Shown one piece after another: positions 1-64,000 of a DNA stretch of 64,000 nt. Within the stretch, counting starts at the first letter, position 1. Each line of letters begins with the position of its first letter. Source of the stretch: Akkermansiaceae bacterium (GTDB lineage: Bacteria; Verrucomicrobiota; Verrucomicrobiia; Verrucomicrobiales; Akkermansiaceae); contig CAIZNN010000264.1 in NCBI GenBank assembly GCA_903934285.1, positions 1 to 64,000 of the forward strand, written 5' to 3'. The notes under the pieces are model-generated. The model was not told the DNA's origin and ran no database searches. It saw only the letters and a program-made list of their open reading frames with translations. The position numbers were made by a program, and so were the translations under genes.

Positions 1-1
1 C

Positions 2-664
2 ATCAAGGCCATGTCGGACGTGCCGGTGGCGGTGCTAACCAACGGCTCGTTGCTGTGGCAGAAAGAAGTGCGAGCGGAGGTGGCCCTGGCCGATCTGGTG
101 CTGCCCTCGCTGGATGCCGACAGTGATTCCATCTTCCGCTTCATCAACCGGCCCCATCCGGACATCTCCTTCGAGCAAATGGTCGAGGGCTTGATCGCGC
201 TGCGCCGCGAATTCAGCGGGCAGTATTGGTTGGAAGTGTTCCTGCTGGGCGGCTACACCGCGATTGAGGCCAATGTGAAAAGGCTCGCCGCTTTGGCCAA
301 GCGCATCGGGCCGGATCGCGTCCAACTCAATACCGTCGCCCGGCCGCCAACCGAGGACTTCGCCATGGCGGTATCTGCGGAAGCTCTCGAAAAATACGCA
401 AAGTTCTTCCACCCGCCTGCCGAGGTCATCGCCAAACGCCCCTCGCGCCTGGGTCACAAGTCGGACAACATCCCGCCCGGCGCGGTCCTCGCAATGTTGC
501 GCCGCCGCCCCTGCACCGCGGAGCATGTGGCACTGGGCCTCGGTTTGAACCGGCTGGAAGCCATCAAGCAACTCGAAGCCCTCATGGCGAAAAGCCGAAT
601 CGAAACCTACCGCCACGAGGGCGAGGTGTTCTACCGCGCCAGCGGCCACTCCAATCCGGCATGA
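2..664 (+). CDS. Radical SAM family protein, C-terminal part (5' end outside window)
   Basis: ORF open to window edge; 'DVPVAVLTNGSLLW...LVLPSLDA...' typical of radical-SAM proteins of this subfamily. Confidence 0.7.
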   Translation: MKAMSDVPVAVLTNGSLLWQKEVRAEVALADLVLPSLDADSDSIFRFINRPHPDISFEQMVEGLIALRREFSGQYWLEVFLLGGYTAIEANVKRLAALAKRIGPDRVQLNTVARPPTEDFAMAVSAEALEKYAKFFHPPAEVIAKRPSRLGHKSDNIPPGAVLAMLRRRPCTAEHVALGLGLNRLEAIKQLEALMAKSRIETYRHEGEVFYRASGHSNPA

Positions 665-1013
665 ATCTCGATGCTGGCAGCCGGGAACTCGCTCCACAAG
701 CGGTGGATGGCATGCGCCCCCGTGCAATGACCAAAGCCCATGCGGGATGGAACCACAATTCGGCGGCGGGTGCCGCTTGCAAGGCCATTGGCAGCCCCGA
801 GACATGGTCATAGTGGCCGTGGCTGAGCACGATCGCGTCCGCCCGCCCGAGGTCGATGCCGAGTTTGGCGGCGTTGGGTTGCAACGCCATGCCCTGCCCG
901 GTGTCGAAGAGCACGCGGTGCGTGCCGGTGTCGAGCCAATAGGCGAGCCCGTGTTCACCGAGGAGGCCCGCGCCGCGAACCGTGTTTTCGGAAAGAAGGG
1001 TGAGTGCGATCAT
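661..1013 (-). pseudogene. MBL-fold metallo-hydrolase remnant with internal deletion (copy of 2704-3558)
   Basis: N-term MIALTLLSENTVRGAGLLGEHGLAYWLDTG...HGHYDHVSG matches the intact copy; jumps directly to the C-terminal DNA after CCCATG/CGGGATGG. Confidence 0.8.
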
Positions 1014-1025
1014 ATTTTTCTTGCA

Positions 1026-1047
1026 GTTATGAGCATACGCCAATAAC
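1026..1047. promoter_or_regulatory. Palindromic operator candidate GTTATGAGCATACGCCAATAAC (Zur-like?)
   Basis: 22-bp imperfect palindrome between divergent genes; repeated at 3571, and degenerate at 6904 and 11698. Confidence 0.6.
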
Positions 1048-1063
1048 ATGCAAGTCCTTTCGC

Positions 1064-1288
1064 ATGAAAAAAACGAACGACTGTCTTCCTGTCACTGTGC
1101 TTTCCGGGTTTTCGGGTTGCGGCCCCCCCCCCTTGTTGCGCATGGTGTATCCGTGCGCGCACGGAATCATCCGGCATTCCCTCGGCCACCCGTGGACCGG
1201 TGAGGAGCGCCTCACGCAGGTGGTCTTCATCGGGCGGAACCCGCGGACGGATGAGATTCCATCAGGTCTGGAGGGCTGCAAAGCATGA
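1064..1288 (+). pseudogene. COG0523 (CobW/ZigA-type) G3E GTPase remnant: N-terminus with degraded P-loop joined to C-terminus
   Basis: MKKTNDCLPVTVLSGFSGCGPPPLLR resembles LPVTVLSGFLGAGKTTLL; tail RLTQVVFIGRN... resembles CobW_C (LVFIG). Confidence 0.65.
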
Positions 1289-2127
1289 GTGCATCGACGA
1301 TGGCGGAACATTTCGACCGCAAGGCGGCGGAGTGGGATGCGAATGATCGGCACCGAGCGCTCACGGCGGATATCGTCAGCGCGGTGGAGCGGGAATGGCC
1401 AGTGGATTCGTCTCCCCGGCTGTTGGATTATGGCGCGGGCACCGGACTTTGTTCGCTGGCGCTGGCGCCGCGTTGCTCAAGTGTCGTGGCCATGGATGTT
1501 TCAGCCGGAATGTTATCGCGCCTGGAGGAGAAGGCCCGGGCGACAGGAATAGCCCACCTGCAAACCCTCCAACAGGATCTTTGCTCGGAACCACTCGGCG
1601 GCCAGCGCTTCGATGTGATCCTCTGCGCGATGACGCTACACCATGTCAAGGATGTCGATATCCTGTTGAGCCGCTTCCATTCCATGCTGGAGCCGGGAGG
1701 ATTCATCGCCATCGCCGATCTCGAGCAAGAAGACGGCACCTTTCACGACGACCCCGCCGGAGTTCATCACAACGGTTTTGACCGCGACTGTCTGAGTCGG
1801 AAAATGATGGCTGTGGGCTTCCCCTTCGTGAGCATGGAAACCGTGCATCGGATCCGGAAAACCCGCGACACCGGAATCATCGAGTATCCGGTTTTTTGTG
1901 CTATTGGCAGAATGAGGGACGCTGGCAGTGCGGTGCTCGACGAGTTGAAGTGGAAACTCGTGTGCCGCCCGGACGACATCACGCTCAGCGGTTCCGGCGA
2001 GCCGACCTTGTACTCGCGCCTGGGCGAACTCGTCGAACGCATCCGGGCGATGACCGACGTGCCCGTGGCGGTGCTGACCAACGGCTCGTTGCTGTGGCAG
2101 AAAGACGGGCGAACGGAACCGTCATGA
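1285..2127 (+). CDS. SAM-dependent methyltransferase fused in frame to a truncated radical-SAM N-terminal fragment
   Basis: Methyltransferase motif LLDYGAGTGLCSLAL; C-term ITLSGSGEPTLYSRLGELVERIRAMTDVPVAVLTNGSLLWQK duplicates the start of the 2-664 gene. Confidence 0.75.
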   Translation: MSASTMAEHFDRKAAEWDANDRHRALTADIVSAVEREWPVDSSPRLLDYGAGTGLCSLALAPRCSSVVAMDVSAGMLSRLEEKARATGIAHLQTLQQDLCSEPLGGQRFDVILCAMTLHHVKDVDILLSRFHSMLEPGGFIAIADLEQEDGTFHDDPAGVHHNGFDRDCLSRKMMAVGFPFVSMETVHRIRKTRDTGIIEYPVFCAIGRMRDAGSAVLDELKWKLVCRPDDITLSGSGEPTLYSRLGELVERIRAMTDVPVAVLTNGSLLWQKDGRTEPS

Positions 2128-2564
2128 AGCCCCCGCTGCCGCCCTCTGACCTCGGCAGTCTAAGCAGTGAGGGTGCCAAGCGCGTTGTGGTGCGTTACCG
2201 CGACATGACCCGCGTGGAGCCATGCCCCTATGGCCAGGCTTGCCGGATCGTTACGGGGGGCGAGGGGGGCGTCGCGAATGTCCACGTCATCACGGTGTCC
2301 CAGGGTGGCTTGCATTTTCACCGGCAGTATGACGAGGTCTATTACGTCCTAGCCGGGACTGGAACCATGATGATCGCCGGGTCCGAATATCCCTTGCGTC
2401 CTGGGGCGGTGGTGGTGATTCCGGCCGGGGTGCCCCACGAATTGTGCGCGGCTGCAACCGGTCCGCTGGAATTCGTCATCTTCGGGACGCCACCCATGGC
2501 CATCGACGATCCGCGTGCCCGCCCGGAGCGTCCAGAGCGGGAGTTGTCCCCAGATGACACCTAG
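2124..2564 (+). CDS. Cupin domain protein
   Basis: HFHRQYDEVYYVLAGTGTMMIAG...PGAVVVIPAGVPHEL; ATGA overlap with upstream ORF. Confidence 0.8.
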   Translation: MKPPLPPSDLGSLSSEGAKRVVVRYRDMTRVEPCPYGQACRIVTGGEGGVANVHVITVSQGGLHFHRQYDEVYYVLAGTGTMMIAGSEYPLRPGAVVVIPAGVPHELCAAATGPLEFVIFGTPPMAIDDPRARPERPERELSPDDT

Positions 2565-2703
2565 TGCTCGATGCCGCAATAATACCCCGAAGGCCAGCCC
2601 GATCTCGCCAGCCGCGGCGGTCAGAATTCTTGCGGAGGAAAACTCCCACCAAGTCGCTGGTTAAAGTGTTCACGCTCTTGGAGGTGATCTAACTTATGAC
2701 TGA

Positions 2704-3558
2704 TTATGCTTGGATGTTTCCTGCTGCCGGGCTTGGCAGAGCGAGGCGCAATCCGGCATGAATCTCAATGCAGGCCGCCGGGAACTCGCTCCACAGGCGG
2801 TGGATGGCATGCGCCCCCGTGCAATGACCAAAGCCCATGATCCGCGGTGCCAGCGCGCGCAGCGCGGCGACGGTGAACTCCATGCGTGCGGGCGCAGCCG
2901 CGGCAAGATGCAGCCCGCCGATGAGGGTATCGACCTGAAGCCTGCCGGTTTGTTGGAAAATGTGCTCCAGCGTGTTGATGGCTCCGGCGTGGGCACAGCC
3001 GAAGATGACCGACAGCCGGTCCGGCCCTGGCAGATAGAGCGCCATGTCGTCGGCGATCGGATCGGGAATCTCCAGCGCCGCATCGAGGAAGAACGGGCCG
3101 CCGACATCCTCAAAGCCATTGGTGCGGGGGATCCCGCCGCTGACCCAGACTCCCGGCACCACCTCGGCGGGTGCCGTCACGCGATGCACCACGCGCGATT
3201 GCCCGAACTCCCCGCGCTCCATGAAATCGGTCGAAATCCGCCGCGCGCCGCCGTCCTGCGCGCGGATGAATTTGCGCGCGGTGGCTGCGGGATGGAACCA
3301 CAGCTCGGCCGCGGGCGCCGCTTGCAAGGCCACTGGCAGCCCCGAGACATGGTCATAGTGGCCGTGACTGAGCACGATCGCGTCCGCCTGCCCGAGGTCG
3401 ATGCCGAGTTTGGCGGCGTTGGTTTGCAGCGCCATGCCCTGCCCGGTGTCAAACAACACCCGGTGGCTGCCGGTATCGAGCCAATAGGCCAGGCCGTGCT
3501 CGCCCACAAGGCCGGCGCCGCGCACGGTGTTCTCCGCAAGAATTGTCAGTGAAGTCAT
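2704..3558 (-). CDS. MBL-fold metallo-hydrolase (dihydropterin synthase-related type)
   Basis: Intact copy; HGHYDHVSG motif, FGCAHAGAINTLEHI. Confidence 0.8.
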   Translation of the reverse strand: MTSLTILAENTVRGAGLVGEHGLAYWLDTGSHRVLFDTGQGMALQTNAAKLGIDLGQADAIVLSHGHYDHVSGLPVALQAAPAAELWFHPAATARKFIRAQDGGARRISTDFMERGEFGQSRVVHRVTAPAEVVPGVWVSGGIPRTNGFEDVGGPFFLDAALEIPDPIADDMALYLPGPDRLSVIFGCAHAGAINTLEHIFQQTGRLQVDTLIGGLHLAAAAPARMEFTVAALRALAPRIMGFGHCTGAHAIHRLWSEFPAACIEIHAGLRLALPSPAAGNIQA

Positions 3559-3570
3559 TTTTTTCTGGCA

Positions 3571-3592
3571 GTTATGAGCATAAGCCAATAAC
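3571..3592. promoter_or_regulatory. Palindromic operator candidate GTTATGAGCATAAGCCAATAAC
   Basis: Second copy of the 1026 motif at the same distance (about 13 nt) from the MBL start codon. Confidence 0.6.
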
Positions 3593-3639
3593 AAGCAAGC
3601 GCTTTCGCATGAATAATCCGAACGACCGTCTTCCGCCTT

Positions 3640-4533
3640 ATGCAAACCTCCATCGAATGCATTCCCTGCTTTGTCAGACAAGCAGCCGAAGCCATCGCCC
3701 TGAGTGTGAAGGCCCCGTCACAACGAAGGAAAAGCCTCCGCCGCGTTTTGCATGCGCTGGCAGATGCCGATTGGTCTGACAGTCCGCCGGCACTCGCGCA
3801 GGAGTTGCACCGCATCATCCGCCAGGCGACCGGGGCGAGCGACCCGTATCGGGCGGTCAAGGCCCGGATGAACCGGCTCGCCACCGGGTTGTTGCCGCAG
3901 TGCCGGGAACTCATTGCGGGCGCGGCGGACCCACGCGAGGCGCTGCTGCGGGTTGCGGTGGTCGGCAACTTGCTGGATTGCGGCGCGAAGAGCCAATTCG
4001 ACCCGGAAGACCTCCCGCAGGTATTCGCCACTCTGGCGAACAAACCTCTCGTCGGCGAGCCTCACGAGCTTTTCCACGCGGCGGAGCAGGCCGAACGCAT
4101 CCTGTTCCTAGCTGACAATGCGGGCGAGATTGTCTTTGATCGACTGCTCATTGAGGCCCTGCCGATGGCCAAAGTGACGGTCGCCGTCCGCGGCATGCCG
4201 ATCCTCAACGATGCCTTGCGCGAGGACGCCACCCTGGCCGGCATCACGGCACTCGTCGCGGTGATTGACAATGGCTCGGATGCGCCTGGCACGGTCCTGG
4301 CGGACTGCTCGGCAGAATTCCGCACCCACTTCAAGCGGGCCGACCTGATCATCGCCAAAGGCCAGGGCAATTACGAAACCCTCTCGGAGGTGCGGGCTCC
4401 AATCTTCTTCCTCTTCACCGTCAAATGCCCGCTGGTCGCCCAGCAAGTCGGGCAACCCACCGGCACGCTGATCGCGAAAAAATCCGCGCGCTGGGCGGAA
4501 TATCCGTCGCCTCTCCCCCCAAAAAAGCGCTGA
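3640..4533 (+). CDS. DUF89/ARMT1-like metal-dependent phosphatase family protein
   Basis: MQTSIECIPCFVRQA...LFLADNAGEIVFDRLLIE...ADLIIAKGQGNYETL. Confidence 0.85.
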   Translation: MQTSIECIPCFVRQAAEAIALSVKAPSQRRKSLRRVLHALADADWSDSPPALAQELHRIIRQATGASDPYRAVKARMNRLATGLLPQCRELIAGAADPREALLRVAVVGNLLDCGAKSQFDPEDLPQVFATLANKPLVGEPHELFHAAEQAERILFLADNAGEIVFDRLLIEALPMAKVTVAVRGMPILNDALREDATLAGITALVAVIDNGSDAPGTVLADCSAEFRTHFKRADLIIAKGQGNYETLSEVRAPIFFLFTVKCPLVAQQVGQPTGTLIAKKSARWAEYPSPLPPKKR

Positions 4534-4691
4534 CCTGTGCGCTGGTGCAGGGCAATTGGCAGGCAAAGCTGCGATTCCCATAAGATCGGGCAAACGTCGA
4601 TTTAGCTAAACAAGCAGCCCGATTTTTGCAGGATAAGGCCGTCATGACCTCCACGAGCCTTTGTGCTGCATCGTGGCATGGGGCGCGATGT

Positions 4692-4836
4692 GATTGATGA
4701 TTGACGAGTGTTGATTTTTGATTGCTGAAGTGACTTGGAGTCTCTGCATGGGTGCATGCCAGCCGCCACTCTGAGCCCTTGTTTAGCTCATCGATCCCAT
4801 CAAAAATCCAAATTCAACAATCATCAATCGGCAATC
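4692..4836. repeat. Two heptamer-period arrays in inverted orientation (4692-4727 and 4802-4836)
   Basis: (G)ATTGATG ATTGACG AGTGTTG ATTTTTG ATTGCTG versus AAAAATC CAAATTC AACAATC ATCAATC GGCAATC. Confidence 0.7.
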
Positions 4837-4955
4837 CGAGGCTTTAAGCCGCTTGGATGGCACACTGCCCTAGCCAGCCAAACGCCCTACTGACAACGGC
4901 TTGTCTGAACAACAACGATTGACACCGGGGAAATTCTCCCACACACTCCAAACTG

Positions 4956-5420
4956 ATGAATCCAAAACAAGTCACCGCCACGTCCGCCACACCACTCTGC
5001 GACAGCCTCAACCAAGTTCTCGCCGATTCATACGCGTTGATGTCGCTCACGCATCTGGCCCACTGGAATGTGGAAGGCCCCGGCTTCTTCGCCCTGCACA
5101 CGGCCTTCCAGACCCAATATGAGGAGCTCTTTACGGCGATTGATGAAATCGCCGAGCGGATCCGGGCGCTGGAGGCCTATGCCAGCGGCGGCCTCGGTGC
5201 GCTGGCTGCCGCCGCGCAAATGGAGGAATTCGTTTCCCCGCTGCCGCAGGAGCAATACGTCCGCGCCCTGCTGGCAGCCAACGAAAAGTTGGTCAGGGAT
5301 GCGGCATGCGCCCGCGATCTCGCTGGCGAATCCAATGACCCCGAAACCCAGGACCTCATGACGGTGCGCGTTACGCTCCACCAAAAAACCATCTGGATGC
5401 TCAAAAGCTTTCTCAAATGA
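4956..5420 (+). CDS. dps: Dps/ferritin-like DNA-binding protein
   Basis: HLAHWNVEGPGFFALHTAFQTQYEELFTAIDEIAERIRAL. Confidence 0.9.
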   Translation: MNPKQVTATSATPLCDSLNQVLADSYALMSLTHLAHWNVEGPGFFALHTAFQTQYEELFTAIDEIAERIRALEAYASGGLGALAAAAQMEEFVSPLPQEQYVRALLAANEKLVRDAACARDLAGESNDPETQDLMTVRVTLHQKTIWMLKSFLK

Positions 5421-5505
5421 TGCAGCCCGGCACTATGCAAAGACCTGCGATCCGCCACTCGTCAGACGCTGGAATCCTTACCTTGTTGGGACGGGCATCG
5501 GCGTA

Positions 5506-6003
5506 TTGAGCATGGCGGTTTTCTCGCTGGCGGACAAACCGTTGGGGATCTCCACCGCGCTGTCGCAAGCGTCGGGGGCCTGTGCTGCGGCCTTCATGGG
5601 TTGGGAGAAAGTCGGGGCCAATGCCTACTGGACGAAACATGTGCCGCAATGGGACTATGGCATGCTGTTCTTGGTTGGCACCTTTCTCGGCGCGATGGTG
5701 GCGGCTTGCCTCGGCACAGGCTTTCGTGTCGAAGTCGTGCCGCGTGTGTGGAAAGAGCGGTTCGGACCTTCGGTTTTGAAGCGGATGGACGGCGCGGTCA
5801 TCGGCGGAGTGCTCGTCATGTATGGCGCCCGCCTGGCCGGCGGTTGCACCAGCGGACACGGGATCAGCGGCTCGCTCCAGTTGGCCATGACTCTGGACAA
5901 ACTCCTGGGCATTCCAGTGTGGGCGGTATTTGGGATTCTGGCGCTTGTGGCGATCAGCGTGTGCGCCATGGTGACCAAGTTCGAGAGATCCCGGCGCGAA
6001 TGA
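5506..6003 (+). CDS. YeeE/YedE family membrane protein
   Basis: ARLAGGCTSGHGISGSLQLA signature; start codon uncertain. Confidence 0.8.
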   Translation: MSMAVFSLADKPLGISTALSQASGACAAAFMGWEKVGANAYWTKHVPQWDYGMLFLVGTFLGAMVAACLGTGFRVEVVPRVWKERFGPSVLKRMDGAVIGGVLVMYGARLAGGCTSGHGISGSLQLAMTLDKLLGIPVWAVFGILALVAISVCAMVTKFERSRRE

Positions 6004-6063
6004 TGCGGCGCAACCCGGCGGCAACATGCGGGAGAGCTCATCTGCCCGCCGCCATCCCAGGCT

Positions 6064-6504
6064 TCAGCGCCCGGCGAGGGGGTCGGGCATGGCCACAAAT
6101 TTGGCAGACGCCCGCACGGCCAGAACACCGCCTTGATGGACCTCGGCTCGGCAAAGGTAAATCGCGTGGCGTTTGAACTCCACCCAGCCGGTGACGTGAA
6201 TCGGCTCACCAACATGCACCCTTTGCAGATAGCGGATGGTTAGCTCCGCCGTCACCCCGGTCACCCCCTGCGCGAAAAGTGCGTGGACCATCGAACTGTC
6301 CAGCAGCGTCGCAATCACGCCGCCATGCACACGGTCCGCATAGCTCAGAAATGCCGCAGTTGGCTGCCACTCCGCCGCGGCCACTCCGCTGGCGTCACAC
6401 TCGAAGCAAAGATGCAAGCCGCCGCGATTGCTTGCGCCACAGGCAAAACAAGCGCGGTGCGCGTCTTGCAAGGTGGGCGTCTCAGTGGTGGCAGGCGTGT
6501 CCAT
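6064..6504 (-). CDS. PaaI-like hotdog-fold thioesterase
   Basis: CFACGASN...ADRVHGGVIATLLDSSM. Confidence 0.8.
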   Translation of the reverse strand: MDTPATTETPTLQDAHRACFACGASNRGGLHLCFECDASGVAAAEWQPTAAFLSYADRVHGGVIATLLDSSMVHALFAQGVTGVTAELTIRYLQRVHVGEPIHVTGWVEFKRHAIYLCRAEVHQGGVLAVRASAKFVAMPDPLAGR

Positions 6505-6901
6505 CGTGATCGTGGTGGCCGCCGCAGCGTGTGTTCTCTTGCGACGCGCGCGGCAGCGTTCCTAACAGGCACGCCGCCGCCAGCCCGTATGGAGTCATGT
6601 CGTCGGCGGCCAGAAAAACTTCAATCCCCGCATCCGCCAGCATGATCAGCGCCCGCTCGCCGATGGCCGACGCCACCACTGCATCCACATTGAGTTGCTC
6701 AAGCCACCTCGGCAGTGAACCGGGTTGATGCTCCGGGGCCGCCAGCAGTTCCCGACGATTGATGCGGCCGGTGCTGCGATCCCCATCGAAAATCAACAAC
6801 TCCTTCGCCCCGCCGAAATGTTCGCTGAAACTACCACCCGCCATCGGAATGGCGATTTTCACGGTTCCACTACCCTTGCTCGCGTGCTCGTTGCCGTTCA
6901 T
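6482..6901 (-). CDS. NifB/NifX family (dinitrogenase FeMo-cofactor biosynthesis-like) protein with His/Cys-rich C-terminus
   Basis: VKIAIPMAGGSFSEHFGGAKELLIFD...; C-term CGGHHDHDGHACHH. Confidence 0.75.
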   Translation of the reverse strand: MNGNEHASKGSGTVKIAIPMAGGSFSEHFGGAKELLIFDGDRSTGRINRRELLAAPEHQPGSLPRWLEQLNVDAVVASAIGERALIMLADAGIEVFLAADDMTPYGLAAACLLGTLPRASQENTRCGGHHDHDGHACHH

Positions 6902-6903
6902 GT

Positions 6904-6925
6904 ATAATGAGCATACGCCCATAAC
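6904..6925. promoter_or_regulatory. Operator candidate ATAATGAGCATACGCCCATAAC
   Basis: Core GAGCATACGCC shared with 1026 site; left half degenerate; between divergent NifX-like and TonB receptor genes. Confidence 0.45.
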
Positions 6926-7067
6926 CGACCGGGTCAACTTTTTTTTGCCTTATTTTGCGGCAGTCGCCGGCAAAATGAAATGGGACGAATCATCGGAAGG
7001 TATTGTTCCAGGCACGCCCGTATCCGCCGCCTCGCGGCGGGATCCGTCAACTCCGCATCTCCCTGCC

Positions 7068-9176
7068 ATGCCTCGCATCACCTCCCATCAAACCATGCCA
7101 GCCCGCGATTGGATGTTTTCCCATGCCGGTGTCCCCTTCCTGCTGATGATTGCCGCGGCGGCAATCGCCGCGCCGCCCGGCACAGCGCAGCCACCCATTA
7201 CCAATCTGAGCGAACTGGTGGTAACCGCCGAGCGACAACCCGCCGGCAGCTTGCTGAGCGCGGAAGCACTCGACCTGTCCTCCGCTGCCACGCTCACCGC
7301 CACCGATACCGCCGGGCTGCTGCGCCACCTCCCCGGCGTGGCCATCGTGCGCAATGGTCCGCAGACCGGCATCGTCCAATTGCACGGCCTCAGCGGGGAT
7401 CGCGTGCGCATCGCGGTGGATGGCATGGCGATCACGCCGGCCTGCCCCAACCACATGGACCCACCGTTGCACTATCTGGCACCGGGCAGCGTCGATTCGC
7501 TGCGGGTCATGGCCGGCATCAGCCCGGTCAGCGCGGGCGGCGATAGCATCGCTGGCTCGGTCAGCGTCGAATCGCCCGCGTCACGCTTCGCGGATGGTGC
7601 CGACTGGTTCACCTCGGCACGTCTCGCCACCGCCTACCGCGGCAGCAATGACAGCTTCGGCATGGAGGCGGGATCCAGCATCGCCAACGCAACTGCCAGT
7701 GCCTCCTATCAGGGTGCGTGGACGAGCGCCGACGACCTCAGGTTTCCCGGTGGACGGGTGAGTGACACCGGCTACCATACCCAAAGCCACCGCATAATGC
7801 TCGGCCACAAAGTTGGCCAGGGCGTGCTGGCGATCGATGCGGGTTTGCTGCGGACCGGCGACTCGGGTACGCCCGCCCTGCCCATGGACATGATCGAGGA
7901 CGACGGCTGCAACCTCGGCGCCAGATTCAACAGCTCCTGCGACTTTGGCACCTGGAGCGCGCGAGTTTACTACCACCACATCGACCACCTGATGGACAAC
8001 TTCAGCATGCGCCCCCTGGTGGCAGGTGCCATGCCGATGTTCTCTCCTGCCACCAGTGACGACATCGGCGGCAACCTCAATCTCAGCGTCGAGCGCCATG
8101 ACCACACCCTCCGCATCGGCAGCGACTTCCACACCAACCGGTTCGACGCCCGGCAACAAAACGCCAGCACCGGCATGCTCCAGGATACGCTCCATGAGGT
8201 CACCCGCAGCCGGTTAGGTGCCTATCTGGAAGTGGAAAGCCGGTGGACCAACCGCTGGAGCACCCAGGCCGGCCTGCGCAGCGACATCGTGCTGAGCCGT
8301 GCCGCGGCCTTGGACCACTGACTCCCCGCCAGCGCTGCCGACGCCGCGGCATTCAATGCCAGTGACCGCGGGTTCACCGATGTGAACTTCGATGCCTTTG
8401 CCGCGATCCGTTGCACCGCCAGCGCGCACAGCACGTATGAAGTGGCCGTCGCCCGCAAGAACCGTTCTCCCAACGGGGTCGAACGCTACCTCTGGACGCC
8501 GCTCTCCGCCAGCGCCGGCGAGGCCGATGGCCGCACCTATCTCGGCAAGCTCGACCTCGATCCGGAAACCTCCCACCAAATCGCCTGCACCGGCGCTTGG
8601 CATGACGCCAAGCGGCAATTCAAGCTCACGGCGTTTTACAACCGCATCAGTGACTACATTCAAGGCTCGCCCATCGCCCGCGTGGTTGCCGCAAAACCGG
8701 TGCTGCAATACCAAAACTTCGATCCCGTCGATCTATTCGGCCTCGACGCGCAGGCCGCCTGGCAGATCGACAAGCACTTTCGCATGCGCGGCAGCCTCAG
8801 TTACGTCCGCGGCAAAAACCATGACAGCGACGACAATCTCTACCGCATCGCCCCCTTGCGTGGCACGCTTGGACTCGACTACCTCGCCGGCGCCTGGGAA
8901 AGCAGCGTCGAACTCGATCTGGCGGATGCCCAAAACGACGTCGCCGCTTACAACCACGAGGCACGATCCGCAGGCTACGCCCTCGTTCACTTGCGCGCCG
9001 GCTACACTTTCTCTAACCACATCAAGGTGCGCGCCGGCATCGAGAACCTGTGCAACCAATCCTACAGCGACCATCTGGGTGGAATCAACCGCGTGGCTCG
9101 CAGCGCGGTCCCTGTCGGCACCCGCATCCCCGGTGCCGGACGCTTCTTCTACCTCGCCTGCTCGCGCGACTTCTAA
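7068..9176 (+). pseudogene. TonB-dependent outer-membrane receptor with in-frame TGA at 8319-8321
   Basis: Plug domain (ELVVTAERQ...GVAIVRNGPQTGIVQLHGLSGDRVRIAVDGM) and C-terminal barrel (ENLCNQSYSDHLGG) in the same frame separated by one TGA. Confidence 0.8.
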
Positions 9177-9319
9177 CATGAATCGGCCTGGCCATCCGGG
9201 ACGCTCGTTGCTGGCCATCCGGGCAAGCTCGTTGCTACCCATCGCATGCAGCGGGCAATCATGCATGGAGGCTGTGGCGACTCATCAAGCTGAGCGAGGG
9301 CAGCCCGGCCAGAGCTCTT

Positions 9320-11461
9320 TCACTGCGCCTGCGGCAGCGCAGCGAGCGGGAAATGCAGCGTGCCGCCCTGCTGCGCTGCCATCCGTTTGGTGCTGCCGTC
9401 CGGCAAGTGCACGACGATTGCCTTGCAGTTGGCGGCGAGCGGTTGCACTTCAAGCGTCGCGGAGTGGCCGTCCGTGGCGGCCTGCACGGTGAGGTTGAGC
9501 GGCCCGAACGGAGTCGCCACGCCGTTGAGGCGCGTGAGCATGCCTGGGCCGGCCCACGCGCGCGGGTAACCTTCCAACAGGTGCATCTCGTCGCCGCGCT
9601 CGAGGGCGAGCAGATGCACGGTGAGGCGGATGAATTCGGCGCTGGCCCAGTTGTGCGGCATGTCGCCGACTTTCTTGAAGGATGCACCCGTGAGCGCCTG
9701 TTCTTCACGCCAGACCAGGACCGGCGCGGCGTGGTTGGCGAAGGCGTAGAGGGCGTCCGCCGCCTTGCGGCCCTCGCCTTGCCAGAGCCAGGCGTGAGCG
9801 TAGAATGAGGCGAAATAATTCCAAATGCCCGAGGCGTCCCACCCGGTGCCAAAGACCATGCCCTCGCGCTCGGTGGCGGCTAGCATCGCCAGGTTGCCGG
9901 CCACCAGCGGATCGTCCTTGGCAAAAAGTTGCCCGGGATAGACTGCGTGACAAAATGCCCACTGCGCCCGCTGTGGCAACTGGTGCGTCCCGGCCTCGCC
10001 CATCAAGATGGGCAGGTACGCGTTGCCATGCGGGTCTTTGCCCATGTCGCGCTTGGCCGCATGGCGGAAAGCACTCATGAAATCATCGTATTCGTGCTGC
10101 CAGACCTCAGCCTGCTGCGCCTTCCCCAGCCAGCGCGCGCCCTCAATGAATGAGCGCAGCCCCACCAGGCTCCAGTAGGGATTGGTGTATTCGGCATGCA
10201 CACCACCGATGCCACCGTCGGGAAAGCCGGGCGGCACCAAGCCGTCATCGAGCGGCGTGGCATTCTCGAGCGTGCGCTGGCGCAGCCCCTTGATGGCTCC
10301 GGCGATGCGCGCGAGTTTTGGCCAGATGGACTCCAGCCAAGCCTTGTCCTGCGTGAGTTGGGCATGGCGGACGCAGGTCCACAGCACGATGCCGTTTTCC
10401 TTGGGGAAATTCTCCATCACTTCGATGCGGCCATCCGGCTTCTGAAAAGTCAGTTCGTAGGCCACCCCATTGCGGGCGTCCTGCCCCGCGCCCACCATCG
10501 CCGCCGCCTCTAACAGGAATGCGCCGTCCACGATCCACAGACCGCGATAACAGGTCGGGCCGACTTGGAACGCCGGCAGTCCAGCCTTGATCTCGCGGGC
10601 CTGCCAGATGTTGCGGATGGAGGAATCCACCAGCGCCTGAATGCCCGCATCGGGCACTTGCACGCGGCCAAACGGCAGCGCGGCGTTCTCCCAATATGCC
10701 ACCGCGCGGTCGCGACTCACCAGCGCCTGCGCGAGGGTGGCAGGCTCTAACGAAATCGTGGGGCCGGCGCTATAGAGCACGAAGAACGCCGCGCTCTTGC
10801 CTGCCGGAACGCTCAACGCCTCAAGCTGGATCGCGCGGCGCGTCTGCTTCTGCTCCGCTAGGCCGGTCATTTTCAGCGACGAGGTGATGGTCTCGTGACC
10901 ACCGACCGTCACCTCCCGCGCTTCCTCTCGGAACGCAAAAGCCAGCTCGGTGTCCACGATCAAGCGGGGTTGCAGGATGCGTGCGACGGTGCCGTGGTTC
11001 GTCACGCGGACGAGGAGCAAGTCGTTCCGCGCCGGGCCACTGGGCTTGCTCGCATGCTGCGCTGCCGGGGCGGCGGCAGGGGGCTGCCGCAGGTCCGTCA
11101 CGGCGAAGGCTTCTTCCTCAATCTGCAGCCCGTCGGCCGCCCGCAGCGTCCGCACAATGGGCACGCGGGGCGAAACAAGCTCCTGCTTCCGCCACACCGC
11201 AGCACCTATGACCTCCACGCCGATGCGCGTGGCGAACTCACGTCCGCCCCGATTGTAGTGATAGAGGAGTTCTCCACTGCGATCCACCAGCGACTTGTTT
11301 GGGTCATCCGGCAGGCAGATGGCCGTTTGCCATTGCTGCGGCGAGTAGCGGAAATCAACCACGTCCGGTGCCGCGTCCGCCGTGGCAAGCCCCAGCGCTT
11401 GAGGGCCTGCGGCGGCCAGAATTCCAAGCATGGCCCAATGTGGGCATCTCGTCTTGAGCAT
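9320..11461 (-). CDS. Secreted protein, possibly six-hairpin glycosidase-like
   Basis: 713-aa ORF with signal peptide; repeated aromatic-rich helical segments (VQALVDSSIRNIWQAREIKAGLPAFQVGPTCYRGLWIVDGAFLLEAA). Confidence 0.6.
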   Translation of the reverse strand: MLKTRCPHWAMLGILAAAGPQALGLATADAAPDVVDFRYSPQQWQTAICLPDDPNKSLVDRSGELLYHYNRGGREFATRIGVEVIGAAVWRKQELVSPRVPIVRTLRAADGLQIEEEAFAVTDLRQPPAAAPAAQHASKPSGPARNDLLLVRVTNHGTVARILQPRLIVDTELAFAFREEAREVTVGGHETITSSLKMTGLAEQKQTRRAIQLEALSVPAGKSAAFFVLYSAGPTISLEPATLAQALVSRDRAVAYWENAALPFGRVQVPDAGIQALVDSSIRNIWQAREIKAGLPAFQVGPTCYRGLWIVDGAFLLEAAAMVGAGQDARNGVAYELTFQKPDGRIEVMENFPKENGIVLWTCVRHAQLTQDKAWLESIWPKLARIAGAIKGLRQRTLENATPLDDGLVPPGFPDGGIGGVHAEYTNPYWSLVGLRSFIEGARWLGKAQQAEVWQHEYDDFMSAFRHAAKRDMGKDPHGNAYLPILMGEAGTHQLPQRAQWAFCHAVYPGQLFAKDDPLVAGNLAMLAATEREGMVFGTGWDASGIWNYFASFYAHAWLWQGEGRKAADALYAFANHAAPVLVWREEQALTGASFKKVGDMPHNWASAEFIRLTVHLLALERGDEMHLLEGYPRAWAGPGMLTRLNGVATPFGPLNLTVQAATDGHSATLEVQPLAANCKAIVVHLPDGSTKRMAAQQGGTLHFPLAALPQAQ

Positions 11462-11697
11462 AGGTTGTTTGATTTGCCATGGATCTAACTTCTGAAAACC
11501 GCGGCCAGGGCGATGCAGGGCACGCAGCCCAGCAAAGTCGTTTGCAGCAGGATGGAGGCACGGTTCATGGGCGTGAGTTTTCGGGTTGGAGGGTGATTGG
11601 CTTGGGGGGTACGGGGCCGGCTTGGAGTTTCTTGCGGGAAGTCATGCCCCAGGTGTCAGATGATTTTCAGATCGGGCGTGCATGCGTTTCCGCCGCG

Positions 11698-11719
11698 GTT
11701 ATGAGCACACGCCAGCAAT
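11698..11719. promoter_or_regulatory. Degenerate operator candidate GTTATGAGCACACGCCAGCAAT
   Basis: Fourth occurrence of GTTATGAGCAnACGCC, upstream of the 11871 ORF/porin/znuABC set. Confidence 0.4.
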
Positions 11720-11870
11720 TAACAAGCACTTTTTCCTCAAAAGCTCGCTCCCGCCGCCGCCTGCCTGCGCGCGATGGCCCGATTCCAGTCATCGCTTGAC
11801 ACCGGTCGTGAATGGGCTACGGTCGCGGCCAGCCGGCAGGCACCCCGCGCCGGCGCGCTTGCTCCCTCCG

Positions 11871-12194
11871 ATGTCTCAGCCCCGCCCTATCAAACCCTTC
11901 TGGACACTCACGGCGCTTGTCGTGTTGGTGCAGTTGCTGATGGTGCAGGCGATGGCGGCCAGCGGCGCGCTGCACAAGCGCTGCCACGACCACGCCGACG
12001 AGGGCGACCACCAGTGTGCGGTGACCATGCTGCTCAATGGCGGTTATGACACCGTGGCACCGCGGGTGGTGCCCATCGGCCGCCAGGATGCCGCACCACC
12101 GCCCGCAGCGGTGGCCGCGCCGCGCCCGGTTGATGCCGCGCCACCCCACCTGCGCGGTGGGGTGTTGGCGCACGCACCGCCAAGGGGACCGTAA
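11871..12194 (+). CDS. Small exported protein with His/Cys/Asp cluster
   Basis: N-terminal hydrophobic segment then HKRCHDHADEGDHQC. Confidence 0.6.
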   Translation: MSQPRPIKPFWTLTALVVLVQLLMVQAMAASGALHKRCHDHADEGDHQCAVTMLLNGGYDTVAPRVVPIGRQDAAPPPAAVAAPRPVDAAPPHLRGGVLAHAPPRGP

Positions 12195-12307
12195 GGTACG
12201 GTTGCATCCTCTTGAATGTGTCTTAAGCGGCTAGACGGCGCCTTGGCGGCGCGTGTCGTCGGCCCGCAATCCATTTTGGCGCCGCCCGCCTCATCTAACA
12301 TCTATCC

Positions 12308-12720
12308 ATGAAATCAATTTCTTCAATCGTACCCACCCATCCAATCGCCCGCGCCGCCGTCCAGGCCCTCAGCCTGCTGGCCGCCACCACGCCCTTCGCC
12401 TTGGCTGAGGATACCGCCGATCCGGCTCGAGCCGAGATCGCCGAGCTCCGCCAACAAGTCCAGGACCTAACCAAACTAGTCAGGGATCTCCAGCAGCAAG
12501 TCACTGCCCGGCCTGCCGCCGTCCCCGCCGCGCCAACCGCACCGGCGGCCGCTTCGACGGTTGCCATCACCGCAGCGCCGCCACCTCAGGAGCCGGATCT
12601 AACACCAGAGCCGCCTGCCGATCCGTTGCCCGCGCCGAAGCGCGCCGATTTGAGCATTTTCAACCCGGAAATCTCGGTGGCCATCGACGCCATCGGCTCG
12701 TACTCGAAGAGCGCCGACAA
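12308..12720 (+). pseudogene. Outer-membrane porin/receptor, 5' fragment (interrupted by prophage)
   Basis: Signal peptide, coiled coil AEIAELRQQVQDLTKLVRDLQQQV, ends ...SIFNPEISVAIDAIGSYSKSAD at the phage junction; continues at 48069 with NFNFTLRDIELMV. Confidence 0.85.
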
Positions 12721-12737
12721 ATGTAAGCGACTCGCGT

Positions 12738-12768
12738 TTTGAGAAAAATGGACAGTGATTTGAGAAAA
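12738..12768. repeat. Left-end transposase-binding-site candidates TTTGAGAAAA x2
   Basis: TTTTGAGAAAAATGGACAGTGATTTGAGAAAA; the inverted counterpart lies at 47918-47966. Confidence 0.65.
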
Positions 12769-12927
12769 CCGTCACTCGCGGCAGGCGGCCAAGAGGTCGG
12801 CGCTGGCGCTCCATGCCGCCACCGGGGAGAAGAGTTCACGTGTCGCTCGCTGGCTGGTGGTGGCACGGGCGCGGGCAACGCGACGACCGAGAACGCCGCG
12901 CCGTCAGGGAGGAGGGAGACTTGGGGT

Positions 12928-13386
12928 TTAGACCATGGAAAGGCCCGCTTGGCGGGCCACCTCGCCCATTGCCGCTAGGAACGTGCCCGCAAAGACAGGG
13001 TCTGCCGCGCAAAGCGCGAAGCAATCGGGGATTATGTGGGTGGTGCGGTCAGCAAACACAAGCGTCGCCGTGACGAGGAGCGCTGGGTCAGGGGCCGCGA
13101 CTACTATGGCTGTTAAGGACGCGGCCTTATTGGCTTGCCTCTTGCATTCATCGGTCAGCGCGAGCAAGACGGCGCTGAGGGCAGGGTCGGTTGCCCGCTG
13201 GCTTGCGAGGTCTGGTATGTTCACCTTGGCTCCTCCTGTGGACAGGAGTTGCGCTCCGTTATAGGGCAGCAGGTCGCCATCAATAAGCCCCCGTGGCCGC
13301 TCAGCGGTAGGCAGGATTACGGCCAGCTTGGTGACCCACATGCCGACGAATGGGGCTGGGGTGGTCGGGGAAGGGTTGGCAATCAT
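12928..13386 (-). CDS. Phage protein, distal tail region (unknown)
   Basis: 152-aa ORF at end of morphogenesis cluster. Confidence 0.5.
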   Translation of the reverse strand: MIANPSPTTPAPFVGMWVTKLAVILPTAERPRGLIDGDLLPYNGAQLLSTGGAKVNIPDLASQRATDPALSAVLLALTDECKRQANKAASLTAIVVAAPDPALLVTATLVFADRTTHIIPDCFALCAADPVFAGTFLAAMGEVARQAGLSMV

Positions 13387-13404
13387 TTCGGTTTTGTTGT
13401 GTGG

Positions 13405-14610
13405 TTAGTAAGCGTTGAGGAACCCGAGCCCGGTTGCCGGGTTATAGGGAATGGGGTTGGCTATCCCAGAGGCTATATCCCAATAACCCCCGTGAATATC
13501 CGTTGAGAAAGACATCCATCCGTAAGCATCAGTGCCCGTGCATTTGAAGATGCCCCCAAACATGCTAAAGGTGTACATCATCACCGCCGCAAAGGTGAAC
13601 CTCGAATTATTCCAGATGACGGCGCTGACCCAGTATGAATCCGCGCGCAGGGTAATATCGCTGCTATTTATGGTGCAGTTGCTCATATAAGTCGCCTGCT
13701 CAAACGTCCCCCCGTTGACCGTGATATAGGAAAGGTTTACGCCTAGCTTGGCCTTGCCGGAAATCGTGAAGCCCGTGCCGAGCTGCGTTATATAGGTCCC
13801 CTCGGGCGGGTACATGTCATAATAGTCCCCGGTGACCACAACGGTTTCGGAGGGAGCCCCGGTGGCAAGCTCAAGGTCGCTGTTTTTGTAGATGTTGTCA
13901 GCCACCCATGGGATCGAAGGAGCAGGGTCGGTAGCCGCAGCATTAAGAAACCAGTTGTTTAGGTTGTACCATTTCGAGTCAGTGCTAGGCTTGAAATGGA
14001 GCGTGGGTGCTGGCGGATTAATAGCGTCGGAGAGGGAGCGCAGGAACCATTGGCCCCCGGCCACGCCCACCAGCTCCGCTATATAAACGCCTCCCTCCAG
14101 CTTCTTGGGGAGGGTGATGCCGGGCGCGATATAGGCATCAAAGTTTAGGTTTGGACAATTCCCGTAAGGATTGTCGATGTAGAGGAAGAGCCGCGCGCCC
14201 TCGACGGAATTATCCACCCCTATGGTGTGGTTCGGGGAGGCGTTTAGGACCAAGGATAAACTTTGGTTCGGCCCGTCAACAAAATCCAGCTCAATGGCTG
14301 AGGCTGAGAATGGCCCCGCCGGGATCGGAGCGCCCAAGCCCAGCGCCCCCAACGCGCCATTCCTGTCTGCCTCAAGCCTATCGTTCAGCGCGGAGGGCGG
14401 GTCCGGCACGCCATCGGTGACGCTGACCAGGCCGGTGCCGGCCGGGGCCGGGCCAGCCGGGCCGGGAGCCCCGGCGAGGCTGGCCAACCACGCGGCGCGC
14501 GAGCCGGTGAAGCCCTCGGCCAGAGCGAGCTGATAGGCGTCGCGCACCGGGGTGGAGTTCACCGTTACCGGAGCGGGCGGTGCGGTGGTGATGTTGACGG
14601 TGGTGGCCAT
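13405..14610 (-). CDS. Putative tail fibre / receptor-binding protein
   Basis: MATTVNITTAPPAPVTVNSTPVRDAYQLALAEGFTGSRAAWLASLAGAPGPAGP... collagen-like spacer then beta-rich C-term. Confidence 0.6.
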   Translation of the reverse strand: MATTVNITTAPPAPVTVNSTPVRDAYQLALAEGFTGSRAAWLASLAGAPGPAGPAPAGTGLVSVTDGVPDPPSALNDRLEADRNGALGALGLGAPIPAGPFSASAIELDFVDGPNQSLSLVLNASPNHTIGVDNSVEGARLFLYIDNPYGNCPNLNFDAYIAPGITLPKKLEGGVYIAELVGVAGGQWFLRSLSDAINPPAPTLHFKPSTDSKWYNLNNWFLNAAATDPAPSIPWVADNIYKNSDLELATGAPSETVVVTGDYYDMYPPEGTYITQLGTGFTISGKAKLGVNLSYITVNGGTFEQATYMSNCTINSSDITLRADSYWVSAVIWNNSRFTFAAVMMYTFSMFGGIFKCTGTDAYGWMSFSTDIHGGYWDIASGIANPIPYNPATGLGFLNAY

Positions 14611-14617
14611 GGGGAAT

Positions 14618-14974
14618 TCAGATGGTTTCCAACACCTCGATCTCGTCGGCGAGGTAGGTTTTGGGGCGGCCGGTGGTGGAGGTGTCGAGGCAGCGCAGCC
14701 GCCAGGTCCATTTGCCGAAGGTGAGGCCGGCGACGAGTTGCGGCGGGACCGAGATTTCCCAGGTGGCGGCGGAGACGATGGTGATTTGGCCTGGGGTGGC
14801 GCTGCTGAGTTCGACGACTGTGGACGGCACGGCGCCGGGCTTTTTGAAGCGCATCTTCGCGCTGGCCAGCGGTACTGGCGGGGCGGCACCGTTGATGGTG
14901 ATGGTGAGGGATGGGATGCCGTCCCATTCGTCTCCTTCGGTGAATTTTTCGAGTGCGAGTTTGGCGGGGATCAT
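14618..14974 (-). CDS. Phage tail-region hypothetical protein
   Basis: 118-aa ORF in collinear minus-strand cluster. Confidence 0.55.
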   Translation of the reverse strand: MIPAKLALEKFTEGDEWDGIPSLTITINGAAPPVPLASAKMRFKKPGAVPSTVVELSSATPGQITIVSAATWEISVPPQLVAGLTFGKWTWRLRCLDTSTTGRPKTYLADEIEVLETI

Positions 14975-14981
14975 GGGGGTG

Positions 14982-16763
14982 TCAGCCGGGTTCGTAGTTA
15001 TCTTCCTGGGGGATGCGGAGCCGGTCCACCAGCGAGGAGAAATTCATGCGCGGGCTCGGGCCGATGGTCACCGTGGCGGCGAGGGTTTGGAGGTCGATGG
15101 AGGTTTCGGCCACCGGGACTTTCATCGAGTGCCACTCCGCGGGCACCTCGTCGCCTCGCACGCTGACAAAATCCCCCGGCAGCGGCACGCTCGGCGCGCT
15201 GGGAGAGAGGGAGATTTCCCCCTTGTAGGGAGTCCAGTTTTGGCGGGCGAAGTAGTTGGCCGCCAGGTCCGGCGGGGCTTCCACGAATTCCGCGCGTTCG
15301 ATGAACGCGCTGGAGCCGGCGGCGGCCGCCGCCTTGCCGGCCGCCGCCACCGCGCTGGGGGCCATGTTGATGGCGTCCACCGCGAGGTTGCAGCCGTAGC
15401 GCTGGATCTTGCGCCATTTCGAGTCCGCGTCCGCCTGGCTTACGGCTTGGCCCGAGATCCACCCGGTGAGGTAGCCGGCATAGCCTGGGCTGGCGGAGGC
15501 TTGGAGCGCGGCCATCCCGACGTTGGAATCCAGCGTGCCGCGGGACGCATAAAAATCCCCGCGGATGTATCGGGTTTCCTTGGTGGCGCCGGCCGCCGCC
15601 AGTTCGCCGGCGGTGAAGGCGTCGGCTTCGATGGGGTACCAGCCGGTGGCCGGCGCGCCTCCGGAGGTATAGAGCCCCAGCGCTATGATGGCCATCGAGT
15701 CCGTATATTCCCATGGCGGCCCGTTCCAGTTGCAGCCGGTGTAGAGAGTGGCGTAGAAGCCCCCCGAGGGCGACATGGAGAACCCCGGTTGTGCCGCCAC
15801 CGCCGCCGTCAGGTTGGCGTCGCGGGTCACCAGGGAGGACCAGGTCAGCGGGATCTGGGCGGAGGCGGCCGCCGCATCGATGCTGGCGCCTACAGCGTCC
15901 ACGCTGGCCTGTGCCATGGCCACGGCTTTTTGGGCGGTGGTGAGGGCCTCGCTCACCAGCATGTCGCTGCGTTCCTGGCCGGAGAGGTAGAGCGAGAGTT
16001 GGCGGTTGGCTTCCGCGGTGTCGTCGCCGGCGCTTTGGACCAGGAAGAGCACCACGTCGTCGCCATCGCGGCGGGCGTAGGCGAAGGAGACGGCCAGCGC
16101 GCGGGCTTCCGGGTAGGGGGTGAGCGAAACCCCGGTGGCGCGGTGGCCATCGCTTTCCAGGTCGATGACGGTTTCGGGCGCCTCGCCGCGGGTGAGGAAG
16201 CAGAGCGTCTGCACGGTGCCTGCATAGCTCATGCGGGACACGCAGGACGGGTCCCATTTGAGCGCGTCTTCCAGCGCGCCGGCGATGGAGTTGGCGCGGA
16301 ACGCCATTTTGGGCACCGGGTAGAAGCCGGGCATGCTGGCCGGCGCGGCGATGGGCAGCCCGGCGCTGATGCCGCGGCCCAGGATATCGAGCAGCAGCGC
16401 GCCGAGGTCGCGGGCGGGGTAGAGCACGAAGGCGCGGGCGGCATCGAGCAGCGGGGTTTCCAGCAGGCCCTTGTAGGCGTTGGAAACCGTGAAGCTGTAC
16501 GTGCGCTCGGCGTAGGAAAACGCGCGCTTGCAGATGCCGGCAAACAGCAGCACCCCGGCGGCGTCTTTGAGGCTGAGCCACTGCTCGTCGTCCGGGATCA
16601 CCCGGCCTGGCTTGGCGCGCTGGGTGAAGCGCAGCTCATCGGCGTCGAGCGAGCGCAGGGTGAGGCTGGCATCCAGCACCCCGAGCGCCTCCAGGGAATA
16701 GCCCTCCGGCCCCAGCGTGCGCCCGGCCTGCCCGTGCAAATAGAATGGCGGCGCGTAGATCAT
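14982..16763 (-). CDS. Putative tail/baseplate protein
   Basis: 593-aa ORF, position downstream of the putative tape measure gene. Confidence 0.55.
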   Translation of the reverse strand: MIYAPPFYLHGQAGRTLGPEGYSLEALGVLDASLTLRSLDADELRFTQRAKPGRVIPDDEQWLSLKDAAGVLLFAGICKRAFSYAERTYSFTVSNAYKGLLETPLLDAARAFVLYPARDLGALLLDILGRGISAGLPIAAPASMPGFYPVPKMAFRANSIAGALEDALKWDPSCVSRMSYAGTVQTLCFLTRGEAPETVIDLESDGHRATGVSLTPYPEARALAVSFAYARRDGDDVVLFLVQSAGDDTAEANRQLSLYLSGQERSDMLVSEALTTAQKAVAMAQASVDAVGASIDAAAASAQIPLTWSSLVTRDANLTAAVAAQPGFSMSPSGGFYATLYTGCNWNGPPWEYTDSMAIIALGLYTSGGAPATGWYPIEADAFTAGELAAAGATKETRYIRGDFYASRGTLDSNVGMAALQASASPGYAGYLTGWISGQAVSQADADSKWRKIQRYGCNLAVDAINMAPSAVAAAGKAAAAAGSSAFIERAEFVEAPPDLAANYFARQNWTPYKGEISLSPSAPSVPLPGDFVSVRGDEVPAEWHSMKVPVAETSIDLQTLAATVTIGPSPRMNFSSLVDRLRIPQEDNYEPG

Positions 16764-18358
16764 CTCAGGCGGCTGAAAAGCTGGTTGATTTGGGTTTCTT
16801 GCGCGCGCGCCTTGTCGGCGAGCGCGCGCACCATGGCGGAGACCGTCGCCAGCGCCGCGACGAATGCGTTGCCTTGCTCCTCGAGGCCGCCGCGCACCTC
16901 GTTCACTGCCCCGGTCACTTTTGCGGTGTCGGCAGGTTGCGGCGTGAGCGTCTTGATCGTGGCCACTGCGGCGGCCCGTTCGTTGCCCAGCGCCTGAGAC
17001 ACCTCGCCGGTGGATGAGCTGATGGTGGCAAACTCGCTGACGACGGTCTGATAGAGCTCGTTCCGAGCCTTGTTTGCCGCCTTGCTGGTTCCCTTGGAAT
17101 CATCCTGGAGCCCTTGGAGCCGGGTCTCCACATCTTCTAACATATCGCGCCCATGGGCGACGAAGAGCTGCTTTTGATCTGCCACCGCCTGGTTGGCTTT
17201 CGCGTAGGTTTCCTGCGCGGCATCATAGGCAGTGGAGAGTTCCTTGAATTGTTTCGGATCGACTTTGTCGAGACCGTCGCGCCCGGCGGCCCAATATTTC
17301 ACCATGGCCGAGTCCAGTTCCGTGCGGGCGATCTCCGCGTCTTGCTGGGTTTCGCTCAGCTTGTCTCTCAATCCCGCGAGTCCCACCCGCAACTCGGTGG
17401 CCAGGGCGTTGGCCTGGGCCAGTTCCACATCGCCTCCCGTTTGCCTGGCGATATCCACCTGGCGGTTGGCCCGCCGGATTTCGATGCTGTTGAGTTCGTT
17501 GCGCAAGGCCGCCATGCGCTGCATCGTCGCCTCCTGTTGCTTGAGCGCGTCGAGCTCGCGGTTGTAAGTGGCGGTCAGTCCGGATTGATTGTCGGTGCCC
17601 AACTCGCGCCGGCGGTCGTTGAGCTTCTTCAAGGACTCCGCCGCTCTGGCGTACGATTCCTCCAACTCATTGGCGCCGGAAGCCCAGCCCTCCGGGTCTT
17701 TAGCAATTTTCCAAACTTTTTCCAGAGCTGTGCCCACCGTGTCGATCACGGTTTTTACGGGCCCCATGGTTTCGCGCAGAGCCTCTAGTTGAATTTCGAG
17801 TTCAGGGCCGAGTGCTTGCCCTGTTTCCGCAGCCGATTTCCTGATCTTGTCGAAGCGATCGAGGGTTCCATCCAAGGCCTTATAGCTGGCGACCGCTGCC
17901 GCACCGATAGCCATAAATGAGCCGGCCACGCTCAGCGCATCCGTGCTCAGGACCGAGCTGATCATGCGGAACTCCTTGCCATATCCAGTCGCATCCGCGG
18001 CCGTTCCCAAACCGCTCCCGGCCACGCCTGAAACGTCGGTGCCTAAAATTCCGCCACCGGTTTCTTTGGCGGCTTTCCGGCGCTTCGCCTCGATGACATC
18101 CAGATCGCGCTGCGCGCTCTTGGCCTCATCGCTCATCCGCTGCAAACTGCTGGTCACCTCATCGACGGCATGGACGGCATCGGGCGTAGAGTTCGGAATC
18201 TTCTCAATGGCCTTCGGGATCTCGCCGATAGTATCCACGGCGGCGGGCACCGAGGCGGGGATTTGCTCCAGCGCCGCGGGGATCTTGGCGATCTCCTGTG
18301 CGGCGGCGTCCGCGCCGGTGGTCGAAAGGCCGATTTGGATGTCAGGTCCGTCGGGCAT
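16760..18358 (-). CDS. Putative tape measure protein
   Basis: Long alpha-helical/coiled-coil composition; located in tail gene order. Confidence 0.55.
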   Translation of the reverse strand: MPDGPDIQIGLSTTGADAAAQEIAKIPAALEQIPASVPAAVDTIGEIPKAIEKIPNSTPDAVHAVDEVTSSLQRMSDEAKSAQRDLDVIEAKRRKAAKETGGGILGTDVSGVAGSGLGTAADATGYGKEFRMISSVLSTDALSVAGSFMAIGAAAVASYKALDGTLDRFDKIRKSAAETGQALGPELEIQLEALRETMGPVKTVIDTVGTALEKVWKIAKDPEGWASGANELEESYARAAESLKKLNDRRRELGTDNQSGLTATYNRELDALKQQEATMQRMAALRNELNSIEIRRANRQVDIARQTGGDVELAQANALATELRVGLAGLRDKLSETQQDAEIARTELDSAMVKYWAAGRDGLDKVDPKQFKELSTAYDAAQETYAKANQAVADQKQLFVAHGRDMLEDVETRLQGLQDDSKGTSKAANKARNELYQTVVSEFATISSSTGEVSQALGNERAAAVATIKTLTPQPADTAKVTGAVNEVRGGLEEQGNAFVAALATVSAMVRALADKARAQETQINQLFSRLR

Positions 18359-18368
18359 GGGGGATGGG

Positions 18369-18962
18369 TCAGGCGAGTTTGGTTAGTTTCAGATAGGAAC
18401 CGGCCAGCGCGGTCACGTCGTTGGTGTCGTCGCTTTTGAGGGCGAAGGCGAGCTCGGCGGTGCTGGAGGCGATGAACACGCCTTTGAGCATGAGCGCCCA
18501 GGTGCCGGCCACCGGCGAGGTGGTGGGCGAGTAGGAGCCGCCGGGAGCGGTGATGCCCAGGGCGGTTTGCGGATCGAGCAGATAGAGCGTGCCCGCGCCG
18601 CCGGTGTTGGTGATTTGGGCGGCGCCGGCGGTGGCGGCGCTGGTGAGGATGAGCAGCAACTCCACCGCATAGATGGCCGCGGCTTCCGGGGTGAAGGACA
18701 GCTCCGGCAGGGCCACCGGCGTGGTGTCGGTGGCGGGCACGGCGGCGGTGAGCCGCTGCCAGGTGGCGGGCTTGAGCGCCACCCCGGCGAGAGTGAGGGC
18801 CGGCACGGCGATGCCCGTGGCGGTGAGGGTGAGCGCGGTGGCCGTGCCGTCGCCGAGGCGCACCACCACGCCGGCGGCGAGGGTGCCGGTGCCGATGTGG
18901 AGCAATTGGTTTTTGGTGTTGGCCGGGCTCACGCCCGCGCCTGTGAGTGAGTTGGATGCCAT
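18369..18962 (-). CDS. Phage structural hypothetical protein
   Basis: Collinear ORF, beta-rich, Ala/Thr-rich. Confidence 0.5.
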   Translation of the reverse strand: MASNSLTGAGVSPANTKNQLLHIGTGTLAAGVVVRLGDGTATALTLTATGIAVPALTLAGVALKPATWQRLTAAVPATDTTPVALPELSFTPEAAAIYAVELLLILTSAATAGAAQITNTGGAGTLYLLDPQTALGITAPGGSYSPTTSPVAGTWALMLKGVFIASSTAELAFALKSDDTNDVTALAGSYLKLTKLA

Positions 18963-19020
18963 GGTCGTTTAATTGCGAAGTGGTTGCTTGCTTGTCTAAC
19001 TGAAAGTTGCGGTGCCCTGC

Positions 19021-19536
19021 TTACAAGGCATCCCAGTCCCCGGTGAGCGCGTCCCAATCCTGGAGCAGGAACAACCAGGGGATGGCGGCATACAAAGGGA
19101 TGGCGGCCGCCGGGACCATCCGGCCGCCGTTGGCTTGATAGGCGGTGACGGTTTCAAAGCCGGCGGATTCCGCCAGCGGCAGCGGCGAGCTGGAGGCCAC
19201 CACCGCGTCCTGGATATCCCAGCTTTCCCCGCCGGACACCGTTACGCGCAGGGTACCGGTTTGGCCGCTGGGCAGGGAGGCCGCATGCCGCAGGCAGTAG
19301 CTGTGCAGCGCCGCGTGGCTGGCGTGGGCGCGCACCATCGTCCAGCTCACGGCGGTTTCCGCGCCGCCCTGCGCCTGGTTCTCGCTCCATTCCGCCCCGA
19401 TGGGCGCGTAGCGCTTTTCCCCTTGCTTGACGGTGAGCACCGGCGCGGCCGCCACGATCACGCCGTAGTCCAGCAGCCGCAACGCGGTGCCGCCGGCCGG
19501 AATGAAATCGATTTGATGGAGGCTCTCTTCGTTCAC
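19021..19536 (-). CDS. Phage hypothetical protein
   Basis: Collinear ORF MNEESLHQIDFIPAGG... Confidence 0.5.
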   Translation of the reverse strand: MNEESLHQIDFIPAGGTALRLLDYGVIVAAAPVLTVKQGEKRYAPIGAEWSENQAQGGAETAVSWTMVRAHASHAALHSYCLRHAASLPSGQTGTLRVTVSGGESWDIQDAVVASSSPLPLAESAGFETVTAYQANGGRMVPAAAIPLYAAIPWLFLLQDWDALTGDWDAL

Positions 19537-19620
19537 CTTGAAAGTAAAATGGACTTGGTTGTTTCGGCTGCTGGATTCCCTGATTACACGGATTACATGG
19601 AAAGGCTCATGATGGCTGGG

Positions 19621-20310
19621 TTACGCTTGCACGGCTGCCGGCGCGGTGGGAGCGGCTGGCAGCCCGCCGGCTTGGATGGCCGCCGGTCCGGCTGGTGCGG
19701 CGATGCTGCCGCTGCCCGCCGCGTTGGTGGGTGCGGATGGCGCGACGGGCAGTGCGCCGGACAGCGCGGTGGGGCCGAAGCTGATGTCGGTGTTAGCGGG
19801 GGAGCAGATCACGCCGCTGCCGTTCTCCCCCACCGGGTAGCCGACGCGCACCAGCGCCATGGCGGGATCCGACGTTTCGATGAGCTGTTTGATTTCGACG
19901 GCGTTGAGATAGAACTCCCCGAAATTGCGCCGCAGGTGGATGAGGATCGCGCCGCCGGTCACAGTCACCTCATTGACCGAGACATTATCCATGGTAAACT
20001 GGATGGTGGGAGGCGCGGCCCCGGCAGTCACCTGCTCGAAACGCAGATTATTGTTGGTGCCTGCGAAACCCGTGGTGAGGAAGTTGGGACCCGCCCATGC
20101 GGGCAGGCAGGGCGCGGTCGTGTACGGCAAGGCCACGCCGCCGCCGCCAGCCGTGTTAGTGGGCGCGGCGGGCGCGGCCACGCTGCCGCTGCCCGCCGAG
20201 TTGGCTGGCGCGGCGGGCGCGGCCACGCTGCCGCCGCCCGCCGTGTTGACGGGGGCGGCGGGGGCGGCTGGCAGGCCGGTGGCCAGGACGGGATCGGGTG
20301 CGGTGGGCAT
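19621..20310 (-). CDS. Phage protein with Ala-Pro-rich repeats flanking a central domain
   Basis: GGSVAAPAAPANSAGSGSVAAPAAPTNTAGGG repeats at both termini. Confidence 0.6.
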   Translation of the reverse strand: MPTAPDPVLATGLPAAPAAPVNTAGGGSVAAPAAPANSAGSGSVAAPAAPTNTAGGGGVALPYTTAPCLPAWAGPNFLTTGFAGTNNNLRFEQVTAGAAPPTIQFTMDNVSVNEVTVTGGAILIHLRRNFGEFYLNAVEIKQLIETSDPAMALVRVGYPVGENGSGVICSPANTDISFGPTALSGALPVAPSAPTNAAGSGSIAAPAGPAAIQAGGLPAAPTAPAAVQA

Positions 20311-20338
20311 ACGGGGAGGCTTGGGCGGCGGTTAGGGG

Positions 20339-20902
20339 TTAGGCCTGCACCGGCCAGTTCACCGAGTTGCCGGCCACGGCCACTCCAGCCACGGCCTTGA
20401 TCATGGTGAAGCGCAAGGACGGGGTGATGATCTTCTCATCGAAGACATTGTCGCCCTCGAGCCGGATCTCGCACCACCAATCGTGCAGGAAGCGGTCGAA
20501 GCCGCCGAGCACCCGGCCTTGCAGCCGCAGCCAGCCTTCGATTTTGCGGTCGAGTGCCAGGCCGGGGGTTTGGGCGGTGCCCTCGGCGATCTTGGCGGTC
20601 ACGCCCATTTGCAGGCGCCACACCAATTCATTCATCTCGCGCGTCTTGAGCGTCACGAAGTCCTGGGTGACGAACGAGCGGTTCACCAGTTCGCGGCCGC
20701 CCGAGGGCAGCGGCTTGAGGTACGGGCTGTCGAGCTTGGCGTTGCCGTATTTGAAATCCAGCACCGTGCCCAGAGACCCGTCGGTCCATGGCGTGAGGGG
20801 CGAGCTGGATGGCTTGGAGGTGGCGGAGGCGGAGGACACTCCGCTTTCGATGAAATAGGCGAAGCCGCCTACGAAGATTTCCTGGAGGGTTGGTGCTGCC
20901 AT
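20339..20902 (-). CDS. Putative tail tube/sheath-region phage protein
   Basis: 187-aa collinear ORF in tail cluster. Confidence 0.45.
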   Translation of the reverse strand: MAAPTLQEIFVGGFAYFIESGVSSASATSKPSSSPLTPWTDGSLGTVLDFKYGNAKLDSPYLKPLPSGGRELVNRSFVTQDFVTLKTREMNELVWRLQMGVTAKIAEGTAQTPGLALDRKIEGWLRLQGRVLGGFDRFLHDWWCEIRLEGDNVFDEKIITPSLRFTMIKAVAGVAVAGNSVNWPVQA

Positions 20903-20973
20903 GATGTTTGGTTTCTAGTTGTTGGTTTGGTTAGATCCGGTGGTGGTGTTGGTGTTGGCCGGGAGGCCTTTGG

Positions 20974-21195
20974 TCAGATCCCCACGAAGCGCAGGGAGCC
21001 GGGTTGGATGGTGTTGATTGCATCCGCCTGCGCCTGGCTCAGTGCCAGGCGGTGGGTGCGGTAGCAGATGAGGTGATCGATCTCCACTTCGTGGCATGTC
21101 ACCTCGTAAATGGCGGTGGCGCCATCGGCAGGGGTTGGAGTGGAGTCTGCGGGCGGGGGGCTGGCGATGGTGCTTGCGGTGGTGTTCGGTTTCAT
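20974..21195 (-). CDS. Small phage protein
   Basis: MKPNTTASTIASPPPADSTPTPADGATAIYEVTCHEVEIDHL... Confidence 0.5.
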   Translation of the reverse strand: MKPNTTASTIASPPPADSTPTPADGATAIYEVTCHEVEIDHLICYRTHRLALSQAQADAINTIQPGSLRFVGI

Positions 21196-21644
21196 AATGA
21201 GACGGGGATGACGACTTCGCAGTCGTAGATGAGATAGGACTTGTCGGGCACCATGTCGCCGGAAAGCACCTGCGCCTCGCCGTGGGCATGGCCGCCCAGC
21301 GGCAGCCAATGCCAGAGGCGCGCGACGATGCTTTCGATCACGTTGTCGGCCGGGCGGGAGGTGCCGTCGATGACTTGCCGGCTATACACCGTGATGGTGT
21401 AGCGGTGGGCCAGGCGCGGGCGGGAGGAGTTGGCATCGGGCACTTGGAAGCCCTGCCACAGGATCACGATGGCGGTGCCGGTGGCCTTGGCGATCGCCGC
21501 CTGGATGAGGGAGATCACGGGGGTCTGGCGGTCGATGATCACCTCGATGCTGGTGAGATCCACCGTGGTGGCCATCTCGGAGATGGCCGGGGCGGTGAGG
21601 ATGCGGTTGCGGATGAGATCCGCCATGTCGAGTGCTTTGCTCAT
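21192..21644 (-). CDS. Putative head-tail connector / tail terminator protein
   Basis: 150-aa ORF in head-tail junction position; 4-bp overlap with next gene. Confidence 0.5.
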   Translation of the reverse strand: MSKALDMADLIRNRILTAPAISEMATTVDLTSIEVIIDRQTPVISLIQAAIAKATGTAIVILWQGFQVPDANSSRPRLAHRYTITVYSRQVIDGTSRPADNVIESIVARLWHWLPLGGHAHGEAQVLSGDMVPDKSYLIYDCEVVIPVSL

Positions 21645-22300
21645 GATGATGATGATGGATAGGCCGATGGCATGCCCGAGGAAGTGCCGCCCTGCGGGCC
21701 GCCTGCGGTGAGGCGGGTGAGGTATTCGATGGCGCCGACTCTGGCTGCCAAAGCGTACGTTTCGTCGGATGGCAGTAGGTTGCGGTCTTGTTTTTGGGTG
21801 ACTTCGCGCTTGAGCCAGTAGCCCACCTCGCCCTGGTAGGGGCCGGCGGCGAATACCTGGGCGAGGAAAATGCGCCAGCTCTTGATGACGGCGAAGCGGA
21901 ACGTGCCCGCGGGGAAATCGCGCACGCTCTTGCCGTAGGTGGTGGCATGGGCCGGGATCTTCAGATACGTCCGGCCGCTGCCGGGGCGGATGACCACGGT
22001 GGCGAAGGCGCGGCCCAGGCCGGTGCGGCGCGGGATGGTCACGCGCGCTTGGCTCTCATCACTCTGCGCCTCCACGCTGGCGGCGGCCTTGTCGTGGTGA
22101 CCGCTGGGCGTCGCTCCCAGCCTGGCGGCTGTGCTGTGGCGGTTGAGCTTTATGAGATGTTCCTGAGTCTTTTCCATGGCTCTAACGGCCATGCGGGCGT
22201 GCATCGGCCCGCGCCGTGCCAGGGCGTTGCGCAGGTCCTGCAGGGCCATGTCCACCTCGCTTGCGCCGGCCAGGGTGATAGAGATGGTCAGCGCGTTCAT
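21641..22300 (-). CDS. Putative phage virion morphogenesis protein (Mu gpG-like)
   Basis: Position and composition; basic alpha/beta protein after gpF-like gene. Confidence 0.5.
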   Translation of the reverse strand: MNALTISITLAGASEVDMALQDLRNALARRGPMHARMAVRAMEKTQEHLIKLNRHSTAARLGATPSGHHDKAAASVEAQSDESQARVTIPRRTGLGRAFATVVIRPGSGRTYLKIPAHATTYGKSVRDFPAGTFRFAVIKSWRIFLAQVFAAGPYQGEVGYWLKREVTQKQDRNLLPSDETYALAARVGAIEYLTRLTAGGPQGGTSSGMPSAYPSSSS

Positions 22301-23292
22301 CGCGTGGGCGCTCCTTTCTGATAGGCGGCGTCGGCGCGGGCCAAGTCAGCGCGCGAGGATGTGTCCAATTCCATGCGCGCTCTTTCCAACAGAGTATAAG
22401 TGCCTGGCTTGCCCGGAATCTCGGTAGCTTGGGATAGTTTTTGAAACCGCGCGATGATGGCCGGATCCACGCCGTTGAGGGATACTTGCGGGGTGGGCAG
22501 CGGTTGCGGGCCGGTGAGGGTGGCAGGCTCGCTGGCCAGCCACTGTGCCGGCGTCTCGCCATCCGGGCCGGTGATGCCCAGCGCGGCGACTTCCTCGGCC
22601 GCCACCTCGCGCCAGCCCATCTGGGAATTGAAGTACCACGGCGGATGATCCACCCCCAGCGCGTCGGGGAAGTTTTCGTAAGCACCGAGTTCGCCCCATA
22701 CCGGGTCGCCTTTCAGCGCGATGAACCCGCTGCGTTGCCCGATGTGGCGCCAGCCCATCGGATCGAAGCCGGCCGGCCGGGGCCGGCCGCCGGCGATGGT
22801 CCAGCGGCTCGGCCAGGTGCGGGCCTCTTCCACGCTGCCGATGCGCACCAATTCCCAGGCCGGAAACTCGCTGAGGCGGTCCGGGGTGCTGCCGCGCAGC
22901 TTCGAGCCCGCGCCCTGCATCAGGTCGCGCTGGGTGCGCACGATCAAATCGCGGCGGCGGTAGCTTTTGAAGTCTTGCAGGCTGCCCTCGATGGCCGGTT
23001 CGAGTTCCTCACCGGGGAAGCCGCCTTGTTCCGCCTCGTAGTCCAGTTCATCGAGGATTTCCCACAGCGCGGTGCGCACCTGGCCATCGCTCAGTTTCCC
23101 GGCCGCCAGCGCGTCGATCAAGTCCTTGAGCTCGGAGACATAAATCGCGTTGATCCCGCGCGCGGTGAACACGCTGCGGGCCAGCACCTCCGCACCCAGC
23201 TCGCGCAGTTGCGCGGTGCCCATGGCGGTGGGCAGCAGCCCCCGCTTTTGGGCGGCGGCCAGCGCGTCGGTGATGGAGGTGAGGGCGGGCAC
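22297..23292 (-). CDS. Putative Mu gpF-like minor head protein
   Basis: 331-aa ORF, ...RRRDLIVRTQRDLMQGAG...FPAWELVRIGSVEEARTWPSRW...GWRHIGQRSGFIALKGDPVW. Confidence 0.55.
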   Translation of the reverse strand: MPALTSITDALAAAQKRGLLPTAMGTAQLRELGAEVLARSVFTARGINAIYVSELKDLIDALAAGKLSDGQVRTALWEILDELDYEAEQGGFPGEELEPAIEGSLQDFKSYRRRDLIVRTQRDLMQGAGSKLRGSTPDRLSEFPAWELVRIGSVEEARTWPSRWTIAGGRPRPAGFDPMGWRHIGQRSGFIALKGDPVWGELGAYENFPDALGVDHPPWYFNSQMGWREVAAEEVAALGITGPDGETPAQWLASEPATLTGPQPLPTPQVSLNGVDPAIIARFQKLSQATEIPGKPGTYTLLERARMELDTSSRADLARADAAYQKGAPTR

Positions 23293-23301
23293 GGAAGAAG
23301 A

Positions 23302-23430
23302 AAAGTTGAAAGCTGAAAGCTGAAAGTTGAAATGATAGAAGACAGCGGATTACACGGATTGCGATTTTGATGTATGGGAAAACGCTTGCGTCTTACTCAT
23401 GACCCATGACCCATGACTCATGACTCATAG
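23302..23430. repeat. Heptamer arrays: AAAG(T/C)TG x4-5 (23302-23336) and C(T/C)CATGA x5 (23396-23430)
   Basis: Exact 7-nt periodicity read directly; intergenic. Confidence 0.85.
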
Positions 23431-23865
23431 GCCGGCGAGGGATTGGCGGGTGTTTTGGCGGTCGTGAGTGGAGACGGTCTCGATGGTTTGGCTGGGGCCT
23501 GAGGTATCGATAGCGCCGGTGGGCTGCTCGATGGACACCTTGCCTTCGGCTACCCGCTCGAAGAAGCGCAGGGCTTCGCGGGCATCGTCGGAGCGGTCTT
23601 TGGAAAGCTCGATATCGAGGCGGGTGAGCAGATCCTTGCGGATGAGATGGAGCGCCGGGCGCAGGCAGCGCTCGGGCAGCGTGACGCCATCCGCGAGATG
23701 ATTGGATGGGTTATCGGCGATGTAGCCACGGGCATGCTGCACCACCTGGCCGATGATATCTGCCAGCACAACCTGCCCGACCCCGATGGCCGCCGATTGA
23801 TAGGATGCAGTCTCCAAGGCGTTGAGCACGCCGAGCACATCACCTTCTGTTAGTTCGCGCCACAT
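23425..23865 (-). CDS. Putative Mu gp36-like (DUF1320-type) phage protein
   Basis: MWRELTEGDVLGVLNALE...ADIIGQVVQHARGYIAD... Confidence 0.5.
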   Translation of the reverse strand: MWRELTEGDVLGVLNALETASYQSAAIGVGQVVLADIIGQVVQHARGYIADNPSNHLADGVTLPERCLRPALHLIRKDLLTRLDIELSKDRSDDAREALRFFERVAEGKVSIEQPTGAIDTSGPSQTIETVSTHDRQNTRQSLAGL

Positions 23866-23970
23866 AAAGAGGAAAGCAGTAAATTTAAAGCATGAAATTC
23901 TAAACGCAGAGAAGAGCAAGAAGTGCCAGGGCGATGCGTTGTCTCGGTATTCGTCTTCATTTTCGTTTAA

Positions 23971-24005
23971 ATTTAGGATTTAGAATTTAGAATTTCTGAT
24001 TCAGC
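23971..24005. repeat. Heptamer array ATTTAGG ATTTAGA ATTTAGA ATTTCTG ATTCAGC
   Basis: Exact 7-nt period, intergenic. Confidence 0.8.
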
Positions 24006-24074
24006 TCCCCGGTGATGCGGCGGATGGGAAAAAACCCAAACCCACCCGCCGCACGGACCGGAGTCCTGAATCGC

Positions 24075-25169
24075 TTAGCTGATGGTCAGCTTGCGCAGGC
24101 CGAGGGTGCTGGTGAGCTTGGTGAGCTCATAGTGACCCACGGCGATGATGTGGCGCTTGGCGCTCACCCGTTGGCTGTACACTTGGTACTGGCCGCCGCC
24201 CTGCTCGGTGGAGCCCATCGAGACGAAGCGTTTGATGTTGCTGGCGTCCTCGGTGTCCTCGCCGGAATTGGCCAGGAACATTAACACCAGGTAGGCCACG
24301 ATCTGGGTGCGCGCCGTGGCGCTCGCCGTGTAGCGCGCCTTGGAGACGAGCACGCTGTCCACTTGCAGCCATGCGGCGAGTTGCTCCGGCGTGAGCGAGG
24401 AGCTGGCAAAGCCGCCGGCACTGCTGGCGGCGCGGTGCTCGAGCAGGCGCTTGGACCAGGCCGTCTCGCCATAGGCGACGCGGTTGGGGCGCACGCCGAT
24501 GAGATCGGCAGCGGTGATGAGTTCGGCCAGGACGGTTTGGTCCGGGTCGACGCTGGCGGTGGCGTCCCAAGTGGCGGTGCCGGCGTTGGCGGTGCCGGAG
24601 ATGAGGGCCACGGCACGCTTGAGGCTGTTGCGCTTGATGCGGCGCAGCAGCTTGTTGGTGTACATTTCCTCCCAGTTGGGCAGGCCGTCGATCTCGTCGA
24701 GGTCCACGCAGATTTGCAGGCCGCGGTTGGCGGTCTTGGCGTCCACCTTGGTGGAGGTGTATTCCACGCTGCGGAAGTCGGCGCCGATGGCGCGGGCGTC
24801 GTCATCCTCGGTGAGGAATTGCTCGGCGTTGTCCCACACCGCGTAGCTGAACTTGCGTGGCACCGGCACGACGGGAGCAAAGAACTCCAGCTCGCGATCG
24901 AGGTCCACGTCATCCTTGTAGCCCACCGCGTAATTGGTGAGCGGCTCGGAGAAATACGCCTGGTCGATGAGCGCGGCGTTGGCTTCCGTGATGCGCTCAT
25001 GCTCGAAGCCGCCGGCAGCCGGGGCCTCGAACTGGAAGTTTTCGATTTCGCGGATGGTGTTGGCCATCACCTCGCGGCGAGAGATGGAATTGCAGACCAC
25101 CTCGCGTTGCGGGCGGAAGAGGGAAGCAGCGGCGAGCAGAACCATGCTCAGGGAGTGTTTCAGTTTCAT
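24075..25169 (-). CDS. Major capsid protein with hydrophobic N-terminal leader
   Basis: MKLKHSLSMVLLAAASLFRPQREVVCNSIS + MANTIREIENFQFEAPAAGG...; size and position of MCP. Confidence 0.65.
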   Translation of the reverse strand: MKLKHSLSMVLLAAASLFRPQREVVCNSISRREVMANTIREIENFQFEAPAAGGFEHERITEANAALIDQAYFSEPLTNYAVGYKDDVDLDRELEFFAPVVPVPRKFSYAVWDNAEQFLTEDDDARAIGADFRSVEYTSTKVDAKTANRGLQICVDLDEIDGLPNWEEMYTNKLLRRIKRNSLKRAVALISGTANAGTATWDATASVDPDQTVLAELITAADLIGVRPNRVAYGETAWSKRLLEHRAASSAGGFASSSLTPEQLAAWLQVDSVLVSKARYTASATARTQIVAYLVLMFLANSGEDTEDASNIKRFVSMGSTEQGGGQYQVYSQRVSAKRHIIAVGHYELTKLTSTLGLRKLTIS

Positions 25170-25182
25170 TTTGAGAGATATA

Positions 25183-25281
25183 TGATGGTGGATAGTGGAT
25201 AGTGGATGTCATGAGTCATGGGTCATGGGTTCATGGGTGAAGAGGCTGTTGCGTCTTTACTCATGACCCATGACCAGTGAC
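25183..25281. repeat. Heptamer arrays, inverted pair (GGATAGT/GTCATGG then CCATGAC)
   Basis: TGATGGT GGATAGT GGATAGT GGATGTC ATGAGTC ATGGGTC ATGGGTT CATGGGT ... TCATGAC CCATGAC CAGTGAC. Confidence 0.8.
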
Positions 25282-25283
25282 TG

Positions 25284-26114
25284 CTAGCCTTGGGCGGTCC
25301 AGGTTCCGGTGGAGCCAACGGCGTCCCAGGTGGCGGCGGTCAGACAGATGAGCTCGACGTTTTCCCCGACGGCATCCGCCGTGAGGTACTTGCCGGCAGC
25401 GCCTTGCACGCCGCTGGATGGCAGCGCGATGGTTTCACTGCCATTGGGATCGAGGCGCAGTTCCTGCGCGGCGCGCACCACGGCGCTCACCCGCATGCCC
25501 ACGGTGGCGGCCGGCAGCGCGAAAGTCACCGCGCCGCTGGCCCCGAGGTTGGAGACGAAGATTTCGCCGTTGGCTTCCGCCGCGGTGACCGTGCGGTCGG
25601 CGGTGGCATTGGCCACCGTCGGGGTGGAGACCGCCATGGGGAAGCAATGGAGCACTTCGATTAGATCGCCATCCGCGCCGGCAGCGGTAAGCGCGCGGCC
25701 CACATGATACGATCCGGCGGCGGCGGTGGCGCTCACCTTGCCGGCGGCGTCGGTATAGACCAGCGCCCCCGCGGTGATCACGCCGCTGGCCACCATCTTC
25801 ATCGTGCCAGACTTGCTGCCGAGCAATTGGATCGCGGCGGAGTCGCCCACGGCGGGCTCATCCATGACCACGCCCAGCGGCAACGTGGCAGCCGTGTTGA
25901 CGATGAACTGGGAGCCCGGCGCGGTGCCGGTCTGCACCAGGGCGTAGCGCAGCGTGATGGCGGCGGTTTCACAGATGCGGGTGATGATCCCGGTTTCGGT
26001 GGTGCCGGTATTACCGCTCACATTGCAGACGATCTCGCGCGCGCCAAAGAGAGTTTGGGCGGCGACACAGCAGGCGAGCAGAACCGTGCTCAGGGCGTGT
26101 TTCAGTGTTTTCAT
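25284..26114 (-). CDS. Capsid cement/decoration-like (DUF2190-type) protein with leader paralogous to the MCP leader
   Basis: MKTLKHALSTVLLACCVAAQTLFGAREIVCNVSG...LPLGVVMDEPAVGDSAAIQLLGSKSGTMKMVASG. Confidence 0.6.
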   Translation of the reverse strand: MKTLKHALSTVLLACCVAAQTLFGAREIVCNVSGNTGTTETGIITRICETAAITLRYALVQTGTAPGSQFIVNTAATLPLGVVMDEPAVGDSAAIQLLGSKSGTMKMVASGVITAGALVYTDAAGKVSATAAAGSYHVGRALTAAGADGDLIEVLHCFPMAVSTPTVANATADRTVTAAEANGEIFVSNLGASGAVTFALPAATVGMRVSAVVRAAQELRLDPNGSETIALPSSGVQGAAGKYLTADAVGENVELICLTAATWDAVGSTGTWTAQG

Positions 26115-26126
26115 GTTGGAGATTTA

Positions 26127-26161
26127 AGTTAGAGGTTACGAGTTAGAGGTTATTGGTGATT
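26127..26161. repeat. Heptamer-period repeat AGTTAGA GGTTACG AGTTAGA GGTTATT
   Basis: 7/14-nt period, intergenic. Confidence 0.7.
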
Positions 26162-26170
26162 CTTCGCGGA

Positions 26171-26404
26171 TTACTTGGCCTTGGGCTTGCTTTCAGCTTT
26201 CCGCTTTCCGCTTTCAATTTTCGCCATCCTGGCGTCGTATTCCGCCTGGGTGGTGAGGATGGCGATGGCCTGGGCGCGGGTGATGCCGAACGCGGTTTTT
26301 TCCGCGATGGCCTCTTCGGTGATGCCCTTGGGGGCGGCGACGGGCGTCATGCCGGCGATCTCCGCCGCGGCCCATTCTTCAACTGTCTGTGTCGGTGGTT
26401 TCAT
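26171..26404 (-). CDS. Small phage protein
   Basis: MKPPTQTVEEWAAAEIAGMTPV...; 3' end overlaps a GCTTTCC heptamer array. Confidence 0.55.
   Translation of the reverse strand: MKPPTQTVEEWAAAEIAGMTPVAAPKGITEEAIAEKTAFGITRAQAIAILTTQAEYDARMAKIESGKRKAESKPKAK
26189..26223. repeat. Heptamer array GCTTTCA GCTTTCC GCTTTCC GCTTTCA
   Basis: Exact 7-nt period within 3' coding end. Confidence 0.8.
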
Positions 26405-26445
26405 TTGATTTCGGATTTCGGATTTCGGATTTGGGATTCAGGATT
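26404..26445. repeat. Heptamer array TTTGATT TCGGATT x3 TGGGATT CAGGATT
   Basis: Exact 7-nt period between two late genes. Confidence 0.85.
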
Positions 26446-27634
26446 TCTCCACCATGGCATCCCACACCGGCTTGAGGGCGGGGTCTTTCTTGGCGAGAGC
26501 CCAGGCTTCGTGATAGGACAGGCGTTTGTCGCGCATGAGCGTTTCCACCGCATTGGCGATGGTTTCGCGGCGGCCGCGCTCGTCGCCGATTTGCACGCGG
26601 CTCTGGGTCACGTCCAGCGGCGTGGTGTTGAGCTTGGGAGCAATGGCGGCCAGGGCGTTGGCTTCCGATTCGCGGGTGTCTCCGGTGAGGCGGGCCAGCC
26701 AAGCCGGGCGTTCCGCGCCGGTGATGCGGCCGTCGGCTTGTGCAGCGTCCAGCAGCGTGTTGGCATGCGCCTCGCGGCTGGCCTGCACCGCGCTTTGCAG
26801 CGTGATGATTTTGGCGTTGGCGGCGGTGAGCGAGCAGGCAATGCCTTCCTTCTCGGTTTTTTCCGTGGCCAGCGCCGCGGTGGCGGAGTCGGCTTCGGTT
26901 TGTTTGGCCTGCGCGGCGGCCGCGCTGTCGAGCAGCGAGGTGAGGGCAGCCATGATTTCCTCATCCGTGGCAGTCACGTCGAGGCCCAGTTTGTCAGTCA
27001 GCAGTTTTCTATCCATAAGATTTGGTTGATTGGTTGATGCGCTTTCTTCCTCTTCACTCATGACGCTTGACCCATGACCCATGACTTCTTCAGAATTGGT
27101 GACGGGTTCGGAGGTGGCGATGCGGGGCGTATTGGTCAGCCCGATGGAGATGAGGCGGTCGGGCCGGAATTCTGGCCGGCCGGCGGGGGCGTCCCAGCGG
27201 GGGGATGGATAGACCCAGTAGCCTTCGCGCTGGTTTTCCTCGCCCAGGGCGTTCCAGACCACTTCGCCATAGAGGCCGTCGGGGCGGGCTTCCAAGTCGA
27301 TGGCCTTGCCGAGGCGGCGGTGATCGGTGTAGAGCGCCGGGTCTTGATCGGGATGGCCGATATATATCGGGACGCCGCGGAAAAGGCGCCCGGCGCGGCC
27401 GCGCAAGCTGCGAAACTCGGCGACGATGGCATTGGCCTCCACCTGGGTGAAATGTTGCAGCCGCCCCGGCCGCGAGCCCGGATAGGTGCCGTAGGGCGCG
27501 ATCTTCATCCAGCCGTCGGTGGTGGCGTCGTCGATCGGCGCGTCGGCCGCATTGGCCAGGGCGGCTTCGCGGGCGGGGGCGTCGTTGGCCACCGCTTCGC
27601 GCTTGCAGAGGCCGGGATGGCTGATAGGCTCCAT
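26438..27634 (-). CDS. Mu gpI-like head protease/scaffold
   Basis: MEPISHPG...WMKIAPYGTYPG...VPIYIGHPDQDPALYTDHRRLGKAIDLEARPDGLYGEVVW. Confidence 0.7.
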   Translation of the reverse strand: MEPISHPGLCKREAVANDAPAREAALANAADAPIDDATTDGWMKIAPYGTYPGSRPGRLQHFTQVEANAIVAEFRSLRGRAGRLFRGVPIYIGHPDQDPALYTDHRRLGKAIDLEARPDGLYGEVVWNALGEENQREGYWVYPSPRWDAPAGRPEFRPDRLISIGLTNTPRIATSEPVTNSEEVMGHGSSVMSEEEESASTNQPNLMDRKLLTDKLGLDVTATDEEIMAALTSLLDSAAAAQAKQTEADSATAALATEKTEKEGIACSLTAANAKIITLQSAVQASREAHANTLLDAAQADGRITGAERPAWLARLTGDTRESEANALAAIAPKLNTTPLDVTQSRVQIGDERGRRETIANAVETLMRDKRLSYHEAWALAKKDPALKPVWDAMVEKS

Positions 27635-27636
27635 GG

Positions 27637-28056
27637 ATGAACCCTTGGAACAGCATTCATCAAGAACTGGATCGCCTTCACGAAGCCGAAGCCAATAAGC
27701 GGACAATCTCGCACCGGCATCTGCGAACTGTTCCGGTGAGGGATATGAGTATTCAGGCGGTGGCTGAAGAGACACGATTGCGCTGTTTAGAATACGATCC
27801 AGAAATAGCAGCAAGCGTAGCGTCATGGCAATGGGGAGGAAGTTTTTCCACGATTTCAGAGCCGGCGCAGATGTGGCGCTATGTGCGCTTGAATTCGGCG
27901 TCGATGTGGGTTGCGATGGTATCTGACACACCACGCTGCCATCTGGTTTTTCCGCCGCCGAGGATTCCTCGCGATGCTGTGATTCGCTGGCTGTTGACGG
28001 ATTGGTGGAACCTTCACGGGATTTGGATGCGCGCTCTGATTGAACGCACCCAGTGA
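27637..28056 (+). CDS. Counter-oriented ORF (moron), unknown; candidate immunity gene
   Basis: 139-aa ORF, visibly lower GC than flanks, opposite strand inside late operon, followed by a terminator-like hairpin. Confidence 0.5.
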   Translation: MNPWNSIHQELDRLHEAEANKRTISHRHLRTVPVRDMSIQAVAEETRLRCLEYDPEIAASVASWQWGGSFSTISEPAQMWRYVRLNSASMWVAMVSDTPRCHLVFPPPRIPRDAVIRWLLTDWWNLHGIWMRALIERTQ

Positions 28057-28107
28057 GCCGCTGGAAAAATGACTTGAGGAAGTTTGGTTTCATGGTAGGT
28101 TTTGGGA

Positions 28108-28189
28108 GTCGTCCCGTCGGGCTCTTTGGAGTGCCGTGGTGAGTCCGCCAAGCCTGGCTTGCAGCAGAACTCGCGGGACGGCTTTTTTT
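28108..28189 (+). terminator. Long-loop structured terminator-like element
   Basis: GTCGTCCCG (28108-28116) pairs with CGGGACGGC (28174-28182) followed by T7; inner CAAGC(CTG)GCTTG hairpin. Confidence 0.55.
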
Positions 28190-28197
28190 GTGGGCGT

Positions 28198-30264
28198 TTA
28201 CGGGCGGTAGATGCTGAGGAGGGTGAGTTGTTTTTGTGCGGTATAAGCCTCTTCAATGATGATCGTGCGGCGGCCTTCGGAAACCTCGCTGCGCAGAACC
28301 GGTGGTTTGCCAGGGACTTCCTCCCAGAACTGCCTGGCCGGTTGGGCAAGCATCTGCGGCAGATTGCGGAAATCCTCTTCTTCAACCGGCCAGCGGTCAC
28401 CACCATGCTTGGAGAGCACCTTGTTGACCTTGTCCGCTTCCACAATGCGTTTCCATCCGGTGAGGTCGGGAGCTGGTTTGCTGTGTGGCCGCTGCCCCGC
28501 ACTCGCCAGGGTGGCTTCACGGATGCTGCGCGCCGAGGTGCTTGCGAGCTCCTCATACACCGCAAAATCCCTTGAATCCACGTCCACGAAAGCAGCGTCA
28601 AGAACCAGTTCGACGGATTCAACTTGCCGGGGTTTTGCGGGGCGTCCGGTTCCTGGCGGCCGGCTCGCCGGTTTCCATCCGTTGCGGCGGCGGGTTTCCC
28701 ACCCCTTGCGGGCTCCATTTGCATTGCCCGTATTAATCTCCTCTTCACTCTCTCCCGCCAGCGCGGCGGCAAATTGCTCACCTAACAATGCGGTGAGCGC
28801 CGGGCTGTCCATGAACTCGGGCATGCGCGCGGAGATTTTTTTCAGAGCGGCGTTCATGGCCGCCTGGTCACCGGTTTGCAGCGCGCCGAAGAGCGCGTCG
28901 CCGAGGGGCTGCAAGTCCTCTGCAAGGGCGCTGCGGATGGCGTCATGGGTGGATGGGTCATGGGTCATGGGTGTGGAGGAAGAATTCGCCACGGGCATTT
29001 CTTTCCCAGTGACCAATGACTCTTGACCAATGACCGGCGGCCGCGCCGCCGTAAGAAATTCCTCGCCCTCGCCGGCTTCCTGGATGCCGAGGCGTTCGAG
29101 CACCGCATCCTTGCTCACGCGCACGCCCATGCTCACCATGGCTTGCACGCCGGCCAGATAGGCCTGGTCATCGCGGCCCGATGGGGGCACGAGGTAAACG
29201 GCTGCCAGCGGCTCGGTGCCGCGGCCGAAGTGCCACTCGATGACCATGCGGGAGACCTCGGCGAGGGTTTCGTTGATGGTCTCCGCATCATCGGCTAGCA
29301 AGATCGATGTCTCCTTGCCCTGGAGGGATGCGCCGCTGCCCTCGCCGCTGCCGGCGCTCATGGTGGATAGATCCGCGCCGCGGTAGATCGCGGCGAACTT
29401 GCGGTCCACCCGCTCGACCACTGCGGGCATCGGCATGCCAGTTGGATTGCCAGCGGCCTGGACGATTTCCAGCGGCTTGGCGTGGGTGCCGTCGTCGCCA
29501 TAGATCACGCCGGTCCAGTCATGGCCGAAACTTTCCACCGCGGCGCGCATCGCCTCCCCTTCCGCCGAGCCCTTCTTGGCCACGGTGCGGCCGAGGATGC
29601 CGGGGACCGAAAACTTCTCCGAGAAAATGAGCCAGTCGTTGAAGGCGCCGCGCTTGGCGAGGTAGCCGATGGAGCAGGCGATCATCAGGCCGTCGCCCTG
29701 GGTGATCATCCATTCGGATGGATCGAGCATCTCGCCGCTCATGGCGAAGGGGCTGCGCAGATAGCGCAGGATGCCGGTGCGGTTTTCAAACAACCACAGC
29801 GGCACGAATTCAAAGGTGGCGCGCAGTTGACCGCGCACCGGCTGCCACACGATGTGATGGCAGGCATAGCGATAACTCACCGCGCTCATCATCTGCTTGA
29901 CCAGGCGGCGGAAGCCTCCGCGTTCGTTGCGGTCATATGCATTGACGGCGCGCACATTGTTCCAAAAATCTTCCAGCACCTCGCGATGTAACTCGCCGGC
30001 GCCTCCGGTGCCTGGCAAGGCCAGCACCTGGCGTTCGAGTTGGGAGACGTCCTTCTCGCGCTTGGGTTTCACGCTCTTGAGCGTGTCGTCGCGTTCGGCG
30101 ATGGTTTCAAACAGGATGGCACCGTCCCGCAGATAGCCGATATCGAAGGCTTCCAGCACCCGCGCCAGGCTGGCCGGCGTGAGCGAGCGCAGCGGATTGT
30201 ATTTCTGCTGCTTGAGCGTGCGCAAAGCCTCCAAGGAGGTGATGATGGGGGCGTTATTGCTCAT
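28198..30264 (-). CDS. Mu gp29-like portal protein with C-terminal PBECR-type nuclease/toxin-like domain
   Basis: N-term DUF935-like portal; C-term GWKRIVEADKVNKVLSKHGGDRWPVEEEDFRNLPQMLAQPARQFWEE...IIIEEAYTAQKQLTLLSIYRP. Confidence 0.65.
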   Translation of the reverse strand: MSNNAPIITSLEALRTLKQQKYNPLRSLTPASLARVLEAFDIGYLRDGAILFETIAERDDTLKSVKPKREKDVSQLERQVLALPGTGGAGELHREVLEDFWNNVRAVNAYDRNERGGFRRLVKQMMSAVSYRYACHHIVWQPVRGQLRATFEFVPLWLFENRTGILRYLRSPFAMSGEMLDPSEWMITQGDGLMIACSIGYLAKRGAFNDWLIFSEKFSVPGILGRTVAKKGSAEGEAMRAAVESFGHDWTGVIYGDDGTHAKPLEIVQAAGNPTGMPMPAVVERVDRKFAAIYRGADLSTMSAGSGEGSGASLQGKETSILLADDAETINETLAEVSRMVIEWHFGRGTEPLAAVYLVPPSGRDDQAYLAGVQAMVSMGVRVSKDAVLERLGIQEAGEGEEFLTAARPPVIGQESLVTGKEMPVANSSSTPMTHDPSTHDAIRSALAEDLQPLGDALFGALQTGDQAAMNAALKKISARMPEFMDSPALTALLGEQFAAALAGESEEEINTGNANGARKGWETRRRNGWKPASRPPGTGRPAKPRQVESVELVLDAAFVDVDSRDFAVYEELASTSARSIREATLASAGQRPHSKPAPDLTGWKRIVEADKVNKVLSKHGGDRWPVEEEDFRNLPQMLAQPARQFWEEVPGKPPVLRSEVSEGRRTIIIEEAYTAQKQLTLLSIYRP
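28942..29034. repeat. Two heptamer arrays inside the portal gene linker
   Basis: GTCATGG GTGGATG GGTCATG GGTCATG and CAGTGAC CAATGAC TCTTGAC CAATGAC. Confidence 0.75.
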
Positions 30265-30410
30265 GGGGGGAAGTTTCTTTTCTCTGGATTGTCAGGATGG
30301 GGTCATGATGCCCTGCATCTGACTGCAAACTCATCGCAGCGAGTTTCAGGCCCATCGCTGCCACTCGGGGCGGGCAGGCCCTCAGAATCGATCCTGGGGC
30401 TTCGCCACCA

Positions 30411-30502
30411 AGACAGAAGAGGGGAAGACAGAAGACAGAAGACAAGAGGAAGAGCCGACGGGCGGAGCGCGAAGCATTCCCGTCTTCTGTCTTCTGTCTT
30501 GG
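30411..30502. repeat. Inverted heptamer arrays AAGACAG / GTCTTCT
   Basis: AGACAGA...AAGACAG AAGACAG AAGACAA ... GTCTTCT GTCTTCT GTCTTGG in the portal/terminase gap. Confidence 0.75.
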
Positions 30503-30525
30503 AGCGCAGCGATCTTGTGTCTTCT

Positions 30526-32523
30526 TCATCCTGCAAAGCGCCTTTCACGCCGGGTGGTGGATTCGTAGGATTCGAACTCGACGGGAGCGCTTGGCGCGGT
30601 GGCTTGGACCAAGTGTTCGGCGATGCCCGAGTAGGCATTGGCCAGCAGCAGATGGTTGTCGCACTTGTCCACGTAGTCGCCCTTCTCGCCGTCCTTTTCC
30701 TCGCGGGCGCTGCCGGTGATGAGATGGCGTTCGAGGGTTTCGAGGATTTGCGGGCTGCCATCCACCCGGCGCGGCAGCAGCATCACCGGCTCGTCATAGA
30801 TCGCGCCGTTGTGCATCCGATAGATGTTTTCCTCCGGCGTGAGGAATTCGCAAATCACCCGGTCGATGGAATCGAAGCGCGAGCATTGGATGATGGGGAA
30901 AAACCTCGTCACTCCATCCGCTTGTTCCTGGCCTAGCTTTTGGGTGATGCCGGCGCCGGCGGATTTGGTGAACTCCACCACCGCGCAACGCAGGTTGACC
31001 CATTCGCTTTTTTCACCGTTCCATTCCAGGCCGCCTGGGAAGCGGATGCGCGAGTGCTCCGGATCCTGGACCACCGGCCACTTGATGCCGTGCAAGCCGT
31101 TGAGCAGATAGGTGAGCATGCGCGCCTCATTGACCGCCGGCCGCGCGTCGATGAAGAGCGCGCTGAGTCCCATCTTGTGGAAGAGGACCTCGGCGCGGCG
31201 CACCACATTGGCCAGCGGGATATCCTCGGCATGCACGATGCGCTTCTCCACCTCGCTGGTCACCTCGCGGGCCACGAACCAGCACGAGTTGCCCGTGTCC
31301 AGGCCGCCATAGCCGGCTGTGCCTGGGCGCAGCGAGAGGGATAGATCAAACGGTGTGCCGGCCGCGCGGCTGCGGGTGAGGATCTCAGGCGATAGGCCCT
31401 GGGTCGTGTTCTTCGGAAGCGCGAGCACTTCGCAGCAGAAGGCCACCATCGTCACCGGGTCCTTGATGGCTTTCTGCCAGCGGCTCAGCATTTGATCCAA
31501 GCCGTATGCCGCCATGCCCAGGTGCGAGAAACTGAACGACCAATCGTGCATCTCCAGGCGCTCGGGCCGCAGATGCTTTTCTATCGGCGCGCTGCGGTCG
31601 ATCACCACGCCGCTGTCCGGATCCGCCAGATAGTACATCTGCCCTGGGCGGTAGGCGTGGCGCGTCTTGTCGTCGGATTCAAAATCTCCGGAGTACGTCA
31701 GCTTCGGATCGGACGGCTGCGGCGCCGCACCCAGCTGCAAGCGGCACACCTGCGGCCAGTGATCTTCCGGGCGCAGCGTTTTACCGCCGCCCACATCGAA
31801 CACGAACACACCCTGGCTGCCGTCCTGCCATTCCCGGTTCTGGCCCGCCCCATGCAGCCGCTGCGTGCCGATGGAGATGCGGAAGCGCAGGTCGCTGGCC
31901 CCCATGCGCCCTTCCAGGTATTTGGAATACTTGGTTTTGATGTCGTCCTTCTCGTCTTCGATGGCGATGGACATTGAAAAGGTGGTGGGCACCTTGTTGA
32001 GGCCCATGACCATGCCCTCCGCCGTGCGGCTGCCGTCCTTGACCATGAACGCGCCTTTCCGATTGACCATGCGGCCGCGCTTGTCCTTGGCCTTGCCCAG
32101 CGTCATGAGCGGACCGAGGAAATCAATGCGCTCGATCACGTCCGGACGCAGCTTGCCATCCACCACGCCTTCCACCAACTCGCCATCCGGCAGATAGAGG
32201 CCGACGTTCAAAAACCGCACCCCCGTGGCATAGGCCATCAGGTTGCACTCGATGATGGTCTTGCCAATCTGCGCCCCGCCGCAAATCGACAGCTTCGCAT
32301 CCGGCAGCATTTTCCCCGTGTGCGAGCCGAGCACCAGGTCGATGACCCGCACCGCCGCCAGCAACGCCTCGCGGCCCTGGAGCGAGTACGGGGTGAAGGT
32401 GCCATCCGGCTTGCGCACTTGCGCATATTCCATCAGGAACTCCTCGAAGCTGCCGATGGCCGGCGCGCCGCCCGCGGCGCCTTGCGCCAGCCGCTCGCTC
32501 AGCTTGTGCATCGCGCCACTCAT
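30526..32523 (-). CDS. Mu gp28-like terminase large subunit
   Basis: Walker-like GGAQIGKT, position next to small terminase; ATG at 32523 overlapping upstream stop. Confidence 0.65.
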   Translation of the reverse strand: MSGAMHKLSERLAQGAAGGAPAIGSFEEFLMEYAQVRKPDGTFTPYSLQGREALLAAVRVIDLVLGSHTGKMLPDAKLSICGGAQIGKTIIECNLMAYATGVRFLNVGLYLPDGELVEGVVDGKLRPDVIERIDFLGPLMTLGKAKDKRGRMVNRKGAFMVKDGSRTAEGMVMGLNKVPTTFSMSIAIEDEKDDIKTKYSKYLEGRMGASDLRFRISIGTQRLHGAGQNREWQDGSQGVFVFDVGGGKTLRPEDHWPQVCRLQLGAAPQPSDPKLTYSGDFESDDKTRHAYRPGQMYYLADPDSGVVIDRSAPIEKHLRPERLEMHDWSFSFSHLGMAAYGLDQMLSRWQKAIKDPVTMVAFCCEVLALPKNTTQGLSPEILTRSRAAGTPFDLSLSLRPGTAGYGGLDTGNSCWFVAREVTSEVEKRIVHAEDIPLANVVRRAEVLFHKMGLSALFIDARPAVNEARMLTYLLNGLHGIKWPVVQDPEHSRIRFPGGLEWNGEKSEWVNLRCAVVEFTKSAGAGITQKLGQEQADGVTRFFPIIQCSRFDSIDRVICEFLTPEENIYRMHNGAIYDEPVMLLPRRVDGSPQILETLERHLITGSAREEKDGEKGDYVDKCDNHLLLANAYSGIAEHLVQATAPSAPVEFESYESTTRRERRFAG

Positions 32524-33056
32524 GCCTTGGCGACCGCCTCCTGCAGGTCCGTGAAAAGTTTCAATGCCTTCGGGTTGCCCTGGATCTCGGCCAGCAGCGC
32601 GTCGAGGCCCGCTTCGATCTTGGTCTTGGCCGAGGCCGCGATTTTCTCGCGCTCGATCGCCTGCTTGGAGCTCGCCAGCCGCAGCTTCGCCAGCTGCACG
32701 TAGCCACCCACATCCCCGCGTTCCAGCGTCTCCGCGGTGAAAACCGTTTGGGCCACCCGCTCGATATCCTCGGGACTGAGATCCGAGTTGCGCGCCAGCT
32801 CGATGGAGGTTTGGTTCGCCCGTTGCGCCGCCATCTCCATGCGCCGCTTGAGCGCATACCAGGCATGCCATTCCGAGAGCGTGGAGAGCGCCACGGAAAA
32901 CCGATAGGTATCCTGCACGTGCACCGCCACCGCGTCGAGCGTCCATGCCTGGGTTTCCGTATCGGCCGGATGCATCAGCAGCCAGATGGCCTCCATCTCC
33001 GCTTCCGGAAGATTTTTGAGCTTGCTGTCCGCCCGCGGCTTTTTGATTTTGATCAT
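32520..33056 (-). CDS. Mu gp27-like (DUF3486-type) terminase small subunit
   Basis: 178 aa, HTH-like N-term LPEAEMEAIWLLMHPADTETQAWTLDAVAVHV, helical C-term. Confidence 0.55.
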   Translation of the reverse strand: MIKIKKPRADSKLKNLPEAEMEAIWLLMHPADTETQAWTLDAVAVHVQDTYRFSVALSTLSEWHAWYALKRRMEMAAQRANQTSIELARNSDLSPEDIERVAQTVFTAETLERGDVGGYVQLAKLRLASSKQAIEREKIAASAKTKIEAGLDALLAEIQGNPKALKLFTDLQEAVAKA

Positions 33057-33323
33057 TCACGTCAGGGATTTTTGTTGGGCCACGCCGGCGGGGGTGATGT
33101 ACCACAGGACCGTCTCGCTCTCGGGGTCGTATTCGCTGCGGATATAGGCGCGATCGTGGTTGTATTCCATGGCATCGCGCAGCTCCTGGAGCGAGACGTT
33201 GCCGCCGGTGAGCTCGTGGACGTATTCCAGCAGCAGGCCCTCGGCTTTGCCGTAGCCCGGCGCCATGTTGAGCACCTCGCGCACCTTGCGCCGCACCATT
33301 GCTTTGGAGTGGATCGGATTCAT
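33057..33323 (-). CDS. Mu gp26-like small phage protein
   Basis: 88 aa; MVRRKVREVLNMAPGYGKAEGLLLEYVHELTGG. Confidence 0.5.
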   Translation of the reverse strand: MNPIHSKAMVRRKVREVLNMAPGYGKAEGLLLEYVHELTGGNVSLQELRDAMEYNHDRAYIRSEYDPESETVLWYITPAGVAQQKSLT

Positions 33324-33817
33324 GATTGAAATTTGGGGCGGCTCGCCATGATGGCGCTGCCGAGTTTGCCTATCGCCTTGCTCACATCCGTGCGCGCCTC
33401 GATCGCGGCGACCCGCTCGGCGATGGGATTGAGCTTGTCATGGATCTTGGAGCGCCCGTTGTAGCCGGCGGTGCCGAATTCCTTGATCATTTCGGTGAGC
33501 CTCGTATCCCGCTCGTTGATGAGCACCATCGTCTTGTCAAAGAGCCCTTTCATTTCCCGCAGGTCCGATTTCATTTCGCCCTTGAACTCGAAGAACTCCG
33601 AGCGCGTCACATACTGGTCCTGCAGCGCCACTTCCAGCGCCTGGCCGCTTGGCTGGCCTTCGACGCGCATGCGCTGCACGTCGCTGACCTTTTTCCCCAG
33701 GACTCCGCCGCCGATCAGGGCGATGACGAACGCGCCGAAGATGGTGCCCACCGTTTCCGGCGTGAGGCCCGTCTCCGCCAGCACCCATGACCCATGACCC
33801 ATGACCCATGACATCAT
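33320..33817 (-). CDS. Membrane-anchored coiled-coil phage protein (possible i-spanin)
   Basis: One TM (TIFGAFVIALIGGGVLG) followed by long helix; N-term encoded by ACCCATG heptamers. Confidence 0.45.
   Translation of the reverse strand: MMSWVMGHGSWVLAETGLTPETVGTIFGAFVIALIGGGVLGKKVSDVQRMRVEGQPSGQALEVALQDQYVTRSEFFEFKGEMKSDLREMKGLFDKTMVLINERDTRLTEMIKEFGTAGYNGRSKIHDKLNPIAERVAAIEARTDVSKAIGKLGSAIMASRPKFQS
33783..33810. repeat. Perfect heptamer array (ACCCATG)x4
   Basis: Read directly. Confidence 0.9.
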
Positions 33818-33822
33818 GACTA

Positions 33823-34062
33823 TCACCTGCCACCTCCCGCGTTTGGATCCGCCTGCATCATAAGTAAAGTTTCCCAGCGCTCCGAGCGCTCCACCAGGCC
33901 CAGGCCTAGCAATTCGCCGCTTTCCGGTTGCGGCTGTGTGGCGAGCATCCGCTCCAGCAGGAGCGTCACGGCCAGCAGCTCCCGATCCGGCAGCGCGGTG
34001 ACCGCCCGCGCCCGGCACGGGGCGCGCATCAACCATTCATAGATCTCCTCGGGCGTCATCAT
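33823..34062 (-). CDS. Small phage protein
   Basis: MMTPEEIYEWLMRAPCRARAVTALPDRELLAVTLLLERM. Confidence 0.5.
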   Translation of the reverse strand: MMTPEEIYEWLMRAPCRARAVTALPDRELLAVTLLLERMLATQPQPESGELLGLGLVERSERWETLLMMQADPNAGGGR

Positions 34063-34532
34063 CACAGCACGCTGCCTTTCTGTTCGAAGCGCGCGCGCTT
34101 CTGCTTGAGCGAGAGCACCGTATGCATCTCGTAGTGCGGCGCGTCCTGAAAACTCTCCCAGTGGCCGCCCCAGTCCAACCCGCAATCCAAGGCATGGGCC
34201 GCGCAGGCCCGGTGCACGCGCTCTGCAAGCCGCGGGTCGCTCTCATCCAGATAAACCTTGCCCTTGAACACCCCGAAATCCCCCGCGATGCCGAAATTGT
34301 GATTCGAGTATCCGCCCCGCGCGTTGGTTACCCGGCTGCCAGGCGCCGTGCGGAAGCGGGCATACAGCGCGTCCTGTTCGGCCCAGCTGCGGTTGCCCGC
34401 GATCATGTGGTACTCGCACCCGTGCTTGGCCGCCTCGCCCGCCGCCAGTTGCGCAAACTGCGTGAAAGCCGCCTGCGCCCGCGCGTCGAGCGTGGCGATG
34501 TTTTTGAGCGTGCGGGGGGAAATGGCAGTCAT
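34062..34532 (-). CDS. Endolysin, peptidase M15 family
   Basis: GNRSWAEQDALYARFR...ARGGYSNHNFGIAGDFGVF...APHYEMH. Confidence 0.85.
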   Translation of the reverse strand: MTAISPRTLKNIATLDARAQAAFTQFAQLAAGEAAKHGCEYHMIAGNRSWAEQDALYARFRTAPGSRVTNARGGYSNHNFGIAGDFGVFKGKVYLDESDPRLAERVHRACAAHALDCGLDWGGHWESFQDAPHYEMHTVLSLKQKRARFEQKGSVL

Positions 34533-34555
34533 GAGTCAAGGGTCATGGGTCATGG
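34528..34555. repeat. Heptamer array GTCATGA GTCAAGG GTCATGG GTCATGG
   Basis: Immediately upstream of the endolysin start codon. Confidence 0.8.
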
Positions 34556-34647
34556 GTGAAGAGGCGAGCGGCGTAATGGCGGGACTTGCAGTGCGATTGG
34601 CGCTTTCCGTTTGGCGTCCCGTGATGCCGCTCTAAAGATGTCATGCC

Positions 34648-35133
34648 TCACTTGTCCGGATGGATGATGATGGGCAGAATCAGCTCGCTCATGGCCACCG
34701 CGGCAGAGATGGCATCCGCGTCGCTGGCCTTGGCGGTAACCGTGATCACGGTACCATCCGGCAGCGTCGTCTGCGTCACCGTGGTGGCGCACGACGGCAG
34801 CGACAGTACACCCAACCCCGCCGCCGTGGCACACGCCAGCAGCAACGTCATGCCGGACGTGCCACCTGACTGGCTGGTGCCAGCGGAAAGAGTCTTGCCC
34901 GTGAGCCACTTGCCCAGCAGGCGCGAGATGATGGCCGAGGCGATGACCATCAGGCCGGTGGCGATGGACGCGCCGGCGGCATCCACGCTCGCCGCGTCGG
35001 AGAGATCCACAACCCCCTTGCCGGACAGATAGATGCCGGCCCCGGACAAGGGCAGCGCGATGTTGCTCAGAAGTTTGGACAGATAGGAAACGATGAGTGC
35101 TTTCATGGCGTGTGTTGATTGGTCATTGGTCAT
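34648..35133 (-). CDS. Holin-like membrane protein with C-terminal lipobox (LPSC) segment and possible internal start at 34851
   Basis: Multiple hydrophobic segments; MTLLLACATAAGLGVLSLPSCATTV resembles a lipoprotein signal. Confidence 0.45.
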   Translation of the reverse strand: MTNDQSTHAMKALIVSYLSKLLSNIALPLSGAGIYLSGKGVVDLSDAASVDAAGASIATGLMVIASAIISRLLGKWLTGKTLSAGTSQSGGTSGMTLLLACATAAGLGVLSLPSCATTVTQTTLPDGTVITVTAKASDADAISAAVAMSELILPIIIHPDK

Positions 35134-35207
35134 GGGTCATGGGTCATGAGTGAAGAGGTATCCGGTCGCTTGCGTCTTTACTCATGACTCATGACCCATG
35201 ACTCATG
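35119..35207. repeat. Inverted heptamer arrays TTGGTCA/TGGGTCA and ACTCATG/ACCCATG
   Basis: TTGGTCA TTGGTCA TGGGTCA TGGGTCA TGAGTGA ... ACTCATG ACTCATG ACCCATG ACTCATG. Confidence 0.85.
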
Positions 35208-35397
35208 ACCTAGTCCCCCTCCCGGAGCGCGCCGCCCCACCCTGACTTGTACCCATACAATCCTTGGTTCCGGCGCGCCCCGTTCGGGCGAGGTCCGCAC
35301 CCTGCCATGCCCCCGCCAAAGCGCGGCGCGCACTTCCACCACCTCAACCACAAATCTTGCAAACCCGCCTAACAAGCGCGCCGGAACTCACTCCTTT

Positions 35398-35739
35398 TCA
35401 CGCCTCCAGGCGTTGCAGCGTCTCGCGTGCCGCCTTGTAGCGCAGCACGCTTTCGGAGTCCAGCCGCAATGCCGCGTTGCTCGCCTGGCCGTCCGCGCGG
35501 TGCAACACCCGCGCTCCGGGCTTCCACCCGGCAATGAGCCCGAGCCGGTACAAATCTCTCACCGTCCACTCGCTCACCCCCAGCGCGCGCGCCGCCTGCT
35601 TGCTGCTCATGTGCGAGAGCGGCCGCCGCGCCACCAGCTCCACCCGCCCCCCGCCGCGCACCACCAACTCGCTCTCCCACACCAGCGTAAGTTGTTCCTG
35701 GCGCGGGGCTTTCGTCGGTTCGGGGGCGGGCATGCCCAC
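35398..35739 (-). CDS. HTH (excisionase/MerR-like) DNA-binding phage protein
   Basis: SHMSSKQAARALGVSEWTVRDLYRLGLIAGWKPGARVLHR. Confidence 0.7.
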   Translation of the reverse strand: MGMPAPEPTKAPRQEQLTLVWESELVVRGGGRVELVARRPLSHMSSKQAARALGVSEWTVRDLYRLGLIAGWKPGARVLHRADGQASNAALRLDSESVLRYKAARETLQRLEA

Positions 35740-35767
35740 ATCCTACCACAGGGGCGGCAACTGATTC

Positions 35768-35812
35768 TACGGTACCGGATTTTACGGTACCGGATTTTCC
35801 GGTACCGGATTT
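35768..35812. repeat. Three 15-bp iterons T(A/C)CGGTACCGGATTT
   Basis: TACGGTACCGGATTT TACGGTACCGGATTT TCCGGTACCGGATTT just upstream of the HTH gene. Confidence 0.9.
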
Positions 35813-35821
35813 TACGTCCTA

Positions 35822-36145
35822 TTACTTCAGGCCTAACGTCAGCCACGCCATGAACGCCAGCAGTCCCAGGCTGCAAACCCCCAGGCCTGCCAGCACCACG
35901 GCCGTCTCTCCCAACGGCTGACGCTCGCCCTTCCGCTGGATCGCCGCTAACTCCTCATCACTTAGTTTCGGCAGGCACAGCGCCACGATCAGCGCGATCG
36001 GAAAGCTCGTCAAAATTCCCACCAACCCCACAACGCGGTAATCCTTCCGCCGCCGCTTCGCCCACTGGCAGATGAAATACAGCGGCAACAGCCAGAACAT
36101 CAAAAACAGCAACAAATAAAACCCCAGCACGATCATCTCTTTCAT
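35822..36145 (-). CDS. Small multi-TM membrane protein
   Basis: MKEMIVLGFYLLLFLMFWLLPLYFICQW...; three or more hydrophobic segments. Confidence 0.6.
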   Translation of the reverse strand: MKEMIVLGFYLLLFLMFWLLPLYFICQWAKRRRKDYRVVGLVGILTSFPIALIVALCLPKLSDEELAAIQRKGERQPLGETAVVLAGLGVCSLGLLAFMAWLTLGLK

Positions 36146-36199
36146 TGTTTGGTTCCTTTCTTATCACTCATCACAACCACGGTCCAACGATAATGTTGT

Positions 36200-36493
36200 T
36201 CATGACGCCTTTGAGTTTTTTTCCTTCATCGGTTTCAATGAAGTCTTGCGGGGGCGACCACCTTTACCGGTCCTATCAGGCCCGTGTTTTAGGGCTTCAG
36301 GCAAGTGGACGCCTGCCCTTTTAAGATGTTCGAAAAGCGCCTCTCGCAGAAAATCTGACCGGCTTCTCCCGCCCCGCACACGATCGATTTCCGCAAGGAA
36401 TGCCGCATCCACGTGGCATCCCACGAGTGATTTTCCGGCGGCGCGTTGGTCAGGCATCGGCGGTCTTTTAACACCTCTCAAAAAAATAATCAA
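36200..36493 (-). CDS. Ribbon-helix-helix regulator
   Basis: SLVGCHVDAAFLAEIDRVRGGRSRSDFLREALFEHLKRAG. Confidence 0.65.
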   Translation of the reverse strand: MIIFLRGVKRPPMPDQRAAGKSLVGCHVDAAFLAEIDRVRGGRSRSDFLREALFEHLKRAGVHLPEALKHGPDRTGKGGRPRKTSLKPMKEKNSKAS

Positions 36494-36505
36494 ACATTTT
36501 TCTTG

Positions 36506-36530
36506 TAAACTCGCTTAAACTCGCTTAAAC
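36506..36530. promoter_or_regulatory. 10-bp direct repeat operator candidate TAAACTCGCT TAAACTCGCT TAAAC
   Basis: Between divergent RHH genes, helically phased spacing. Confidence 0.65.
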
Positions 36531-36546
36531 ACCTTTCCAAGCACGC

Positions 36547-36738
36547 ATGCACCCACGATCTTCCAAACCACAAACGAGAGGAGCTGTCCAAAAGGTGGGC
36601 TCCACTTTTATCGCAGCCTGGATCCCAGACGAGATAGTCCAAGCCATCGATTTGGTGGTGAAGCGCGATGACACGGATCGCTCCAAACTAATCCGGAAAG
36701 CCCTTCGTTCCTACCTCTCTCGACCCACCCGCCCATGA
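36547..36738 (+). CDS. Ribbon-helix-helix regulator
   Basis: GSTFIAAWIPDEIVQAIDLVVKRDDTDRSKLIRKALRSYL. Confidence 0.65.
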   Translation: MHPRSSKPQTRGAVQKVGSTFIAAWIPDEIVQAIDLVVKRDDTDRSKLIRKALRSYLSRPTRP

Positions 36739-36953
36739 ACTCGGCCATGAATATCACCGCCATCCAAATCCACATTGACGGCCGCCAGGTCTATCCGGCG
36801 GATAAACCGTCGCGCGGTCTGACGGAAGCGGCCCGCACCCTTGGAGTGAGCCGCGAGCATTTGAGCCGGGTGCTGCATGGGCACCGGGTCAGCGCGCGGC
36901 TGCTGCGGCGCTTCTCCGCCCTCACCCACCCAACCCCAACCCGCCGCCCATGA
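36735..36953 (+). CDS. Small HTH protein (Ner-like position)
   Basis: GLTEAARTLGVSREHLSRVLHGHRVSARLLRRF. Confidence 0.65.
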   Translation: MNSAMNITAIQIHIDGRQVYPADKPSRGLTEAARTLGVSREHLSRVLHGHRVSARLLRRFSALTHPTPTRRP

Positions 36954-36971
36954 ATCCAAATCAGAGCCCGC

Positions 36972-37430
36972 TCATGAACCAAGCGTGCGCAGCACCGCGA
37001 ATGTCACGAGGCAACCAACCGCTCCCATCAGACAGATCACCATCAAAGGTTTGCTCCAAAGGAAGATGGTTGCGGGCTGTGCGACGAGTGGCAGGTGGTC
37101 TGCGAGATTGGTTCCGTTGCGAAGACTTTGTTGTACTTGGAACTGAAACTTCGCTGCGAGCCTTTTTATTAGACTCACCTCCGCGTAGGTGGCACTCGCC
37201 CCGGCTAATATGCCTAGGCCAAGCAGAATCCACGCCGCCGCCAGAAAGTAACGCGCCGGTCCTTCCTTCGGAACTGCCGGAACAAGGGCAACCAGCAGGG
37301 CCAAGCCTCCCGCAGCCAGCGTTAGAATCTGCCGGTACCACGCCGCCTGCACGTCCGAGCGCAACTTCGCCAAGTCCATCAGTTGCCGCATGTTGCCGTC
37401 CATGCCCGCATTGTGCGCGGCCATTTCCAA
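36972..37430 (-). CDS. Counter-oriented membrane protein (lysogenic-conversion/superinfection-exclusion candidate)
   Basis: 152 aa with several TM segments, opposite to the early operon. Confidence 0.5.
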   Translation of the reverse strand: MEMAAHNAGMDGNMRQLMDLAKLRSDVQAAWYRQILTLAAGGLALLVALVPAVPKEGPARYFLAAAWILLGLGILAGASATYAEVSLIKRLAAKFQFQVQQSLRNGTNLADHLPLVAQPATIFLWSKPLMVICLMGAVGCLVTFAVLRTLGS

Positions 37431-37673
37431 CCCGGCAAGCCTAACCCGTCAACCCCCCATCCCCATGAGAACCCCGCACCCACCCACCCGCTCCCAGCGC
37501 CTGGCCAGCGCCGTGACCCACCTCACCCGGCTGTATTGCGCCCGGCGCCGCGCCGGCCGGCCGGTGGCCTGGCTGGTGGCCCGCTCCAACAAACTATCCG
37601 CCGCCTACCTGCTGGCCCGCGAGGCGGATTACGCGCGCCCTCTCTAACCCCTCACTCCCACACCCCCGCCCGC

Positions 37674-37928
37674 ATGACCCCGGAGACCCAGATACGCGTC
37701 ACCCTCACCCTCGCCGCCATCCGCCTGCGCCGCGAGTACGGCCTCATCGCGCCGGGCCTCCCGCTCTCCACCCGCCGCATGGAGACCATCTCCATCGAGA
37801 TCGGCGAGCCGGTGAGCGAGCGCACCTTCCGCCGCATCGAATCCTCCGCGCTGGCCAAGCTGCGCCACTGCCCGCTCGCCCTGGCCGCCTGGCAAGCCTC
37901 CGCCGCGTCTTCTCCCACTGACCATTGA
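37674..37928 (+). CDS. Small protein with sigma-70 region 4-like motif
   Basis: METISIEIGEPVSERTFRRIESSALAKLRH resembles sigma region 4 (RERIRQIEAKALRKLRH). Confidence 0.45.
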   Translation: MTPETQIRVTLTLAAIRLRREYGLIAPGLPLSTRRMETISIEIGEPVSERTFRRIESSALAKLRHCPLALAAWQASAASSPTDH

Positions 37929-37949
37929 CCATTGACCATTGACCCTTAT
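37915..37949. repeat. Heptamer array CCACTGA CCATTGA x3 CCCTTAT
   Basis: Ends at an ATG. Confidence 0.85.
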
Positions 37950-38406
37950 GCCCCACCCCATGCCATCCACCGCCACCGCCAGCCCGCTCGCCGGGATCTC
38001 CACCGCCCATCTCATCGCAGAGTTGCTGGATAGAAAGGCCCGCCGCCTCGCCACCGCAGGAAAAATCAGCGCCGCCCTCGGCGAGCGCAATAACTTCCAG
38101 CTCGGCGACGCCCGCCTGGCATTGGAAATCGCCGAGGCTATCGCCGCGGAAACCAACTTGGACAGCCCGTTTATCTTGGTCGAGCGCAACCGCCACACCT
38201 ACGCCATCGCCCCGCGCAAATTGCTGCATTGGTGGCTGCGCACCCAGGCGGGATGGTCCTTCGAACGCATCGCCCTGCATTGCGAGCGCGACAGCGCGGC
38301 GATCCAACACAGCGTGACCACCGTGGCCGCGCAACTCGACTTCTTCCTGCCCGTCATCGAGCGCATCCGCCAACGGTTAGAACTCGCAAAAATCGCCATC
38401 GCCTAA
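37948..38406 (+). CDS. DnaA domain IV-like protein
   Basis: RKLLHWWLRTQAGWSFERIALHCERDSAAIQHSVTTVAAQL resembles Bac_DnaA_C. Confidence 0.6.
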   Translation: MPHPMPSTATASPLAGISTAHLIAELLDRKARRLATAGKISAALGERNNFQLGDARLALEIAEAIAAETNLDSPFILVERNRHTYAIAPRKLLHWWLRTQAGWSFERIALHCERDSAAIQHSVTTVAAQLDFFLPVIERIRQRLELAKIAIA

Positions 38407-38422
38407 CCCCGCCCGTCTTCTC

Positions 38423-38457
38423 CCACTGACCATTGACCACTGACCATTGACCCTTAT
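38423..38457. repeat. Heptamer array CCACTGA CCATTGA CCACTGA CCATTGA CCCTTAT
   Basis: Near copy of 37915-37949, also ends at an ATG. Confidence 0.85.
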
Positions 38458-38632
38458 GACCCCCACCGAACTCATCCTCATCATCTCCGGCGCCGGCCTC
38501 GGGGCCACCGTCGGCTTTGCCCTCGCTGCCATCGTATTTGCCGGCCGTGTGCGCCATGCCGCCCGCGACGCCTGGCGCGACGCCAACCGCTACTACTCCG
38601 TCCGCTTCCACGCCGCGATCTCGGGCAAATAG
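38456..38632 (+). CDS. Small single-TM protein
   Basis: TELILIISGAGLGATVGFALAAIVFAGR. Confidence 0.5.
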   Translation: MTPTELILIISGAGLGATVGFALAAIVFAGRVRHAARDAWRDANRYYSVRFHAAISGK

Positions 38633-38661
38633 CCATCACTCCCATCCTTCCCATCACTCCC

Positions 38662-39618
38662 ATGTCCGTCTCCCTCCCCACCGCCGAAGATCAGCTCCGC
38701 TGGATCTGCAACACCTCCATCGACGATGGCAAGCAAGCCATCAAATCGCTTTTGCGCGATCGCTCAAAGCATTCCGATGCCGCCCTGCACGAGATCTTCT
38801 CCCAGGCCATGGCCTATGAGATCCACAACCAGCACCGCAAGAGTCTCATCGTCGCCATCCGCTCCGCCCTCAAGCAAGCCGCCCCGCCCGCCGCTTCTTC
38901 CTCCAGTCTTCTGTCTTCTGTCTCCAAGTCTTCTGTCTCACCTTCTTCTGTCTTGGATTGCGCCGCCTCCGCCCTGGCCAAACTCCGCGCCGTGGTCATC
39001 AAACACGAGGACACCTTCCAGCTCCTCACCCTCGGCCCACGCCTCCAAATCGGCCTCCAATGCCTCAAGGCGCATGCCGCTTTCGCGGTGAAAGACCCGA
39101 AAAAACACAACAAATCCGGCAAGAATCAGCACAGCGGAGGTTCCGTCACGCGTGACGGAACCTCCCCCGCAGGCTTCGAAGGATGGTTAGCCGTTGAGGT
39201 GCAATGGCTTAGGAAGCCCACGGCGTACAAATACATGACCGCGGTGCGCGGTCTGGGCCTCGACCACGCAGCCAGTGAAAAGCAAGTGGCCTTCGCGCTC
39301 AAATCCTTGCTGCGCAAGGGGCCGGTGACCATCGCCGCGCTGTGTGCCGCCGCCCTGGATGCCTGCGGCCCGCCCGCGCCCGCGCCGCGCCTCGAACAAA
39401 CCGAGTTCGAGTTCTTGCGCGACAGCCTCGTGGCCTACCGCGAGCAAAGCGAGGCGGTGCTGGCCTTAAAGGACCAGCTCGAAGCCTCGCCGGACATGTA
39501 CCGCGCCGCCTGCGCCCGCGCCTACTCCACCCTCAGCGCCCTGACCGGCACCCAGTGGGCCCCCAGCGATGAGCCCGACGCGCTCGCCTCGGTGAACCCC
39601 GACGCCATCACCCTCTAA
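38662..39618 (+). CDS. Phage early protein, unknown
   Basis: 318-aa ORF; Ser-rich linker encoded by TCTTCTG heptamers (38905-38955). Confidence 0.6.
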   Translation: MSVSLPTAEDQLRWICNTSIDDGKQAIKSLLRDRSKHSDAALHEIFSQAMAYEIHNQHRKSLIVAIRSALKQAAPPAASSSSLLSSVSKSSVSPSSVLDCAASALAKLRAVVIKHEDTFQLLTLGPRLQIGLQCLKAHAAFAVKDPKKHNKSGKNQHSGGSVTRDGTSPAGFEGWLAVEVQWLRKPTAYKYMTAVRGLGLDHAASEKQVAFALKSLLRKGPVTIAALCAAALDACGPPAPAPRLEQTEFEFLRDSLVAYREQSEAVLALKDQLEASPDMYRAACARAYSTLSALTGTQWAPSDEPDALASVNPDAITL

Positions 39619-39646
39619 CAATCTCCACCCATAACACCATCCATCC

Positions 39647-40009
39647 ATGTCCGCCAATCCAATCGTTTCAATGACCGTTGAACAACTCGTCAGCCGCGTC
39701 TCCTATCTCGAAAGCGGCATCAGTTTAGGCCTGTCGCGCGAAGCCCTGCTACGAGGGTCTGCATATGCCGCAAGCGCAGGTCCCCGAACCATGATAACAC
39801 AACAGCAAAGAGACCTCCGCAACGCCATTGTCAATCACGCCGACTACGCCAATCCCGATCTGGACCACACTACCGCCGAGCTAATCAGCGTGCTTGGCTC
39901 GGTCATTGAGGGCATCCCCATCGAGCGTGCAATGGGATCTCCTGGAAATTGGGGCTACGGAACTCCGATTGGCGACGCCCTGCTTGCCCTCATTCAGTCC
40001 CAACCATGA
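39647..40009 (+). CDS. Phage hypothetical protein
   Basis: 120-aa ORF in early cluster. Confidence 0.5.
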   Translation: MSANPIVSMTVEQLVSRVSYLESGISLGLSREALLRGSAYAASAGPRTMITQQQRDLRNAIVNHADYANPDLDHTTAELISVLGSVIEGIPIERAMGSPGNWGYGTPIGDALLALIQSQP

Positions 40010-40229
40010 AACCGATCCCGATCAATGACGACGAAGCCGAGCGCATGCTGCTCGAAGAATACACGCAAGTGGCCGGAAAGAAACCGACGCTATCCGTGAA
40101 GATGGTCTGCCGCATGTCCGCTTTCCGACTCGTCAGCGGCGAGGAATGGCGCTGGGTCAAAACCGCCAACAAGAACTGGACGATGCAGCTCCAATTTGGT
40201 CCTCAGAACGCCCAACCTGAACCGCGGCC

Positions 40230-40613
40230 ATGATCCAATTAACCAAAATCAATCCGGCGTACTGCGAACGGTGCGGGACCGACAAAACTCAATGCCTTTG
40301 TGGGCCGTCGGCTCCAGGGTCTTGTTCTGGCATTCGAGACGGGCGCGGCCTGATCTGGTGCAAATCCTACAAATGCTGGGCATCGTCCCATTGCGACACC
40401 TGTGCGGTTGGAAAGCGCCTGAAGCAAAAAAACATGAACAACACCAACAAGGAAAGACTCAACGCTCGGATGGAAGGCGCGAAAGCTGCGCTGGAAGGCC
40501 GAAAGATGGATGCTAACACGTACGATGAAACAGACGATCTCCATGTCGAGTGGCTTGCTGCATGGACGGACACTCGCATGGAGATGATGCGACGTTTCAG
40601 CCAGAACAGCTAA
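40230..40613 (+). CDS. Cys-rich phage protein
   Basis: YCERCGTDKTQCLC...WCKSYKCWASSHCDTC. Confidence 0.5.
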   Translation: MIQLTKINPAYCERCGTDKTQCLCGPSAPGSCSGIRDGRGLIWCKSYKCWASSHCDTCAVGKRLKQKNMNNTNKERLNARMEGAKAALEGRKMDANTYDETDDLHVEWLAAWTDTRMEMMRRFSQNS

Positions 40614-40776
40614 TTCTCCGTCATAATTCCTACCACGAAAATGAGCCCATCAAGATCAGAAGAAATTATCGCCATCGGCTGGTTTATCCTGTCCTGCCAT
40701 CTGCGCGGTCCGCTGCGCTGGATATGCATAGGGTTCGGCTCGCTGTCGCTTATCGCCGCCTTCACTCTATCCATAA

Positions 40777-40853
40777 AATGACCCAATGACCCATGACCCA
40801 TGACCAATAACCTCCCCATGACCAATGACTTCCCCCATGACCAATGACCATAC
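40777..40853. repeat. ATGACCC/ATGACCA heptamer cluster
   Basis: ATGACCCAATGACCCATGACCCATGACCAATAACCTCCCCATGACCAATGAC... Confidence 0.75.
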
Positions 40854-41084
40854 CATCACCCTCACCCTGTCGGTGGAGCAGCTGCTAGCCATTCCCTTTG
40901 CTGGCTGCTGCCACCTCCTGGAAGCCGCCGCCGCCAGCGGCAACCTCAGCGCCGGGTTCATCGCCGCCTGCCACTGTGCCGAAGCCGCCGGCCGCGCCCG
41001 CTGGCCCGTTCTAGACCGACTCAGCCGCCTCCTGGCCACCGCCACCCCCAAAGCATAACTCCCATTCTTCCCATCCCTCCCCTC

Positions 41085-41126
41085 TTCATTTCAGCTTTCA
41101 GCTTTCCAAATTTCAACTTTCACCCA
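41085..41126. repeat. Heptamer-period repeat CAGCTTT x2 and variants
   Basis: TTCATTT CAGCTTT CAGCTTT CCAAATT TCAACTT; inverse of the 23302 array. Confidence 0.7.
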
Positions 41127-41131
41127 TCCCC

Positions 41132-42523
41132 ATGTCCAAAAAACTCTCCTCCTGGCAACGCGAGCGCGTCGGCATCCTGCACACCGCCTTCAGCGCGCTT
41201 GCAGCCAGCATGCAGACGGAAGGCACTCCGTTGGTGGCCAGCCTGGAAGCGCTCCAACTGCGGCTCGACGGGCAAGCCCTCGGCGACGGCAAGCACCATC
41301 TGCGGGCCAGCGTCAAAACCTTGGTGCGGCTCTGGTATCAATGGGACAAGGGCGGCCGCAAGGGCCCCGCACTGGTCCATCAGCACGCCTCGCCCAAGCA
41401 CGTGCACATGCTGCCGGATCGCCTGGTGGCGGAAGTGCAGCGGCTGGCCAGCGTGGAAAGCGGCGGCACGGACAAGCACCAGAATGGCGTGGAATGCGCC
41501 GCCATCCATAAGCAGCTGGCCCGCCGCTGGTTCGACGGTGAGAAATTGCCGGGCATCGGCACCTGGCAGGAATGGTGGGCCGCGCGCCATCCCACGCTGC
41601 CGCATCCGACCATCATTCCGGACTTCCCCTGGTGTGCGCGCACCATCGCGCGGGCCAGCGGCTGCAAGGCGCTCAAGCGCTGGGGCAACATCGGCCGCGC
41701 CGCGGCTAACAAACATTTGCCCAGCATGGACCGGGACTACTCCAAGCTGCGCCGCTGCGAGTTCTACACCCTCGATGACGTGCGGCTCGACGTGGCCGCC
41801 ATCGACGAAATCACCGGCCGGGTGGTGGAAGTCATGGCTTATGTTCTAATGGAACTCTCCAGCCGTTGCATCGTGGCCTTCGTGGTCAAGCCGGTGGACG
41901 CGATCAAGGCGGAGGATGTCGATGAATTATTGGGCCACGGCCTGCAAGCGGACGGCTACGGCGTGGGCGTGGGCTATCAGACCCATATCTGGTTCGAGCG
42001 CGGCACCGTGGCATGCAGCACGCGTGCCCAACACGTGCTGGAAACCTTCTCCGATGGCGCGATCAAAATCCACCGCACCTCCATGGATGGGGGCGTGCGC
42101 TGGGTGGGTGCAGCCGCGGACCGCGCCAGCGGCCACTCCGCCGGCAAGGCGGCCCTCGAATCCTTCAACCGCAACCTGCACCGCCGGCTGCGCCATCTGC
42201 CAGGCCAACGCGGCAATAACTTCTCCAACCAACCGGCCAACCTCGGCGTGGGCGAGCGCTCCGCCAAAGACCCATCCAAAAGCGAGCGGCGCACCCTCAA
42301 AGCGGAAGCCGAACGCATCGCCCAGTTCAAACTCACAGCCATGGCGGCCGGCGCGGACGCGCGGGTAAAGCTGCCGCTGTGCACATGCAGCGAAATCCAC
42401 CGCCACGTGGCCGCCGCCGTCACCGCCCACAATATCGAGCGCGGCCACTCCATGCAGGGATTCCACCGCGTGCGGGAAGCGGAAATAGCCCCCGGCGTGT
42501 GGCGGGAAGTGGACTCTTACTAA
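41132..42523 (+). CDS. MuA-like transposase, catalytic (rve/DDE) part
   Basis: LDVAAIDEITGRVVEVMAYVLMELSSRCIVAF...ADRASGHSAGKAALESFNRNLHRRLRHLPGQRGNN. Confidence 0.75.
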   Translation: MSKKLSSWQRERVGILHTAFSALAASMQTEGTPLVASLEALQLRLDGQALGDGKHHLRASVKTLVRLWYQWDKGGRKGPALVHQHASPKHVHMLPDRLVAEVQRLASVESGGTDKHQNGVECAAIHKQLARRWFDGEKLPGIGTWQEWWAARHPTLPHPTIIPDFPWCARTIARASGCKALKRWGNIGRAAANKHLPSMDRDYSKLRRCEFYTLDDVRLDVAAIDEITGRVVEVMAYVLMELSSRCIVAFVVKPVDAIKAEDVDELLGHGLQADGYGVGVGYQTHIWFERGTVACSTRAQHVLETFSDGAIKIHRTSMDGGVRWVGAAADRASGHSAGKAALESFNRNLHRRLRHLPGQRGNNFSNQPANLGVGERSAKDPSKSERRTLKAEAERIAQFKLTAMAAGADARVKLPLCTCSEIHRHVAAAVTAHNIERGHSMQGFHRVREAEIAPGVWREVDSY

Positions 42524-42536
42524 CCAAGCAAGACTT

Positions 42537-43439
42537 ATGCAAATCAGGAACATCACATTCGGCGCGGACATGGGCGAAGAGCAACCAGCCGCAACCTCCG
42601 CCTCCGCACCCATGACCCATGACCCGTCAACCCATGCCCCCTTGCGCCTGCGCCTGCGCAGCGTGGCGGTGGCTCCGCATGAGGAATATCTGTTGCGCTC
42701 CGGCGAGGTGCGGCCGATCTCCAACGAACTGCACGCGTTTATCCTCAGCAAAAAAGGCCGCGCCAAAATCACCCTCAAAGGCATCGTGGTGGACCGCGAG
42801 GATATGGACGGTGCCAATGTCTACTGGCATGAGGATTCCATCCTCTGCAACGATCTATCCGCCCGCGAGCGCCGGGTGTTCTACGTCATCAACCCGCTGC
42901 AGCCAGATGTTGTGCATCTTCTGTCCGACGCTGGCGCCTACATCGAAAGCCTGCCGCGCAAGTGCAAGCCCGAGGTGCTCAACATCGCCCAACAGCAGGC
43001 CGAAATCGCCAAACAAAACCGCTTTACATCCCGCGTTCAAGCCCGCCTCCAACATCTCCACGGCAAGGAAACCGCCCAACGCCTGGCCGATATGCAGGCC
43101 AACTCTTCCGAAATGCAGCGCGTGATCCAAACCCTGCCCGCCCCCGCCGGCGTCCCCCGCAGCGCACCCGCACCGGCCACCGGCGCCGCCCGCCAGGCGG
43201 CACAACGGATGGCCGAACTCGCCGCCTTCCGCACCATGCGCGAAAGCGCCCTGGACCTGGGACGCGCCGTGTCCCTCGGCCACCATGAGCGCCCGCAACC
43301 ATCCGCCGCCACCGCCGAGGATTGGACGCCGGCCGCCACCGACTTCCGCCGCACCAAACCCGCCACCCCCGAGGCGGAAGTCTGGCAAGACTCTCCCTCC
43401 ACCCCACACAAACAAACAGACCCCATCGAATCATGGTAA
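42537..43439 (+). CDS. Separate MuA C-terminal (beta-barrel-like) part
   Basis: FYVINPLQPDVVHLLSDAGAYIESLPRK resembles Mu transposase C-terminal barrel; follows 41132 ORF by 13 nt in another frame. Confidence 0.55.
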   Translation: MQIRNITFGADMGEEQPAATSASAPMTHDPSTHAPLRLRLRSVAVAPHEEYLLRSGEVRPISNELHAFILSKKGRAKITLKGIVVDREDMDGANVYWHEDSILCNDLSARERRVFYVINPLQPDVVHLLSDAGAYIESLPRKCKPEVLNIAQQQAEIAKQNRFTSRVQARLQHLHGKETAQRLADMQANSSEMQRVIQTLPAPAGVPRSAPAPATGAARQAAQRMAELAAFRTMRESALDLGRAVSLGHHERPQPSAATAEDWTPAATDFRRTKPATPEAEVWQDSPSTPHKQTDPIESW

Positions 43440-44605
43440 CCCCATCCACTATCCAAGATGCCCCCACCGCCGCCAGCGATCGCCCGGTCATGGTCCACCA
43501 TAACCTGCTCTTCAACATCCCCGGAGACAAGGTCAAACTCGCCTGCCAGGACTTGCCAGCGCAACAGGCGCATATCATCTGGTGGTTCTATCAATGGTGC
43601 CGCAAGCACGACTTTTCCCGCTCCGCGCTGGGCACCGTCCTGAAAAAAATCGGCGGCGGGTTTTATTCGCCGGATTCCATCGTGCAACTTCTCACCGGCG
43701 GCCGGGCGCGCCGGGGCGAAAACATCGAGCCGCTGCTGGATGCCATCGAAACCTTGCGCAAAATCGAGGAGGAACGCTCGGGCCAAGCCCACAGCGGATT
43801 CATCGAGACGCGCCTGGCCAAGGAAATCGCCAAGCGGTGTAAAAAAGCCCTGCTCCGCCAGCGCATCATGTTCATCTTCGGCGACAGCCAGATCGGCAAG
43901 AGCGCCGCCCTCAAACAATTCCAGAAGGACAACAACCACGGCCAGACCGTCTATGTGGAAACCCCCACCGGCGGCGGCGTGGGCTCCTTCGTCTTCGCCC
44001 TGGCCAAACAATTCTCCATCCCCACCAAGATGGGCTGCCGCGCCAGCTTGCGCGAGCGAGTCGTCGAGTCGTTCGACTCCCGCATGCTGCTCATCGTCGA
44101 TGAGGCCCACCGCTGCCTCCATCCGCGCAACACCGCCGGGCTGGAAGTGTTTTCCTTCCTGCGCGAATTGTGGAACCGGCGGCAGTGCGGCATCGTCCTG
44201 GCCTTCACCAATGAGGGCCGCGACGCCTTCCTGCACGGCCCCCACGCCGCCACCCTCGCCCAGCTCTGGCGCCGGCGCATCACCCCGCTGCAACTGCCCA
44301 ACGTGCCGCCCGATGACGACGCGGCCCTCTTCGCCTCAGCCTACGGCCTGCCGCAAGCCACCGATGAGCCGGTCACAGTGCGGGTCACCCTAACCGACGA
44401 ACGCGGCAAGAGCCAAACCAAACAGCACTCGGACAGCCCGCTGCGCCTGCAACGCGAAGTGCTCAAGACCGAAGGCTTGGGCGTGTGGATCGGCATTCTG
44501 CAGGACGCCTCCGACATGGCCGCCGAGCAGGAACGCAAAATAACCTGGGCCGCCGTCATCAAGGCTTATTCCCAATCCCTCGCCGAATCCCAAGTGCTCG
44601 ATTAA
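43433..44605 (+). CDS. MuB-like AAA+ ATPase
   Basis: Walker A IFGDSQIGKSAAL; Walker B MLLIVDEAHRCL. Confidence 0.8.
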   Translation: MVTPSTIQDAPTAASDRPVMVHHNLLFNIPGDKVKLACQDLPAQQAHIIWWFYQWCRKHDFSRSALGTVLKKIGGGFYSPDSIVQLLTGGRARRGENIEPLLDAIETLRKIEEERSGQAHSGFIETRLAKEIAKRCKKALLRQRIMFIFGDSQIGKSAALKQFQKDNNHGQTVYVETPTGGGVGSFVFALAKQFSIPTKMGCRASLRERVVESFDSRMLLIVDEAHRCLHPRNTAGLEVFSFLRELWNRRQCGIVLAFTNEGRDAFLHGPHAATLAQLWRRRITPLQLPNVPPDDDAALFASAYGLPQATDEPVTVRVTLTDERGKSQTKQHSDSPLRLQREVLKTEGLGVWIGILQDASDMAAEQERKITWAAVIKAYSQSLAESQVLD

Positions 44606-44637
44606 TCCCGCTGCTAACTCCCCACAAACTGCCCACC

Positions 44638-45060
44638 ATGAAACTGCTACCCAACAAACTGCCCACCACCCACGAACTGCTCGCCTGTGGCAAAGCCAGG
44701 ACAACGAACAACCTGCCGGAATTGAATCCCCTGGAACTCGGCGTGCCCGCCACGGAGCGCCCCGCACTCAAGGACTGGGATGAACCCAACTGGTGCATTT
44801 CCGCCTATCCGGGCGGCCACGTGATTGTCACCGCCAACCGGCCCTCGCAACAGGAAATCCGGGACGGCGAATTGACCGGCAGATGGGGCTCATTCATCCG
44901 CCTCGCTCAAGTGAACCGCGCGTCCGTGCGCAACGCGCTGCGCATTGCCCGGAGGCTGTGCAAAGAGCCGGCGCGCCAGCACATTATCCTCCCGCAAGAA
45001 TGGTTCGTCGGCATCGCCGAGATCCTCACGGACCTGAAGGTATACACCATCATTCGCTAA
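44638..45060 (+). CDS. Phage early hypothetical protein
   Basis: 140-aa ORF in early operon. Confidence 0.5.
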   Translation: MKLLPNKLPTTHELLACGKARTTNNLPELNPLELGVPATERPALKDWDEPNWCISAYPGGHVIVTANRPSQQEIRDGELTGRWGSFIRLAQVNRASVRNALRIARRLCKEPARQHIILPQEWFVGIAEILTDLKVYTIIR

Positions 45061-45395
45061 TGTTCGTTCAGTGCGATCTCGACTTCTCCGTGACGGCCCC
45101 CGTGGCCGCCGGAGAAGTCGATCGCCTGGTCGCCCATCTCGCCAATCATCCCGGCTTCCACACCGCCCGCCAACTCTACGCCGTGCTGGCCCTGCCAGAC
45201 CGCAAAATCCGCCAAATCGCCGAGGCCTCAGCCGGCCTCATCGTCTCCGGTCCAGGCTCCCCAGGCTACTGCCACCTCGACCACTGCCCCACTGAAAAAC
45301 TCGCCCACATCGCCGACACCCTCCTCTCCCAAGGCCGCTCCATGATCCGCCGTTCCATCCGCACCCGCAAACTCGCCCACTCCCGCATCCGCTAG
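45060..45395 (+). CDS. Phage early hypothetical protein (winged-helix-like)
   Basis: VDRLVAHLANHPGFHTARQLYAVLALPDRKIRQIAEASAGLIVSGPG. Confidence 0.5.
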   Translation: MFVQCDLDFSVTAPVAAGEVDRLVAHLANHPGFHTARQLYAVLALPDRKIRQIAEASAGLIVSGPGSPGYCHLDHCPTEKLAHIADTLLSQGRSMIRRSIRTRKLAHSRIR

Positions 45396-45420
45396 ACACC
45401 CACCCCCAACCATCCATCCC

Positions 45421-45765
45421 ATGCCCACATCCACCCGTAAAAACTCCCGCAGCCACACGGCCCACGCCTGCACCGCAGACCGCCTCTCCACCCGCAAGGC
45501 GGCCTCCGCCGAATCTACAGCCTGGGAACTGCACATCGGCCACTGCAAGCTATTCATCACCGGCCCTGCCGACCACCAATGGTTCGCCGTCTCCGCCCCG
45601 GCCTACAGCGGCCCGGTGGGCACCGATTGGGAGCGCGCCGTGGCGGAGCATGTGATCACGATCCTCAACCGCGACCACCAGGGCGATGCCGAGGCCGGCC
45701 GTCCACTTATCGATGAGTTGCTCAAACAAGCCAGGGCGGATCTGCGGGCCCGCTTTTTGTCCTAA
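45421..45765 (+). CDS. Phage early hypothetical protein
   Basis: 114-aa ORF. Confidence 0.45.
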   Translation: MPTSTRKNSRSHTAHACTADRLSTRKAASAESTAWELHIGHCKLFITGPADHQWFAVSAPAYSGPVGTDWERAVAEHVITILNRDHQGDAEAGRPLIDELLKQARADLRARFLS

Positions 45766-45767
45766 CC

Positions 45768-45802
45768 CACCAATCACCAATCACCAACCACCAACCAACA
45801 CC
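45768..45802. repeat. Heptamer array CACCAAT x2 CACCAAC x2 CAACACC abutting ATG
   Basis: Exact 7-nt period, ends at the start codon of the next ORF. Confidence 0.85.
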
Positions 45803-46075
45803 ATGCCAACCATATCCCAATCCCCGCAGGCCGCCCAAAAGCGCGTCTGGAAAGCCGAAATCCGTGCCATGCAAGCCGCCGGCAAAAAAGTTTCCAAGGA
45901 CATCCATAGCGCAATCCTCCAGGCCAGAAAAGAGCACCAGGCAGCCGCCAAGCAGGCCCGTTCGCTCCATGCCAAATGGCTCAATCTGGCCGTCCGGCTA
46001 GGCAAGACGGAAGAACGCCAGACCGCCGCCATCAAACGCCGCATCGGCATCCTCAACGGCCGCCTCGGCCTCTGA
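45803..46075 (+). CDS. Small helical phage protein
   Basis: MPTISQSPQAAQKRVWKAEIRAMQ... Confidence 0.5.
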   Translation: MPTISQSPQAAQKRVWKAEIRAMQAAGKKVSKDIHSAILQARKEHQAAAKQARSLHAKWLNLAVRLGKTEERQTAAIKRRIGILNGRLGL

Positions 46076-46083
46076 TTCGTCCC

Positions 46084-46126
46084 TCCCATTCTTCCCATCC
46101 ATCCCATTCCTCCCATCTCTCCCATG
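46084..46126. repeat. Nonamer array (TCCCATNNN)x5 ending at ATG
   Basis: CCCAT spaced exactly 9 nt five times. Confidence 0.8.
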
Positions 46127-46627
46127 ACACCCCAACAAATCGCCGCCGATGTCGCCCGAGGCATCCAAATCAAAGCCGAAATCGCCCGCCTCCTCTTCGA
46201 ACTCAAAGCCATCGAAGCCCGCCTGGAAACCGCCGCCCTCGAAGGCGAGCAAATCCCCCTCGAAGACGCCGAACGCGAGGGCAAGCAATACCTCGCCAGA
46301 GGCTCCGACCAAATCGTCCCCGTCCGCTTCGAGTCCGACCAGATCGCCGGCAGTTTCGATCCTGATTCCTCGATGCATCAGGCCGCCACTCTCATCGCCG
46401 CGGGCCAGCTCGATAAGTTCTACAAGGACACCCGCAAATTCATCCGCGTGCCCAAGGACGGCAACGCGTTTCGCAAGTTGGCCCGGCAACTGCTCACCTC
46501 CCGTGCCTTCGCCGACCTGATCCAGGCCTGCACCGTGCGCAACAAGGCCGGCATGGCACAGAGCAAAACCGTCATCGCCTGGGACGACGCCAAGCCCATC
46601 GACCAGTCCGTCGTCCTTGCCCCCTGA
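46124..46627 (+). CDS. Phage early hypothetical protein
   Basis: 167-aa ORF. Confidence 0.5.
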   Translation: MTPQQIAADVARGIQIKAEIARLLFELKAIEARLETAALEGEQIPLEDAEREGKQYLARGSDQIVPVRFESDQIAGSFDPDSSMHQAATLIAAGQLDKFYKDTRKFIRVPKDGNAFRKLARQLLTSRAFADLIQACTVRNKAGMAQSKTVIAWDDAKPIDQSVVLAP

Positions 46628-46716
46628 TTCTCGGCCCGTGGGGCCGGCGCGGTTTAGCCTCCGCACACTCATTTCATGCCGGCCCCCAACCCCTCTCCCA
46701 CACCCCCGCCAACCCC

Positions 46717-47010
46717 ATGCCCGAAGATCACGAATTATTCCCGCCCCCCCAACCTCGCTGGCACGTCCTCACCTGCCACAAATCCCAATCCAAGCTGGAA
46801 CGCGTCGCCAAGAAACCGCGCGAAGTCAGCCACCACGAGCTCCTTTACGGCTCACACGTCGAGTCCCGCCGCAAAGGTGAGACCGGCCTCGATACCCTCC
46901 GCGAAATCGCCCGCTTCCTCAACTCCCGCGGCCTCAAACCACGCGCCAAAATCGAGTGTGCCGCCGATGCCCCAAACCCCGAGAAATACCTCCAATCTAT
47001 CACTCCATAA
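46717..47010 (+). CDS. Phage hypothetical protein
   Basis: 97-aa ORF. Confidence 0.45.
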   Translation: MPEDHELFPPPQPRWHVLTCHKSQSKLERVAKKPREVSHHELLYGSHVESRRKGETGLDTLREIARFLNSRGLKPRAKIECAADAPNPEKYLQSITP

Positions 47011-47034
47011 ACGCCATCTAAAAATCCTAATCCC

Positions 47035-47865
47035 ATGGCCACAAAATCTCCTGCCAAATCAGCGCCCCGCAAGCCAGCCAAACTGCCTGCCAGACAACGC
47101 GGCAACATGAAGCCAGCCGAGATCAAGCCTCTCGTCATGGCCGCTCGCAAGGCCTTCGATATCCAGGACCGCGCCGGCCTCACCGATGGCCAATCCTTCG
47201 ATGCCTGGCGCCACGTCCAGTGCATGGATGTCGTAGGGCGGCCCGGTCTCACCGCCTGCGATCACGGCGATTTCCAGCCGCTCCTCGCCCACTTCCAAAC
47301 CCTCGCCGGCGACGACGCTGCCGCCTTCCGCAGCCTCATGCAATCCGGCCATCCAACCGACCACGCCGCCCCTGGCGATACCCGCGAGGCCCGCCGGCAA
47401 CTCGTCCACTCCATTGCCGTCCACCTGCTCTCCCACATCCACCTCGCAGAAGCCTCCCGCGACCAGCTCCTCGCCGATGCCATCGGCGAGCATCACCAAC
47501 ACCAGGGGGACCGACCCTGGGAGGGCAGCGCCGGCGCTCAGGCATTCCGTTGCCTCATGGCCCGCAAAGATGCCATCGAAGCCAAAGGAGCTGGTCCCAT
47601 CTCCATCGGCTACCTCATTTACCTCGTCCGTCAGAAAACCCGCCGTCCGGATCTCACCCTCGGCCGCGACTGGCAAGCTGGCCTCGCCGAGCGTTGCACC
47701 GTCACCCAGCTCGATCAGATCCGCTCGACCATCATCAACCGCATCGCCGCCGCCGAGGGCCTGGGCGCACCCCGCAACCGCAACAAATCCCAACGCGCTC
47801 CACAGGCCATCGCCGCCCGTTCCGCCGCTAACCTCACCCCGCGGCACGGAGCCGATTTTCTGTGA
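47035..47865 (+). CDS. Putative GemA-like (Mu gp16) regulatory protein
   Basis: IKPLVMAARKAFDIQDRAGLTDGQSFDAWRHVQC at N-term; position near phage end. Confidence 0.45.
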   Translation: MATKSPAKSAPRKPAKLPARQRGNMKPAEIKPLVMAARKAFDIQDRAGLTDGQSFDAWRHVQCMDVVGRPGLTACDHGDFQPLLAHFQTLAGDDAAAFRSLMQSGHPTDHAAPGDTREARRQLVHSIAVHLLSHIHLAEASRDQLLADAIGEHHQHQGDRPWEGSAGAQAFRCLMARKDAIEAKGAGPISIGYLIYLVRQKTRRPDLTLGRDWQAGLAERCTVTQLDQIRSTIINRIAAAEGLGAPRNRNKSQRAPQAIAARSAANLTPRHGADFL

Positions 47866-47917
47866 CCTGCAACCTCGTTGCACCTCTCATGCAGCCGTCC
47901 TGCACGCCGTCGAAAAT

Positions 47918-47966
47918 TTTTCTCAAATCTGTGTCCATTCCCAGGTTTCGGCCGGTTTTTCTCAAA
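47918..47966. repeat. Right-end transposase-binding-site candidates TTTTCTCAAA x2 (inverse of left end)
   Basis: TTTTCTCAAATCTGTGTCCATT...TTTTCTCAAACC. Confidence 0.65.
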
Positions 47967-48068
47967 CCGACCATCTGCACCAGTAAGCCCATCTAGCCCC
48001 CTGTTTTCGGGCTATTTCGCCATCCTTCGGCATCTTTCGGGCTTTCCCAATTCCCTTGTCTCGGTGGT

Positions 48069-49135
48069 ACAACTTCAACTTCACGCTGCGCGACATCGAG
48101 TTGATGGTCCAATCGAACATCGATCAACTCGCCCGCGCTTATGTCGTGTTCAATGCGGGTAGCGAACTCGATCCGTGGAGCAAGACCGACCCGTTCGGCG
48201 AGGTCTCCCTCGGCATCGAGGAGGCGGCGATCGAGACCAGCGCGCTGCCGTATGGACTCGGCCTGAAGGTCGGGCAATTTTTCGCGGATTTTTCGCGGCT
48301 GGGAAAAGTCCACTGTCACGAATTGCCCTTCACCGATCGGCCGGCGTCGCTCAAAGGCATCATCGGTGGCGAAGCCAAGGCACGTGGCTTGGAACTGAGC
48401 TGGGTGCCGCCCGTCGACCATTACCTCCGGCTGACGCTGGGCGCGGTGGATAACATTGGTGCGGGAACCGCCGCCACCGGGGTGTTCACCACGCCCGGCG
48501 GCGATACTGCCGATCTGTTCGCCGGCGACAGCAACCGCTCGCTCAGCGACCTGACTTGCTATGGCCGGGCCGCGACGATCCTCGAACTCGGCGAGGGCAC
48601 CTCACTCAATGTGGGGATCGACTATGCGCGGGGCCAGGACCAGGGCACGCGCGAACTTGCCAGTGCCGACGCCAAATTCACCTGGCTGCCGGACGCCGCG
48701 AGGTTCGACCGGTTGGAAATCGGCGGCGAGTTGCTGCATGGCAAAACGGATGGCGCGTTCGGCCCGTCCGCACTCGTCGCCGGCGAAGCGACCAGCGGCA
48801 GTGCCACCGCCCACGGCGCCTATGTGTACGCCCAATACCGGATCGGCAAAGACTGGGAGCCGGGTCTCCGGTACGATTGGTTCCGCCCGGAATCCTGGTC
48901 GCAATCCGACGCCGACTCCGACGGCATCGCCGATGGCTTGGCGCGCACCCGGCAATCGCAAAGTTCGCTGTCCGCCTATCTGAACTACAACCTCAGCGAG
49001 TACAGCCGCCTGCGCCTCGAGGTCAGCCACCTCAATGGTGCCTCCGGTGCCTTCAACGGCAAGGACGACGACTGGCTCGGGTTCCTGCAGTGGACCGTCA
49101 CCATGGGACCGCACACCCATTCCTTCCAACCCTAA
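48069..49135 (+). pseudogene. Outer-membrane porin/receptor, 3' fragment
   Basis: NFNFTLRDIELMVQSNIDQLARAYVVFN...LPYGLGLKVGQFFADFSRLGKVHCHELPFTDRP; continuation of 12308-12720. Confidence 0.85.
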
Positions 49136-49146
49136 GTCCAGTTACC

Positions 49147-50028
49147 ATGAAAATCATCATTCTCACTTATCTAACCGTCCTGAGCATCCTGCCTGCCGCG
49201 CCGTTGAACGTCGTGGTCACGCTGCCCGATCTGGCCGACATCACGCGCCAGGTTGGCGGGGAGCAGGTGGCGGTTTTTTGCATCGCCAGCGGCCGCGAGG
49301 ATCCCCACAATGTTCCGCTCAAGCCGAGTGCCATCACCAGGCTGGCGCAAGCCGATCTGTTCATCCAACTCGGGCTCGAACTCGAGCACGCCTATGCGCC
49401 GGCGCTGGTGAAGGAATCCCGCAACCGCAAAATCCAACAGGACGGCCCGGGTTTCCTCGACCTCAGCGGCGGCGTCAAACCGCTACAGGTTCCCACCAGT
49501 GTGGATCGCAAGGGCGGCGACGTCCATCCTAACGGCAACCCACATTACAACACCGATCCGGTCTATGGCCAGATGATGGCACGCGGCATCGCCGCCAAGC
49601 TCGGTCAGCTCCGACCGGAATCCGCCAGCGTGTTCAAGGCCAACGCCGACAAGGTGGTGGCGCTGTTGCAAGGACGCATGGCCGGCTGGCAAGCCAAGCT
49701 CGCCGGCAAGAACATCAAGTTCGTCAGCTATCACGCGGACTTGCCGTATTTCGCCGCGCGCTTCGGCCTGACGCAAGTTGGAACGATTCAGCCGAAGCCC
49801 GGCATTGAACCCGGGCCGCGTGAGATCGAGGCGCTGGCCGCCGCGATGCAACAACACGGCGTGAAACTCATCGTGAAGGAGAGTTTCTACAGCGAGCGCA
49901 TCCCCAACCAACTCGCCAAAATGACCGGCGCCAAGGTGGTTAACATCCCGATCCTGGTCAACGGCACGCCCGCCGCGAAGGATTACGTTTCCTTGATAGA
50001 CACCCTCGTCAACGCCTTCGCCCCGTGA
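49147..50028 (+). CDS. znuA: Metal (zinc/manganese-type) ABC transporter substrate-binding protein
   Basis: VVVTLPDLADITRQVGGEQ...GREDPHNVPLKPS...HYNTDPVYGQMMARGIAAKL. Confidence 0.8.
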   Translation: MKIIILTYLTVLSILPAAPLNVVVTLPDLADITRQVGGEQVAVFCIASGREDPHNVPLKPSAITRLAQADLFIQLGLELEHAYAPALVKESRNRKIQQDGPGFLDLSGGVKPLQVPTSVDRKGGDVHPNGNPHYNTDPVYGQMMARGIAAKLGQLRPESASVFKANADKVVALLQGRMAGWQAKLAGKNIKFVSYHADLPYFAARFGLTQVGTIQPKPGIEPGPREIEALAAAMQQHGVKLIVKESFYSERIPNQLAKMTGAKVVNIPILVNGTPAAKDYVSLIDTLVNAFAP

Positions 50029-50702
50029 TTGCATTGCGTGATCTAGCACTTGGCTACGCCGGCGCCGCCGTGATCGAAGGCGTCAGCCTCGAGGTGGCCG
50101 CCGGTGACTTTGTGGTCATCGGCGGCCCGAATGGCGGCGGCAAAACCACCCTGTTGCGCGGCATCGCCGGCTTGCTCGATCCGCTGGCCGGCTCCATCAC
50201 GCGCGGCCACACGCGTTTCGGTTATGTGCCGCAACACACCACCGTGGACCTGGCCCTGCCGCTCAGCGCCATCGAGATGGTGGAACTCGGCGCTTCCGCC
50301 TGCCTGCCGTGGTGGAAAACACTCGTCACCCCGCGTGCCTCGTTCCATCGCCAGGCATTGCGTGATTGCCAGGCGGATGCTTTTGCCAACAAGCCGTTCC
50401 CCGCTCTATCAGGTGGCCAGCGCCAGCGGGTGCTCCTCGCCCGGGCGCTGGCAACTGCGCCGGACTGCCTGTTGCTCGATGAACCGACCGCTGGAGTGGA
50501 CCGGCCGACCCAGCACGCCTTGGCCACGATGCTCGGCACATTGCACCGTTCCTCGGGTCGTGCGGTGGTGCTCGTCACCCATCAATTCGCGCCGTTCCGC
50601 GACATCGCCGGGCGCTTTGTGTGGGTGCAGGACGGATCCCTGCGTGAACTCAGCGCCGCTGATTTCAACCGCCGCCATGACCATCCCGACCCCTCCAGCT
50701 GA
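50025..50702 (+). CDS. znuC: Metal ABC transporter ATP-binding protein
   Basis: GGPNGGGKTTLLRGIAG; LSGGQRQRVLLARAL; LLLDEPTAGVD. Confidence 0.9.
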   Translation: MIALRDLALGYAGAAVIEGVSLEVAAGDFVVIGGPNGGGKTTLLRGIAGLLDPLAGSITRGHTRFGYVPQHTTVDLALPLSAIEMVELGASACLPWWKTLVTPRASFHRQALRDCQADAFANKPFPALSGGQRQRVLLARALATAPDCLLLDEPTAGVDRPTQHALATMLGTLHRSSGRAVVLVTHQFAPFRDIAGRFVWVQDGSLRELSAADFNRRHDHPDPSS

Positions 50703-51538
50703 TGCCCGACTCCTTTCTTTTTGGCAAAGCCCTCTGGGCCACCGTGATGATTGGCATGCTGTTGCCCATCAGCGGCCGGCATCTGGTTCTGGGGCGGGCT
50801 GTGTTGTTAGGCCTGGCGGTGCCCCAGATCGCCATGGCCGGCATCGCCTTCATGTTTCTGGCCGCCTCGCTGCACTGGTCGTGGGCCGAAGCGCTCCATG
50901 AGGAATCCGCCAAGGCCATCGTCGGCTCCTTGTTGTTCGGCCTTCCCGGCTTGTTGCTCATCGCCACGCCCTGGCGGCGCGGTGCCCGCCTCAGCGAGGC
51001 GTGGCTGGCGGTGGTGTATCTCGCCTCGGTCGCCGCGACCAACCTGATGTTGGCCACCGACGCGGTGGGCGAAACCTATCTGGGTGATCTATTCCACGGA
51101 CGCCTGCTGTTCATTGGTGAGCCGGAGTTGAAACTGTTGGGATTCACCCTGAGCGCCGGCTTTGCCTTCCTGTTTGCCTTCCGGCGGCGCCTGCTGCTCA
51201 CTCTTACCGACCCGGACTACGCCACGGTGGCCGGGCTTGCCGTCGGCGGCTGGGCGCTGGCCGCGACGCTGGTCAATGGCACCGTCATCGGCATCACGGT
51301 GGCCACCGCCGGCCCGCTGGTCGCCTTCGGCTTCCTGGTGCTGCCCGTCCTAACTGCCGCCACCTTCGCCACCAGCCTGCGCGGCAACCTATGGCTGTCG
51401 ATGCTGGCCGGCTTGGTCATGGCGCTCACTGGTTTTTGGCTGTCCTATCATTACGACTTGCCGCTCGGCGACGCGGTGGTCGCCACCGGCTGCGCCGTTC
51501 TCCTGCTCGCCCGCTTGCGGCATGTCGTGCCGGGTTGA
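50702..51538 (+). CDS. znuB: Metal ABC transporter permease
   Basis: Multi-TM ABC-3-type permease directly after ATPase. Confidence 0.8.
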   Translation: MPDSFLFGKALWATVMIGMLLPISGRHLVLGRAVLLGLAVPQIAMAGIAFMFLAASLHWSWAEALHEESAKAIVGSLLFGLPGLLLIATPWRRGARLSEAWLAVVYLASVAATNLMLATDAVGETYLGDLFHGRLLFIGEPELKLLGFTLSAGFAFLFAFRRRLLLTLTDPDYATVAGLAVGGWALAATLVNGTVIGITVATAGPLVAFGFLVLPVLTAATFATSLRGNLWLSMLAGLVMALTGFWLSYHYDLPLGDAVVATGCAVLLLARLRHVVPG

Positions 51539-51553
51539 GGGGAAGCGGCCACC

Positions 51554-52534
51554 TCACGGTGTTTCCATGCGCAGAACACGATAGAAACGGCGCGGCAAGC
51601 CTGCGGTGGCATCCTGGAAGGTCAGCGCTTGGTCGGCAAGGGTGGTGGGAAAGGCCGAACCGGGCAAGTCCTTGTGCCACTCGACGAGATTGTTGGAGTA
51701 TTCGATCTGATAGTCGAAACCTTTCTGGCCGGGCCAGGTGAGGGTGGTGGCGGTGGCGGTATGCGTCAGTGAAGTGGGCCGGAACGGCTCGATGCCGAGG
51801 GGCGCGCTGCGAATCACGGTGTCGGCAACCAGCATCCAGTTGTCACCGTAGCCCGACGGGGCCGCCGCGCCCAGTTGCCATTCGTAGGCAAGATAGCCGA
51901 AATCGACGCTGCGGGTGGTGGCGGTGAAGGGAGCGTTTTCAAACAGCGGGATCCCATCGAGGTCCGCACTCCACTGATTGGCCGGCAAATTGATAGTACA
52001 GCTCAGCACGTGGAGTTCCCCGCGATAGAAAACCACGCCGGTTTCATGGTCCGGATTGGCGCCGTCCGCGCGCCAGATCCCATAGCTGGCCGTCCGGTTG
52101 TCGAATCGGATCCCGGCAAGGAAGAGCCTGCTGCTGTTATAGATGCTGACAAAGAAGCTGTCGCGGGTGGTCTTGGCAAGCGAGTCCTGGATTCCCACCA
52201 GCGTCTCGACGCGGACCAGTGGCAAGTCGCCGACTTGGGGTGAGTAATTGATCGGCTTGGCAACAATGACAAGAGTGGAATCGGGCTGATTGAAGCCAAT
52301 GAAGGCGGTCTTGCCCAGGCCACCACCGACAATGATGTCCTGATCAATGCCATGGACCCCGAGGGTCTTGTCGGTGTTGCTGAACCATCCGTCGGTTTCC
52401 ACCCAGTTGTAGTTGCCGACCGGCCAGTTCTCGAAATCGGTGCGATACAACTCCGCGCCCGCGGCCGGCAGCACGGCCACCGCTATACTTGCTAGAATGT
52501 TAGATAGATAACGGGGCAGGTGATGTCGGGTCAT
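51554..52534 (-). CDS. Secreted hypothetical protein
   Basis: Signal peptide; C-term FDYQIEYSNNLVEWHKDLPGS...RRFYRVLRMETP, a fold common in Verrucomicrobia secreted proteins. Confidence 0.6.
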   Translation of the reverse strand: MTRHHLPRYLSNILASIAVAVLPAAGAELYRTDFENWPVGNYNWVETDGWFSNTDKTLGVHGIDQDIIVGGGLGKTAFIGFNQPDSTLVIVAKPINYSPQVGDLPLVRVETLVGIQDSLAKTTRDSFFVSIYNSSRLFLAGIRFDNRTASYGIWRADGANPDHETGVVFYRGELHVLSCTINLPANQWSADLDGIPLFENAPFTATTRSVDFGYLAYEWQLGAAAPSGYGDNWMLVADTVIRSAPLGIEPFRPTSLTHTATATTLTWPGQKGFDYQIEYSNNLVEWHKDLPGSAFPTTLADQALTFQDATAGLPRRFYRVLRMETP

Positions 52535-52621
52535 GGGGAAAACAAGGGGGTGTGCGGAGCGCTTGCGGTCACCGCTTACAGCCCTGCCGCATCAGCGAGC
52601 GGTTCGGGGGAGGTGTCGCGG

Positions 52622-53344
52622 TCATTGGTTGGATTCGAGGGTGTCGAACAAGTTGCCGTTCTCGCGCGCCGCGGGCGCGACCCGCTCGGCGGCGGGAGGA
52701 GCGGCATCCGCGGGCGCGGGCGGAGTGGCGGTGACTGCGGCGGGCGGGCCATCGGTGGAGGCGAGCAAGCCGGCTTCGAGGCGGGCGAGGGTGTCCTGCC
52801 ACCACAGTTGCCGGTTGATCTCCTGATCCTCGACGAGCGCCTGTTGTTGCGGGTCCAGGACTTGGTGGATTGCCTCGGCGGCAGCGACGGACGACTCGGC
52901 AGCCAGACGGGTGCCACCGACGAGCATGACCGGATCATAACCCGGGGTGGCGCGGACCAGCACGGGGAACATTGCGTCGCGCTGCGCGGCACTGAGTGCA
53001 AGATCGGTGGTGAGGCGCTCCAAGCGCGCGCGGGCATCCTTCTCGACGGTGGCCGCGCGGGCGCGCCACTCAACTTGTTGGTCGCCCGGCAGCGAGGCTA
53101 ACCAAGAATCCGGGAGTGCGACGCCCAAGGCGTCGGCCTTGCGCGTTGCCTGGCGGCACCAACCCGGGTGAGCCGCATCCCGCAGCGATGGTGCCGGGCT
53201 GGCATGGGCGCGACGGGGTGCGGCCGGGGTGGATCTAGCGGATTTAGGACTGCTGCCGGGGGTATCACGCAGGGTGATGGAGGCGGCCAAGGTCGCCGCA
53301 ATCACCACCATCGCAAAACCGAGAATAAAGGTGGAGCGGTTCAC
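52622..53344 (-). CDS. Membrane-anchored periplasmic protein, paralog of 54154-54876
   Basis: GFAMVVIAATLAASITLRDTPG...LVRATPGYDPVMLVGG...DPQQQALVEDQEINRQLWWQD. Confidence 0.65.
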   Translation of the reverse strand: MNRSTFILGFAMVVIAATLAASITLRDTPGSSPKSARSTPAAPRRAHASPAPSLRDAAHPGWCRQATRKADALGVALPDSWLASLPGDQQVEWRARAATVEKDARARLERLTTDLALSAAQRDAMFPVLVRATPGYDPVMLVGGTRLAAESSVAAAEAIHQVLDPQQQALVEDQEINRQLWWQDTLARLEAGLLASTDGPPAAVTATPPAPADAAPPAAERVAPAARENGNLFDTLESNQ

Positions 53345-53511
53345 AGCGATCTTTCGGTTAGTTGGTGGAAGACTCATGGCAAGGAGCGGGAGGTGCGACG
53401 CCGGGGCGACCCGGCCTGACCAGATCGCCCCGATGTGTGGCAGTGCCGCCATGAACTGGAGGTTGCACACAACCTGCCACCCATGGCGACACTCGGAGGA
53501 GGTCAGTCGTA

Positions 53512-54045
53512 TTAGCCGTTGGTGCGATCACGGTCGCATTGTTTCACGGCGGCGAGGAATTCTTCGAGGGAGACCCCACCGCTGTCATCAGCGTCGAGCC
53601 GGTCAAAGATCGTGGCCACCAGTTCGGGGTTGTCCACAACCTTGTTGGCCATGCCGGGCAGCAGGACGAACTCCTCGTAGGAGAGCACTTCGTCTTCGTC
53701 GGTGTCGGACTCCGCTTCCCAGAAGCGGGTGACACGGCACTCGGTGATCATGTCGCGCAGCCGCGTCTTGGCTTGCTCGCGCTCCTGCTCGCTGATGGCG
53801 CCGTCACCGTTGGTATCCCAATCCGTGCGGAGCTGTTTGCGGATTTGGTCGCGTGCTTGTTCCATGACCTGCCGTTCTTCTTCGCTGATCACCCCGTCGC
53901 CATCGACGTCGTATTGGGCGAGGTAGGCGGGCAGGCAGGTGGCGTCGCCGAAGCGTTTTTGTTGTTGTTGCTGTTGCGGACCGCCTTGTGCGAAGACGAG
54001 CGGGGTGCAGCAGATGGTGCAGAGGGCCAGATAACTAAATTTCAT
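53512..54045 (-). CDS. Secreted EF-hand protein (four EF-hand loops, poly-Gln N-term)
   Basis: DVDGDGVISEEE, DTNGDGAISEQE, DTDEDEVLSYEE, DADDSGGVSLEE. Confidence 0.85.
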   Translation of the reverse strand: MKFSYLALCTICCTPLVFAQGGPQQQQQQKRFGDATCLPAYLAQYDVDGDGVISEEERQVMEQARDQIRKQLRTDWDTNGDGAISEQEREQAKTRLRDMITECRVTRFWEAESDTDEDEVLSYEEFVLLPGMANKVVDNPELVATIFDRLDADDSGGVSLEEFLAAVKQCDRDRTNG

Positions 54046-54153
54046 AATGTTGTCCTTTCTTGAATTGCGGGGCGGGGAGGATTTCCGCCTTCATCGGGAC
54101 CGACGGCGCGCCGGCGCGGGCGGTTACAACAAAAGCAAAAAAAATCACAATCT

Positions 54154-54876
54154 TCAGCGCTTAGGGTCGACGAGGTCGAACAAGTTGCCGGTGTCGCGGG
54201 CGGCGGGCGCGATCCGTTCTTCGGCGGCGGGCGCGGCGGGAGTCGCTGGTGCTGCCGGTGTGGCGGGCACGCCGCCGGTCGCATCTATCAAGTCGGTTTC
54301 GAGACGGGAGAGGATATCCTGCCACCACAGTTGGCGGTTGACCTCGCGGTCCTCTAACAAAGCCTGTTGTTGGGGGTCGAGCGCCTGATGGATTGCCTCG
54401 TCGGCGGCCAGGGTGGGTTGGGGAACGAGGCGGGCCCCGCCGACGAGCATGACCGGATCGAACCCCGCGGCCGAGCGGACCAGCGCGGGGAACAGCTTGT
54501 CGCGTTGTGCGGCAGTGAGCTCAAGTTCGGCCGCGAGACGCTCCAAGCGGGCCTTGGCGTCGCTTTCCACTGCGGCGGCACGGGCTCGCCACGCCGCCTG
54601 TTGTGCGGCTGGCAATTCGGCCAAGCGGGCTTCCTGCAGGGTCACGCGCAAGCCATTGGCCTGGCGGTCTGCGGCATCGTTAGATACCGCGCTCTTGTCG
54701 TTGGCGGGCGCCAGCGGCGGGCCGGGGTGGTCGTGGCCGACCAGAGGCTTGCCTGTGGCGGATGGGATGCCTGGGCGTTTGTCGCCGGGCGCATTGCGCA
54801 GGGTGATGGAGACGGCCAAGGTCGCCGCAATCGCCAACAGTGAAAAACCAAAAATGTAACCGTATCGATTCATCAT
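54154..54876 (-). CDS. Membrane-anchored periplasmic protein, paralog of 52622-53344
   Basis: GFSLLAIAATLAVSITLRNAPG...AGFDPVMLVGG...DPQQQALLEDREVNRQLWWQD. Confidence 0.65.
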   Translation of the reverse strand: MMNRYGYIFGFSLLAIAATLAVSITLRNAPGDKRPGIPSATGKPLVGHDHPGPPLAPANDKSAVSNDAADRQANGLRVTLQEARLAELPAAQQAAWRARAAAVESDAKARLERLAAELELTAAQRDKLFPALVRSAAGFDPVMLVGGARLVPQPTLAADEAIHQALDPQQQALLEDREVNRQLWWQDILSRLETDLIDATGGVPATPAAPATPAAPAAEERIAPAARDTGNLFDLVDPKR

Positions 54877-54887
54877 GCCTCCTCCGC

Positions 54888-55313
54888 TCACTTATTTGAA
54901 TGTTCCGATTCCTTGCCGTCCTTGTCAAGCGAGAGCTGCAATTGCTTGCGACTGTCCTCGACTTTGTTGCGCTGTTTGGCATCCAGATGGGGCAGCAGGC
55001 GCTGGTGCAGATCGATCAGGGCGCTGCGATATTGGCGGATCGCTTGGTAGCGGGCGGTGCCAATGGCGGTGGCGGTCTGGCGCACTTCCTTGGCGACGGC
55101 GGCCTGTTGCTCGGAGCTCAGCGCGAGTTCGCGGGCCAGCCGCTCGACGGTGGCCTCAGCCCAGTCCGGATGGATCTGGTTGGAGCCGGTGGCCGGGGCG
55201 AGGCGCAGCCGGGTGGTGCGCTCGCCGACGAGGAAGCCGATGCCATAACCGCACAGCAGGATGGCGAGCAAAGCGGCGGTGATGGCGAGGTAATCGCGGG
55301 GGGAGGCTTTCAT
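54888..55313 (-). CDS. Small membrane-anchored periplasmic helical protein (heavy-metal-sensor/CpxP-like architecture)
   Basis: One TM then LARELALSSEQQAAVAKEVRQT...RQYRSALIDLHQRLLPHLDAKQR. Confidence 0.5.
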   Translation of the reverse strand: MKASPRDYLAITAALLAILLCGYGIGFLVGERTTRLRLAPATGSNQIHPDWAEATVERLARELALSSEQQAAVAKEVRQTATAIGTARYQAIRQYRSALIDLHQRLLPHLDAKQRNKVEDSRKQLQLSLDKDGKESEHSNK

Positions 55314-55317
55314 GAGA

Positions 55318-55602
55318 TCAAGGGGCGGGGGGCAGCAGCTCGGGCGTGTCGATGAGCGGCGGCGTGGCTTCGGTGCAGCGCTGAAGGGTAAGGATCACCA
55401 GAAAAACGACAACGCACAAGATCGCGATGGCGACCGACCAGCGACGCCACAACAACACCCGGGCCAGCGCGATGACCGACTCGCGCAGCGCCACGATGCG
55501 CGAGGCAAAGCCGGGCGGCACGGGCTTGGTCTCGACTGGCGGCGGGCTGGCGCGACGGGCGGCGGCGACCAGTTTTTGCCAATTGTGTTGGGGGTCATTC
55601 AT
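55318..55602 (-). CDS. Putative anti-sigma factor (small, single TM)
   Basis: 94 aa directly downstream of the ECF sigma gene; one TM. Confidence 0.5.
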   Translation of the reverse strand: MNDPQHNWQKLVAAARRASPPPVETKPVPPGFASRIVALRESVIALARVLLWRRWSVAIAILCVVVFLVILTLQRCTEATPPLIDTPELLPPAP

Positions 55603-56201
55603 GGTGGTGGTGATGATGACGAGCGGAGTTCGAAGCGCTGCATTTGTTCGGCGAGTTTGCGGCGGGCGCGCATGGCAGTGACTTTGACCTTGGAGTCCCC
55701 CCAGCCGGTGAGGTTGCACACATCCTGCACCGAACGTTGCTCCAGATCAAGCAAGCGGATGACGATTTGCTCGTTGGGCCCGAGCGTGGCAATCAGGCGG
55801 TCGAGCAACTCGTGGAGCATGGCGGGCGACTCATCGGCGACCGGCGCGTCGCTGGCCAAGGTGCGCTCCAGAATCTCGCGCTCGTCATCGGTGAGATCGC
55901 TGTAGCTTGTTAGGGGCCTGGCCGCCAGGCGGCGCAGCCAGTCGCGGCAAGCATTCAGGGTGATGCGCGACACCCAATGCTCGAACGGCTGGTGGCCGGC
56001 GTATTGGCCGAGATTGGCAAAAATCTTCACGAACACCTCCTGCGCCACGTCATCGCGGTCCGCCTCGCGCCGCAGGTGGTTGCGAATGGTGCCCGCCACC
56101 AGCGGATAGAGCAGATCGACCAACTGGCGCCATGCCGCCTCCTCGCCGACGCGGGCGGCGGCAAGCAGGCTTGGGGGAATGTCGGAGGCGTCGTTGGCCA
56201 T
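55599..56201 (-). CDS. ECF RNA polymerase sigma factor
   Basis: ADRDDVAQEVFVKIFANLGQY...ITLNACRDWLRR...VCNLTGWGDSKVKVTAMRARRKLAEQM. Confidence 0.85.
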   Translation of the reverse strand: MANDASDIPPSLLAAARVGEEAAWRQLVDLLYPLVAGTIRNHLRREADRDDVAQEVFVKIFANLGQYAGHQPFEHWVSRITLNACRDWLRRLAARPLTSYSDLTDDEREILERTLASDAPVADESPAMLHELLDRLIATLGPNEQIVIRLLDLEQRSVQDVCNLTGWGDSKVKVTAMRARRKLAEQMQRFELRSSSSPPP

Positions 56202-56644
56202 GGCAGGCAACCGGGAGTAGCGGCGAGATCGCAGGCCGCCACCTTGGCGGCAGCGTCCGGACGATGTGTCGGCGGCGAGAATTCGCGGTTTTGCCGGTTG
56301 ACACAAGCCGAAGCGGCGCCACGGCAATCGGGCGGCGCATCGCGCCGGGGCAATGGCCGACTGCCAAGCCGGCACCGGCGCTGCCGGCCACCGTTGGTGA
56401 GGGATGCCGGGGGCCGTGGATTGGCCGGCGGCGGCGCTGGCGGGGCGGTGGCAACCTGCCGGCAATGGCGCCAACGCGGGCGATGCGTTTACTGGCGCTT
56501 TCTAAACAAATTGTAATCCGCCACAGAGGGTTGGGTTTATCATTGTTAGTGAGTTTTCCCGCAGCGATTCCGCCGGCGGTTGCTTTTCAGCTATGCAAGC
56601 CATCACGCCGCCGCTAGAAACCAAGCGAGCGACCGTCGTTAGCC

Positions 56645-57319
56645 ATGAAGATTCTCGTCATCGAAGATGAAAAGAAAATCGCCTCCCTCATCCGCAAGGG
56701 GCTGGAGGCGCAGGGCTTTGTGGTGGACGTCTGCCACCACGGCGACGAGGGCTTCACCGCGGTGACCACGCGGCCCTACGATGCGGTGGTGCTCGACATC
56801 ATGCTGCCGGGGCGCGACGGGTTGAGCATTCTGCGCAATCTGCGCGAACGCAGACTGGCCGTGCCAGTCATCCTGCTGACCGCACGCAGTGAGCTGAACG
56901 AACGCCTCGAAGGCCTCAACCTCGGCGCCGATGACTATCTCACCAAGCCGTTTTTCATCGAGGAATTGATCGCCAGGTTACATGTCGTGACGCGCCGGGC
57001 TGCGGGTGCGAGCCACAGCATTCTAACCGTGGCGGATCTGGCGGTGAACCTGCTTACCCGCGAAGTGGTGCGAGCCGGGCGGCACATCGAGCTGACCGCG
57101 CGCGAGTTTGAGTTGCTGCAACACCTGGCACGCTCACCCGGCCGGGTGCTCACCCGGCCGCAGATCTGCGAGCGGGTCTGGAACTATGATTTCGACCCCG
57201 GCACCAACCTGGTGGAGGTCTACATCCAGCGCCTGCGCAAGAAAGTGGATGGCGAAGGTGAGACCAAACTCATAGAAACCATCCGCGGCGTGGGTTACCG
57301 CATGAAACCAGACGCATGA
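56645..57319 (+). CDS. OmpR/PhoB-family response regulator
   Basis: MKILVIEDEKKIASLIRKGLEAQGF...VLDIMLPGRDGL...YIQRLRKKVD...IRGVGYRM. Confidence 0.95.
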   Translation: MKILVIEDEKKIASLIRKGLEAQGFVVDVCHHGDEGFTAVTTRPYDAVVLDIMLPGRDGLSILRNLRERRLAVPVILLTARSELNERLEGLNLGADDYLTKPFFIEELIARLHVVTRRAAGASHSILTVADLAVNLLTREVVRAGRHIELTAREFELLQHLARSPGRVLTRPQICERVWNYDFDPGTNLVEVYIQRLRKKVDGEGETKLIETIRGVGYRMKPDA

Positions 57320-58836
57320 AAGCACCGTCGTTGCGCCTCAAAATCGCCCTGCTCTCCACGGGCATTGCCGGGGTGGTGCTGGTTGGCTTCGGCACGGCCG
57401 CATTCCTGATGATTGCCCGGCAGAAAACCGCGGGCTTGGACACCGAAATCCGCGCCCTGGGCACCCGCCATCCCGGCTGGTTCACCAACCGCCGCGATTT
57501 CCAACGCCTCGACGACAACCTCGGCTTCATTTTCGGCGAGGACCACCGGCAACAGGTCATCCTCATGGTCAAAGACACCAAGGACCGGACCGTGCTCTAC
57601 ACCTCGCCGGGCTGGCCGCAGGAACTCCCACCAGCACAATTCGATGATATCCTGAGCGATGAGCCAACGCCACCGCCAGAGCGCGACGAAACGCGCGACG
57701 AGAGCGGATCGGGCGGCGGCCGGGGCTGGGGAGGCACGGGACGCGGCTTGGGTCCCGGCGGCGGTGGCGGTCAGGCCGCATTCACCAAAACCCCCAAGTT
57801 CCGCACCGTGCGTACCAGCTGCGGGCAATGGCGCCTCGGCACCCTCGGCACCACCACCACCAGCCTGACCATCGGCTTGAATACCGGCCGCACCCGTGCC
57901 GAGTTGGATCACTTGCGCAATGGTTTCCTGGTAGCCCTGCCGCTGGCCTTGTCGCTCGTCGGACTCGGCGGCTGGCTGGTGGCCGGCCGCGCGCTGCGGC
58001 CGCTCCGCGTCATTGCCCGCACCGCCGAACTGGTCACCGCCCGCGGGCTCGACCAGCGCATTCCGGTCGCCGCCGTCGATCCGGAAATCGCCCGGGTGAT
58101 CCATGTCCTCAACCGCATGATGGATCGGTTGGAGAATAGTTTTCACCAAGCCACCCGCTTCAGCGCCGATGCCTCACACGAATTGAACACCCCCCTCGCC
58201 ATCATGCAGGGCGAACTCGAAAACGCCTTGCAGGACGCCCGCCCGGATTCCACGGAGCAGCGTACCTTCAGCAATTTGTTAGAAGAGACCCAGCGCCTCA
58301 AGACCATCACGCGCGGCCTGCTTCTGTTAGCCCGCGCCGATGCCGGCCAGCTCCAGCCGGCCCTGCACGCGCTCGATCTAACAACAACGCTGGAGCGCAT
58401 GCTCGAAGACCTGCGGGTGCTGGCCGCGGAGATGCACCTCGACTTCGAGGTGGAGCTCGCATCGGGCGTGAGCATCGAGGCCGATGCGAGCTTGCTGCAC
58501 ACCGCCCTGCTCAATCTGCTGGTCAATGCGGTCAAATACAACGAGCCCGCTGGCCGCATCCGCATCCACCTCGAAGCACGGGACGCTCAGGCATGGCTCA
58601 CGATTGGCAACTCCGGACCGGGCATCCCCGAAGCCGACCAAGCCCGGGTGTTCACCCGCTTCCACCGCGTGGATGCCGCACGGCAGCGCCAAGTGGAAGG
58701 CGTCGGGCTGGGGCTCAGTTTGGCCCGCGAGATTGTGCGGGCGCATGGCGGGGAGGTCGCACTCCAGGCCAGCCGGCCCGGCTGGACCAGTTTTGTGCTG
58801 CGCCTGCCATGTTGCGTGCAGCAGGCCGGGCATTGA
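57316..58836 (+). CDS. Sensor histidine kinase
   Basis: SADASHELNTPLAIMQGELE; NLLVNAVKYN; GPGIPEADQARVFTRFHR; GVGLGLSLAREIVRAHGG. Confidence 0.95.
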   Translation: MKAPSLRLKIALLSTGIAGVVLVGFGTAAFLMIARQKTAGLDTEIRALGTRHPGWFTNRRDFQRLDDNLGFIFGEDHRQQVILMVKDTKDRTVLYTSPGWPQELPPAQFDDILSDEPTPPPERDETRDESGSGGGRGWGGTGRGLGPGGGGGQAAFTKTPKFRTVRTSCGQWRLGTLGTTTTSLTIGLNTGRTRAELDHLRNGFLVALPLALSLVGLGGWLVAGRALRPLRVIARTAELVTARGLDQRIPVAAVDPEIARVIHVLNRMMDRLENSFHQATRFSADASHELNTPLAIMQGELENALQDARPDSTEQRTFSNLLEETQRLKTITRGLLLLARADAGQLQPALHALDLTTTLERMLEDLRVLAAEMHLDFEVELASGVSIEADASLLHTALLNLLVNAVKYNEPAGRIRIHLEARDAQAWLTIGNSGPGIPEADQARVFTRFHRVDAARQRQVEGVGLGLSLAREIVRAHGGEVALQASRPGWTSFVLRLPCCVQQAGH

Positions 58837-58878
58837 GGCGGCCCTTGCGGACCGCCTCAAGCGTCGACGCCGTCTCCA

Positions 58879-59217
58879 TCAAATTCCGGCGGGGCACTCG
58901 GCACCGCCACCGCGTGGGCCGCTGCCGTCACGCGGACCCCGGCGCTGGCCCTTGCCTTGGCCCTTGCCCATAGCCTTGCCCTGGCCGTTGCCTTGGCCCT
59001 GGCACGCGCCTTTGCCCTGGCCCTGGCCCTGGCCTTGGCCGACACAGGCGCCGCCATTTGCCTGTTGGCACGCCTCCTGGCGGGCCGCGCGTTCTTCGTC
59101 GGTTTGCGGCGGGCCGCCGAAGTTGGCGCCGCGGCGGGTGGGTCCGCCTTGGGCCAGTGCGGTGCCTGCGGTGAGCAGGGCGGCTGCGATCAAGGTGGTG
59201 ATTCGAATGGTTTTCAT
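58879..59217 (-). CDS. Secreted Gly/Gln/Lys-rich repeat protein
   Basis: Signal peptide then GQGQGQGQGKGACQGQGNGQGKAMGKGQGKGQRRG. Confidence 0.6.
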   Translation of the reverse strand: MKTIRITTLIAAALLTAGTALAQGGPTRRGANFGGPPQTDEERAARQEACQQANGGACVGQGQGQGQGKGACQGQGNGQGKAMGKGQGKGQRRGPRDGSGPRGGGAECPAGI

Positions 59218-59518
59218 GTTATTATTGTTGTTGTTGTTGTTGTTAACAGGTGGAAACGCCCCGTCATGGGGCCTTCCAAAGGAATAGACCCCGGCCACAT
59301 GAACCGGGACCGCCGCGACGAATGACAATTTTGTCATGTTTGAGTTGGGCAAGGATTTCGCGAGGCGCGCCAGGGCATTAAATCGGGGCTTGACTCCCGG
59401 TGGGAAAATCAACTCAGTTCGGCCAGCCGGTTTGTGATGCGCGCCCCTCACTCAAGAAAATCACCCCACTGGGGGTTTTTTCACCGCCTGACGGCCACTT
59501 CCATCATCACCACCATCC

Positions 59519-60145
59519 GTGACCTCCGCCTCAATCCAGCCTCACAAGTCTCGCATCGAACAATTGCGCAAGCCCGTTTCATTTTTAGTGAGTGCGATCC
59601 TGCTAGCGGTCCTGGTATTCTCCCAAACCTCGTGGCGCGACACCCTGTTGGGTGAAGTGCTTGAGCAAGCGGGCTTTCTCATGGTGTTCGTCGCGGTGCT
59701 CGGGCGGGTGTGGTGCACGCTATTCATTGCCGGGCGGAAAAACCGCGAGCTATGCACCTCGGGTCCCTACGAACTGTGTCGCAACCCGCTGTATCTGTTT
59801 TCCTTCATCGGGCTGATCGGAATCTTTTGCGCGGGAGACAGCATCCTCCTCGCCATGCTCGGCGCGATCGCCTACTGCACCTACTACCATGGAGTGATCC
59901 GCAGCGAGGAACACCGTCTGGCCGAAATCTTCGGTGCGGAGTTCGACAACTATGTGGCTAGTGCGCCAAGATTCTGGCCGCGCCTGATAATTCCGAGGCG
60001 CGCCGACACGCTCCAAGTGGACAGCCAGATTTTCACCCGATCCCTGCGGGAAGTGTTCTGGTTCCTGTTTGCCATCATCCTGACGGAGAGCTTGGAATGG
60101 CTCAAGGCAAACCACCTCATCAGCACCTTCCAACTGCCGTTCTGA
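59519..60145 (+). CDS. Isoprenylcysteine methyltransferase-like (PEMT/ICMT) membrane protein
   Basis: TSGPYELCRNPLYLFSFIG...EEHRLAEIFGAEFDNYVASAPRFWPR. Confidence 0.8.
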   Translation: MTSASIQPHKSRIEQLRKPVSFLVSAILLAVLVFSQTSWRDTLLGEVLEQAGFLMVFVAVLGRVWCTLFIAGRKNRELCTSGPYELCRNPLYLFSFIGLIGIFCAGDSILLAMLGAIAYCTYYHGVIRSEEHRLAEIFGAEFDNYVASAPRFWPRLIIPRRADTLQVDSQIFTRSLREVFWFLFAIILTESLEWLKANHLISTFQLPF

Positions 60146-60308
60146 TAGATACCCCCTGTCCATGCCCGGCTGAAGCCGCCGGCTGCAGTGAGGCGGCCGA
60201 ATTCACCGGCCAAAACGCCGGTGCCAGCGAGACCAACCCGCCCCGGCGGCATCACCGTCGGAGGACGGCGTGGCGTGGCTGCGCCGCCGCGCTCCGGAGT
60301 CTGGGCCT

Positions 60309-60528
60309 CAGAACACCTGACCTCGTGCGGGAGCCAAAGCGGCTGAGGGCCATGAAATCAAGGATTATGATGTTTGGCATCCCATCGTGTCGGGAGTTGA
60401 ACACATGATACCAAATCGCAGCGCCAGGCTCCGGGCAAGATGCCCGGGCCACCGTGGCGCGGGCATCCTGCCCGCCGCCATTCTTCAGGATGGTATCACC
60501 TCAAACCCGGTCGAGGTCAGGTGTTCTG
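60309..60528. mobile_element. MITE-like non-autonomous element: 17-bp perfect TIRs, GGCCT flanking direct repeats
   Basis: CAGAACACCTGACCTCG (60309-60325) and CGAGGTCAGGTGTTCTG (60512-60528); GGCCT at 60304-60308 and 60529-60533. Confidence 0.75.
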
Positions 60529-60538
60529 GGCCTGCCGC

Positions 60539-61177
60539 TCACAACCCGAGGCGGTAGCCGAAGCCGAAGTTGTTGATACCGCCGCGGTCGAACATGCAGC
60601 CGCCGGACTGGTGCATGATGAAAACCGTGAGTTGGTGCTGGGGATACTGCGGAAGGGCCAGCGTGAGTTCGATCGGCCAGTTGAATTTGACGTGCGAGCG
60701 GTACCGGGTCGGATGGGTCTCGTGATCAATCAGGAAGACCTCTTCGGAATAAGCCAGCCCGAGTCCCATCGCGGCAGTGGTGCTCACCAGCGAGTTCCAG
60801 GGGAAATCCCGCCACCGCACTTGGAACGAGGCGCTGTAGTTGAGAAACGGCGAGCGCCCGTTCTCGTCCACGATCCCCAGCGTGAGCGGGATTTCCAGCA
60901 GCGGCTTGAACAGGCGGTTGCTGATCTGCCAGGAGGGTTCCGCCAGCCGATAGGCAGCGGTCAGGAGGTGCACCTCTCCGCCGGATGGACCACCGGCGAT
61001 GCTGGTTTCCCCCAAGGCCACCCGGTCGATGGTGTCGTGGGTGATGAAGGCAACGCCATATTCGAAGGCCCAGCGGCGCAGTGGGTCCGGGCCATCGCTG
61101 CGCAGCGCGATGGCCGCAGATGCGGACCCACAGGCGAGCAGGGCGAAGAGGAACAGGCGAAGGATCAGGGTGGTCAT
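60539..61177 (-). CDS. Exported outer-membrane-type hypothetical protein
   Basis: Signal peptide, alternating beta pattern, C-terminal FGYRLGL. Confidence 0.5.
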   Translation of the reverse strand: MTTLILRLFLFALLACGSASAAIALRSDGPDPLRRWAFEYGVAFITHDTIDRVALGETSIAGGPSGGEVHLLTAAYRLAEPSWQISNRLFKPLLEIPLTLGIVDENGRSPFLNYSASFQVRWRDFPWNSLVSTTAAMGLGLAYSEEVFLIDHETHPTRYRSHVKFNWPIELTLALPQYPQHQLTVFIMHQSGGCMFDRGGINNFGFGYRLGL

Positions 61178-61296
61178 CGGCGGAACGCCGTTGCTAATAC
61201 TGCCACCGCACAAGACCAGTCAACCCCAATTAGGAACTCCTCGCAGGGGCCGCAAGAGGACGCCCCACCCCGGGTCACCCGGCCGCCCAAAGACCG

Positions 61297-62457
61297 CTAT
61301 GCCTGCGCCATCGGGGGTTTTTTAGCAACCCGTTTGGCAACAACGAAAGCCCCGATCGCCGCGGCAACGAGTGCCACCGAGAGGAGCGGTCGCACGGCAA
61401 ACCATGCCACAGCGATAACGACGGCTGAGGCCATGACCGCCACAACCAGAGCCACAAAGGACGTGCCCACGCCCACCAGATCTCCAAGCAGCGGCAGCAC
61501 GTCGGCCATGGTGGCGAGCGGCCTCAGGAGCAAGCCAATACCAAGCGCCATGAGGAGGGTTCCACCCAGCCGCAACCCCCAAGCAAGCCACGTGTTTTCG
61601 CTCTTCGCATGCTGGAACATCGCGTCGGCCGGGATCTCGCCCGACTCCACACGTTGGATCGCACGTCCGGCTTTGGTCGGGTAAGCATCCAGCGTCTGAC
61701 CCGTCTGCCGGGCCAGCACGCTGAACGTCGCGGGTTTCAACACCGTGAACTTCACGCGCTGATCCCCGATGGCCGGCGCGGTCGGGTCGGCTCCCAAATA
61801 GAACGAGTCGCCCATGCACTTCACCTTCGCTTTCAATTCGGCCGGGAGGTTCTCCGCGTCCGCAGCGCTGAGCGGCAGCGCTTGATCGCCACGCATCGAG
61901 CCGACTATGGCCGGCGGCAGATTGAACTTCCCAAGGGTGACGTGGTCTGCGGCTGAAACCAACGTGCCGCCAAGCATCGAGGTGGGATTCGAGTGACCCT
62001 CGGGTTGCTTGAACTCACTCGAGCGAATGGGCTGGTCCGACCAGTTCTGCGTATATGTATAAGTGGTCTGCGTGTCGGTGCCGCCACCGAGTTTTTTGCG
62101 GGTTTCGGCTTTCTTTTGCTCTTGCCACTGGAACATCTCCACCGTGCGCGTCAGGCGGATCGCATTTTGACTCACCCCAAACGCCGCGTCGCGCACCAAA
62201 TCAGCGGTGGTGGCGCCGCCACTCACATGGATCAGTTTGCCCTCGTTGGCCGGGAGTATGGCATCTGCGGTGACGCCAACCACGGCGGCCACGCCTTCCT
62301 TGAGGCTCGCCGCGGTCTTCACCGCGCGCCCCTCATTCCAAAAAAGCAGAATGATGGCGACCGGAATGAGGACGATGCCGAAGAGCACGCCCTTGATGGC
62401 ATCGCCGAGGCGACCAAAAATCGATTGGCTGGAACTCTCCGTGAAGGTGTCGGGCAT
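61297..62457 (-). CDS. TMEM43-family membrane protein
   Basis: GVLFGIVLIPVAIILLFWNEGRAVKTAASLKEG...; C-terminal TM cluster. Confidence 0.75.
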   Translation of the reverse strand: MPDTFTESSSQSIFGRLGDAIKGVLFGIVLIPVAIILLFWNEGRAVKTAASLKEGVAAVVGVTADAILPANEGKLIHVSGGATTADLVRDAAFGVSQNAIRLTRTVEMFQWQEQKKAETRKKLGGGTDTQTTYTYTQNWSDQPIRSSEFKQPEGHSNPTSMLGGTLVSAADHVTLGKFNLPPAIVGSMRGDQALPLSAADAENLPAELKAKVKCMGDSFYLGADPTAPAIGDQRVKFTVLKPATFSVLARQTGQTLDAYPTKAGRAIQRVESGEIPADAMFQHAKSENTWLAWGLRLGGTLLMALGIGLLLRPLATMADVLPLLGDLVGVGTSFVALVVAVMASAVVIAVAWFAVRPLLSVALVAAAIGAFVVAKRVAKKPPMAQA

Positions 62458-62542
62458 GCCTGCCAAGAAATTGCGACCGCCTTGCCTTGTCAACGATATT
62501 ACGCTGGGAGCTGCCGCCCACGCGCTTTGCGCATGCGGCGGG

Positions 62543-63118
62543 TTATGGCTCGGCAGCGCCCGGGGGGGCGGTCTGGCAAAGGCTGGCGAGGAAGCCATCG
62601 GCGGGGTCGGCCCGCACCTTGCTGGATTTACCCGCCGCCAGCTCCGGATCGGGGGCGGCAAAGGGCGGGACCACTCCGCTCTGACGCATTTTACGCATGG
62701 TAACTTCGACGACCTGGGCCAGGGAGTAGCGGTCGAGGATGTTGGCAATGGCATTGCGCACGTCGATCATCACCATTCGCAGCCCACAGTGCGCCTCATC
62801 GGGACAGCTGCATTTCTGATAGGCATGCTCGCTCGCGCAACAAATCGGCGCGAGGCGGCCATCCATCAGACGGACGATGTCGCCCATCTTGATGTTGGTG
62901 CCGCTGGGGGTCAGCGCGTACCCGCCGTTCTTGCCCCGGTAGGTTTCCACCACCCCGGCGTCGCGCAATTCCTGTAAAATCCGTTCCACGAATTTGAGCG
63001 GGAGCCGGTTGGTCTCCGCCAGTTCGGCACCCGGCACCGCGGCGCGTCCCATCTGCGCCGCTATCCCCAGATTGATCAGGGCGCGCAATGCGTATTCGGA
63101 TTTCTTGGAAAGGTGCAT
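62543..63118 (-). CDS. Rrf2-family transcriptional regulator
   Basis: MHLSKKSEYALRALINLG...PLKFVERILQELRDAGVVETYRGKNGGYAL; Cys cluster CCASEHAYQKCSCPDEAHC. Confidence 0.9.
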   Translation of the reverse strand: MHLSKKSEYALRALINLGIAAQMGRAAVPGAELAETNRLPLKFVERILQELRDAGVVETYRGKNGGYALTPSGTNIKMGDIVRLMDGRLAPICCASEHAYQKCSCPDEAHCGLRMVMIDVRNAIANILDRYSLAQVVEVTMRKMRQSGVVPPFAAPDPELAAGKSSKVRADPADGFLASLCQTAPPGAAEP

Positions 63119-63177
63119 TTGGTTGTCTGGACCAAATCGTATGGATTAAACCGCCGACTACAAGCATATTGGGGCGG

Positions 63178-63205
63178 CCGGCGCTTGCGTTAGAGCAAGC
63201 GCCGG
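63178..63205. terminator. Perfect 11-bp stem hairpin CCGGCGCTTGC-GTTAGA-GCAAGCGCCGG
   Basis: Read directly; no following T-tract on the + strand. Confidence 0.5.
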
Positions 63206-63480
63206 ATGCCGGGTCGGCGTGGTGACGCCCTCATACGCCGCCGGGCGGCCGTCGCGGGTAACCGGGATTGGCAACCCGCGGCAAACGCGGGCCTTGGGAA
63301 AAGGCGTCCCCGCCGGGGAAATCTCCTTGCAAGCTGGCAGCCCGAACCATATCAATCAATCCGTTAGCCCGCCCCGCGGGCCGATCTATCAGATCAGCGG
63401 GAAAATCAACGCCCGCGGCAGATCCACCTCGCCATTGCCGGATGGCTAAAGAAGGCCCCGCAACAACCAGAAAAAAAACC

Positions 63481-64000
63481 ATGAAACGAATCATCACCGC
63501 ACTTGCACTAGTTGCCTTGTCGGCAGTCGCGGCCAGCCCGGCCGGCGCTGAACAAGAACCCGTTCGCATCAATTACCCGCGCATCTTCGGCGTGCGACCC
63601 GGCTCGCCGTTCCTTTTCCGCGTGCCGGTTTCCGGTTCGCGCCCATTCACGGTCACCGCCACGGGCTTGCCGGGCGGATTGAGCCTCGATCCTGCCACCG
63701 GCATCGTGCGTGGCGTCATCGCGGACCTGGAAAAAAAGACCCACACGGTCACCTTTTCCGCGCAGAACCCCGTGGGCAGTTCCACCCAGACGATCCGCTT
63801 CGTGGTGGGCGAGCGCATCTGCCTGACCCCGCCGATGGGCTGGAATTCGTGGTATGTGTGGTATCACAACCTAACTGAAAAACACTTCCGCGACGCCGCC
63901 ACCGCCTTCGAGCGCAATGGCCTCGCCGGCCACGGCTGGTCATATATCAGCATTGACGACTGCTGGCAGGGCGGGCGCGCCGGACCGGACAAGGGGCGGG
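63481..64000 (+). CDS. Alpha-galactosidase-like GH27 protein with N-terminal Ig-like domain (truncated by window)
   Basis: LTPPMGWNSWYVW...GWSYISIDDCWQGGR. Confidence 0.85.
   Translation, partial: MKRIITALALVALSAVAASPAGAEQEPVRINYPRIFGVRPGSPFLFRVPVSGSRPFTVTATGLPGGLSLDPATGIVRGVIADLEKKTHTVTFSAQNPVGSSTQTIRFVVGERICLTPPMGWNSWYVWYHNLTEKHFRDAATAFERNGLAGHGWSYISIDDCWQGGRAGPDKGR

What the first reader, a model, noticed from the sequence alone, without database searches (positions are those of the whole stretch)
28108..30264. Portal protein carrying a C-terminal PBECR-type nuclease-like (virion-delivered effector) domain
Seen: a 688-aa Mu gp29-like portal whose last ~90 aa (GWKRIVEADKVNKVLSKHGG...IIIEEAYTAQKQLTLLSIYRP) lie after a low-complexity basic linker and are unlike a portal. 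Known: PBECR (phage Barnase-EndoU-ColicinE5/D-RelE-like) domains are described fused to phage head/portal/MuF proteins. Inference: this phage packages an RNase-like effector that may be injected with DNA or used against co-infecting phage.
Basis: partly seen in the sequence, partly recalled or inferred. Interest (0 to 1): 0.82.

Follow-up and report, generated by a model that had tools for sequence, protein, structure and literature searches.

The report
Phage portal carrying exchangeable RNase-like cargo
The ring protein through which this Mu-like phage packs its DNA carries at its end a small domain shaped like bacterial RNA-cutting toxins, and close relatives of the phage carry a different such domain, or none, at the same spot, so the portal looks like a holder for swappable weapons that may be delivered with the phage DNA.

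Summary
The query domain itself has no Pfam match, but an independent profile comparison ties its subfamily to PBECR3 (hhalign 98.6%). AlphaFold gives a confident model (pLDDT 89). Its nearest solved structures are mostly RNase toxins: BrnT, HigB, RelE. The helix His (H620) and last-strand Ser (S684) of PBECR enzymes are kept. New here: in this portal lineage the C-terminus is a cargo site. Relatives carry PBECR1, PBECR2, PBECR3 or nothing, and six sister pairs (61-82% identical) differ in presence of cargo. No MuF gene lies between portal and protease, and no immunity ORF follows. In phage Mu the corresponding C-terminal part of the portal is missing from the virion structure, attributed to cleavage by the protease whose homologue is the next gene here. 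This suggests how the domain could be freed inside the head. Packaging, release, injection and RNase activity are inferred, not shown. PBECR-portal fusions were reported in 2017, so this is a new variant of a known kind.

The parts
28198..30264 (-). portal + C-terminal cargo gene, 688 aa, intact ORF
   Evidence: PF06074, phrog_113 portal
29083..30114 (-). Mu-type portal domain, residues 51-394
   Evidence: PF06074 E 4.2e-45; high-confidence part of the full-length model
28735..29124 (-). helical portal C-terminus, residues ~381-510; corresponds to the last 124 residues of Mu gp29 that are missing from the Mu virion structure
   Evidence: alignment with Mu gp29; PMC11915804; helices 437-506 in the model
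28612..28734 (-). basic linker, residues 511-551 (GNANGARKGWETRRRNGWKPASRPPGTGRPAKPRQ...)
   Evidence: pLDDT ~30; replaced by other linker motifs in relatives
28201..28458 (-). PBECR3-like BECR-fold domain, residues 603-688
   Evidence: hhalign to PBECR3 set 98.6%; AlphaFold pLDDT 89.4 for 551-688; Foldseek top hits BrnT, HigB2
28405..28407 (-). His620, last residue of the first core helix, invariant in 16 PBECR3-type sequences
28213..28215 (-). Ser684 in the last strand (LLSIYR), aligned with S/T of PBECR3 (TSMWK)
28094..28197 (-). 104-nt non-coding gap that can fold into a three-way junction; no immunity ORF
26438..28093 (-). Mu protease I-like head maturation protease, directly downstream
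   Evidence: PF10123 E 1.7e-16, phrog_328
30526..33105 (-). terminase large subunit, upstream
   Evidence: phrog_675
25284..26114 (-). cement/decoration protein
   Evidence: PF09956
24075..25169 (-). major capsid protein
   Evidence: phrog_1005
41132..42523 (+). transposase of the Mu-like prophage
   Evidence: phrog_310 E 2e-12

Best explanation
The gene encodes the portal of a Mu-like prophage whose C-terminus is used as a cargo site. Here the cargo is a divergent PBECR3-type, BECR-fold metal-independent RNase domain with an intact predicted active site (His620, Ser684). Likely mechanism: twelve copies enter the procapsid with the portal ring, C-termini towards the lumen. The Mu I-like protease encoded next door cuts in the portal C-terminal region, as inferred for Mu, freeing the domain inside the head. 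It then leaves with the DNA and cuts RNA in the newly infected cell, such as host mRNA or the RNA of a defence system. Shown here: the domain, its predicted fold, the kept residues, the exchange of cargo among relatives, the gene order, absence of MuF in this operon, absence of a downstream immunity ORF. Inferred: packaging, cleavage, ejection, RNase activity and target.
For: Profile link of the portal-tail subfamily to PBECR3 built from non-overlapping sequences (98.6%). The two orthologous tails hit PBECR3 at 22-24 bits. AlphaFold pLDDT 89.4/pTM 0.83; Foldseek top PDB hits BrnT, HigB2 and a Salmonella toxin-antitoxin complex, probability up to 0.95; viral hits are polyvalent 'Nuclease' proteins, E 3e-6. 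H620 and D631 invariant and S684 aligned with S/T in most of 16 sequences. Relatives carry PBECR1, PBECR2 (most over the Pfam cut-off) or PBECR3 at the same site. Tree of 50 portals: five PBECR3 rows need five changes; sister pairs window/L036, L002/L003, L005/L040, L007/L050, L033/L035, L027/L026 differ in cargo, the pairs being 61-82% identical. Mu gp29: last 124 residues absent from the virion structure, attributed to protease I (PMC11915804); they map to residues ~381-510 here, just before the cargo. PBECR fusions to portal and MuF known from comparative genomics (PMC5512222).
Against: The query alone has no Pfam hit at E<=1. No Foldseek PDB hit reaches E 0.001 and query-normalised TM-scores of the top hits are 0.33-0.41, so the fold is BECR-like but divergent. 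The first helix His of many PBECR3 (RHxxKxHG) is Lys615 here. If the portal is not cleaved, the domain stays on the ring and cannot be injected; if it is cleaved, the fragment could be lost or degraded. No experiment exists for this phage.
Confidence: 0.6

Rival explanations
1. The domain has the PBECR fold but is a non-catalytic structural or nucleic-acid-binding module, as proposed for the MuF-C domain of Mu gp30, used in head assembly or DNA piloting.
For: Mu and Pseudomonas Mu-like gp30 end in a related domain without the helix His (PMC5512222 calls Mu's version inactive); a 26-residue stretch aligns with this domain in hhalign (58.7%). The phage has no MuF gene in this operon, so the portal tail might replace a MuF-C function.
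Against: His620 and Ser684 are kept in three portal-borne copies, the other two only 34 and 43% identical to this one. Sister portals lack the domain entirely, so it is dispensable for assembly. Similarity to active-type PBECR3 is much stronger than to MuF-C.
Confidence: 0.15
2. The RNase acts in the producing cell, late in the lytic cycle, for example to degrade host or early phage mRNA, and the protease later removes it; nothing is delivered to the next cell.
For: No immunity ORF, so the producer is not obviously protected. BECR enzymes such as phage RegB act on mRNA in the infected cell (PMC5512222). The cargo sits in the part of the portal that Mu is inferred to lose.
Against: Fusion to the portal is an odd choice for a soluble cytosolic enzyme; related domains recur on MuF and other large phage proteins, which fits packaging better.
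Confidence: 0.2
3. The tail is an ordinary portal extension or a chance read-through into the intergenic region.
For: No Pfam or PHROG hit for residues 540-688 alone.
Against: Homologous tails at 34-43% identity with conserved residues, confident independent fold, several different domains at the same site in relatives.
Confidence: 0.02

Closest known systems
PBECR domains fused to portal or MuF in phages (Iyer et al. 2017, PMC5512222; Pfam PBECR1 PF18809, PBECR2 PF18810, PBECR3 PF18812)
   Same: BECR fold, helix His plus last-strand Ser/Thr, C-terminal fusion to a head protein in the packaging module
   Different: This copy is below the Pfam cut-off; the exchange of PBECR1/2/3/none on one portal lineage is not described in the passages of that paper read here; the protease gene follows the portal directly with no MuF
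MuF polymorphic toxins of temperate phages (Jamet et al. 2017, PMC5576092; Bxa, PMC11699363)
   Different: Carrier is the portal, not MuF; no small immunity ORF downstream (89% of MuF toxin genes have one); all assignable terminal cargo is PBECR-type
Phage Mu portal gp29 and MuF gp30
   Same: Homologous portal, same protease I family downstream; gp30 ends in a PBECR-related MuF_C domain
   Different: Mu gp29 has no cargo; Mu's PBECR-like domain is on gp30 and lacks the His

Membership tests
PBECR3 (PF18812) | HMM match over the gathering score (30 bits) | tested here: not met
   Query: no hit at E<=1. Orthologous tails 22.4 and 24.1 bits; portal tails of L005 and L007 pass (57.9, 39.6).
PBECR3 (PF18812) | Significant profile-profile relation to PBECR3 sequences | tested here: met
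   hhalign A5 vs A4, 98.6%, E 9e-16 for the pairwise comparison, alignment over the whole domain
[quoted passage not shown]
   Model with helix 610-620 and strands 644-650, 653-663, 665-674, 679-686; Foldseek top hits BrnT, HigB2, though E 0.03
PBECR clade (BECR fold) | Helix His plus C-terminal Ser/Thr | tested here: met
   H620 invariant in 16 sequences, S684 aligned with TSMWK
PBECR clade (BECR fold) | RNase activity | not testable with these tools
   needs an assay
Mu-type portal (PF06074) | HMM match over cut-off and position between terminase and protease | tested here: met
   155 bits vs 23.9; neighbours
MuF polymorphic toxins | MuF domain in the carrier protein | tested here: not met
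   No PF04233 in the protein; the only PF04233 hit of the genome is on another contig
MuF polymorphic toxins | Small immunity ORF directly downstream | tested here: not met
   Protease starts 104 nt after the stop codon; nearest relatives likewise have the protease next
Polymorphic toxin-like organisation | Conserved N-terminal carrier with exchanged C-terminal domains | tested here: met
   Tree and tail census

The most novel reading that the evidence does not exclude
In MuF-less Mu-like phages the portal itself is a polymorphic effector carrier: 12 copies per virion of an interchangeable RNase are cut loose by the head protease and injected. The exchanged cassette includes not only the domain but also a structured ~100-nt RNA downstream, which restrains the RNase or its synthesis in the producing cell in place of an immunity protein.
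Probability: 0.1. Interest if true: 0.8.

Novelty: new variant of a known kind. Interest (0 to 1): 0.5.

Why it matters
It shows a portal, a 12-copy and normally conserved machine part, used as a carrier for fast-changing RNase-like cargo. Combined with the inferred protease cleavage of the Mu portal, it gives a concrete and testable route by which a phage could load and release an effector inside its head. Sister phages with and without cargo on 60-80% identical portals are ready-made natural controls for asking what virion-borne PBECR domains do.

Tried and rejected
Direct Pfam and PHROG scans of the tail: nothing. Sequence search of the PDB with the tail alignment: no meaningful hit. Genome-contig scans for the portal and for one tail: no confirmed relatives. 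ARKGWETRR as a specific cargo-junction motif: rejected, it occurs in many unrelated phage proteins. MuF_C as the closest family: only a short partial alignment. A separate MuF gene in this phage: none in the portal operon. A dispersed genomic repeat or Rfam family for the structured gap: no. A small-sample shuffle test on cargo clustering gave no evidence of inheritance by descent for PBECR3 (5 changes, shuffled mean 4.9), which fits frequent exchange but rests on few rows. MAFFT could not align the two structured gaps, so no covariance model was built.

Full report
Check of the observation. Its range starts 90 nt too low, inside the gap before the next gene. Residues 51-394 are a Mu-type portal (PF06074, E 4e-45). 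The gene lies between a terminase large subunit and a Mu I-like head protease, followed by cement and major capsid genes, in a prophage that also has a Mu-type transposase. Base composition changes little across the junction (core 63% G+C, tail 61%).

What the tail is. Pfam and PHROGs find nothing in the tail itself. Searches of related genomes found two other portals with the same tail: L006 (41% identity over residues 453-688) and L033 (the same sequence as the viral contig L081). Both hit PBECR3 just below its cut-off (22.4 and 24.1 of 30 bits). A profile of these three tails aligned over the whole domain with a profile of five PBECR3 domains that shares no sequence with it (98.6%). Sixteen sequences keep one His (H620) and one Asp (D631), and most keep the Ser/Thr of the last strand (S684 here). 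The earlier His of the RHxxKxHG pattern is Lys here, as in another PBECR3 protein (L083), so it is not obligatory. AlphaFold gives a confident fold (pLDDT 89.4, pTM 0.83). Foldseek ranks BrnT and HigB2 first in the PDB, with RelE proteins further down the list (probabilities to 0.95, but E-values about 0.03 and TM-scores mostly 0.3-0.4), and phage polyvalent 'nuclease' proteins first among viral models. H620 ends the first helix of the core and S684 sits in the last strand, the arrangement given for PBECR enzymes (PMC5512222). I conclude: BECR fold, PBECR3-like, predicted active, not formally a Pfam PBECR3 member.

Exchange of cargo. Among portals of this lineage collected from viral contigs and related genomes, most end right after the helical portal C-terminus. 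Others continue through a linker into PBECR3 (window, L006, L033, L005, L007), PBECR1 (L001, L002, L027; L063 below cut-off; L067 cut by its contig end and assigned by eye) or PBECR2 (L046; in more distant portals L013, L030), with one unknown (L029). On a tree of 50 portal cores every PBECR3 row is separate (5 rows, 5 changes), and six well-supported sister pairs differ in presence of cargo, though their portals are 61-82% identical (the L027/L026 pair over a partial stretch). The closest relative of the window's portal (L036, ~70%) has none. Linker motifs (GWETRR-type, GHPFRGNQ-type, NPYHD..GRF-type) mix freely with cargo types. The tree was a quick search with some long branches and the rows are few, so rates are rough, but the sister pairs do not depend on deep branches.

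Surroundings. In this clade the protease follows the portal directly: no MuF gene and no small immunity ORF. The only MuF-domain hit of the genome is on another contig. A more distant relative (L070) shows the ordinary layout, a separate MuF protein ending in a PBECR2-like domain. Mu and Pseudomonas Mu-like phages end gp30 in a related domain lacking the His.

Mechanism. [quoted passage not shown] Those residues map to about 381-510 here, so the cargo is attached to the very part that Mu is inferred to lose. In the full-length model the portal body, the helical segment and the tail are separate units joined by low-confidence linkers. The most economical route is: procapsid entry with the portal, cleavage next to or within the helical segment, retention in the head, exit with DNA, RNA cleavage in the new cell. 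Only the anatomy is shown; every later step is inference. A role in the producing cell, or a non-catalytic role like that proposed for Mu's MuF-C, remains possible.

Novelty. PBECR-portal fusions and MuF polymorphic toxins are published (PMC5512222, PMC5576092, PMC11699363). What I did not find described in the passages read or in paper searches is a portal lineage that swaps PBECR1, PBECR2, PBECR3 or nothing at one site, without MuF and without immunity genes. Figures and subscription papers were not available, so this is a statement about what could be searched.

Noticed in passing
window 28094-28197 (-); L006, L001, L046 gaps: The gap between portal and protease is long (76-157 nt) after seven of nine scorable cargo-bearing portals and mostly under 30 nt after cargo-less ones (Mann-Whitney p 2e-4, not corrected for kinship; the L002 gap assumes a downstream start codon), and in four of five folded cases it folds better than shuffles (z -1.95 to -3.3). 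The window and L006 gaps share a three-way-junction shape (1 of 300 shuffles as close) despite different stem sequences.
   Followed up: partly
L126-L205 (IMG/VR): The peptide GHPFRGNQW, the linker of the L006 portal (near-identical in L002 and L046), recurs up to six times per locus in phage multidomain proteins, in front of ART-PolyVal, ADP-ribosyltransferase, topoisomerase IB, HipA_C, Ntox1 and other domains; no paper in the library contains its core GHPFRGNQ.
   Followed up: partly
L022, L033, L035 (genome G182): One bacterial genome holds three related portals, one with the PBECR3 cargo and two without.
   Followed up: no
L011, L015: Distant portals carry an internal domain that by eye resembles ParB-like domains between portal core and C-terminal helices.
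   Followed up: no
L029 841-2988; L048: A C-terminal tail (L029) and an internal insert (L048) without any Pfam match at positions used for cargo: possible new effector domains.
   Followed up: no
window 41132-42523 (+): Mu-type transposase on the strand opposite to the structural genes, unlike the one-directional layout of Mu (Mu layout from own knowledge).
   Followed up: no
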